Below are positions 1 to 39,879 of a stretch of DNA of 39,879 bases, one piece after another. Position 1 is the first letter of the stretch; every line of letters begins with the position of its first letter. Both the position numbers and the translations under genes were made by a program. Source of the DNA: Rhodothermia bacterium (GTDB taxonomy: Bacteria; Bacteroidota; Rhodothermia; Rhodothermales; JAAAOL01); NCBI GenBank assembly GCA_030428385.1, contig JAUIDY010000053.1:1-39879 (forward strand), in the 5' to 3' direction. Below the pieces are notes generated by a model. The model worked only from the letters and a program-made list of their open reading frames with translations, ran no database searches and was not told the DNA's origin.

Positions 1-86
1 TGCGCTGGTGAAAGGGAAATTTATCGTCGAATAAAGGAAGGGGCCACGTGCCTGTGTGAGCGCCTCCGTACATGCTGCACTGAACA

Positions 87-189
87 AAACCGCCCCCTTG
101 AGAGGGCTGTCGCGCAGCGACTGGGGGTGTAAAAACGGTTGGTACACCCTCCGGCCCTGACGGGCCACCTCCCTCAAGGGAGGGGTTTG
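87..189. repeat. palindromic intergenic element with nested hairpins
   Basis: About 100 bases form an imperfect palindrome. The left arm (AAACCGCCCCCTTGAG) matches the reverse complement of the right arm (CTCAAGGGAGGGGTTT), and GGGTGTA near 124-131 mirrors TACACCC at 143-149. Inside are three small hairpins: GTCGC/GCGAC (109-121), GGCCC/GGGCC (153-166) and CCTCCCT/AGGGAGG (168-183). This build is typical of REP-like or MITE-like elements that recur between genes. The rest of 1-208 holds no gene that I can support. A shorter GC-rich hairpin of similar flavour lies at 38641-38667. Confidence 0.5.
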
Positions 190-208
190 GCTCCATTAGT
201 TCGTAAAG

Positions 209-1285
209 CTAAAAGTCCGAATCGGCCCACGACCAGTCGGGGAAATCGGCGGTCGGAATATCTACGACGCGGCGCAGGTCCGTGCCGTCGAGGTTGACCG
301 TGTAGATATTGAGAGTACGGTCACTTGGGACACGTCCGGTGAAGCGGGAAGAAAAGACAAGCCGTGTGCCATCCGGCGACCAACGAGCAGAGCCATAATG
401 CCGCTCATCCGAATGCTCAGTCACCCGGGTTACTTCACCCGTCGTCAGGTCGTAGTAATAAATCTCATTGAGTCGCTCACCCTCTGGTTTTCTAGTAAAA
501 GCAATCTTGCATCCATCCGGTGACCACGCAGGCCACGCCCCTGGCTCAGTCGTGTCAAAGCGGCGCAGGTTCGTGCCATCCGCGTCCGTAACCAGCAACC
601 GTCGTGAGGTGGTATCCGCCCAGGAAAAAGCGATCATCGATCCATCCGGCGAAAGCGTACTACCACTCACATTAAACGGAACTTCTTCCGTCGCCGTAAG
701 CCGAAGCAGCGGCATTGCACCCGTTAGATCTAGGAGAAACTGGAAGTAAGACGGAAAAGGATTACATACTTCGCAGGCCAGAGCCAACAGGAAGCGATTG
801 TCGGGCGACCAATCATGTACTTCCCCTACCATATGTAAATCGGAGCCATAGTAGTCGGGTACAATAGGTTGAATGTTTCCCGAGACATCCATCACATACA
901 TCATCGGGCCGAGGGTGGTGTTGATGCTATCCGATTGGAACGCGAGCATGGTGCCATCACGCGACCACCGCGCTTTGGTGCTGTTGTAGTTACCGCTCGT
1001 CACCACACGCAGGTCAAACCCATCAGGGTTGACGGTATAGAGCCGGGTTTTTTCATCTTCGGCACGGGCCTGAAAAACGATGCGCCCTTCGATGTTGTTA
1101 ACTGGTCTCGGCGTACAGCCCGCGTTGAAAAGGGGAAGCGTATCGATGGGGAGGGTTGCCTCCTCCTCAGGTGGCTCCATTCCGGCGGGATTTTCTGAGC
1201 AGCCCATGAGCATACCAACCGCCATAAGAACAGCCAAGGCAATCACATGAGAGTCGGTGATTTTCAACCGTTGCGCACACCACAT
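209..1285 (-). CDS. TolB/PD40-type beta-propeller lipoprotein
   Basis: This 358-residue protein is probably an envelope lipoprotein with a WD40-like (PD40/TolB) propeller. I chose the ATG at 1285 because it directly precedes a basic N-terminus, a hydrophobic stretch and a lipobox ending MLMGC; the same frame extends upstream to 1588 but that part lacks a signal and overlaps the rplQ terminator. The mature part has at least four blade-like repeats with W-S-(P/R)-D-G followed by a (I/L)-(A/V)-F strand, and N/D-(P/L/A)-DG turns such as TVNPDG, DADG and NLDG. Such proteins are scaffolds or sensors at the cell surface; the ligand is unknown. It lies downstream of rplQ, separated by a terminator, so it is probably transcribed on its own. 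Function beyond the fold is not determinable. Confidence 0.8.
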   Translation of the reverse strand: MWCAQRLKITDSHVIALAVLMAVGMLMGCSENPAGMEPPEEEATLPIDTLPLFNAGCTPRPVNNIEGRIVFQARAEDEKTRLYTVNPDGFDLRVVTSGNYNSTKARWSRDGTMLAFQSDSINTTLGPMMYVMDVSGNIQPIVPDYYGSDLHMVGEVHDWSPDNRFLLALACEVCNPFPSYFQFLLDLTGAMPLLRLTATEEVPFNVSGSTLSPDGSMIAFSWADTTSRRLLVTDADGTNLRRFDTTEPGAWPAWSPDGCKIAFTRKPEGERLNEIYYYDLTTGEVTRVTEHSDERHYGSARWSPDGTRLVFSSRFTGRVPSDRTLNIYTVNLDGTDLRRVVDIPTADFPDWSWADSDF

Positions 1286-1385
1286 TATGTTAGCGGAAAA
1301 ATACCTCCCTAATTGACCGGGCCACCCCCTTACTTTCCTCTCTGACAACCCACTCGATCCGGCTTTGCCTTCACTCGCTTGGTTG

Positions 1386-1417
1386 TCTGTCTCTCCTAAA
1401 GACATAGGAGAGACAGA
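1386..1417. repeat. 12-bp perfect inverted repeat upstream of the propeller lipoprotein
   Basis: TCTGTCTCTCCT (1386-1397) pairs perfectly with AGGAGAGACAGA (1406-1417) across an 8-base loop. It lies about 100 bases upstream of the chosen start of the propeller lipoprotein. No T-run follows on either strand, so it does not look like an intrinsic terminator. A leader-RNA hairpin or an operator for a dimeric regulator are both possible. Confidence 0.5.
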
Positions 1418-1547
1418 TTCCTGACGAACGAAGGTGAGAAAGGAATCGGAGAGGTTGAACCAAACGATGCACTTCCCCCCGGAAACGGCATGACGCCTAC
1501 AAATCAAATGGTCGCTAACCTCATCTGCAATCCCAAAATACGGCCCC

Positions 1548-1584
1548 AAAGAAAAGGGGGCACCTGCGATCAGCAAGTGCCCCC
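1548..1584 (-). terminator. intrinsic terminator of the ribosomal cluster
   Basis: On the minus strand, just after the rplQ stop, GGGGGCACTTGC pairs with GCAGGTGCCCCC (12 bp, one G-T pair) across a 5-base loop. TTTTCTTT follows immediately. This is a textbook Rho-independent terminator and marks the 3' end of the alpha operon. Confidence 0.9.
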
Positions 1585-1609
1585 CCAAAACTAAACGGGT
1601 TGGAAGCGA

Positions 1610-2236
1610 CTAGGCTTCTTTCTCCTCGTCGTCCACGTCCGTAATCTGCGTTTCGATGTCGTCGGCGTCAGTGACCGCATCATCGTCAGCGATGTCGGTG
1701 ATTTGCGTTTCCACGTCTTCAGCATCGGTCACCGCATCGTCATCAGCGACTTCCTCCACCACATCGGGTGCGGTGGCCACGGCGGCAGGGGCCGTGGCAG
1801 CAGCTTTGCCCCCTCCGCGACGGCTGCGGCTGCGGCGCGTTTTCTTGCGCCCGCCGCTGCTGCCTTCCGGCTTCACGTCGTTGTAATCCACCAGTTCGAT
1901 GAGCGCCATTTCGGCAGCATCACCCGCCCGTTGGCCCAACTTGATGATGCGCGTGTAGCCACCCGGACGGTCGCCCACCTGCCCCGCGATCTCGTCGAAG
2001 AGTTCGGTGACGGCGTATTTGTTTTGCAGATGGCGGAAGACCTGACGGCGGTTGTGCGTCGTGTCGCTTTTGCTGCGCGTGATCAGCGGCTCCACGTACA
2101 TACGCAGTGCCTTGGCCTTCGTCAGCGTGGTGCGGATGGCCTTGTGCTTGATAAGCGCCGTGGCAAGCGAGGCCAGCGTGGCGTCGCGGTGCGCCTTGGT
2201 GCGCCCCAGCTTAAATCCTTTACGTTGATGTCTCAT
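1610..2236 (-). CDS. rplQ: 50S ribosomal protein L17 with long C-terminal tail
   Basis: L17 of the large subunit, near the exit-tunnel side. The start is the ATG at 2236, giving the family N-terminus [13 protein letters not shown]; twelve extra in-frame codons upstream are not conserved. Residues 1-120 are the normal L17 core. Residues 121-208 are an extension: first Lys/Arg-rich ([14 protein letters not shown]), then Ala/Pro, then a strongly acidic part. The acidic part holds two copies of a 19-residue unit ([19 protein letters not shown] and a near copy, residues 164-201). L17 is usually about 120-160 residues, so this one (208) is long. It is the last gene of the cluster, 45 bases after rpoA. 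Confidence 0.95.
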
Positions 2237-2281
2237 AATCTTATTCGCTAAACACGTCCGTTGCGCACGCAACCGGCGACG

Positions 2282-3265
2282 CTAACTTTTCACGTCTGCG
2301 ATGTATTTTTCCACGTCCATGCCAAAACCAAGGCCGCGGTCGTCGAGCACTTCGATGAGTTCCTGAAGCGACTTGCGCCCGAAGTTGCGGAATTTCAGCA
2401 TTTCGCTTTCTTCGCGCCGCACCAGGTCTCCGATGCTCTTGATGTTGGCGGCCTTGAGGCAGTTGTGCGCCCGCACCGACAGGTCCAGTTCGTCTACCGA
2501 CTGGCCCAGCAGTTCCCGTACGCGCTGCACTTCGGCGTCCACTTCTTTCTCTTCTTCCACCGGCTGCGGCTCGCTGTCCATCTTGATGAACATGTTCACG
2601 TGATCCCGCAGAATCATCGCGGCCTGCGCCAGCGCGTCTTCCGCCGAGATCGAGCCGTCGGTTTCCACTTCCATCTCCAGCCGCTCGTAGTCGATCTTCT
2701 GACCCACGCGCGTCGGCGTCACTTTGTAGCGGACGTTTTTGATGGGCGTAAAGATCGCGTCGATGGCGATGACACCGATGGGATCGTCGGCGCGCTTGTT
2801 TTCTTCCGACGGCACGTAGCCACGCCCGGCTTCCAGGCGCAGATCTACCGTAAAGGCTGAATCGTCCGACAGCGTAGCGATGTGGTGGTCCGGGTTAAGG
2901 ACTTCGTATTCGCTGGTCGCCTCGGCGATGTCGGCTGCTGTCCAATTGCCGCCGCCTTTCAGGTTCAGGTGCACCGAACCGCCTGCGTTCTCATTCGCGA
3001 GAAAACGCACGCCTTTCAGGTTCAGGATAATATCTGAAACATCCTCCGAGACACCGGGGATGGTCGAAAACTCATGCTGGACGCCCTCGATTTTGAGCGC
3101 CGTAATTGCGATGCCTTGCAGCGACGAAAGCAGCACACGCCGCAGCGCGTTGCCAATCGTCACACCAAAGCCACGTTCCAGGGGTTGGATAGTAAAACGG
3201 CCATCAACTTCGGTTGCCTCTTCGACAACCACGTTATCTGGCATCTGTATTCCGTAATTGCTCAT
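2282..3265 (-). CDS. rpoA: DNA-directed RNA polymerase subunit alpha
   Basis: The 327-residue alpha subunit dimerises to nucleate RNA polymerase assembly and contacts promoter UP elements and activators. The N-terminal domain shows the family signatures ERGFGVTIGNALRRVLLSS and EGVQHEFSTIPGVSEDV. The C-terminal domain begins near residue 245 and has the helix-hairpin-helix region around LSVRAHNCLKAANI and FGRKSLQEL. A Glu/Val-rich linker separates the two. It lies between rpsD and rplQ in the standard alpha-operon order. Length is normal for the family. Confidence 0.98.
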   Translation of the reverse strand: MSNYGIQMPDNVVVEEATEVDGRFTIQPLERGFGVTIGNALRRVLLSSLQGIAITALKIEGVQHEFSTIPGVSEDVSDIILNLKGVRFLANENAGGSVHLNLKGGGNWTAADIAEATSEYEVLNPDHHIATLSDDSAFTVDLRLEAGRGYVPSEENKRADDPIGVIAIDAIFTPIKNVRYKVTPTRVGQKIDYERLEMEVETDGSISAEDALAQAAMILRDHVNMFIKMDSEPQPVEEEKEVDAEVQRVRELLGQSVDELDLSVRAHNCLKAANIKSIGDLVRREESEMLKFRNFGRKSLQELIEVLDDRGLGFGMDVEKYIADVKS

Positions 3266-3301
3266 ATCAGCCCGATCAATCTGGTAAGGTTCGAGAGAGT
3301 T

Positions 3302-3317
3302 ACACCGTTCACGGTGT
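3302..3317. repeat. small hairpin between rpsD and rpoA
   Basis: ACACCG (3302-3307) and CGGTGT (3312-3317) form a perfect 6-bp stem with a 4-base loop in the 69-base spacer. No T-run follows. It could pause transcription or protect an mRNA end, or be chance. Confidence 0.3.
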
Positions 3318-3334
3318 GGGGTCCGGGCAGCCTC

Positions 3335-3937
3335 CTACTTGGAGTACAACTCGACGATGAGCTGCTCGTTGATGTTTTCCGGAATGTCGCTGCGCTCCGG
3401 AAAGTCAAGAAATTTGCCTGCCATCTGCTGCCGGTCTACTTCCAGCCATGGGAAGGAGCGGCGGTTGCGCTGGATGTTCTCGCGGACGACCACCAAACGG
3501 CGGCTACGCGGACGCACAGAGATAATGTCTCCGGCACGCAACTGATACGACGGGATGTTCACCACCTGATCGTTCACCATGATGTGCCCGTGGGTCACCA
3601 ACTGGCGGGCCTGCCGCCGGGAAGAGCCAAAGCCGAGGCGGAAGACGGTGTTGTCCAGCCGGGCTTCGAGGAAACGCAGCAGGTTTTCACCGGTCACGCC
3701 TTTTTTGCGGGCGGCTTTTTCGAACAGGTTGCGGAATTGCCGCTCCAACAGGCCGTAGGTGTATTTGGCCTTCTGCTTCTCTTTGAGCTGAACCGCGTAT
3801 TCACTTTCGCGGCGGCGGCGGGTGCGCCCGTGCTGCCCCGGCGGGAACGGCTTGCGCTCCAGGGACTTGCTCGGACCAAAAATCGGCTCCTTGAACCGAC
3901 GTGCAATTTTTTGTTTGGGGCCTCGGTATCGGGCCAT
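3335..3937 (-). CDS. rpsD: 30S ribosomal protein S4
   Basis: S4 is a primary 16S rRNA binder that nucleates 30S assembly; in many bacteria it also represses its own operon. The 200-residue protein has the typical N-terminus MARYRGP, the PFPPGQHGRTRRR segment and the S4 RNA-binding domain around residues 92-155 (RLDNTVFRLGFGSSRRQARQ, then VTHGHIMVND). It has no cysteines at all, so the N-terminal zinc site seen in some S4 proteins is absent. The spacer before it (122 bases) is long for this cluster and holds a hairpin. Confidence 0.97.
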   Translation of the reverse strand: MARYRGPKQKIARRFKEPIFGPSKSLERKPFPPGQHGRTRRRRESEYAVQLKEKQKAKYTYGLLERQFRNLFEKAARKKGVTGENLLRFLEARLDNTVFRLGFGSSRRQARQLVTHGHIMVNDQVVNIPSYQLRAGDIISVRPRSRRLVVVRENIQRNRRSFPWLEVDRQQMAGKFLDFPERSDIPENINEQLIVELYSK

Positions 3938-3972
3938 AGTGCGTTCTCCTTGTTCTCGTTTGCGGAAAAATA

Positions 3973-4005
3973 CAAACGTACAGATACGCCCAATCGTCGT
4001 ATCTG
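3973..4005 (-). promoter_or_regulatory. hairpin plus TAnnTTTG box in the rpsK-rpsD spacer
   Basis: CAGATACG and CGTATCTG (3981-3988 and 3998-4005) form a perfect 8-bp stem with a 9-base loop. On the minus strand TACGTTTG follows immediately (3973-3980), then a T-rich run. TACGTTTG fits the -7 box consensus of Bacteroidota promoters (TAnnTTTG), 35 bases before the rpsD start; I see no convincing -33 TTTG. So this is either an internal promoter, a weak terminator, or an S4-type leader. The sequence alone does not decide. Confidence 0.4.
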
Positions 4006-4059
4006 AACCGGGCTTATTCCGAACGTGCGCCTACTTTTAGCAGCCCACGTCCGCCTGCG

Positions 4060-4470
4060 TCAGACGCGGCGGCGCTTCGGAGGCCGGCAGCCGTTGTGCG
4101 GGATGGGGGTCACGTCGCGAATCGTCGCGATTTCGAGCCCGACCATCGAAAGGGCGCGGATGGCGGACTCGCGTCCGGAACCCGGTCCTTTGACGTAGAC
4201 ATCGACGCGGCGGAGGCCGAGGTCGTAGGCTTCCTGCGCGGCCGTCGTCGAGGCAACCTGGGCGGCGTAGGGCGTGCTCTTGCGGCTGCCCTTGAAGCCC
4301 TCCTTGCCTGAACTCGACCACGAGATGCAGTTGCCGTACTGGTCCGTCAACGTCACGATCACGTTGTTGAACGTGGCGCGGATAAAAGCCATGCCGTTCG
4401 ATTCGACGACTACTTTTTTCTTACGAACGGAACGTCCGCGTCCTCGCTTTTGCTGCTGTCGTTTTGCCAT
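4060..4470 (-). CDS. rpsK: 30S ribosomal protein S11
   Basis: S11 sits on the platform of the small subunit next to the mRNA exit channel. The 136-residue protein has a basic N-terminal extension ([19 protein letters not shown]) followed by the conserved core: [46 protein letters not shown] and the family ending [18 protein letters not shown]. It lies between rpsM and rpsD in the usual alpha-operon order. Confidence 0.97.
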
Positions 4471-4547
4471 AGATGTTAAGCGTTTCAGCTTGTGTCACCC
4501 ACCGGGGTGCTGCTGTTTAGCACAGCACGCCACCGAGGGGTTCAAAA

Positions 4548-4928
4548 TTATTTACGCGGTGCCTTCTTCTTACCCGCCACCGTTTTCTTACGTCCCTTGC
4601 GGGTACGGGCGTTGGTCTGCGTCCGCTGGCCACGCACCGGCAGGCCCCGGCGATGGCGCAACCCCCGATAGCAGCCGATATCCATCAGCCGCTTGATGTT
4701 CATCTGGACTTCGGTGCGAAGTTGCCCTTCTACGAGATACGTGTCTTCGATAAGACGGCGCACCTTGCGGGTCTGCTCGTCGGTCCAGTTTTCGGGGTGG
4801 TCGCTCGGGTCCAGCCCAACAGTTTCCAGAATTTCGTTCGCCCGCGATTTACCAATGCCAAAGATGGCGGTCAGCGCAATCTCGCCGCGCTTGTTGTTCG
4901 GGACGTCTACTCCAGCGATACGTGGCAT
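4548..4928 (-). CDS. rpsM: 30S ribosomal protein S13
   Basis: S13 is in the head of the small subunit and contacts the P-site tRNA and the large subunit through bridges B1a/B1b. The 126-residue protein starts [20 protein letters not shown] and contains the helix-two-turn-helix region [11 protein letters not shown]. The conserved C-terminal part reads [22 protein letters not shown], followed by a Lys-rich tail. It is the first gene of the alpha block, 65 bases after rpmJ. Confidence 0.97.
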
Positions 4929-4993
4929 AATGTGTACTATGGAATTTCGAGGGACGCCCTACGAAGTCCGCGTCCCTGCTCGCTCATCGAAGC

Positions 4994-5110
4994 TTACCCT
5001 TGGCGCTGCTTGTGCTTCGGGTTCTTCTTGTTAATGATGTAGATGCGGCCTTTGCGACGAACAATCTTGTCGTCAGAACTCCGCTTCTTGACACTGGCGC
5101 GAACCTTCAT
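4994..5110 (-). CDS. rpmJ: 50S ribosomal protein L36, zinc-free form
   Basis: I translated this 38-codon gene by hand. It begins [15 protein letters not shown], continues [18 protein letters not shown] and ends KQRQG with TAA. The ends and the KIVRRKG core are those of L36. The three cysteines of the zinc-binding form are absent (positions near 11, 14 and 27 are Ser, Asp and Lys), so this is the C-minus form. L36 binds 23S rRNA in a late assembly step. It sits directly before rpsM, as is usual. No clear Shine-Dalgarno sequence precedes the ATG at 5110. Confidence 0.93.
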
Positions 5111-5145
5111 GATGCTGTGCGGGATGCTGTTCGAAAATCAGCGTT

Positions 5146-5256
5146 TTATGGTGAAAAGCCACCACCTGCCGCTTCGGGCAGAGCTTGTGGTTTACTCGAT
5201 TCATGTTTCGAAGTTCTTGGCGAAGGTTTCTTCGTCAATTCTTCGGCATTAGCCAT
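5146..5256 (-). CDS. possible 36-codon ORF in the usual infA position
   Basis: The ATG at 5254-5256 overlaps the last codons of map (the map stop TAA lies inside ATGGCTAAT), an arrangement that often couples translation. The product would begin MANAEELTKKPSPRTSK and end GGGFSP: Lys/Ser/Pro-rich, with no predicted fold. It does not match initiation factor IF-1, which normally occupies this slot and needs about 72 codons. It may be a real short peptide or a chance ORF. I mark it because the spacer (5111-5248) otherwise holds no gene. Confidence 0.2.
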   Translation of the reverse strand: MANAEELTKKPSPRTSKHESSKPQALPEAAGGGFSP

Positions 5257-6064
5257 GACTGAGCGTCGCCTGTTTGTAGGGCGCATCAATCACCGCTTCG
5301 ATGTATTTAAACGTGGAAAGCACTTCGGGGCCGCCGCGCTGAACCAGCACCATGTGCTCATAATGAGCAGACGGGGCGAGATCGGCAGTGCGGATGGTCC
5401 ATCCATCACTTTCTTGTATAACTTCGCCGGTTCCGGCATTAATCATCGGCTCAATGCACATGGTCATGCCAGCCTTGAGCTTTTTGCCTTTGCCGCGCTC
5501 GCCGTAGTTGGGCACTTGCGGCTCTTCATGCAGCTTGCGCCCCACGCCGTGGCCGACGAGGTCACGGACCACACCATAGCCCCGGCTTTCGCAGTGGTGC
5601 TGCACGGCGTAGCCGATGTCGCCCACACGCCTGCCGTGGACGGCCTGCGCAATGCCCGCGTGCAGCGCGTCGTACGTCACCCGGCATAGTTCCGCCTTCT
5701 CTGCGCTGATCTCGCCAACGGAAAAGGTGTAGGCGCTGTCGCCGTAGTAACCATTCAGCTTCACGCCGCAGTCTACCGACACGAGGTCGCCGTCTTCCAG
5801 CACCTCGCTGCCGGGAATGCCATGCACCACCACATCATTACGCGAAATGCACAGCGAGGCCGGGAAAACATGACGGCCTACCTTGTAGCCTTTAAACGCA
5901 GGCTCGCCGCCATGGTCGCGGATAAACTCCTCTGCCACCCGATCCAGTTCACGCGTGGTTACGCCCGGTCGGATATGCTCTGCCACCAGGGCGAGCGCCC
6001 GCCCGACGACATCCGCGCTTTCGCGCATCCGTTCAATCTCGCGTTGGCTTTTCAGGTGCACCAT
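5249..6064 (-). CDS. map: methionine aminopeptidase, type I
   Basis: This enzyme removes the initiator methionine from nascent proteins and works at the ribosome with two divalent metal ions. The 271-residue protein carries all five metal ligands of the family: Asp98 and Asp109 (SVDCGVKLNGYYGD), His172 (GHGVGRKLHEEP), Glu205 (CIEPMI) and Glu236 (HYEHMVLV). The N-terminus is short, as in type Ia enzymes, without a zinc-finger extension. It follows secY by 19 bases and precedes rpmJ, as in many spc operons; adk is not between secY and map. Confidence 0.97.
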   Translation of the reverse strand: MVHLKSQREIERMRESADVVGRALALVAEHIRPGVTTRELDRVAEEFIRDHGGEPAFKGYKVGRHVFPASLCISRNDVVVHGIPGSEVLEDGDLVSVDCGVKLNGYYGDSAYTFSVGEISAEKAELCRVTYDALHAGIAQAVHGRRVGDIGYAVQHHCESRGYGVVRDLVGHGVGRKLHEEPQVPNYGERGKGKKLKAGMTMCIEPMINAGTGEVIQESDGWTIRTADLAPSAHYEHMVLVQRGGPEVLSTFKYIEAVIDAPYKQATLSHG

Positions 6065-6083
6065 GAGGCTATCGGTCTAGCAA

Positions 6084-7406
6084 TTACACGCGGCGTCCGC
6101 GTACACGCCCACTCTTCATGAATCCGTCGTAGTGGCGCATGAGCAAGTGGCTCTCAATCTGCTGCAATGTGTCGAGCGTCACACCCACCATAATGAGCAA
6201 GCTGGTACCGCCGAAGAACTGCGCGAAGCTGTTCGTCTCGACGAGGCCCAGGTTAAACGCAATGGCGGGCAGGATGGCGACGAAGCCCAGGAAGATCGAG
6301 CCCGGCAACGTAATACGCGTCAGGATGTTGTCGATGAACTCGCTCGTCTGCTTGCCCGGACGAATGCCGGGAATAAAGCCGCCTTGGCGCTTCATCGTGT
6401 CGGCCATCTCCTTCGGGTTCACCGCGATGGCGGTGTAGAAGTAGGTGAAGAACACACAGATGAAGAAGAAGATGAACGAGTAGCCCCAGCCCGTGAAGTC
6501 CGTGAACCAGCTCCCAAACTGCTGCATAAAGCCACTGTCCGGGAAGAAGCTGGCGATGGTGGCCGGCACAAACATGATCGACTGCGCAAAGATGATGGGC
6601 ATCACGCCTGCGGCGTTGACGCGCAACGGCAGGTACTGTGTGGTTCCGCCGTACATCTTGCGCCCGACGACGCGCTTGGCGTACTGCACCGGAATGCGGC
6701 GCATGCCCTGCGTCACCAACACGATAAACGCGGTCACGATAGCCAGGACGCCAATCTCCGCGAGGAAGATAAAGAGGTTGTCGCGCAGTTCGAGTTCGTT
6801 AAACAACGACTGCGGGAGGAAGGCGATAATACCGATGGTGATGATCAGCGAAATCCCGTTGCCGATCCCGTTCTCGGTAATGCGCTCGCCCAGCCACATA
6901 ACAAAAATGGTCCCTGCCGTCAGCGTAATTACCGTGGCGACCATAAAAAACGTGGGGCTGATGATCACGGCGGGGGCCGTGGGGCCGTTCAGCAGATAGA
7001 TGGCGTAGCCAATAGACTGCAGCGCTGTGATGCCGGCCGTGCCATAACGTGTAAGCTGCGTAATTTTGCGGCGGCCTTCTTCGCCTTCGCGTTGCAGCTT
7101 TTGAAAATAGGGCACCACCGCTCCCAGGAGCTGAATGATGATGGATGCCGTGATGTAGGGCATGATACCCAGGGCAAACACCCCGGCTGCGCTGAACGCC
7201 CCGCCCACAAACAAATCGAAAAACCCGAAGATGTTGTTCGGGTCGTTCGTTTCATTGATGGCAGAAAGCGCCCCGGCGTCAACACCGGGTAGCGTCACAT
7301 ATGCTCCAAAGCGGTAGACGATGAGGATGCCGAGCGTATAGATGATACGCTTCCGCAGCTCTTCGATCTTCCAGATATTCCGAATACTTTCGGCAAAACC
7401 GGCCAT
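6084..7406 (-). CDS. secY: preprotein translocase subunit SecY
   Basis: SecY is the protein-conducting channel of the Sec system in the cytoplasmic membrane, working with SecE, SecG and SecA. The 440-residue protein is hydrophobic throughout, compatible with the ten-helix fold. Signatures include FGAYVTLPGVD near the N-terminus, ALGIMPYITASIIIQLLGAVVP (plug/helix 2 region, split here for description), GERITENGIGNGISLII, and the cytoplasmic loop with RRIPVQYAKRVVGRK. The C-terminus is GFMKSGRVRGRRV. It follows rplO by 39 bases. Confidence 0.98.
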   Translation of the reverse strand: MAGFAESIRNIWKIEELRKRIIYTLGILIVYRFGAYVTLPGVDAGALSAINETNDPNNIFGFFDLFVGGAFSAAGVFALGIMPYITASIIIQLLGAVVPYFQKLQREGEEGRRKITQLTRYGTAGITALQSIGYAIYLLNGPTAPAVIISPTFFMVATVITLTAGTIFVMWLGERITENGIGNGISLIITIGIIAFLPQSLFNELELRDNLFIFLAEIGVLAIVTAFIVLVTQGMRRIPVQYAKRVVGRKMYGGTTQYLPLRVNAAGVMPIIFAQSIMFVPATIASFFPDSGFMQQFGSWFTDFTGWGYSFIFFFICVFFTYFYTAIAVNPKEMADTMKRQGGFIPGIRPGKQTSEFIDNILTRITLPGSIFLGFVAILPAIAFNLGLVETNSFAQFFGGTSLLIMVGVTLDTLQQIESHLLMRHYDGFMKSGRVRGRRV

Positions 7407-7445
7407 AACTACGCGTTGGCTTAGAGGGCCTGAAAGGCGGTGGGA

Positions 7446-7910
7446 CTACTGAAGAACGGTGGTATTACCACCAGCGGCTTCGATCTTGGCCTGGGCGCTC
7501 TTGCTAAAACGATGCGCCGCCACAACCAACGCCGTGGTGAGTTCGCCATTGCCAAGAATTTTCACGAGATCGCCTTCACGAACCGCGCCGACACGCGCCA
7601 GCACCTTCGGCGTCACGGGCATATCCGGGTTGATGCGGCCTTCGTCAACAAGGCGCTGCAACCACGAGACATTCACCGGGCGATACTCGGTGCGAAAACG
7701 ATTTTTAAACCCAAACTTGGGGATGCGGCGCTGGAGGGGCATCTGTCCCCCCTCGAACCACGCGGGCATTTTGCGATGCCCGGCCCGGCTGGTTTGGCCT
7801 TTGTTACCCCGCGAAGCGGTGTGTCCCCCTTTTCCAGAGCCGACACCACGCCCGAGGCGCTTGTTGGTTTTCGTCGCGCCTTCTGCAGGCTTCAGATTGC
7901 TAAGATCCAT
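7446..7910 (-). CDS. rplO: 50S ribosomal protein L15
   Basis: L15 is a late-assembling large-subunit protein with a long N-terminal extension into 23S rRNA. The 154-residue protein begins MDLSNLKPAEGATKTNKRLG and shows the Gly/Arg/Lys-rich conserved stretch GRGVGSGKGGHTASRGNKGQ, then FEGGQMPLQRRIPKFGF. The C-terminal part (KILGNGELTTALVVAAHRFS) matches the family. The order rpmD-rplO-secY is standard. Confidence 0.97.
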   Translation of the reverse strand: MDLSNLKPAEGATKTNKRLGRGVGSGKGGHTASRGNKGQTSRAGHRKMPAWFEGGQMPLQRRIPKFGFKNRFRTEYRPVNVSWLQRLVDEGRINPDMPVTPKVLARVGAVREGDLVKILGNGELTTALVVAAHRFSKSAQAKIEAAGGNTTVLQ

Positions 7911-8000
7911 GATTTTCTTTGGCTAAAACGCCCGCCGCCGGGTGTCGGGGCGGACTCGCATGAGTGTGGGTTACGGGGAAGTGACCGCTAGGCTCCCGCC

Positions 8001-8183
8001 TTACGCGCCTTCTTCCACCTCAACGAGGTGCTGTACCTTGTTGATCATTCCGCGCACCTGCGGCGTGTCTTCGTGCTCCACCGTCTGGTGCAAACGCCGC
8101 AGCCCTAGGGCCTCCATCGTCAGCTTCTGCTTCCCGATTCGCCCGATGGTGCTGCGTACCTGTGTGATTTTAAGCTTTGCCAT
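8001..8183 (-). CDS. rpmD: 50S ribosomal protein L30
   Basis: L30 is a small large-subunit protein. The 60-residue product has the family pattern: the N-terminal strand [12 protein letters not shown], then [20 protein letters not shown] and a final [16 protein letters not shown]. Length is normal. It lies between rpsE and rplO, with a 90-base spacer before rplO. Confidence 0.96.
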
Positions 8184-8248
8184 GATGCGCTATTCGCTAA
8201 GCGCGAGTGGCGAGGGAGATCAAACACCCGGTCGCCCGTCGCGTGGGT

Positions 8249-8782
8249 TTATCCTTCGAATACTTTTTTCAGGGGAATGCCGCGCCGTTGCGCCACTTCC
8301 ATCGGGTCTTCCAACTGCTCCAGCGCGTTGATGGTCGCCCCGACCTGGTTGTGCGGGTTGCTCGTCCCGATGGACTTGGACAGAATGTTGTGCACCCCGG
8401 CGCATTCCAGCACGGCACGTACGCCGCCACCGGCAATAACCCCGGTCCCCGGCGCGGCAGGCTTCAAGAACACCTTCCCGGCGTCCTGCTGCCCCGTCAC
8501 TGAATGGGGGATGGTGCCTTTGCGCAGCGGCACCCGCACCAGGTTTTTCTTGGCGTCTTCGGTGCCTTTCTGGATCGCGTCGGACACTTCGTTGGCTTTA
8601 CCCAGCCCAGCGCCTACCAGCCCATCGCCATTGCCTACCACCACGACGGCGTTGAAGGAAAAGCGGCGACCGCCTTTCACCACCTTCGCTACGCGGTTGA
8701 CAGCGACGAGTCGCTCCATCCAATCTTGTTGGGCCTCGCTGTTTGCCTGCTGGCGCCGACGGCCTTTACGTTCTTTTGCCAT
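8249..8782 (-). CDS. rpsE: 30S ribosomal protein S5
   Basis: S5 lines the mRNA entry and helps decoding accuracy. The 177-residue protein has the double-stranded RNA-binding-like N-terminal domain ([19 protein letters not shown] and [20 protein letters not shown]) and the C-terminal domain ([20 protein letters not shown], then [16 protein letters not shown]). It lies between rplR and rpmD, as usual. Confidence 0.98.
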
Positions 8783-8809
8783 GATCGCTTTCCTGTCGCG
8801 TAATTTCGT

Positions 8810-9172
8810 TTATACCTTCAGGCCGCCTTCGCGCGCCCCGTCGGCCAGTGCCTTCACACGGCCATGATACCGATACCCGTTGCGGTCGAACACGGCCTGC
8901 TCGACACCGGCTTCCTTGGCCCGTTCGGCGACGCGCTGCCCGACGGCCTTGCCTACTTCCGTCGGCGCACCGTCAATGCCTTCTTCGAGGCTGGAAGCCG
9001 AAGCCAGGGTATGACCGGCCAGGTCGTCGATAAGCTGGGCGTAAATATGAGCGTTCGAGCGAAACACCGTCAGGCGCGGCCGCTCGGCGGTCCCGCTGAC
9101 TTTGCCCCGAATGCTGCGCTTGACACGCGCGCGCCGGGCCTGCTTCTTTTTGATTGATTTTACTGTTGCCAT
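8810..9172 (-). CDS. rplR: 50S ribosomal protein L18
   Basis: L18 binds 5S rRNA and helps bring it into the large subunit together with L5. The 120-residue protein has a basic N-terminus, the signature [20 protein letters not shown], and the C-terminal [20 protein letters not shown]. It lies between rplF and rpsE with short spacers. Confidence 0.97.
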
Positions 9173-9228
9173 CGTTTTGTTGTCTATCGCCAGAAGATTT
9201 CCGACCCTCTGGCAGGGTTACGATGTAA

Positions 9229-9783
9229 TTATCGAGCGGCGGTTTTACCGGCCTTGCGGCGGACGTATTCGTCCACATAGCGCACCCCTTTGCCTTTGTA
9301 TGGCTCGGGCGGACGCAACCCGCGAATCTTGGCGGCGACCTGTCCCACGAGTTGCTTATCGATGCCTTCGATATGCACCAGCGTATTTTTGCCGCGCGCC
9401 TCGGTCACCGAAAGCTTCACGCCTTCGGGCGGAAGGAAGTAGATCGGGTGCGAGAAGCCAAGCGCCAGTTCTAACAGGTTGCCTTGCATCTGGGCGCGGT
9501 AGCCCACGCCGATAATTTCAAGGTCTTTTTTGTAGCCGTCGGTTACGCCCGTCACCATGTTCTGGATGAGCGAACGATAGAGGCCATGCATCGAGCGGTG
9601 CCGTTTCTGATCGGTCGGGCGGGTGACCACCACCTCGCCGTCTTCCAGCTTCACCGCAATGTCGGGGTCTACCTGCACTGAAAGCGTGCCTTTGGGCCCA
9701 GTGACCGTCACCGTGTTGTTCGAAGCAATATCGACCTTCGCACCACCTGTGAGGGCGACTGGCAGCTTGCCTATCCGTGACAT
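9229..9783 (-). CDS. rplF: 50S ribosomal protein L6
   Basis: L6 lies near the factor-binding centre of the large subunit. The 184-residue protein begins MSRIGKLPVALTGGAKVDI and has the two-repeat fold of the family, with the C-terminal signature around IRGLRPPEPYKGKGVRYVDE. An AGAGGA Shine-Dalgarno sequence lies 6-7 bases before the ATG and supports this start. It lies between rpsH and rplR. Confidence 0.98.
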   Translation of the reverse strand: MSRIGKLPVALTGGAKVDIASNNTVTVTGPKGTLSVQVDPDIAVKLEDGEVVVTRPTDQKRHRSMHGLYRSLIQNMVTGVTDGYKKDLEIIGVGYRAQMQGNLLELALGFSHPIYFLPPEGVKLSVTEARGKNTLVHIEGIDKQLVGQVAAKIRGLRPPEPYKGKGVRYVDEYVRRKAGKTAAR

Positions 9784-9864
9784 GGAAATTCCTCTGAGTT
9801 ACGCGTTGAATGTCTAGTGGCCGCTCCTTGAGAATACCAAACAAGGGCGGAAACGAGGGACGAC

Positions 9865-10266
9865 CTAGAAGATCGTCGCGAGCACTTCGCCGCCTACATT
9901 GTAGCGACGGGCTTCTTTGTTGGTCATCACGCCACGCGAGGTGGAGATGATGGCGACGCCCAGACCGTTGCGCACGCGGGGCAGGTTGTTGGCCCCTACA
10001 TACCGGCGCAAACCGGGCGTGGAGACGCGCTTCATCTGGCGGATGACCGGGTTGCCATCTTTGTCGTATTTCAAATAGATCCGAAGCAGGCCTTGCTTGC
10101 CATCATCCACGTTCAGGTAGTTGCGGATGTAGCCTTTGTCCAGCAGAATCTGCGTGATGGCACGCTTCAGCTTGGAAGCAGGAATGTCGGTGTAGCGATG
10201 ACGCGCCATCATTGCGTTGCGGAGGCGCGCCAAGTAGTCAGCGACAGGATCAGTAAGTGCGCTCAT
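9865..10266 (-). CDS. rpsH: 30S ribosomal protein S8
   Basis: S8 binds the central domain of 16S rRNA early in assembly; in Escherichia coli it also represses the spc operon by binding mRNA near rplE. The 133-residue protein starts with DPVADYLARLRNA and ends with the signature GVAIISTSRGVMTNKEARR and a GGEVLATIF terminus. It lies between rpsN and rplF. Confidence 0.98.
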   Translation of the reverse strand: MSALTDPVADYLARLRNAMMARHRYTDIPASKLKRAITQILLDKGYIRNYLNVDDGKQGLLRIYLKYDKDGNPVIRQMKRVSTPGLRRYVGANNLPRVRNGLGVAIISTSRGVMTNKEARRYNVGGEVLATIF

Positions 10267-10341
10267 AGTTAAAAGTCCGATGCTGCGGCCAGTTTGCAGG
10301 TTTCAGTTCTGCACTTGGCCACTAGATGGAAAAAATAGTGT

Positions 10342-10611
10342 TTACCAGCTGGCCTTGCGGACGCCGGGGATCTTACCATCGCGCGCCATTTCGCGAAAGA
10401 CGATGCGGGAGACACCGAAGTCGCGCATGAAGCCACGCGGGCGTCCGGTGAGGGCACAGCGGTTGTGCACCCGAACCGGGCTGGCGTCACGCGGGAGCTT
10501 TTGCAACCCTTCCCAGTCGCCTTTTTCTTTGAGCGCTTTCCGCTTGGCAGCATACTTAGCCACAGTGCGGCGGCGCTTCTTGTCGCGGGCGATAATGCTT
10601 TTCTTGGCCAT
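10342..10611 (-). CDS. rpsN: 30S ribosomal protein S14, long zinc-independent form
   Basis: S14 is in the head of the small subunit. The 89-residue protein is the long C-minus type: the paired CxxC motifs of the short zinc form are missing, with only one cysteine in [11 protein letters not shown]. The C-terminal signature [19 protein letters not shown] is intact. The order rplE-rpsN-rpsH is standard. Confidence 0.97.
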
Positions 10612-10641
10612 ATCAGCTTTTCCTAATAACAGTTGGTGGTC

Positions 10642-11214
10642 TTACGCGGCTTGTGCTTGCTCGCGGCGCACAAACGGCATACCCATGAGCTTCAGGAGGG
10701 CGTGGGCCTCTTCATCAGTCTGTGCCGAGGTCACGAACGTGATATCCATCCCGTTGATACGGTCGATGTTGTCCACGTTGATCTCCGGGAAGATAATTTG
10801 CTCCTTCACGCCCAGCGTGTAATTGCCGCGCCCGTCGAAGCTTTTGTCAGGCACGCCCCGGAAGTCGCGCACGCGCGGCAGCGCAAGCGTCACCAGCCGG
10901 TCCAAGAACTCGTACATGCGGTCGCCGCGCAGCGTTACAAGGGCACCAATGGGCATCCCATCGCGCAGCTTAAAGTTCGACACGCTCTTGCGGGCGCGGC
11001 GGACGGTGGGCTGCTGGCCCGTGATTTTGCGCAGTTCTTCCACCGCGTCGTCCACCAGCTTGGCGTTTTGTGTGGCTTCGCCCACACCTTTGTTGACACT
11101 GATTTTGATAAGGCGCGGCACCTGCATCGGGTTGGTGTACCCGAACTGCTTGGTCAGTGCGGGGACGACCTCTTCGCGGTAGTGCGTTTTGAGCCGGGGT
11201 ACGTAGTTCTCCAT
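10642..11214 (-). CDS. rplE: 50S ribosomal protein L5
   Basis: L5 binds 5S rRNA and contacts the P-site tRNA. The 190-residue protein has the family motifs [36 protein letters not shown], and [20 protein letters not shown], then [20 protein letters not shown]. The spacer before it (155 bases after rplX) is the longest in the ribosomal cluster and contains a direct repeat. Confidence 0.98.
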
Positions 11215-11281
11215 CGCTCTAGCAAGTCTATTATTTCGAACAGCTTAATCGCTGTGCGGAGTACAAAGTGTTAAAGGGTTT

Positions 11282-11337
11282 GCCTGCCGGGCGTCGCGCC
11301 GAGACAGACGGTTTCGAATGTGCGCCTGCCGGGCAGG
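11282..11337. repeat. direct repeat in the rplX-rplE spacer
   Basis: The 11-base word GCCTGCCGGGC occurs at 11282-11292 and again at 11324-11334. The second copy extends into CCTGC/GCAGG, a short hairpin. A 29-codon ORF (11271-11360, minus) spans it, but its Arg-rich product resembles nothing I know. In E. coli the S8 repressor acts near rplE, so an mRNA control site here is conceivable but unproven. Confidence 0.35.
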
Positions 11338-11369
11338 TTCCACCTGCACCAACGCTTCATTCGGTGGGC

Positions 11370-11726
11370 CTAACGATCCAGTTCTTCGCCGGTCGTGGTG
11401 GCGTAGCGAATCCAGCGGCCCTGGCCCGTCTCCGCGTCATCGATGCGCTTGCGCCCGATGCGGGTGGGGTTGCCGTTGGAGTCGAGGGGCTGCACGTTGG
11501 AGATGTGGATCGCCACTTCGCGCTCCACACGCCCGCCGTTGGGGTACATCTGGTTCGGCTTCTGGTGCCGAATCCGCACGTTCACGCCTTCGATGATCAG
11601 ACGCTCCTTCTTGGGAAAGACCTTGAGGACTTTCCCTTCTGCGCCTTTGTCATTCCCGGCAATCACGCGCACCATGTCGCCTTTCTTGACGTGCAGCTTC
11701 TTTTGTTTGTTTGTTGTACGTGGCAT
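11370..11726 (-). CDS. rplX: 50S ribosomal protein L24
   Basis: L24 is an assembly initiator for the large subunit, binding the 5' end of 23S rRNA. The 118-residue protein contains the KOW motif (KKGDMVRVIAGNDKGAEGKV), then RLIIEGVNVRIRHQKPNQ. The longer C-terminal part includes IHISNVQPLDSNGNPTRIG, as in the family. It lies between rplN and rplE. Confidence 0.97.
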   Translation of the reverse strand: MPRTTNKQKKLHVKKGDMVRVIAGNDKGAEGKVLKVFPKKERLIIEGVNVRIRHQKPNQMYPNGGRVEREVAIHISNVQPLDSNGNPTRIGRKRIDDAETGQGRWIRYATTTGEELDR

Positions 11727-11789
11727 AACGCTATTTCAACTATCGAACGGGGACGCGGCAAACACGCGGCCCGATGCGGGTTTTGTCAT

Positions 11790-12158
11790 TCAGATGACTT
11801 CCGGGGCAAGCGAGACGATGCGCATGAACTGGCGCTCGCGCAGTTCGCGGGCCACGGGGCCGAAGATACGCGTGCCGCGCGGCTCGTCCTGTGCATTGAG
11901 CAACACCGCTGCGTTTTCATCGAAGCGGATGTACGAGCCATCTTTGCGGCGGAATTCTTTCTTTGTGCGTACCACCACGGCGGTGGACACTTCGCCTTTC
12001 TTCACGTTGCCGCCGGGAATGGCCGACTTCACGGAAACAATAATCTTGTCGCCAATACGGGCGTAGCGCCGACCGCTTCCGCCAAGAACACGGATGCAGA
12101 GCACTTCTTTGGCACCGCTATTATCGGCGACGGCGAGTCGAGATTCCTGCTGAATCAT
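11790..12158 (-). CDS. rplN: 50S ribosomal protein L14
   Basis: L14 forms part of the intersubunit bridge B8. The 122-residue protein has the normal length and signatures: [20 protein letters not shown] at the start and the basic [20 protein letters not shown] region. The central [20 protein letters not shown] and the ending REFM-type segment ([16 protein letters not shown]) also match. It lies between rpsQ and rplX. Confidence 0.98.
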
Positions 12159-12245
12159 GGGAGTTCCTATTCAAAAGTGAAGGAGAGAGCGAAAGGGAGC
12201 GAATCGAGCGGCGCGGCCACTCACCCATTTCCCTTTCTCGACCAC

Positions 12246-12518
12246 TTATTTTGCGCGTTCGAGGACTTCGACGAGCCGCCAGCGCTTGTTTTTGCTCAGC
12301 GGGCGGGTCTCCATAATGCGGACGGTGTCGCCTTCGCCCGCGTCGTTGTTTTCATCGTGGGCCATCAGCTTCGTCGTCTGCTTGATAAACTTCCCATAGA
12401 TGGGGTGTTTGATCTGGCGCTGAATCGCCACGACAATGCTCTTGTCCATCTTGCTGCTCGAAACCACACCGATACGCTCCTTGCGGGTGCTCCGGGTGGG
12501 TTGCTGCGATGTTTCCAT
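12246..12518 (-). CDS. rpsQ: 30S ribosomal protein S17
   Basis: S17 is an early 16S rRNA binder with an OB fold. The 90-residue protein shows [19 protein letters not shown], then the [19 protein letters not shown] region and [21 protein letters not shown] short N-terminal extension ([11 protein letters not shown]) precedes the core. It lies between rpmC and rplN. Confidence 0.97.
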
Positions 12519-12575
12519 AAGGGTTTGCTCAGGTTGGGCTTGGTGAGCCGAGACCTCACCAACTACCAGTTATGA

Positions 12576-12767
12576 TTAGGCACCGGCGCGTTCGCCGATG
12601 ATGGTTTTTAAGCGCGCGATCTCGCGGCGCTTGTGGCGAAGCACGAGCGGGTTCTCCAGTTGCGCAATGGCGTGCTGGAACCGTAGGTGGCGCAGATCCT
12701 CCTCTTCTTGGCGGACGCGCTCGACCAATTCCTCGGTGCTCAGGTCTCTGATTTCTTTTGCTTTCAT
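12576..12767 (-). CDS. rpmC: 50S ribosomal protein L29
   Basis: L29 lies at the peptide exit and is part of the docking site for SRP and trigger factor together with L23. The 63-residue protein is two helices: MKAKEIRDLSTEELVERVRQ and HLRFQHAIAQLENPLVLRHK, then RREIARLKTIIGER. Length is normal. It lies between rplP and rpsQ. Confidence 0.96.
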   Translation of the reverse strand: MKAKEIRDLSTEELVERVRQEEEDLRHLRFQHAIAQLENPLVLRHKRREIARLKTIIGERAGA

Positions 12768-12806
12768 GACGCTTAAACGTTTTGCGTTGCCCGTAACACG
12801 GACGGA

Positions 12807-13229
12807 TTAGCCCTGATAATCCGGGCGAACAACAAACTTGGTCTTGATCGGAAGCTTCTGCTGGGCCAGGCGCATGGCTTCGCGGGCAAGGGACTCATCC
12901 ACCGCCCCGCCAATTTCAAACAGGATGCGGCCCGGCCGGATAACGGCCACGTAATGCTCCACGGCCCCTTTCCCTTTCCCCATGCGTACTTCCGCAGGCT
13001 TCTTGGTGATGGGCTTGTGGGGGAAGATGCGGATGTACACCTTACCGACACGCTTCATCCGGCGGGTCATGGCGATACGGGCCGCCTCAATCTGACGACT
13101 CGTCAGCTTGCCCGGCTCCAGCGCCTTGATCCCGAAATTCCCAAAGTTGACCCGCGTACCGCGCTCCGCATTGCCTTTAATGCGGCCTTTCATCTGCTTG
13201 CGATACTTGGTGCGCTTGGGCATCAACAT
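12807..13229 (-). CDS. rplP: 50S ribosomal protein L16
   Basis: L16 is next to the A-site tRNA elbow and helps shape the peptidyl transferase centre. The 140-residue protein begins [16 protein letters not shown], matching the family start [11 protein letters not shown], so I kept the first ATG at 13229. Other signatures are the [15 protein letters not shown]-like segment ([15 protein letters not shown]) and [19 protein letters not shown]. It lies between rpsC and rpmC. Confidence 0.97.
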
Positions 13230-13299
13230 ATTGGTACCTCTGCTATCTATTTGGGCGCGGGGCCCTGCTTCGTTACGTGATTATGCGATTAGCTGTGGG

Positions 13300-14163
13300 T
13301 TATCGGCTGCGGCCACCGCCCTGGTTGCCGCCACGACCGCCGCCGCGTCCACCGCGACCGCCGCCACTGCCACCACGACCACCACCGCTATCATTACCGC
13401 CACGACGACGGCGACGACGACCACCATCACGGCCACCGCCGTCCTGGTCGTTACGTCCCCCTCGACGGCCACGGCGCTCACCCTGCATTTGCTGCATCTG
13501 CTGGCGCTGGGCCTGTACGTTCGGGCTCAGGTCGGGCTTGCCGAGAATTTCGCCCCGGTAGATCCATACCTTCACGCCCGTGGTGCCATAAATGGTATAG
13601 GCTGTGCCTTCGGCGTAGTCGATGTCGGCACGGATCGTGTGCAGCGGCACCCGGCCTTCCAGGTACTGCTCCACACGGCCCATTTCGGCACCGCCCAGGC
13701 GACCGCCCAGCTTGATCCGGATGCCTTCGGCACCCATGCGCATCGCGGCGGTAATGGCCTGCTTCATGGCCCGGCGGAACGAGACACGGCCTTCGAGCTG
13801 CTGCGCGATGTTTTGCGCAACAAGGCTGGCGTCCAGTTCAGGACGCTTGATCTCGTTGATGTTGATCTGGATATCCTTGCTCGTGAGCTTTTTCAGTTCC
13901 TCGCGTAGCTTTTCCACCTCAGCCCCGCCGCGGCCAATGACCACGCCCGGGCGACTGGTGTGCAACGTGAGGATCACGCGCTTCGGCGTCCGCTCAATGA
14001 CGACCCGGCTGAGGCCAGCCCGCTTCAAACGTGCCGTCAGGTACCGACGAATCTCTTCGTCTTCAAGCAGCTTTTCCGGCATGTCTTTCTCGGCATACCA
14101 GTTGGAGTCCCAACCGCGAATGACGCCGAGTCGAAATCCGATAGGGTGTGTCTTCTGTCCCAA
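13300..14163 (-). CDS. rpsC: 30S ribosomal protein S3 with RGG-rich tail
   Basis: S3 forms part of the mRNA entry channel. The 287-residue protein has the normal N-terminus [20 protein letters not shown], the KH domain with VVIGRGG (residues 74-80) and the C-terminal domain with [14 protein letters not shown] and [13 protein letters not shown] (to about residue 206). After that comes a roughly 70-residue tail (about 13303-13518). It starts Gln-rich (RQQMQQMQ) and turns into Arg/Gly repeats ([32 protein letters not shown]). RGG runs are known as flexible RNA-binding segments. The rpsC core is otherwise normal and in standard order. Confidence 0.97.
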
Positions 14164-14206
14164 GGCTCTATCCTTCTATGATGTCGTTTGCTTGGTCGCG
14201 TGCGAT

Positions 14207-14566
14207 TTATAGTTCGTCCGCATCGTCGGGCGTACCCACCACCACGGTGAGGTGGCACAGGCGCTTCTTGTACGGATGCGCACGCCCCCGCGAGGACGGA
14301 CGAAACCGCTTGAAGCGCGGCCCTTCATCCACGCGAATCTCTTGAACGATGAGGCTTTCCTCATCGAGGCGCTCATCAGGGTTTTGGTCGATCAGGTTGT
14401 GCACCGCCGACTGGATCGTCTTGACAACCGTCGAGGTGACCGCCTGCGGCATAAACGTCAGCGCGTGAACAGCGTCGGCGACGGTTTCGCCACGCACCAC
14501 GTTCACCACCCGGCGCATCTTGCGGGGCGAGCTGCGGATGTATTTGCGTACGGCTCTTGCTTCCAT
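14207..14566 (-). CDS. rplV: 50S ribosomal protein L22
   Basis: L22 lines the peptide exit tunnel with L4; its beta-hairpin forms part of the constriction. The 119-residue protein has the N-terminal EARAVRKYIRSSPRKMRRVV helix region, the TIQSAVHNLIDQ segment and the hairpin RFKRFRPSSRGRAHPYKKRL. The C-terminus ends in an acidic TPDDADEL. It lies between rpsS and rpsC. Confidence 0.97.
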   Translation of the reverse strand: MEARAVRKYIRSSPRKMRRVVNVVRGETVADAVHALTFMPQAVTSTVVKTIQSAVHNLIDQNPDERLDEESLIVQEIRVDEGPRFKRFRPSSRGRAHPYKKRLCHLTVVVGTPDDADEL

Positions 14567-14630
14567 GGGTCTTTAACGTTTGCAGGGTGCAGGAAGGCAC
14601 GTTGGGTAGCGCAGGTGCGCCTACCGTAGC

Positions 14631-14915
14631 CTACCGTTTCCCGCGTTTATCTTTTTTGCCGCCCGCGTGACCGCGATACGTGCGGGTGGGAGAAAACTCG
14701 CCCAGACGATGGCCCACCATGTTCTCTGTCACATACACAGGAATGAACTGGCGGCCGTTGTGGACGGCGAAGGTGTGACCAACAAAGTCCGGCGCAATCA
14801 TTGAGGCGCGGCTCCACGTCTTCACGACCTTTTTCTTATTGCTCTGATTCAGCGCATCGACCTTCCGTTGCAGCTTGTAGTGTACGAAGGGTCCTTTTCT
14901 CAGCGAACGTGCCAT
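14631..14915 (-). CDS. rpsS: 30S ribosomal protein S19
   Basis: S19 is in the head of the small subunit and forms a complex with S13. The 94-residue protein begins [20 protein letters not shown] and has [20 protein letters not shown], then [20 protein letters not shown] and [19 protein letters not shown]. Length is normal. It follows rplB by 22 bases. Confidence 0.98.
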
Positions 14916-14937
14916 AATAACGTGTGGCTTTCAGCGG

Positions 14938-15771
14938 TTAGCGTTTTTTCGCGGAACGGCGACGGACGATCATTTTGTCCGACTGCTTCTTTTTCTTGCG
15001 GGTCTTGAAGCCCTTGGCCGGTTGGCCCCACGGTGAGCGGGGGTGTCCTCCAGAGGCACGCCCTTCCCCACCACCCATTGGGTGGTCGATGGGGTTCATG
15101 GCCACACCACGGGTCTTGGGCCGTACGCCCAACCAGCGTTTGCGCCCCGCCTTGCCCCAGTCGATGTTCATGTGATCGGGGTTGCTGGTGGTACCAATGG
15201 TAGCCACACACACGCCCGGCACCATGCGCACCTCGCCTGAAGGCAGCTTCAGCGTGACATATTTGCCTTCTTTCGCTGTAAGCTGAGCGAAGGTCCCCGC
15301 CGAGCGGGCCATCTGGGCACCCTTGCCCGGCTTCATCTCAATGGCGTGCACAAACGTACCGAGCGGCATGTTTTGCAGCGGCATGCAGTTGCCGGTATCG
15401 GGAGTGGCATCAGGGCCGTTGTGTAGCGTCTGCCCCACCGTCACACCGTCGGGCGCGATGATGTAGCGCTTCTCGCCATCGGCATACACCAACAGCGCGA
15501 TGCGGGCGGTGCGGTTCGGGTCATATTCAATGCTGGCAACGGTGGCTGGAATGCCTATTTTGTTGCGCTTGAAATCGATCTTCCGATACCGCCGCTTGTG
15601 GCCGCCACCCTGATGACGCACTGTAATGCGCCCCCGGCTGTTGCGTCCGCCTTTGTTTTTCACGGGTGCAAGCAAGCTCTTTTCCGGCTCCGACTTGGTA
15701 ATGGTGTCGAAGGCCGAAACAGAGCGCTGCCGCGATCCTGGCGTTACCGGCTTAAGTTTCTTGAGTGCCAT
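14938..15771 (-). CDS. rplB: 50S ribosomal protein L2
   Basis: L2 is needed for subunit joining and peptidyl transfer. The 277-residue protein has the N-terminal segment [31 protein letters not shown], and the C-terminal signature [20 protein letters not shown]. The conserved histidine of the HPMGGGEG region is present. It lies between rplW and rpsS, as in standard S10 operons. Confidence 0.98.
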
Positions 15772-15835
15772 AATGTCTATGGGTTGGGGCTTACCTGCCG
15801 ATGCAGCTTTGCACTGGCTTTGCGCCCGCGTTTAT

Positions 15836-16135
15836 TTATATCTGCTCGAAGAAGTCGATGGCGGCACCATTCGGGTCAATCGTGATGATGGCCTTTTTAT
15901 AGGTGGCCGTCCGGCCTTCATTAACGCCACGGCGCGTAAACTGACGGCGGCGCTTGCCACGCTGGATCATCGTGCGTACATCTTTGATGACAACACCCGG
16001 ATACCGCGCTTCGACCGCCTTGCGGATCTCTACTTTGTTCGCCGACTTGGCGACAACAAACGCGTAGTGACCCGACTCCATCTGATGGGTCAGTTTCTCC
16101 GTAACCAGCGGGCGAATGAGAATCTCTCGGCTCAT
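15836..16135 (-). CDS. rplW: 50S ribosomal protein L23
   Basis: L23 lies at the tunnel exit and docks trigger factor and SRP. The 99-residue protein starts MSREILIRPLVTEKLTHQME and has YAFVVAKSANKVEIRKAVEA, then VIKDVRTMIQRGKRRRQFT. Length is normal. It follows rplD by 20 bases. Confidence 0.96.
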   Translation of the reverse strand: MSREILIRPLVTEKLTHQMESGHYAFVVAKSANKVEIRKAVEARYPGVVIKDVRTMIQRGKRRRQFTRRGVNEGRTATYKKAIITIDPNGAAIDFFEQI

Positions 16136-16155
16136 AATGCTTATTTCTCTATGGG

Positions 16156-16803
16156 CTAGGCGTCCGCTTCAGCGCGGCTTCCCAGCGTCTCGTTCAGTAC
16201 GTCGAGGGCCCCTTCCTGCATCACAATCACCTGGGCGTTGAGCAGGTCGAAGGTGTTGGCATTGCGGGCTTCGCACACGCTCAGCTTCCCCACGTTGCGG
16301 CTGGAGCGATAGATGGCGTCTTCATGCTGCGCCGTAAGGAGGAGCACTTTTTGACCACCGAGTTCCAGCGCGTTCAGCAGTTCCACAAACGTCCGGGTGC
16401 TCGGCGCGTCCAGCGAAAAATTCTCGACGACGCGTACCGCCTCGGCGCTTGCCTTGTAGCTCAGCGCCGAGCGCCGTGCCAACTGCTGCGTCTTGCGGTT
16501 GACCTTCAGGTTGTAGTTGCGCGGACGCGGACCGTGGGCCCGGCCCCCGCTCTTGCGCGTGGGCGACTTGGCGCTCCCGGCACGGGCATAACCCGTTCCT
16601 TTCTGACGGTACAGCTTGCGCGTTGAGCGGGCGTTTTCGGCCCGTTCTTTGGTCTTGTGTGTCCCCTGCCGGGCGTGGGCCTGAATGCGCCGCACGTCCA
16701 GCCATACGACATGGTCATTCGGCTCGATGCCAAACACCGACTCTTCAAGCGTCACCGTGCGTCCTGCCGGAGCTCCATCTTGCCCGTAAACTTGCAGTTC
16801 CAT
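16156..16803 (-). CDS. rplD: 50S ribosomal protein L4
   Basis: L4 lines the exit tunnel; in E. coli it also controls the S10 operon by attenuation. The 215-residue protein has the extended-loop region with RQGTHKTKERAENARSTRKL, YRQKGTGYARAGS and GGRAHGPRPRNYNLKVNRK. The C-terminal part has the fold of the family (VLLLTAQHEDAIYRSSRNV). It lies between rplC and rplW. Confidence 0.97.
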   Translation of the reverse strand: MELQVYGQDGAPAGRTVTLEESVFGIEPNDHVVWLDVRRIQAHARQGTHKTKERAENARSTRKLYRQKGTGYARAGSAKSPTRKSGGRAHGPRPRNYNLKVNRKTQQLARRSALSYKASAEAVRVVENFSLDAPSTRTFVELLNALELGGQKVLLLTAQHEDAIYRSSRNVGKLSVCEARNANTFDLLNAQVIVMQEGALDVLNETLGSRAEADA

Positions 16804-16855
16804 GTGTCTATCTGTCTAAGGAATCGACCGGGGGAAAATCCGAATCGCCTCCTGC

Positions 16856-17485
16856 TTACTTCTTCTTATACAACTCTACGTAGCTGCCTTTCGGCCCTGG
16901 CACCGCGCCGCGCACCAGGATCAGGTTATGATCCGGCAAGATGCGGACGACCCGAAGGTTCTTCACGGTGCGGCGCGCACCGCCGGTGCGTCCTCCCATG
17001 CGCATGCCTTTAAACACACGCGACGGATCCGACGAAGCCCCGATGGAGCCCGGCGCCCGCTGGCGGTTGTGCTGGCCGTGGGTCGCGTCGTTCACCCCGG
17101 CAAAGCCGTGGCGCTTCACCACGCCCTGAAAACCTTTCCCCTTTGCTACGCCGAGTACATCAATGATCTCGCCTTCAGCGAAGACTTCTTCAACACGTAC
17201 TTCGTCGCCAAGGACTACCTCGTTCGTAAAGTCACGAAATTCCTTGACGTAGCGCTTCGGGGTCGTGCCGGCCTGCTCAAAATGGCCCTGCTGGGCACGC
17301 GAGGTACGCTTCACCTTTTTGTCGTCGTAGGCCAACTGGACGGCGGCATAACCATCGTCGCCGTCAGCTTCCTTGACCTGCGAGACCACGCATGGCCCCG
17401 CCTGGATGACAGTACAGGGAATGTTATTCCCGAAGTCGTCAAAGACGCTCGTCATCCCAATTTTTTTTCCAATGAGTCCGCTCAT
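16856..17485 (-). CDS. rplC: 50S ribosomal protein L3
   Basis: L3 is an early-binding large-subunit protein reaching toward the peptidyl transferase centre. The 209-residue protein begins [20 protein letters not shown] and contains the signatures [18 protein letters not shown] and [40 protein letters not shown] follows. It is normally directly after rpsJ, but here a lipoprotein gene separates them; the rplC start follows the lipoprotein stop by 61 bases. Confidence 0.97.
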
Positions 17486-17546
17486 TGCAATCCTGTGGTT
17501 TGTGGCGACCGCTGCCGCCGGATTGGTAAGCTGTGCATGTTTATAG

Positions 17547-18014
17547 CTACTGGCGCGTGACGGTCAGCGTCACGCTCCCGGTGTAGTTCGTACCGAAAGC
17601 CGCGTTGACGATGTCCGACTGGCTTGTCAGTTCAATCTGGTTGTTGCTGACCACGTTGTACGTGAACGGCAACGTCGCTCCCAGCGCAGGGATGGCCAAC
17701 GAAAGGTTCGTTTCCGTCACCGTGTAGGTGCCTGCCGCCGGAAGGTCCGGCTGGCCGGCCTGGTTGGCGAGGTCGTTGTAGTCAAGCAGCAGGTTGAAGC
17801 TTCCATCCTCCTCAAACGTCACCGTGAGGCTGTTGGCAACCGCGCCAAAGGCAGCTGTTTGGTCACCGTCACCATCCGTGATGCTGGTAACGGCCCAGTT
17901 GCCCACAAAAACGTCGGCAGGATCATCATCACTGCTATCACAGCCGACAACCGTCAGCAGGGCAAACGAGGTGATGATGGTAAAAAAGAGCTTGCGTAAA
18001 ACTTGGGTCTTCAT
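17547..18014 (-). CDS. small lipoprotein encoded inside the S10 operon
   Basis: This 155-residue protein has a classic lipoprotein signal: basic start MKTQVLRK, a hydrophobic stretch and the lipobox TVVGC (Cys25), followed by an acidic linker (DSSDDDPAD). The start at 18014 is decided by a GGAGGG Shine-Dalgarno sequence (18021-18026, 6 bases upstream) and by the signal peptide; the same frame extends upstream to 18065 without a signal. The mature part reads [14 protein letters not shown], then alternating beta-strand segments ending [10 protein letters not shown], which resembles lipocalin-like lipoproteins of Bacteroidota. It lies 47 bases after rpsJ and 61 before rplC on the same strand, so it is probably cotranscribed. 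Its role is unknown. Confidence 0.85.
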
Positions 18015-18061
18015 GATGGTCCCTCCAGGTAAGGAATGACGGTGTAGAAACGCCCGATTGG

Positions 18062-18373
18062 TCACACTTTGATTTCGACGTCCACGCCGCTGGGCAATTC
18101 CAGCTTCATCAACGCGTCCACCGTTTTGCTGCTCGTCGACAGGATGTCGATGAGACGTTTGTGGCTGCGTGTCTCAAATTGCTCGCGGCTTTTCTTGTCC
18201 ACGTGCGGAGACCGCAGCACGGTGTAGATCGACTTCTTCGTGGGCAGCGGAATCGGTCCGCTTACCACAGCGCCCGTCGACTTTACCGTCTTGATGATTT
18301 TTTCCGCGCTCTTGTCGATGAGCGTATGGTCGTACGACTTGAGTTTGATGCGGATTTTCTGGCTTGTTGCCAT
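18062..18373 (-). CDS. rpsJ: 30S ribosomal protein S10
   Basis: S10 is in the head of the small subunit; it is also NusB's partner in antitermination. The 103-residue protein has [20 protein letters not shown], then [40 protein letters not shown] and [13 protein letters not shown]. All are family signatures and the length is normal. It lies 74 bases after tuf, with a strong hairpin in the spacer, and is followed by the lipoprotein gene rather than rplC. Confidence 0.98.
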
Positions 18374-18400
18374 AGTTTTTCTATCTCTTCAGGAACGAAC

Positions 18401-18430
18401 GCAGGGGCGCGAATGGCTTCGCGCCCCTGC
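18401..18430 (-). terminator. strong hairpin between tuf and rpsJ
   Basis: GCAGGGGCGCGAA (18401-18413) pairs perfectly with TTCGCGCCCCTGC (18418-18430): 13 bp with a 4-base loop. On the minus strand the bases after it (GTTCGTTCCTGAAG) are not a clean T-run. It may be a terminator or attenuator separating the str and S10 parts, or an mRNA processing or stability element. It is the strongest hairpin I see inside the ribosomal cluster. Confidence 0.55.
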
Positions 18431-18447
18431 CCGTTTACATACAATGC

Positions 18448-19644
18448 TTAGTCGAGGATTTTGGCGACGACACCGGCACCCACGGTCCGGCCCCCCTCAC
18501 GGATCGCAAAGCGCAACCCCTCTTCCATCGCCACCGGCTGGATCAGCTTCACGCGGAAGTTCGTGTTGTCACCCGGCATCACCATCTCCACACCTTCGGC
18601 GAGTTCGATGTCGCCCGTCACATCCGTCGTGCGGAAGTAAAACTGCGGACGGTACCCCTTGAAGAACGGCGTGTGGCGACCCCCTTCGTCTTTCGACAAA
18701 ATGTACACCTCACACTCAAACTCCTTGTGCGGCGTCACACTACCCGGCTTGATCAAGCACATCCCACGCTCCACATCGTCCTTCTTCGTACCGCGCAAGA
18801 GCACACCCGCGTTGTCGCCTGCCTGGGCGCTATCCAAGAGCTTGCGAAACATCTCCACTCCCGTTACGGTCGTCGATTGCTTCTCTTCCTGCATACCAAT
18901 GATGTCCACCACGTCGCCCACCTTCAGCACACCGCGCTCGACGCGGCCCGTCACCACCGTGCCACGACCCGTGATCGAAAACACGTCTTCGATCGGCATC
19001 AGGAACGGCTTGTCCGTGTCACGCTCCGGCGTCGGGATGTATTCATCGACGGCCGTCATCAGTTCCATGATCTTGTCTTCCCACTCCGTCTCGCCGTTGA
19101 GCGCAAGCAGCGCCGAGCCGGCGATCACCGGCACGTCGTCGCCCGGGAATTCGTACTGGTCCAGGATCTCGCGCACTTCCATCTCGACGAGCTCCAAGAG
19201 CTCTTCGTCGTCGACCAGGTCGACCTTGTTCATGAACACGACGATGTAGGGCACGCCCACCTGGCGCGCCAAGAGGATGTGCTCCCGCGTCTGCGGCATC
19301 GGGCCGTCGGTGGCAGCGACGACGAGGATGGCCCCGTCCATCTGCGCCGCCCCGGTGACCATGTTCTTGACATAGTCGGCGTGGCCAGGGCAGTCGACGT
19401 GCGCGTAGTGGCGCTCTTCGGTGGCGTACTCGACGTGGGCCGTGGCGATGGTGATGCCACGCTCACGCTCTTCGGGCGCGTTGTCGATCGAGTCGAACGA
19501 GCGGACGATGTTGGCCGGGTCTTCGACGCGGCGCGAGAGGACCATCGTGATAGCGGCCGTGAGGGTAGTTTTGCCGTGGTCGACGTGGCCGATGGTGCCC
19601 ACGTTGACGTGCGGCTTCGTGCGTTGAAACGTCTCCTTCGCCAT
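18448..19644 (-). CDS. tuf: elongation factor Tu
   Basis: EF-Tu brings aminoacyl-tRNA to the ribosome and hydrolyses GTP. The 398-residue protein has the G1 motif GHVDHGKT (residues 19-26), the switch region [16 protein letters not shown]3 DCPGHAD, G4 NKVD and G5 SAL, followed by domains II and III ([25 protein letters not shown]). The C-terminus AKILD is normal. It follows fusA by 36 bases, the standard str order. Only one tuf copy is in the window. Confidence 0.98.
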
Positions 19645-19680
19645 AGTAGTGTGCGTTCTAAATCAGTTAGTATTCGCTGG

Positions 19681-21780
19681 TTAAACGGCGGCTGCGCCAA
19701 CCGATGTGGAAATAACCTCGTCGGCAATGCTTTTTGGCACAGCTTCGTAGGTTTCAAACTGCATGGAGTAAATGGCGCGGCCCTGCGTAATCGACCGCAT
19801 GTCGGTCGAGTAGCCGAACATCGCGCTCAGCGGCACATGCGCCTTGATCACCTGGGCATCACCGCGCTGCCCCATGCTTTGAATGCGTCCGCGGCGGCTG
19901 TTCAAGTCGCCGATGACGTCGCCCATGTATTCTTCCGGCGTGATGACTTCGACGGCCATAATCGGCTCCATCAGAACCGGCCTGGCCTTGCGGGCCGACG
20001 TACGAAACGCCATGCGGCCTGCAATCTCGAAGGACATCTGGTCGGAGTCCACGGCGTGAAACTTGCCATCGTAGAGCCGGGCCTTGACGCCTTCGACGGG
20101 ATAACCCGCCAAGGGGCCCTGACCTAAGGCGCTTGCGATGCCTTTCTCGACGCTCGGGATAAACTCTTTCGGGATGGACCCGCCAACAATCTCGTTGACG
20201 AACTCGAAGCCCACGCCGTCTTCTTTCGGCGAGAACTCGATATAAACCTCGGCGAACTGGCCACGGCCACCGGACTGCTTCTTGTGGGTGTACTTCTCGT
20301 CCACCACCGCTTGCAGTGCTTCGCGGTAGGCCACTTGCGGTTTGCCCACGTTGGCTTCCACCTTAAACTCGCGCTTCAGACGATCCACGATGATTTCGAG
20401 GTGTAACTCGCCCATTCCCGCAATGATGGTCTGGCCCGTTTCTTCGTCGGTGCTGACCTTAAATGTCGGGTCTTCTTCGGCGAGTTTCTGGAGACCCACG
20501 CCCAGCTTGTCGCTGTCGGCTTTGGTCTTCGGCTCGATGGCAATGCGAATAACCGGCTCGGGGAACTCCATTTTTTCGAGCACCACCGGGTTACTGGGAT
20601 CACAGAGTGTATCGCCTGTACGGACCTGCTTGAGACCCACGGCAGCGGCGATATCACCTGCATGCACCGTTTCCACGTCTTCGCGGCTGTTCGCATGCAT
20701 AAAGAGGATGCGTCCAATACGCTCTTTCTTTTCGGTCGTCGCATTGAGCACCGAGGTACCCTTGTTGAGCGTACCGCTGTATACGCGGAAGAAGGTGAGC
20801 TTCCCAACGTACGGATCGGTGGCAATTTTGAAAGCCAGCGCACTGAACGGCTCGTCATTTTCGGCCTTGCGCACCACCTCTTCGTCACTGCGTGGCACCT
20901 GTCCCTTCACCGCCGGGAGGTCCAGCGGACTCGGCAGGTAGTCGATGACGCCGTCGAGCAGACGCTGTACACCTTTATTTTTGAATGCCGAGCCACAGAA
21001 AACCGGCGTAATGTCGAGGTCCACGGTAGCTTCGCGGACGACGGCGCGGATCTCTTCAGGCGTAATGTCTTCGCCTTCGAGGTATTTCATTAGCAACTCG
21101 TCATTGTGCTCGGCCACCGCTTCGAGCAGGTGGATGCGCCAATGACGGGCCGTTTTTCTCAAATCGTCGGGGATATCGATTTCATCCCACGTCGAGCCCT
21201 GCGTGTCGTCGTGCCACACGATGGCTTTGTTCGTGATCAGGTCGATGACCCCACGAAACATGTCGCCATCGCCAATCGGGATCTGTACCGGAATCGGATT
21301 TGCCTTGAGGCGCTCACGCATCTGGCTGATGGCATTCTCAAAGTCGGCCCCGGTGCGGTCCATTTTGTTCACAAAAGCAATGCGCGGCACCTTGTATTTA
21401 TTCATCTGCCGCCACACCGTCTCGCTCTGCGGCTCCACGCCGCCCACGGCACAGAACAGCGCCACGGCCCCGTCGAGCACACGCAGCGCCCGCTCCACCT
21501 CCACGGTGAAGTCGACGTGCCCCGGCGTATCGATGATGTTAATGCGGTGGTCTTGCCAGAAACAGGTGGTTGCGGCACTGGTAATCGTGATGCCACGCTC
21601 TTTTTCCTGCTCCATCCAGTCCATGGTTGCGCCGCCTTCATGGACTTCGCCCATGCGATGCAAGCGCCCCGTATAAAAGAGAATCCGCTCAGTGGTCGTC
21701 GTTTTGCCCGCATCAATATGGGCGCTGATGCCAATATTGCGCGTCTTCGCGAGCGGTATGTTACGTCCGTTGGTAGACAT
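19681..21780 (-). CDS. fusA: elongation factor G
   Basis: EF-G is the GTPase that drives translocation and, with RRF, ribosome recycling. The 699-residue protein has G1 [24 protein letters not shown]3 DTPGHVDF and G4 NKMD, then domains II-V. The C-terminal part includes [20 protein letters not shown] and [20 protein letters not shown]. Length is typical of a full-length EF-G. It lies between rpsG and tuf, with a hairpin in the spacer before it. Confidence 0.98.
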
Positions 21781-21828
21781 AGTCGTCAGTTGGTTTGTGT
21801 CCAGGCGTTAGGTACGTCCAGGTGAGGT

Positions 21829-21865
21829 GTGTTCAAGCATGCATACCCGCGATTAACTTGAACAC
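21829..21865. repeat. inverted repeat between rpsG and fusA
   Basis: GTGTTCAAG (21829-21837) and CTTGAACAC (21857-21865) are perfect 9-bp arms around 19 bases; the flanks AGGT and CT extend the similarity imperfectly. GAACACCTGAACAC nearby repeats the arm. It lies in the 105-base spacer before fusA. It may be an mRNA control or processing hairpin. Confidence 0.45.
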
Positions 21866-21885
21866 CTGAACACGAGCCTCCCAGC

Positions 21886-22356
21886 TTAGAACCGGGAGAA
21901 GTGTGAAAAGGCCTTGTTCGACTCGGCCATGCGGTGGGTGTCATCCTTTTTCTTGATGGATCCTCCCTCGCCTTTGGCCGCCGCAATCAACTCCTGCGCG
22001 AGGCGATTAGCCATCGAACGGTCGTTGCGGGAACGGGCATACTGAATAATCCAGCGGAAGGCAAGCGCCACCCGGCGATCGGGCCGGACTTCGATCGGCA
22101 CCTGATAGGTGGCGCCCCCTACACGGCGGCTGCGCACCTCCACGAGTGGCGACACGTTGTTCACTGCCTTCTTGAATACATCAATGCCGGGCTCACTGAC
22201 CCGCTCCTCGATGATATCGAAGGCATGGTAGACGATGTGTTGGGCCACATTCTTTTTCCCGTCTTCCATCACATAGTTGACGAAGCGAGACACCAATTCA
22301 TCGTTGTAGATCGGGTCCGGGCGGACCTGACGGCGTTCTGCTGATCTTCTGCGCAT
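21886..22356 (-). CDS. rpsG: 30S ribosomal protein S7
   Basis: S7 nucleates assembly of the 30S head; in E. coli it represses the str operon. The 156-residue protein has [20 protein letters not shown], the helix [40 protein letters not shown] and the C-terminal [20 protein letters not shown]. Length is normal for the family. It lies between rpsL and fusA, 69 bases after rpsL. Confidence 0.98.
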
Positions 22357-22425
22357 AGCCTTTGGTTATGGAGAGACAGAAAAGGCTTACCCTTTTCCAT
22401 CGCTGATCTTCTGTTTCCTAAACCG

Positions 22426-22800
22426 TTACTTCTTGGGCCGCTTGGCTCCATACTTGGAGCGGCTTTGGCGGCGATCCTCAACGCCCGACGTGTCGAGCGC
22501 GCCACGCACGATGTGGTACTTCACACCGGGCAAGTCCTTCACACGACCACCGCGCACCAGCACGATGGAGTGCTCCTGCAGGTTATGGCCTTCGCCGGGG
22601 ATGTAGGCAATCACCTCGATCCCATTCGTCAGGCGCACCTTGGCGACCTTGCGGAGCGCCGAGTTCGGCTTCTTCGGCGTGGTGGTATACACACGCGTGC
22701 ACACTCCCCGACGCTGCGGGTTGCCTTGCAGCGCCGCCGCCTTTGTTTTCTTGACCGGCGTCGCGCGGCCCTTCCGTACTAATTGCTGAATCGTAGGCAC
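22426..22800 (-). CDS. rpsL: 30S ribosomal protein S12
   Basis: S12 is at the decoding centre and controls accuracy. The start is a GTG at 22800, not the in-frame ATG at 22842: it gives the family N-terminus (M)[11 protein letters not shown] and has an AGAGGA Shine-Dalgarno sequence 6 bases upstream. The 124-residue protein carries [20 protein letters not shown] and [20 protein letters not shown]. The lysines at which streptomycin-resistance changes occur in other bacteria are the normal residues. It is the first gene of the str block. Confidence 0.96.
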
Positions 22801-22806
22801 AGTCCG

Positions 22807-22812
22807 TCCTCT
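22807..22812 (-). promoter_or_regulatory. ribosome binding site of rpsL
   Basis: AGAGGA on the minus strand lies 6 bases before the GTG at 22800. It decides the start of rpsL in favour of GTG over the upstream ATG at 22842. Confidence 0.7.
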
Positions 22813-22871
22813 GATTACTGGCGTTACACTCAATCTCGCCATCGCGAGACCAAAACTATTTCGAGCCTTAC

Positions 22872-22901
22872 AATATAAAGTAGGTCAAGCGCCTTCTTCA
22901 A
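22872..22901 (-). promoter_or_regulatory. candidate promoter of the str operon
   Basis: On the minus strand TTGAAG (22896-22901) and TATATT (22872-22877) are separated by 18 bases, a sigma70-like pair, about 70 bases upstream of rpsL. The TATATTGT stretch also resembles the Bacteroidota -7 box TAnnTTTG. AAGCGC and GCGCTT arms flank the -35 side and could be an operator. It lies in the only sizeable gap between ftsH and rpsL, where a promoter is required. Confidence 0.45.
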
Positions 22902-23027
22902 GCGCTTACTCCAAGATCATGTCAAGATCCACGCACTTCATATTTTCTTGGCTGAATTGGCTATAACGAGCCCCTCCTATCCGATCTACCACCCTATATC
23001 AACAGATCAATATGATACAAGGATAGA

Positions 23028-23061
23028 CAAAAAGAAAGGGACGGCATCGCCAATCCCTTTC
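23028..23061 (-). terminator. intrinsic terminator of ftsH
   Basis: GAAAGGGA and TCCCTTTC form an 8-bp stem around a loop that itself contains GGC/GCC. TTTTTG follows on the minus strand. It lies 38 bases past the ftsH stop and separates ftsH from the str operon promoter. Confidence 0.85.
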
Positions 23062-23098
23062 TGAATCTCGTAGTACATACTTGGCTGAAGAAGCGCGG

Positions 23099-25183
23099 TT
23101 ACAGCGGTGGAGCTGGTGCTTCTGTGCTGGAGCCTTCGTCTGAAATGCCAACGTCGGTTGCAGGTTCTGGCTTCGTCGGATCTTCGCCTTCGGCAGCCCC
23201 ATCTCCTGCCGCGTGTCCGTTAAACGATACATATTCGCCATACGGGCGCGGCCCCAGGATCTGGACGAGGTCTTTGGGGCCGAGCACTTCTTTGCTCAGC
23301 AGCGCCTGCGCCATTTCTTCCAGCTTGTCGCGCTTTTCCTCTAACAAGGCCCGCGCCTTCTGCCGCACGTCAGCGATGATGAGCTTCACTTCCTCGTCGA
23401 TGAGCCGGGCCGTTTCGGCGGAATACGGTTTGTCGAACAGGGGACGGTCGTCGCCACGCCCTGACAGGTTGTACGAAATCGGGCCGATGGTTTCGCTCAT
23501 GCCGTAATCGACGATCATGGCGTAGGCCATCTTGGTGATGCGCTCCAGGTCGTTCTGTGCTCCAGACGTAATGCTGCCAAAGACAATCTCCTCGGCCACA
23601 CGCCCGCCCATCGCAAAGATCATCTGGGCTTCGATGTATTCTTTGGAGTAGAGGTAGCGCTCTTCCGGCAGATACTGCGCATAGCCCAGCGCGGCCAACC
23701 CACGCGGCACGATGGAGACCTTCACCACCGGATCGGTGTGTTTCAAAAACCAGCCGGTGATGGCGTGGCCTGCCTCGTGGTAGGCCACGATTTTCTTCTC
23801 TTCGGGCGAGATGAGCTTGTTCTTTTTCTCCAGCCCGCCAATGACGCGGTCGATGGCCTGCTCGAAGTCGTGCATCTCAATGGCGTCCTTGTCCTGGCGG
23901 GCGGCGAGCAGCGCGGCTTCGTTACACACGTTGGCGATCTCGGCACCGGCGAAACCGGGCGTTTGGCTCGCCAGCACATCGCAGTTCACATCGTCGGCGA
24001 GGATGAGGTTGCGCGTGTGGACGCGAAAGATCTGCTCCCGCTCGCGGCGGTCAGGGCGGTCGATGAGAATCTGGCGGTCGAAGCGGCCCGGACGCAGCAG
24101 CGCGTTGTCGAGCACGTCGGGGCGGTTGGTGGCCGCCATAATGATGACGCCTTTGTCGGTGTTGAAGCCGTCCATCTCCACCAGAAGTTGGTTCAGCGTA
24201 TTCTCCCGTTCGTCGTTGCCGCCCATCATCATGCCTTTGCCACGGCTCCGCCCGATGGCGTCGATCTCATCGATGAAAATGATACAGGGCGCTTTCTCCT
24301 TGGCCTGCTTAAACAGGTCGCGTACACGAGCGGCACCCACGCCCACAAACATCTCCACGAAGTCGGAGCCCGAAAGCGAAAAGAACGGCGTGCCCGCCTC
24401 GCCCGCGACGGCTTTGGCGAGCAGCGTCTTGCCCGTCCCCGGCGGTCCCACGAGCAGGACGCCCTTGGGCAGCTTGCCGCCCAACTTGGTGAATTTCTTT
24501 GGGTTCTTGAGAAACTCGACCACCTCGACGACTTCCTCTTTGGCTTCATCAAGGCCGGCCACGTCTTTAAACGTGATTTTCTGCTCACCCATCGCATCAA
24601 ACAGCACTGCCTTGTTCTTGCCAATATTGAGCACCTGTGAACCAGGATTCATACGCCGGAGCAAGAACACCCAGAGCAACACAATCAGCCCAAGCGGGAT
24701 GATCCAGGTAAGCAGGCCGCCAAACCAGTTCTCCTCGTACTTGGCCGCAAACTCGACGGACGGCAGTTCTTCTTTGGCGGCTTCTTCGTTGTATTCGCGC
24801 AGAAAAGCGACGAGGTCATTCTCGATGGGCTTGGTGGTTACAAAGGCATTTCGCTCCATGGAGTTACCCAGGAGATCCTGCCGTGCTTCGCCCAGTTGCA
24901 CCTTGCCTGATTTGATACCGTCTTCGGAGTAGGTGCCTTCTACGCGACGGTCGTTGATGATTTCGACCTTCTCAACATAGCCATTTTCGACGTAGCTGAG
25001 GAAGGTGCTATATTCGATGGTATTGGTATCCACGCCCTGCCAGAAGAAGAAGATCTGGATGAGGAGGACCAAAAAAATAGCGAGATAGATCCACAGGGAG
25101 AGGCGAGGGCGCTGCTGAAGCCGGGGCCCCTTGTCATCCGCATCCCTCGGATTATTTATGTCGTTGCGCTCGTTTTGCGCCAT
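23099..25183 (-). CDS. ftsH: ATP-dependent zinc metalloprotease FtsH
   Basis: FtsH is a membrane-anchored AAA+ protease that degrades misfolded membrane proteins and short-lived regulators. I chose the ATG at 25183 ([20 protein letters not shown]), giving 694 residues; a 17-codon in-frame upstream extension is not needed. Two membrane segments lie near residues 30-48 and 155-175, with a periplasmic domain between them. The AAA domain has Walker A GPPGTGKT (246-253), Walker B IIFIDEID (301-308) and the second region of homology ([20 protein letters not shown]). The zinc motif is HEAGH (469-473). The C-terminus is Pro/Glu/Ala-rich. It has its own terminator before rpsL. Confidence 0.97.
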
Positions 25184-25492
25184 GAAGTTACACCGTTGGT
25201 TCTGTTCATTAACCGCCCCACACCCTCTTCCCACACCACTGCCTGTTTTTCACACCATCGGAGGAAAGTTCATCAGCGCTGGGCACACGGCACCTTGGAG
25301 AGGAAGCCCTGCTTCCTGGCCAAACCAATCGCCGCGATGCGCAAACGTAGGGCGTATGCGTCTGATTTTGAACGGCTAAGTTACGCGGAGGTGCCCAACC
25401 CCCCCGATAAAGCTTAGGTTCCATGAACGCGGGGCCTACGAAGTCAGGGGGGCTACAGGTTGCACGACCTTGCATCGCGCTGCGCCCGGCAA
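25184..25492. other. 309-base spacer between ftsH and the TPR lipoprotein
   Basis: No gene is visible. On the minus strand TACGTTTG (25342-25349) matches the Bacteroidota -7 box TAnnTTTG, with TTCA 19 bases upstream in place of the -33 TTTG; it may be the ftsH promoter. A perfect 7-bp hairpin (AGGAAGC/GCTTCCT, 25301-25317, 3-base loop) lies between this box and the ftsH start. I see no clear terminator after the upstream lipoprotein gene. Confidence 0.35.
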
Positions 25493-28400
25493 TTACCGGC
25501 GGGGAGCAATAATCTGCCGAAAACTGGCACCCCCTTGTTCGGCAGGTGGCAAATCACGCAAGGTCGCGCGGGCGGAAGCCGCGGCCTCTTGGGAAGGATA
25601 AAACCCGACAACCACCTGAAAGGACCGTTTCCCACTTTCATCCGTGAAGGGCATCAGGTAGACAGGCAAGGCATCAGGTTGGTACAACGAGCGCAGGCGT
25701 TGCACAAAGGCTTCGGCCATCTGCCGTTGGTTGTTAGCAATAGCAATAATGGTCCATTCGCCCGCATGCTCCTCCATGACCTCCAGTGGCATCTCCATAG
25801 GCACGGCGGCAGGCGTAGGCGATGGCGCCGGGGTGGGCGGAGGTGATACGGCTTCTTCTGTCCCGTCTGCTTCCAGGGCTCGCGTCTCGTTTTCTCCGAT
25901 AAGGGTTCTCCGACGCTCCTGTCGTTCCTCAAGGATGGCCCGGCGGCGCTCCTCTGCCGAATCCTCCGGCTCTTCGGCCATGTCCTGAGCCACAGCGAGG
26001 GTGTCTGAGAGGCTTGCCGTTGAATCAGTCATGGCGACAGGCACGACCACTGCCATGCTGTCGACGTCAGTGCTATCTACGGCCATTTCCGGTACCGCCG
26101 CCACATTCAAGCTGTCAGCAGACAACGCCAAGATGGAATCGGCCTGGGCCTGCAGTGCCGCTTGGTACTCTTCGAGTGCGGTAAGAACAAATTTGGCCTG
26201 ATCCGCTTGTGGCGAACGCGGATACTGCTGAATGATGTTGGTGTACAGGGTCTGGAGGCGCACCGAGTCGGGCACCACAGGCTCGGGCTCAGAGGGGGGC
26301 ACGTCTTCTACAGGAACAATCAGCGAGTCGACGGGCGCTGCGCCCACCCGCGCCGAATCAGGCAGCATGCCCGCTTGCGACAACGAATCGGCACCCGCCT
26401 CCAGCGTGACTCCGGCGGCATCGAGGACTTGTGCCAGCGTATCGCTAGGCACAAGGGCCGGTGTTGTTAACGAGTCGGGCACGGCAGGCAGCGGCAGAGC
26501 CAAGGTGCTGTCGGCAACCTGGGTGGTATCAGGGGGCGGCGGCGGTTCGAGCAAACCAATAGCGAGCAGGACGGAGTCGGGAAGCCCGAGGGGGAGCGGC
26601 GCAAAAAGGTCGAGGCTGTCGCGCACCGACCATTCCTGATAGATTCGCCCGGCGGCAAACAATGCCCTCGGCGCTATGTCTGTACGTTGATACGCGGCCG
26701 CAAGGGTTACCATGTGGTCCAGAGCAGACGCGTACTGATGGTCTTGCCACGAAGCATAGGCCAGTTGATAGGCGGATTCGGCCAAGGCAAGGCTGTCCGT
26801 CTCAACGACCTCAATGACGGGGAGCCCGATTTGCTCGCGGGCGCGGTTGGCAAACTCGGAATCGGGATAGCGTTCGGTGATGGTGCGGTACAATTCCCGG
26901 GCCGAAACAGAATCCTGCAAGGCTTGCTGTACCTCGGCAAGGGCATAGTAGGCCCGCTGCGCCACGGGCAGGTCACCGCTTTCATCAATCACCAACCGGT
27001 ACCACGCCGCTGCTGAGTCGGGGCGGTTCATGGAGAGAAAGAGCACATTGGCGAGTTCGTACCACACCACCGAGCGCTCCTCCCGCATGATGGCCTGGGC
27101 TTCTGGCGTGCGGGGCACGGCTGAAATGTCAACTTCAGGAAGCTCGTCTTCCCCCGCCTCGATCTCGCCTGCTACCACGAGGCTATCCGGCACAGCGTTA
27201 CCGCTAGGATCGAGTGCCGCCTGGGCACCAAGGAGGGCACTTTCGCGCCGCCAGTTGGGGACCAGTGGGCGATCGCCCCAGCGCAGTTCAAACTCGGCCC
27301 TTGCCTGTTGCACCCGCACGGGGTCCAGGTGGAACAGAAAACCCGACTCGGCACTGCCGGAGGTGTTGGACGCCGAAACGGGGTTGCGCTGGTTCCGATC
27401 CTCAAAGTTGCCGAAGCTCTGCTCGGCGCGTTGCCGCTCCTGCTCACGCCGTTGTTCGGCCAGTTCCTCGGCGCGTTGCTCCCGAAGTTCTAATACGAAC
27501 GCATCAAACGCCTCCTGGTCCAGCTCCCCAAGGGCCAGCAACGAGTCCATGCGGCTGATCTCCGCCATCTCGGTGCGGAAGCTGTTAAAGATGCGCTGTT
27601 GCTCGGGAGCATTGGTGATGGCAGCGGGCGTGTAGACGGGTGGTGTGCTCCCGGCTTGCTGCTGATTCCTGCCGGAGCGCAGGCGCGTGGCCGCCGTATC
27701 GAAATAGGCAGAAGCCACCTCAAAATCGACGATCAGGTCGCGGTACAGTTCGCCAAGGGCATAATAGGTACGACCCGCCACCTGGGTAATGGTGGCGTCC
27801 GAGTCGTAGAGCAGTTCGTCATACTCTTCCAAGGCATCATAGGTGCGGCCCTGGGCCTGATACAGCCGTCCCCGCAGGTAGGCCAGTTCGGCGCGGTTGT
27901 CATAGTTTTTGTCGTCGCGCTCCATCCGGCGCAGCCTGCGCAACGCCTCCTCGGCATCACCATGCAGGCCTTCGGTACGCACGGCGCTGACCTGAGCCGC
28001 ATACGAAAGCTGATAGAGTGGCTTGTAGCGCTGCACCTGTTCATAGGCCGCAATGGCTTCTTCATACGCCCCGAGGGTTTCGTAGACCTGGCCCAGCAGA
28101 AACTGCGCCCGGGCGCCGAGTTCTTTGTCGGGCACGTCGGTCAGTCCCTGCGCCAGTTCCTGGGCGGCCGCCTCCCAGTCTTTGCGTTGTACTTCCAGTT
28201 CGCCCTGCGCCAGGCGGAGCCGCGAGCGCCAGCGCCCCGGCACGTCCTCATTGTTCAGGCTTTCCTCCAGGTGCTCGGCGGCGGCTTCATACTGCCCCGC
28301 CGCTATCAGCGTGCGGGCGAGCCAGAACCGCGCCTCGCCGTCCAGCCGCGAGCCCAGCGACATCACCTCTCGGAATTTCTGTTCAGCGCCAACAAAGTTT

Positions 28401-28750
28401 TGCAGGTTGAAGTACGACTTTCCAATCAGCAGCAGCGCGTCATCCACCCATTTCGAGTTGGGGTGTTCGCGCAAGACATCGGCGCTTTTTTCGATCGCAT
28501 CGTTAAACGCCTGTCCGCTTCCAACCCGTCCGTTAGACAACCCGCTGAACACGGGGAGGTACAGGTTGCGATCCACGGGCTGGTCTTCCTGCTCCAGTCC
28601 TTCCACGCCCTGATCGTATGCATTCTTGGCGTTATAGAACGTGTTGTAGTACGCCGTAAAGTTGTCGTAGCGGCGGCCGACAAACGAGTTGCTGCTGCAC
28701 CCGGCAACCAGGAAAAGCGTAGCGATGGCGAGGAGAAAAGGACGACGCAT
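25493..28750 (-). CDS. PorW/SprE-like TPR lipoprotein with C-terminal SPOR-like domain
   Basis: This 1085-residue lipoprotein has a signal ending LVAGC (Cys18). Right after it comes RRYDNFTAYYNTFYNAKNAY, which resembles the conserved start of PorW/SprE, TPR lipoproteins that support the type IX secretion system and gliding in Bacteroidota. Many TPR-like helix pairs follow (residues about 75-350, then about 590-750), split by a charged coiled region rich in EEQRAEELAEQRREQERQRA. Residues about 750-980 are a low-complexity linker rich in Asp-Ser and Pro. The last 100 residues (EWTIIAIANNQRQMAEAFVQ, then FQVVVGFYPSQEAAASARAT) look like a SPOR-type peptidoglycan-binding domain. The start is the ATG before the signal. 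PorW/SprE is my best call, by pattern only; other TPR/YbgF-like lipoproteins are possible. Confidence 0.65.
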   Translation of the reverse strand: MRRPFLLAIATLFLVAGCSSNSFVGRRYDNFTAYYNTFYNAKNAYDQGVEGLEQEDQPVDRNLYLPVFSGLSNGRVGSGQAFNDAIEKSADVLREHPNSKWVDDALLLIGKSYFNLQNFVGAEQKFREVMSLGSRLDGEARFWLARTLIAAGQYEAAAEHLEESLNNEDVPGRWRSRLRLAQGELEVQRKDWEAAAQELAQGLTDVPDKELGARAQFLLGQVYETLGAYEEAIAAYEQVQRYKPLYQLSYAAQVSAVRTEGLHGDAEEALRRLRRMERDDKNYDNRAELAYLRGRLYQAQGRTYDALEEYDELLYDSDATITQVAGRTYYALGELYRDLIVDFEVASAYFDTAATRLRSGRNQQQAGSTPPVYTPAAITNAPEQQRIFNSFRTEMAEISRMDSLLALGELDQEAFDAFVLELREQRAEELAEQRREQERQRAEQSFGNFEDRNQRNPVSASNTSGSAESGFLFHLDPVRVQQARAEFELRWGDRPLVPNWRRESALLGAQAALDPSGNAVPDSLVVAGEIEAGEDELPEVDISAVPRTPEAQAIMREERSVVWYELANVLFLSMNRPDSAAAWYRLVIDESGDLPVAQRAYYALAEVQQALQDSVSARELYRTITERYPDSEFANRAREQIGLPVIEVVETDSLALAESAYQLAYASWQDHQYASALDHMVTLAAAYQRTDIAPRALFAAGRIYQEWSVRDSLDLFAPLPLGLPDSVLLAIGLLEPPPPPDTTQVADSTLALPLPAVPDSLTTPALVPSDTLAQVLDAAGVTLEAGADSLSQAGMLPDSARVGAAPVDSLIVPVEDVPPSEPEPVVPDSVRLQTLYTNIIQQYPRSPQADQAKFVLTALEEYQAALQAQADSILALSADSLNVAAVPEMAVDSTDVDSMAVVVPVAMTDSTASLSDTLAVAQDMAEEPEDSAEERRRAILEERQERRRTLIGENETRALEADGTEEAVSPPPTPAPSPTPAAVPMEMPLEVMEEHAGEWTIIAIANNQRQMAEAFVQRLRSLYQPDALPVYLMPFTDESGKRSFQVVVGFYPSQEAAASARATLRDLPPAEQGGASFRQIIAPRR

Positions 28751-28974
28751 AGGAAGGACAACAGGGAACGGGTGCGCGGCAATTACACTACCCGCGAGCC
28801 CGGGCGCTTATGCAATGACGGGGTAGCGGTGGGTCATGCGCCATCCATTCCGTTCAATCAAAACTCGGCCCTGCGGTGATGGATTTGTGTACCGGCAGGG
28901 AAGCGCTGGAAAGAGATTTTGGGGGCTTTGTTCCCCGGTACATGGCGCACAAATCCCGCCCTGAAAACCGCCAG

Positions 28975-29439
28975 CTACACCCCAAACTGCGTCAAGTGAT
29001 GATCCAGGTGTTTGTACTGACTCCATCCGCGTTCCTCCAGTGTCATGGTGCCAAACAGCGGGTGAACGTGCGTCACGGCCTCGGCTTTGTCTTCGTGGTA
29101 AAACTGGGCCAGCGCCTCCAGCAGCCGCTGCTTCTCCGTGGCAAAGTCACGCTGCTGCGTTTGTTTGTACTGCGGGTGTGTCCGCAGATTTTGGGGATAC
29201 GGCTTTTCGTTCACCACGCCGTCACGGATGAAACCTTTAAACATCCGGGCGAGGAAGGGCGTGTTTTCAAGCGGCTTGCCATTGGCCACTTCGAGCACCT
29301 CGGCGCAGTGCGCAAACATCTGCGCGGCGCTCATCTGGCCCCACTGCGGGCGGGTGCCTTCATTAATTTGGTGGAGGCGGACCAGACAGGCCTCGTACAC
29401 GTCCGGCACGTAAAGATCCTTCTTCAAAAGAGTAGCCAT
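28975..29439 (-). CDS. DUF1569 protein (DinB-like fold)
   Basis: This 154-residue cytosolic protein fits DUF1569, a member of the DinB/YfiT-like four-helix group. The signatures are RPQWGQMSAAQMFAHCAEVL near the N-terminus, HPLFGTMTLEERGWSQYKHL and the final LDHHLTQFGV. The histidines in AHC and in DHH are placed like the metal ligands of this superfamily. The biochemical role is not known. It lies upstream of the TPR lipoprotein on the same strand (224-base gap) and diverges from cca. The gap to cca (29440-29654) holds promoters by necessity, but I cannot pick them with confidence. Confidence 0.75.
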   Translation of the reverse strand: MATLLKKDLYVPDVYEACLVRLHQINEGTRPQWGQMSAAQMFAHCAEVLEVANGKPLENTPFLARMFKGFIRDGVVNEKPYPQNLRTHPQYKQTQQRDFATEKQRLLEALAQFYHEDKAEAVTHVHPLFGTMTLEERGWSQYKHLDHHLTQFGV

Positions 29440-29654
29440 GAGGAACAGTAAGAGGAAGAAACCAAAAGAACGTATGGGTTGCTACTCAGCCCCACACACA
29501 AAGGTGCAGCCCATTCCCGGCATCATCTATTCTTCGCAGGGACGCCGCCTGTATCGAATTTCGGCGAAACTCCGCCCGAACGGCTACCTTAGCTGAAACC
29601 TGCCGCCGGTGCAGCCATTGATTGGCTCCGATTTTTTATCTGACGTGCCTCGCC

Positions 29655-31289
29655 ATGTACCCCTCGCTTGCTCCCCTCTTTGATGCCCAGCCGTACGGCC
29701 CACTGCTTCGGCAGATCGGGGCGATTGCGGCGCGGGAAAACCTCGCGGCCTACGCCGTAGGGGGCGTGGTGCGTGATGTGCTGCTAGGTCGTCCCACCAA
29801 AAACGACCTCGACTTCGTCACCGAAGGCGCAGGCGCAGGCATCCGGCTGGCCGACGCGGTGGGACAGGCCCTCGGCGGCAAAACGGCGCATGTCTACGAG
29901 CGCTTTGGCACCGCCGCGATTCGCCTACCGGGCTCCTCCGAAAGCGAGCCCGACACCGTGCTTGAGTTTGTGGCGGCGCGGAAAGAAAGCTACCGCCGCT
30001 CGTCGCGCAAACCGATTGTGGAAGACGGCACGCTGGCCGACGACCTGGCCCGGCGCGACTTCACCGTCAACGCAATGGCCGTACACCTCAACCCCGATCG
30101 TTTTGGGGAATTAATCGACCCATTCGACGGGCAGAGCGACCTAGCCCAAAAGCTGTTGCGCACGCCGCTAGACCCGCACCGCACCTTCGAAGACGACCCG
30201 CTGCGCATGATCCGGGCGGCGCGGTTTGCCACGCAGCTTGGCTTCACCATTGATGCTGACACCTTTGCCTCGATGAAAACGAAGGCAGACCGTGTGGAAA
30301 TTTTGTCGCAGGAGCGCATCATCGACGAGGTGCAGAAGATTATGCTGTCGGCGAAACCGTCGGTGGGGTTCAAAATCCTTGAAGCCACCGATATTCTGGC
30401 GCACATTTTTCCCGAACTGGTAGCCCTGAAGGGCGTGGAGGAAGTAGCCGGGCAGCGGCACAAGGACAATTTCTACCACACGCTCCACGTGGTAGACAAC
30501 CTCGTGGACGCCACCTCGCAGCGCCCTGCCGAAGAGACGCTGTGGCTGCGCTGGGCTGCACTGTTGCACGACATCGGCAAGCCGCGCACCAAGCGGTTTC
30601 AGAAAGGGACGGGCTGGACGTTTCACGGACATGAAGACCTGGGCGGGCGCATGATCCCGAAGCTATTCCGCAAACTCAAGCTGCCTTCCGACGAACGCAT
30701 GACGTACGTGCAGCAACTCGTCCGCCTGCACCACCGCCCTGTGGCGCTGGTGGACGATGAAGTGACCGACTCGGCGGTACGCCGCCTGCTTTTCGACGCG
30801 GGCGACGCCATCGACGACCTGATGACGCTGGTGCGGGCCGACATCACCTCGAAAAACCCGAACCGGGTGCGACGCTACCTGAACGCCTTCGACCGGGTGG
30901 AAGCCAAGTTCGCCGAGGTGGAGGAAAAGGACCGCCTGCGCAACTTCCAGCCGCCGGTAGACGGGCACGAAATTATGGAAGTGATCGGCATCAACGAGGG
31001 CGTGGCGGTCGGCATCATCAAGGAGCACATCCGCGAAGCCATCCTCGACGGTGACATCCCGAACGAGCACGACGCGGCGTTTGCGTACATGATGGCGATG
31101 AAAGACGACGCGCTGCGGCGCGGACGGCTCTTCGACACCATGATCCGCTCGCTACACGGCCCCGAACGCAAGGCCACGGGGGCGATCAAAGAAGAAATCT
31201 TCTGGGGCGACCTGCCCGACGACGACGAGGAAGCCCTGGCGCACCTGCACCGGGTGAAAGCGACCACCCTGCATCCAACGACGGACTAG
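29655..31289 (+). CDS. cca: CCA tRNA nucleotidyltransferase with HD domain
   Basis: This class II nucleotidyltransferase adds or repairs the CCA end of tRNAs; related enzymes act as poly(A) polymerase. I chose the ATG at 29655 (544 residues); an upstream in-frame TTG at 29622 is less likely. The head domain has GGVVRD (36-41) and DLD (51-53), which bind the catalytic metals. RRDFTVNAMA and EDDPLRMIRAARFATQLGF follow. An HD domain is visible (ALLHDIGKPRTKRF), with a final HxxG-type stretch around FHGHEDLGGRM and LHHRPVAL. This domain order is typical of many bacterial CCA enzymes. It is the only plus-strand gene I support and it converges on the oxidoreductase with a 10-base gap. Confidence 0.93.
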   Translation: MYPSLAPLFDAQPYGPLLRQIGAIAARENLAAYAVGGVVRDVLLGRPTKNDLDFVTEGAGAGIRLADAVGQALGGKTAHVYERFGTAAIRLPGSSESEPDTVLEFVAARKESYRRSSRKPIVEDGTLADDLARRDFTVNAMAVHLNPDRFGELIDPFDGQSDLAQKLLRTPLDPHRTFEDDPLRMIRAARFATQLGFTIDADTFASMKTKADRVEILSQERIIDEVQKIMLSAKPSVGFKILEATDILAHIFPELVALKGVEEVAGQRHKDNFYHTLHVVDNLVDATSQRPAEETLWLRWAALLHDIGKPRTKRFQKGTGWTFHGHEDLGGRMIPKLFRKLKLPSDERMTYVQQLVRLHHRPVALVDDEVTDSAVRRLLFDAGDAIDDLMTLVRADITSKNPNRVRRYLNAFDRVEAKFAEVEEKDRLRNFQPPVDGHEIMEVIGINEGVAVGIIKEHIREAILDGDIPNEHDAAFAYMMAMKDDALRRGRLFDTMIRSLHGPERKATGAIKEEIFWGDLPDDDEEALAHLHRVKATTLHPTTD

Positions 31290-31299
31290 AACCGCTTCG

Positions 31300-32397
31300 C
31301 TAAAGCTCAATCCGTGCCCCGCCTTGCCGCGAGGATTCCATGATGGCGTTGACGATGCGGATGTCGGCGAGGCCCTCTTCGCCGGGCACGATGGGCGCGC
31401 TGCCGGTTTTGATGGCATAGGCGTCGTCGTTCATCTGGCGGGCTTGCTGGTGATTCGGATCGGGCGGCAGCGCGGTGCCGTCGCTGGTTTCGCCCTGCAC
31501 GCCGGAATACGACTGGAACGGGCGGAGGCGGTACCACCCGTCAGCGCACGTCACGTCGAGGTAGTTCATCGATTTCCCGAAGCTGGTTTCGCCGCGTGCG
31601 ACCACGCCATTCGGGAATTCCAGTTCGAACTCCGAGAACTCGTCCACGTCGTTATACATGTCCTCGCGGACGGACCACTGGCGGCCTGTCACCGCGATGG
31701 GCTCCATGCCGATGGCATAGCGGGCGGCATTGATCGGGTAGACGCCCATGTCGTACAGCGCCCCACCGCCCAGCCGACCGATGCGCCGCCAGTTCGTGGG
31801 GTCGCGGTGCGCGCCGCTGTAGCCCGCCCCGGTCGCCACGGCCGTCACCGCGCCGTAGGTTTGCTCCTGGCTGTAGCGGATGAGCGTTTGGGTGTTGGGC
31901 TCGTGCTGCATCCGGTAGCCGATGGTGAGTTGCACGCCGTTTTTGTTTGCCGCGTCGATGATGGCCTGGCACTCCGCTTCGTTCATCGCCATGGGCTTTT
32001 CGCACCAGACGTGTTTTCCTGCCTCGGCGGCTTTGATGGCATCGCGGGCATGCAGGCCCGGCGGCGTCACGATATACACCACGTCGATGTCATCGTTGTT
32101 GGCGATGTCCTCGATGGTGTCGTAGCTGTACACGTTGGCATCGGGGATGCCGTATTGCTCCTGCCACACCGGGATTTTGTCGGGCGAGCCGGTGACGATG
32201 CCGCGCAGCTCGCAGTGTTCGGTTTGCTGAAGGCCCGGCGCAAGCCGCCCCCGGCTGTATCCGCCCAGCCCCACCAGCGCCACGCCGATTTTGCGGTCTT
32301 GCTTAGGCAAGATGACGGCAGGAAAACCAATGCTGGCCACGGTCAACGCGGAGGCGGATTGTTTCAAAAACTGGCGACGGGAGGTTTTAGGCATCAT
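31300..32397 (-). CDS. Tat-exported Gfo/Idh/MocA-family oxidoreductase
   Basis: This 365-residue NAD(P)-dependent sugar dehydrogenase-like protein starts with a twin-arginine signal (SRRQFLKQSASALTVAS, ending near residue 27). The Rossmann domain follows: IGVALVGLGGYSRGRLAPGL. The family lysine motif is CEKPMAMN, and the second domain has GGGALYDMGVYPINAARY with the Asp-x-Gly-x-Tyr pattern. The signal and motifs resemble periplasmic glucose-fructose oxidoreductase, but the substrate cannot be read from the sequence. Such proteins in Bacteroidota often act on sugars or cyclitols in the periplasm. It is convergent with cca and lies downstream of the ybjQ-like gene. Confidence 0.85.
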   Translation of the reverse strand: MMPKTSRRQFLKQSASALTVASIGFPAVILPKQDRKIGVALVGLGGYSRGRLAPGLQQTEHCELRGIVTGSPDKIPVWQEQYGIPDANVYSYDTIEDIANNDDIDVVYIVTPPGLHARDAIKAAEAGKHVWCEKPMAMNEAECQAIIDAANKNGVQLTIGYRMQHEPNTQTLIRYSQEQTYGAVTAVATGAGYSGAHRDPTNWRRIGRLGGGALYDMGVYPINAARYAIGMEPIAVTGRQWSVREDMYNDVDEFSEFELEFPNGVVARGETSFGKSMNYLDVTCADGWYRLRPFQSYSGVQGETSDGTALPPDPNHQQARQMNDDAYAIKTGSAPIVPGEEGLADIRIVNAIMESSRQGGARIEL

Positions 32398-32440
32398 CGT
32401 GGGGGATTACAAAGGGAGGTGACTCCAAGGCATCGTCGCC

Positions 32441-32469
32441 AAGGTAACACGCGCTTGCAGCGATGGCAA
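32441..32469 (-). promoter_or_regulatory. candidate promoter of the Gfo/Idh/MocA gene
   Basis: On the minus strand TTGCCA (32464-32469) and TACCTT (32441-32446) are 17 bases apart. TACCTTGG also resembles the Bacteroidota -7 box. It lies about 45 bases before the ATG of the oxidoreductase. The match is weak and unconfirmed. Confidence 0.3.
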
Positions 32470-32508
32470 CCGCCTCCCCTGGGTCACATGGTTTCCTCCC
32501 TATTTGCC

Positions 32509-32829
32509 TTACTCCTCCTCTATCGTTACGGCCGTGCCATAGGCCATCATTTCGGCCGCCCCGCCCATCACCACCGACGTGGCGATACGCACCGACACCA
32601 CCGCGTTGGCACCCAGCGCTTTGGCATCGGCCATCATGCGATCCAGTGCTTCCTCGCGGCTTTCTTCCAGCAGTTCGCCATAGGCCTTGATCTCGCCGCC
32701 GACCATATTCTTAAACACCGCCCCGATGTCTTTGCCGAGGTGCCGGGCGCGGATGGTGTTACCCCGCACGAGTCCGTGGGTGAGCACAATACGTTTCCCC
32801 GCAATGGTGGGGGTGGTTACAATCATCAT
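32509..32829 (-). CDS. YbjQ/UPF0145 family protein
   Basis: This 106-residue protein fits the YbjQ (UPF0145) family of small pentameric-type proteins of unknown role. Signatures are VTTPTIAGKRIVLTHGLVRG at the start, then FKNMVGGEIKAYGELLEESR, DRMMADAKALGANAVVSVRI and the ending AEMMAYGTAVTIE. No signal peptide or membrane helix is visible. Two ATGs stand in tandem; I used the first. The family is sometimes called heavy-metal binding, but no Cys or His cluster is present here, so I do not assign metal binding. Confidence 0.88.
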   Translation of the reverse strand: MMIVTTPTIAGKRIVLTHGLVRGNTIRARHLGKDIGAVFKNMVGGEIKAYGELLEESREEALDRMMADAKALGANAVVSVRIATSVVMGGAAEMMAYGTAVTIEEE

Positions 32830-32924
32830 AGGTCGATCTCTTTTTTATGGTTTGACGTGCCCGACTCATACAGCAAGGTCCATCAAAAAAGTTGCACGCG
32901 ATACGGCCTCGATGATACAATAGC

Positions 32925-32941
32925 CACGGACACTATCCGTG
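32925..32941 (-). terminator. small hairpin after the SRPBCC gene
   Basis: CACGGA and TCCGTG form a perfect 6-bp stem with a 5-base loop directly after the stop codon of the SRPBCC gene. No T-run follows closely on the minus strand, so it is at most a weak terminator. Confidence 0.3.
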
Positions 32942-33379
32942 CTACATCCTTGCCTCGGCCCGCTCCTTGAGGGCGCGGTTCATGGCCTCGAACCCGGCGC
33001 GCGCGTTGGTATCAAGGCTTTTCCATAAGAGCGGCACCAGCACCCCTCGGAATTTCTCACGATGAACAAACCGGAGGCGACCTTCTGCAAGTGGCTCTAG
33101 CTCAAAGATATGCTCGCCATCGAACAGGCCACGAAAAAGCAAGTGGCCCAGCCACCGAAACTCTTTCTGAGCAACCACCCGAGTCACGGTGGGCCGGAAG
33201 GTCATGGGTTTGCCACCGGGAGGCTCCATATGCACCGAGAGTTGTTCGCCGACTTCTACCTTCCCGCTGGCGAGGGTGACAAAGGGATTCCATTCCTCAA
33301 AAAGAGGAAGGTCGGTCAGCACCTGCCAGACCACAGCAGGAGCGGCGTGGATCTCTATTTCCGTATGCAGTTCTTTCAT
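32942..33379 (-). CDS. SRPBCC-family protein
   Basis: This 145-residue protein has the START/SRPBCC pattern: EIEIHAAPAVVWQVLTDLPL, the tryptophan-rich EEWNPFVTLASG, then FRWLGHLLFRGLFDGEHIFE and a final amphipathic helix (NARAGFEAMNRALKERAEAR). Proteins of this fold bind hydrophobic small molecules, or act as polyketide cyclase-like or AHSA1-like factors; the ligand here is unknown. No signal peptide is visible. It follows the double hydrolase gene by 57 bases on the same strand and may be cotranscribed with it. Confidence 0.82.
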   Translation of the reverse strand: MKELHTEIEIHAAPAVVWQVLTDLPLFEEWNPFVTLASGKVEVGEQLSVHMEPPGGKPMTFRPTVTRVVAQKEFRWLGHLLFRGLFDGEHIFELEPLAEGRLRFVHREKFRGVLVPLLWKSLDTNARAGFEAMNRALKERAEARM

Positions 33380-33436
33380 CAGGGAGCGTGGTTGTTTTTT
33401 ACAACTGTTCGCGCTTGTATTGTGCCCTCCAAGAGG

Positions 33437-35593
33437 CTACTCCAGCGGGATTGGGTCGCGGAAGCCCCGGCGGACAACCTGGATACGACCGGGCGTGCCA
33501 AGATGTTGGTCCGTCTCAAACGCGGGGGCAAGTGCTTCGTGGGTGAGGGTGGCACGGACGCGCCGTCCCATCGCGCTGGCGGGGTTAACCAGCGTCACGG
33601 AGCGGGGATGGATGGCGTGCAGCAGGTCGACGGTGTCATAATGCCGCAACACCCCCGGCACGACGCTTTCTGACAGGTTCTTGTGCAGCCCGGCCTCCAG
33701 CGCCATGCGGTAGGAGACCAGCGTGTTCTCTACCACCACCTTTGTGATGCGCGTATCGAGCGCGGCGGCGTGGAGCGCCACCAGTCCCAACCCACCACTG
33801 CCATACAGGGTGATGGCGGCGGGATCCACGTCATCACGGGCCGCCAGCATGTTCAGCAGGCGCAGGGTGTCGTCCACCCGCATGCCCACCAGCGTTTTGT
33901 CCACCACGATGGCCCGCAGCAGTTGTGGCATGTACGGCCCCAACGCCAGCTGATTCGGGTTGGGCGGCGGCTCGCCCAGCACCCCACGCGGCTGAAACGC
34001 CACGACGATGTTGCCCGCCTTCACGAGGCGGGTGAAGTCGGGACTGGCGGCGGTGCGGGCATTGTCGGTGGCATCCATCCATAGCACCAGCGGACGGCGA
34101 CCGGGCTCGCTGGGCAGGCCCACCACGGCTTCAATTTCGATTCCTGGCTCGCTTTCAAACACCCACGTCTCCAACCCATAGCCGTCTGCGGTTTCTTCTG
34201 CTACAACGGTGGCAGCAGGCACCTCCGCTTCGGTCGCGACGACGGCGGCCACGCGGCGCACCTCAGTTCGTATTTCGGGCTGGGCTTGCGCCAGCGCCTC
34301 GGCTGAAGCAAACGCCACCGCCTCGTGCATCACGGCGTCGGCATCCCGACGCACCATGTCCTCTATCGTAGCGCTGCCGATGGAGGTGGAAAGCTGTCCC
34401 GTTGGAGTAACGAGCAACACGTCGGAGTCGGCGGGCCGGCGCCAATCGAACGTGGGAACAGGCGTGCCCGGCGGTTGCAGGTGTGTGTACAGGAAGTCGA
34501 GCAGTTGCGGCGTCACGGGACCGAGGTTGCAATGACCACCTGCCCCGCCGATAAATTGAAGCTGGTCGGCGGCATCGAAGTGGGCGTAAAAATCATTCGC
34601 TTCCTCGTAGGTCCACTCAGCCCCGGCATACGGGAAAAAGTCCTGCTCAAAGGCGAGGATTGCGTACGGGCGGGGCGCGGCCTGCTCGATCCAGTCGGCA
34701 AAGTCGAGGCCCGACCCGATGAAGTTGGGCAGCGTCTGCTCGGCGTCCTGCGGGCCGTTGCCGGGCAGCAGTTCTTTAAACGAGGTAATAAATGACGCCA
34801 CCGCTGCCGCCCGGATGCGCGGGTCCATTGCCGCGAGGTACGCCGCTGCGGTGCCGCCGCCGGAGCAGCCAAACGTGCCGATGCGGTCGGCGGCAACGTC
34901 GGTGCGCTGGGTGAGGTAATCGACACCGCGCACGCCATCGGCAAACCAATAGCGGGCGATGTGCTGCCCGATCAGCAGCGCCGATTGGTTGGCGTGCTCA
35001 TGCTCGCCACTCGGCTCCACCTTCGAGGTGCCCAGTTCATCGTCGTAGTGCTGCATGCGCTCGCCCTGCCCCATCGGATCGATGGCGAGCACCACGAAGC
35101 CCGCCGCCGCGAAGTTGGCCGCCCAGCTATACTGGCTGGACTTGCCCGCCCCGTGCCCCGGCGCGATGACCAGCGCCGGAAACGGCCCCTCGCCCATAGG
35201 CACATACACGTTGGCTGTCACCCAGTAGCCCGGCACACTTTCGTACGCGATGTTTTCGATGTGGAAGCCATCGTCTTGCACCGTGTCAAATGCCTGCACC
35301 GCCACAGGACCACTCGTTTCGGGCATCCCGCCGACCAGCGCCAGGATCTGTTCCCGCACCTCGGCCTGCCGCGCTTCCGCTTCGGCGCGGCTGCTGATCG
35401 CCGCCACCGTCTCCGCACGCTGCGCGAGGTAGGCGTAGCCGATGGCGTTGAGGTAGGCGTGCTGTTCGGCCATCGCTGCCTCGGTCTGCGCCAACGCCTC
35501 GGCCTGAATGGCAGGATCTATGCGGAACTGGGCGAGGGCGGCATGGGACAGCGCCATCCATGCGAAGAGGAAGACACCAAGACAATACTTCAT
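33437..35593 (-). CDS. secreted protein with two alpha/beta-hydrolase domains
   Basis: The start at 35593 gives a Sec signal peptide (MKYCLGVFLFAWMALSHAAL, cleavage after ALA near residue 21) and 718 residues. The first hydrolase domain (about 100-370) resembles acetylxylan-esterase-like enzymes: APGHGAGKSS, AIDPMGQGERMQHYDDE and the nucleophile elbow GCSGG with Ser244. Asp318 (FEQDFF) and His354 (GGHC) are plausible acid and base. The second domain (about 470-718) repeats the fold in weaker form: LVLWMDATDNART, then YGSGG with Ser599. There the glycine two positions before the serine is Tyr, and I see no matching Asp, so it may be inactive. The substrate is likely an ester of a carbohydrate but is unproven. 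It follows the BNR protein by 161 bases. Confidence 0.78.
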   Translation of the reverse strand: MKYCLGVFLFAWMALSHAALAQFRIDPAIQAEALAQTEAAMAEQHAYLNAIGYAYLAQRAETVAAISSRAEAEARQAEVREQILALVGGMPETSGPVAVQAFDTVQDDGFHIENIAYESVPGYWVTANVYVPMGEGPFPALVIAPGHGAGKSSQYSWAANFAAAGFVVLAIDPMGQGERMQHYDDELGTSKVEPSGEHEHANQSALLIGQHIARYWFADGVRGVDYLTQRTDVAADRIGTFGCSGGGTAAAYLAAMDPRIRAAAVASFITSFKELLPGNGPQDAEQTLPNFIGSGLDFADWIEQAAPRPYAILAFEQDFFPYAGAEWTYEEANDFYAHFDAADQLQFIGGAGGHCNLGPVTPQLLDFLYTHLQPPGTPVPTFDWRRPADSDVLLVTPTGQLSTSIGSATIEDMVRRDADAVMHEAVAFASAEALAQAQPEIRTEVRRVAAVVATEAEVPAATVVAEETADGYGLETWVFESEPGIEIEAVVGLPSEPGRRPLVLWMDATDNARTAASPDFTRLVKAGNIVVAFQPRGVLGEPPPNPNQLALGPYMPQLLRAIVVDKTLVGMRVDDTLRLLNMLAARDDVDPAAITLYGSGGLGLVALHAAALDTRITKVVVENTLVSYRMALEAGLHKNLSESVVPGVLRHYDTVDLLHAIHPRSVTLVNPASAMGRRVRATLTHEALAPAFETDQHLGTPGRIQVVRRGFRDPIPLE

Positions 35594-35696
35594 GGGGGAC
35601 GGTAGGAAACAGTGGGTTATACAAAGCGCCTCCCGTTCCTGCTCACGCACAAAGGGGAGACGCATAGCCACCTCGAAAATAGCCGGATGCCGCTAC

Positions 35697-35716
35697 AGGA
35701 ACAAGTCCTTGTTCAT
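35697..35716. repeat. palindrome between the BNR gene and the hydrolase gene
   Basis: GAACAAG (35699-35705) and CTTGTTC (35708-35714) are perfect 7-bp arms with only 2 bases between them. No T-run follows. It might be an operator or a weak terminator of the BNR gene. Confidence 0.3.
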
Positions 35717-35754
35717 CAGATCAGCTTGGCTTCCCGGACTGGCATCCACCATCG

Positions 35755-38481
35755 CTACCGCTGCACGATCACCTGTTGCACCTGTGTCATGTTCTCAAAG
35801 GACATCCGCACGAAGTAGGTGCCGCTGGCAACCTCGCGTGCGTCCCACGGCATGTTGTGCTGCCCCCCCTGCTGCCAGCCATCAAACAGGGTAGCCAGCC
35901 GTTGCCCCCGCACGTTATACACATGGGCGGTAACGTGTCCGGCACGCGGCAACGCGTAAGGCACGGTGGTGGCGGTGTTGAACGGATTGGGATAGGCCGC
36001 CGCTAACGTAAACGTGTTCGCAGGCACCGTCGGCTCCGTGCGAGTTGGGACGGCATTGATGTAGGTGCTGTACATGCCGTTGCCGTGCGTCGCCACCGCC
36101 ACAAAACCGTCCGACTGGCGCACGTCGATCATGTCGACCACCACGTTGCCGATGGTGCTGGTGGCTTCCGGGACCCATCGGGTGTTCATCCCGTCCAGCC
36201 CGGCGGCAGAAAACAGGCCCACGCTCGTTCCAGCCAGGTAGACCGGCTGGTCGTCCACATACAGCACCGAGACCCAGCGCACCGAGGGGCCGCTGCCGGT
36301 GCCGTCGGTGTTTTCTTCCAGGTTGCCCGAAACGGGCGTCCAGCTTTGCCCCCCATCTTCGGTGGCGTAGATGCTGAGCACGCCGTAACTCGGAAACACA
36401 ACAATTACCTTGTTGGCATCGCGCGGGTCCACGGTGATGCAACCGATGAACGGCACATAGGGATAATACGGGAAGTTCTCCCCCGTGATGTCCACCGGCA
36501 CGGGCTGGCCTTGCTGGGGGTCGGCAAGGTAAAACAGCCGTTCATCTGCGTCTGGGCCCACATCTGCTGCGGCATAATACAACCGCCGCGGTTCGGCCTC
36601 CGACATGCTCAGCGCATGAATGTAATGCCCCGTGACGTGCTCGAAGGTGTCCCAGCCAATCTCCGTGGGGCCACCCGGGCTTTCACGCGGAATGGCGGAG
36701 AGATCGTTGTTGCGCCAGAGCGTCTGCTGCGACGGCAGATACACCACGTTCTCGTCGTGCGGATCGAGTTGAAAGAGGGTCAGCCACAGCCCGAGTCTGC
36801 CAGACGCAGGGGTGATCTCGGTCAGGACCTCACCGCTCACACCCGGCGAGGTATGCCGCAGAAACCGGAAAGTAGCCGCTGTGGCGTAGTAAAAGTCGTT
36901 GCCGCCATTGGCAATCGCTGTGGTACCGCCATCGCCGCCGAGCAGAATTCGCCAGGGCGCTTCAGGATCGGAAGAGGCGGTGTAGACCACGCCGTTGTCC
37001 TGCGTCCCGCCGAGGAGGACTTCGCTGCCGGGCGTGCCATGATCCACTGCCACGGTGTAAAACTGGGTGGTCAGGTATCCATTGTTTAGCGACTCCCAGT
37101 TGAGGTTCAGGTCGGTGGTGGCCGCCACGTTGTCATCGGTGCGGTACAGGCCGCCGTCGTTGCCCACAATCATCCGGCGCGGGTCCGAGGGGTAAAATGA
37201 AATGGCGAACTGGTCAGGATGAAAATTTGCACCCGTGCCGCTGATAACCTCGAACGACGCGCCGCCATCGGTGCTGCGAAACAGGTTGATGGCCCCCAGA
37301 AAGAGGGCGTTTTCGTCATCCGGCTTCACATGGACCATCAGCAACGTCCCGCCGAAGGTGGCCAACTGGGCGTTGAAGGGCAGGCCCGCGGTCAGGTCGG
37401 TCCAGCCCACCCCGGCTTCATATTTGCGCAGTTGCTGTTGCAGGTTGGCGACCTCGGTGTAGAAATACAGCACATTGTTATTCGACAGGGCGGCTCCCAT
37501 CACCGTCCGCACGGTGGCGGCGGGCCAGCCGGCGGGCGAAATGTTTTCCCAAGTCGCTCCTTCGTCGGTTGATCGATACACGCCATTGTCAGGCCCATCG
37601 CCGCCCACGGTGGCGTACCAGGTGCCGTCGCCGGTAATAGCAACTTCGGTGCTGGGATAGCGCTCCGATTCTGCGAAGGTCAAAGAGGGCGACCACGAGG
37701 CCCCGCCGTCGGTGCTTTGGTAGAGACCCGTATGCGTAGCCGCCAGTACGCCGTCTTCGCCGAACGTGACAATCTCCCAGATAAAATCAAAGGGATCCGT
37801 CTGATCGGGGCTGCCCGAGACCGTAGCAGGCAACTGGGCCCAGGTATCACCCCCATCTGTGGATTTAAAAATACCGTCGCCACGATAAAAGGCGTTGGTG
37901 CCCAACAGCCCCTGTGCACTATTCGATTCGCCGGAAAACCGGCCCGGGCTGCGGTCGCCGGTGCCGTAATACCAGATGTGCGTCCGGCCAGGTGCGGTGT
38001 TCTGGGCAAGCGCCGTCACGCTGTGCAGTTGGTTGGGCGACGTCGTTTTGCGCCACGATGCTCCGCCGTCGGTCGACTTAAACATGCCGCTCGACACGCC
38101 GCCTGCCAAGAGGACATCCTCGTTGGTGATGTCGATGGCCAGCGCCCGGGTGCGGCCTCCGATGTTGTGCGGCCCGCGTGCGGTCCAGTCTGCGGCGGCC
38201 GTAATGGACTGCCCTTGCGTTTGCTGCGTCAGTTGGTGGACGAAGGCCAACTCGTTGCGGGCGATGTCGTACGGAAGGTGCCCTGTTGCGGGGTCGTGAA
38301 GCCGCTGCCAGTCATATGCCCGCCGTGCCACTGGATTTTCTGCCGTTCCTTCGGCGGCGTCCGGCTCAAACATAAACCCTGATGTGGAAACAGAAACTTC
38401 CGGTTGTTTCAGGAAATGAACACCCAGGTAGCCAAGCACCAGCAGGCTTGCCAGCGCCATCGAGATTTTGAACAGCCGCAT
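35755..38481 (-). CDS. BNR/sortilin-like beta-propeller protein with T9SS sorting domain
   Basis: This 908-residue exported protein has an N-terminal hydrophobic segment (ISMALASLLVLGYLGVHFL) as Sec signal. The body carries six or more Asp-box/BNR motifs (FKSTDGGASW, FKSTDGGDTW, YQSTDGGASW, YRSTDEGATW, FRSTDGGASF, TEDGGQSW), the mark of sialidase- or sortilin-type propellers. Catalytic residues of a sialidase are not identifiable, so I do not call it an enzyme. The last 86 residues form a type IX secretion C-terminal domain: LAAAYPNPFNTATTVPYALP, then HVYNVRGQRLATL and SGTYFVRM. The protein is therefore expected on the cell surface or outside. GGAAGG lies just before the ATG as ribosome binding site. 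Confidence 0.88.
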   Translation of the reverse strand: MRLFKISMALASLLVLGYLGVHFLKQPEVSVSTSGFMFEPDAAEGTAENPVARRAYDWQRLHDPATGHLPYDIARNELAFVHQLTQQTQGQSITAAADWTARGPHNIGGRTRALAIDITNEDVLLAGGVSSGMFKSTDGGASWRKTTSPNQLHSVTALAQNTAPGRTHIWYYGTGDRSPGRFSGESNSAQGLLGTNAFYRGDGIFKSTDGGDTWAQLPATVSGSPDQTDPFDFIWEIVTFGEDGVLAATHTGLYQSTDGGASWSPSLTFAESERYPSTEVAITGDGTWYATVGGDGPDNGVYRSTDEGATWENISPAGWPAATVRTVMGAALSNNNVLYFYTEVANLQQQLRKYEAGVGWTDLTAGLPFNAQLATFGGTLLMVHVKPDDENALFLGAINLFRSTDGGASFEVISGTGANFHPDQFAISFYPSDPRRMIVGNDGGLYRTDDNVAATTDLNLNWESLNNGYLTTQFYTVAVDHGTPGSEVLLGGTQDNGVVYTASSDPEAPWRILLGGDGGTTAIANGGNDFYYATAATFRFLRHTSPGVSGEVLTEITPASGRLGLWLTLFQLDPHDENVVYLPSQQTLWRNNDLSAIPRESPGGPTEIGWDTFEHVTGHYIHALSMSEAEPRRLYYAAADVGPDADERLFYLADPQQGQPVPVDITGENFPYYPYVPFIGCITVDPRDANKVIVVFPSYGVLSIYATEDGGQSWTPVSGNLEENTDGTGSGPSVRWVSVLYVDDQPVYLAGTSVGLFSAAGLDGMNTRWVPEATSTIGNVVVDMIDVRQSDGFVAVATHGNGMYSTYINAVPTRTEPTVPANTFTLAAAYPNPFNTATTVPYALPRAGHVTAHVYNVRGQRLATLFDGWQQGGQHNMPWDAREVASGTYFVRMSFENMTQVQQVIVQR

Positions 38482-38510
38482 GCTTCCTTCCTTTTTTAGT
38501 GCCTGACGGA

Positions 38511-38528
38511 GATGCTGTATGCAGCATC
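38511..38528. repeat. palindrome upstream of the BNR gene
   Basis: GATGCTG (38511-38517) and CAGCATC (38522-38528) are perfect 7-bp arms around a 4-base loop, 30 bases before the BNR start codon. It could be a leader hairpin or an operator. Confidence 0.35.
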
Positions 38529-38640
38529 GTTAAGGATACATACGTAAGCAAGCCTCAAATTCGGAAATGCTGCGCAGCTACACGCTTGGCCGCATTGGTT
38601 AGGGCCTCATGGATGGCCATGGCTTTGATCCTCCCCCCGG

Positions 38641-38667
38641 CCCCCTCCTTACTTCGTAAAGAGGGGG
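38641..38667. repeat. GC-rich hairpin after the peptidase gene
   Basis: CCCCCTCCTTAC pairs with GTAAAGAGGGGG with one mismatch and a 3-base loop. It lies just past the stop at 38692, in the 210-base spacer. It resembles the C/G-rich arms of the element at 87-189 and may belong to a dispersed intergenic family. As a terminator it lacks a T-run. Confidence 0.4.
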
Positions 38668-38691
38668 AGAAACATAGGGAGTGCCCGTCGC

Positions 38692-39879
38692 CTAGCGGAC
38701 CAACACCATGCGTTGGACATGGGTGGTGGTGCCTGCGGTGAGTTGGTAAACATACACGCCCGAAGGCAACCCGCTCGCCTCAAACACCGCCTGATACTGG
38801 CCCGCCGCCTGCGGCGCATCCACCAACAACGCCACTTCCCGGCCCAGCAAATCATACACCGCGAGGCGCACCCGCACCGCCTGTGGCAATTCGTAGCCGA
38901 TCACCGTCTGCGGGTTAAACGGGTTCGGGTAGTTGCCGTGCAGCGCAACGGTAAGCGGCAACTCGGCGTCTTCCTCGGCGTCTTCCACCGACACACTGCT
39001 CGCGCCCGTCGTCAGCGCAAACGCCCAATCGCCCGACGTCGTCACCCCCGTCATCGTGACGGTGCTGTCAGCAGGATCCCACACCGTCGCTACCTGAGGC
39101 ATCCACGTACCCGTGTCGTCCGTGCGGAAAGCCAGACCCGGTAGCTCGGTCGTCGTCAGCGAGTCAAGCACGGCGTCCATCGTGAAGGCGATGTCGATCA
39201 CAAAACCCGGATCGCCCGTTTCGAGGACTTCGACGGTGCGGTGGCGGCGGCTCGACAGTTCGATCAGGTCGTCATCGTCGGGGACAATTCCGCCGCGTGG
39301 TGCCACTTCTTCCACGCGGATGGCGTCGATGGCCGAGGTGCCTGCTTGCTTGCCGCCGCTGCCTACCATCACCGTCACGCCTGCTTCCTCGAAAAAGAAT
39401 GCCGACTGCCCGTCGTTGGGCTGGACGCGGTTTTCCAGCAGCTGCGGATCCTGCTTCTCGATGATGCCAAAGCGGTCGATGCCGCCCATCTGGTTGCGGA
39501 ACTGGAGCAGGCGGGGGTTGACGCGGCGCAGCCAGGTGTGCGCTTCTTTCAGCGTCACGCCCGGCACCCCGTCGGTGTCGGCCCGCGGATCGTTGGCGCA
39601 GATCGCCAGCCCGCCCGTGTAGAAACTCAGCAGCGTGTTGTTGACCCGGATAGCCTGATAGGCGAGGTTGTCTGCCGAAGCCCCGGTGAGCAGCGTCAGG
39701 TTGGTCCGGCTATAATTGGGATCACTGCGGAAAGCGGGGAGGGCGGCGCCCGAGTTGCAGTTGTCGAGCACCACGGTGTTGTCGATGGCTCCGACGCTGT
39801 AGATGTCTTCGGCCAGCATGGGATAGGTCAGCCGGGTGTAGCGTGCCGGGTTGTTTTCGCTTTTGAGAAACAAGCCGCT
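38692..39879 (-). CDS. caspase-like (clan CD) peptidase with T9SS sorting domain, 5' end outside window
   Basis: Only the C-terminal 395 residues are visible; the frame stays open to the right edge, so the ATG at 39873 is internal. The first visible part fits a caspase-like or C13-like fold: a strand ending TVVLDNCNSG places a Cys (codon 39757-39759) like the catalytic Cys of DxCxSG motifs. LTLLTGASADNLAYQA and LLSFYTGGL follow, then ADTDGVPGVTLKEAHTWL, a pattern common in secreted caspase-like proteins. The catalytic His, usually in a GHG motif, would lie just off the edge. A beta-rich region follows, and the last 85 residues are a type IX secretion domain (GNYPNPFNPQTVIGYELP, then VYDLLGREVALL and LPSGVYVYQL). 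The gingipain family is the main alternative. Confidence 0.75.
   Translation of the reverse strand, partial: SGLFLKSENNPARYTRLTYPMLAEDIYSVGAIDNTVVLDNCNSGAALPAFRSDPNYSRTNLTLLTGASADNLAYQAIRVNNTLLSFYTGGLAICANDPRADTDGVPGVTLKEAHTWLRRVNPRLLQFRNQMGGIDRFGIIEKQDPQLLENRVQPNDGQSAFFFEEAGVTVMVGSGGKQAGTSAIDAIRVEEVAPRGGIVPDDDDLIELSSRRHRTVEVLETGDPGFVIDIAFTMDAVLDSLTTTELPGLAFRTDDTGTWMPQVATVWDPADSTVTMTGVTTSGDWAFALTTGASSVSVEDAEEDAELPLTVALHGNYPNPFNPQTVIGYELPQAVRVRLAVYDLLGREVALLVDAPQAAGQYQAVFEASGLPSGVYVYQLTAGTTTHVQRMVLVR

Follow-up and report, generated by a model that had tools for sequence, protein, structure and literature searches.

In the window, by which we mean the whole stretch of 39,879 nucleotides analyzed here, the border between the ribosomal protein genes rpsJ and rplC holds an open reading frame for a 155-amino-acid lipoprotein, which we call LP. 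Taking the data together, we give a probability of about 60% to the explanation that LP is a vertically inherited, cotranscribed lipoprotein of the outer membrane, with a lipocalin-like fold, that is made in proportion to ribosomes. Few gene strings of bacteria are as conserved as the ribosomal protein operons, and here a fast-evolving envelope lipoprotein has been retained inside one across an order. In the open-access literature, which leaves most subscription journals out of scope, no description was found of a lipoprotein gene placed in this way within the S10 operon.

The minus-strand gene series of the window reads rpsL, rpsG, fusA, tuf, rpsJ, LP, rplC, and rplD, followed by S10 and spc genes, the names of genes other than those searched being read off their translations. 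The features around LP are the following.

16856 to 17485, minus strand: rplC (L3), from homology and open reading frame.
17480 to 17531, minus strand: conserved RNA element ahead of rplC, with P1 (GCUUA/UGAGC) reaching into the start codon, P2 (CAAUCC/GGAUUG), and the P3 hairpin; covariance model R1, 56.5 bits here.
17547 to 18014, minus strand: LP, lipoprotein gene with an ATG start, from open reading frame and translation; about 60 Rhodothermales genomes have a homologue at the same position.
17550 to 17942, minus strand: predicted mature LP from Cys25, with an acidic stretch of ten residues and then a lipocalin-like barrel with an invariant G-x-W, from AlphaFold2, PDB match, and Pfam.
17943 to 18014, minus strand: putative signal peptide, residues 1 to 24, read from the sequence (MKTQVLRK, hydrophobic stretch, LLTVVG-C); the lipobox Cys is invariant in alignments A1 and A2.
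18021 to 18026, minus strand: GGAGGG ribosome binding site of LP, 6 nucleotides before the ATG, from the sequence.
18062 to 18373, minus strand: rpsJ (S10), from homology and open reading frame.
18394 to 18435, minus strand: strong hairpin between tuf and rpsJ, with no T-run after it; fold z of -3.7.
18448 to 19644, minus strand: tuf (EF-Tu), from homology and open reading frame.

The open reading frame coordinates agree exactly with the claim of an earlier note that a lipoprotein gene lies at this border, separated from rpsJ by 47 bases (18015 to 18061) and from rplC by 61 bases (17486 to 17546). The strong ribosome binding site described in that note is present in the window, but it is not a property of the LP family as a whole. 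Translation could also begin at a GTG that overlaps the rpsJ stop (18065), although this start has no ribosome binding site.

Both rpsJ and rplC were located in 114 Rhodothermales genomes, and 99 rpsJ-rplC intervals were measured. Their length is bimodal, with 60 intervals of 500 to 693 bases, 38 of 11 to 117 bases, and a single one, in family f10, of 266 bases. All 60 intervals of the long class contain a same-strand frame for a lipoprotein of about 150 to 190 residues with a lipobox and the G-x-W motif; no lipoprotein was found in the 38 short intervals, nor any lipoprotein frame in that of f10. This comparison of spacing in related genomes, suggested by the earlier note, supports its proposal of a lineage-specific insertion, LP being kept at this place in most families of the order, lost repeatedly, and absent there in nearly all outsiders. 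The bearers belong to ten families (f1, f2, f4, f5, f8, f9, f11, part of f12, most of f13, and f14). LP is absent from the whole of families f3 and f15 and from single species within LP genera (f5 g6 and g48), and these absences, together with the repeated losses, indicate that it is dispensable in evolution and not essential. One genome (G074) has two rpsJ-rplC loci on separate contigs (L100 and L101), one near the window lineage, its LP being about 55% identical, and the other resembling f13; the genome is probably a mixed bin.

LP is limited to a single order, or possibly to two. In the other orders of the same class, the rpsJ-rplC interval measures 13 to 85 bases, the exception being f16, another lineage of the class (L109 and L112), where a lipoprotein of about 145 to 150 residues with a VGSW or VGTW motif overlaps the rpsJ stop. 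The match of this protein to the LP family profile is weak (hhalign probability of 33%), and its kinship to LP is doubtful. Elsewhere, the rpsJ-rplC intervals examined were short or noncoding, none of them carrying an LP-type lipoprotein gene. The premise that rpsJ usually lies close to rplC was also borne out: in one contig scan with rplD (A3), comprising 80 loci with only few Rhodothermales among them, almost all outsider gaps were below 260 bases, the largest was 330, and none held such a lipoprotein gene.

The N terminus of LP has the sequence features of a signal peptidase II substrate, that is, a positively charged start, a hydrophobic stretch, and a lipobox (VVGC, with Cys25), and the cysteine is invariant in 40 relatives; LP is thus a predicted lipidated lipoprotein. 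All or nearly all of the 40 members compared share the Cys, both the G and the W of the G-x-W motif, and two more positions, whereas the rest of the protein evolves fast. In a first search, covering 60 relatives, the LP homologues were 30 to 47% identical, and most of them were encoded between rpsJ and rplC. The Pfam family Lipocalin_4 (PF13648) matches residues 37 to 108 of the window LP, including the G-x-W with which the barrel starts, with an E value of 2.9e-4 and 22.1 bits, just below the gathering cutoff of 22.4, and it matches 13 of the 40 relatives at an E value of 0.01. A contig scan with P0001 found no relatives, and a sequence search of the PDB with LP gave no significant match to any solved structure.

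Structure prediction and homology search of the mature protein, both advocated in the earlier note, point to a lipocalin-like barrel. The AlphaFold2 model (pLDDT of 79.9), built on 4 sequences and the best of five varying models (pLDDT of 39 to 80, the other four being poorer), shows a barrel of eight strands, the last of which is preceded by a short helix. This predicted barrel superposes on known members of the fold, the best PDB match being 4qrl (Z of 11.7, root mean square deviation of 2.2 over 96 residues). The top matches are Bacteroides lipocalin-like proteins (4qrl, 4gzv, 4iab, and 4i95), with many lipocalins after them, and Foldseek returned E values of 3e-5 to 8e-4 for ten chains. 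The structural match speaks to the predicted fold and says nothing of a ligand. In being a small secreted domain with an eight-stranded barrel, LP thus most resembles the lipocalin-like lipoproteins of Bacteroidota (PF13648; 4qrl, 4gzv, and 4iab), from which it is set apart by the sequence comparisons given above. To our knowledge, no Lipocalin_4-type gene of Bacteroidota lies in a ribosomal operon. Blc of Escherichia coli (3mbt), which matches the LP model with a Z of 8.4, is likewise an outer membrane lipoprotein with a lipocalin barrel, although it belongs to another sequence family, and blc is a stress gene located outside ribosomal operons.

The ten positions following the cysteine contain a mean of 3.9 acidic residues across LP members. 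In Bacteroides fragilis, SDDDD after the cysteine is a surface export signal of lipoproteins (PMC5080379), and the corresponding run of LP resembles it in most families but not in the Salinibacter types (f13). Since f13 members have few acidic residues there, such a surface signal would not be general across LP, and the odds that LP is exposed at the surface appear evenly balanced. Binding of a ligand is suggested more tentatively. Our best guess is that LP is an abundant, perhaps surface-exposed, ligand-binding lipoprotein. The genome of the window also encodes an LP paralogue (L150, contig C224, 4825 to 5280) in an apparent cluster of FecI, FecR, the paralogue, an M23 peptidase, a TonB receptor, and DUF4249. 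In f12 g25, where the rpsJ-rplC interval has no LP, a relative with about 40% identity (L148, 5144 to 5620) lies directly before a TonB-dependent receptor gene. The labels of these neighbors (FecI, FecR, M23, and TonB receptor) are readings of their sequences, and the proximity of both genes to TonB receptor genes suggests that the wider LP family may act at the outer membrane together with transport proteins.

With regard to expression, no consensus (sigma-70-like) promoter was found between 16000 and 19500 of the window, and the TAnnTTTG promoter motif, with 13 matches in the window versus 7.8 expected by chance, does not occur at the LP junctions. T-tailed terminators were absent from the rpsJ-LP and LP-rplC junctions of the LP genomes with placed junctions; G047 (f13 g14), the interval of which was scanned whole, gave one weak T-tailed candidate. 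The two junctions of the window are not unusually folded (z of +1.1 and -0.9). In many relatives, the LP start overlaps the rpsJ stop (ATGA or GTGA), and in f14 only 2 to 5 bases separate LP from rplC. Given the lack of T-tailed terminators and consensus promoters and the overlapping starts and stops, a single transcript is the best reading, and LP is probably cotranscribed with rpsJ and rplC. A terminator and a promoter of its own isolating LP, the finding that according to the earlier note would speak against its proposal, were thus not seen at the window junctions, where we found neither a T-tailed terminator nor a consensus promoter. A hairpin terminator lacking a T-run could nevertheless operate, since about a third of the LP-rplC spacers (11 of 34) fold more stably than shuffled sequences. 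Outside the LP bearers, clear terminators do occur in the rpsJ-rplC gap of some Bacteroidota in which that gap is long. Two such loci (L133 and L136) show a hairpin, a T-run, and a TAnnTTTG-like promoter in the gap, which marks an operon border in those genomes.

Codon usage was considered as a sign of high LP expression and gave no support. The codon adaptation of LP (0.687) is that of ordinary genes (0.685), but the ribosomal genes (0.677) do not stand out either, which deprives the test of power in this genome.

The spacer between LP and rplC in the window and in many relatives has the form GCUUA-x-CAAUCC-hairpin-GGAUUG-CA-AUGAGC, in which P1 pairs GCUUA with UGAGC into the rplC start codon. 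P2 occurs in compensatory variants (CAAUCC/GGAUUG, UAAUC/GAUUA, and AAACC/GGUUU), and P3 is optional and also varies. Searches with the covariance model placed a single site in each genome, and always at rplC; 27 genomes had theirs at an E value of 0.01 or better, and weaker sites were seen in f4, f9, and f12. Over 37 distinct sequences, 97% of the cells were paired and 7 pairs were changed on both sides, which none of 500 shuffles equaled, while slid versions of the structure had 19 to 40% of cells paired. As that alignment was fitted to the structure, the fairer count is that of a structure-free alignment, which gave 96% paired and 14 two-sided cells, again with 0 of 500 shuffles.

The element thus has what is expected of a ribosomal protein leader RNA, namely, a structure conserved through compensatory changes beside the start of a ribosomal protein gene, and it is an apparent translational control site, that is, a candidate ribosomal protein operator. 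No match to it was found in Rfam and no description in the open-access literature; the covarying RNA before rplC is a candidate for a new operator of this kind. Leaders of ribosomal protein genes, such as the S10 leader of E. coli, which is controlled by L4, are structured RNAs preceding a ribosomal protein gene; the element described here differs from the E. coli S10 leader in lying after rpsJ and LP, in pairing into the rplC start codon, and in having no Rfam match. It occurs both with LP (f1, f4, f5, f9, and f11) and without it (f7, f10, f12 g13 and g25, f13 g44, and f5 g6). Because LP sits between rpsJ and this apparent control site, LP and rpsJ would share S10 transcription but not that control. 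On the other side of rpsJ, the hairpin separating it from tuf could act in attenuation, could end transcripts of the str block, or could mark where transcripts are processed. Among the tuf-rpsJ gaps of the order and f16, 37 of 52 have a z below -2 with unrelated sequences, as compared to 2 of 27 rplC-rplD gaps.

According to the explanation we favor, the LP gene would have entered between rpsJ and the rplC leader early in the history of Rhodothermales and would then have been kept in most families and lost in several. Most likely sharing a transcript with rpsJ and rplC, LP would be made in proportion to ribosomal protein mRNA, lipidated, and brought to the outer membrane, on which it may face outward, and there it would most likely bind a small ligand (a lipid, a glycan, or a cofactor), as is common for this fold. 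The suggestion of the earlier note that LP is a growth-rate-coupled envelope factor is plausible, although we put the chance that its placing serves growth-coupled expression somewhat below even. If it does, envelope output is naturally tied to ribosome output at this locus. It is more speculative, and rather unlikely, that LP is a dedicated growth-linked envelope protein that, owing to its position behind rpsJ and ahead of an rplC leader pairing into the start codon, follows ribosomal gene transcription and escapes the translational feedback on the S10 genes; in that event, the outer membrane would receive one lipoprotein, be it a coat, a carrier, or a sensor of envelope capacity, in proportion to ribosome synthesis. 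An envelope-related gene within a ribosomal protein operon is not without parallel, since secY is found in the spc operon, but SecY is universal and essential, while LP has a narrow distribution and can be lost.

The chief competing explanation is that LP came to lie there by chance and has since been carried as a passenger. The rpsJ-rplC border would be a natural break between a str-like block (tuf to rpsJ) and the S10 block, and the expression level that LP reaches there would have no functional meaning. We regard this as unlikely but as a serious rival, because in other bacteria the str-S10 border has received nonribosomal genes, namely, bfd-bfr in Gammaproteobacteria and ilvEBNC-leuABCD in Bacilli (PMC8046335). 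Like LP, these are inherited nonribosomal genes within a conserved ribosomal cluster; they differ in lying between the operons, before rpsJ, and in encoding soluble products, whereas LP follows rpsJ on the same strand, closely spaced, and encodes an envelope lipoprotein. The chance reading would also fit the rpsJ-rplC gap of other Bacteroidota, which often measures 100 to 400 bases and in some cases contains a terminator, the position of LP upstream of an RNA element that is kept with or without it, its fast evolution and frequent changes of presence on the tree, and the location of the f12 g25 relative elsewhere, beside a TonB receptor. However, retention by 10 families at exactly this border and in one orientation, with starts overlapping rpsJ in many cases, is more than a chance passenger needs. 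Moreover, in the gammaproteobacterial cases the operon pair came apart in many species once the genes had been inserted (PMC8046335), while in LP bearers the gene order is kept.

An improbable alternative is that different lipoproteins of a common lipocalin-like pool were inserted several times at one hot spot. The copies of f13 (Salinibacter) and f16 are indeed very diverged, the latter as seen in the weak hhalign match, and profile A1 has no match to the Salinibacter ruber-type copies at an E value of 1e-4; the presence of LP on the rpsJ and rplC tree, the deep forks of which are poorly resolved, requires at least 11 state changes. Nevertheless, A1, which contains no f9, no f12 g32 or g37, and no f13 g40 sequence and represents f2 by G016 only, finds the rpsJ-rplC copies of these groups at E values of 1e-7 to 1e-31; for f9, f12 g32 and g37, and f13 g40, the range is 1e-7 to 1e-15. 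In the LP tree, the f13 g40 copies that it finds fall together with the Salinibacter types. LP distances also correlate with ribosomal protein distances of the hosts (Spearman coefficient of 0.49, reached in 0 of 2,000 permutations). Compared in this way, the LP copies appear homologous, with a homology not set up by position alone, and we take LP to be vertically inherited.

The dN/dS ratios of 12 close LP pairs range from 0.03 to 0.53, indicating that the frame encodes a protein under purifying selection. As the deep forks of the rpsJ and rplC tree are not settled, gain and loss are not formally separable across the order. Within genus f5 g6, the comparison points clearly to a loss: in G094 and G038 the interval is empty, and its sequence aligns with what separates LP from rplC in G005, the score being 74 to 77 against a shuffle maximum of 44 to 45, which fits a deletion of the rpsJ-side spacer together with LP. 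The same comparison gave no such alignment for the f5 g48 pair.

That the arrangement is an artefact of assembly or contamination has next to no likelihood, for while the window comes from a draft genome of 245 contigs, and the earlier note had allowed for absence from relatives together with an assembly join at 17500 to 18060, the synteny in about 60 other genomes, one of them with a contig of 3,551,823 bases (G013), excludes such a join.

Farther along the ribosomal gene series of the window, rpsC (S3; 13300 to 14163, minus strand) encodes a Gly/Arg-rich tail of about 70 residues.
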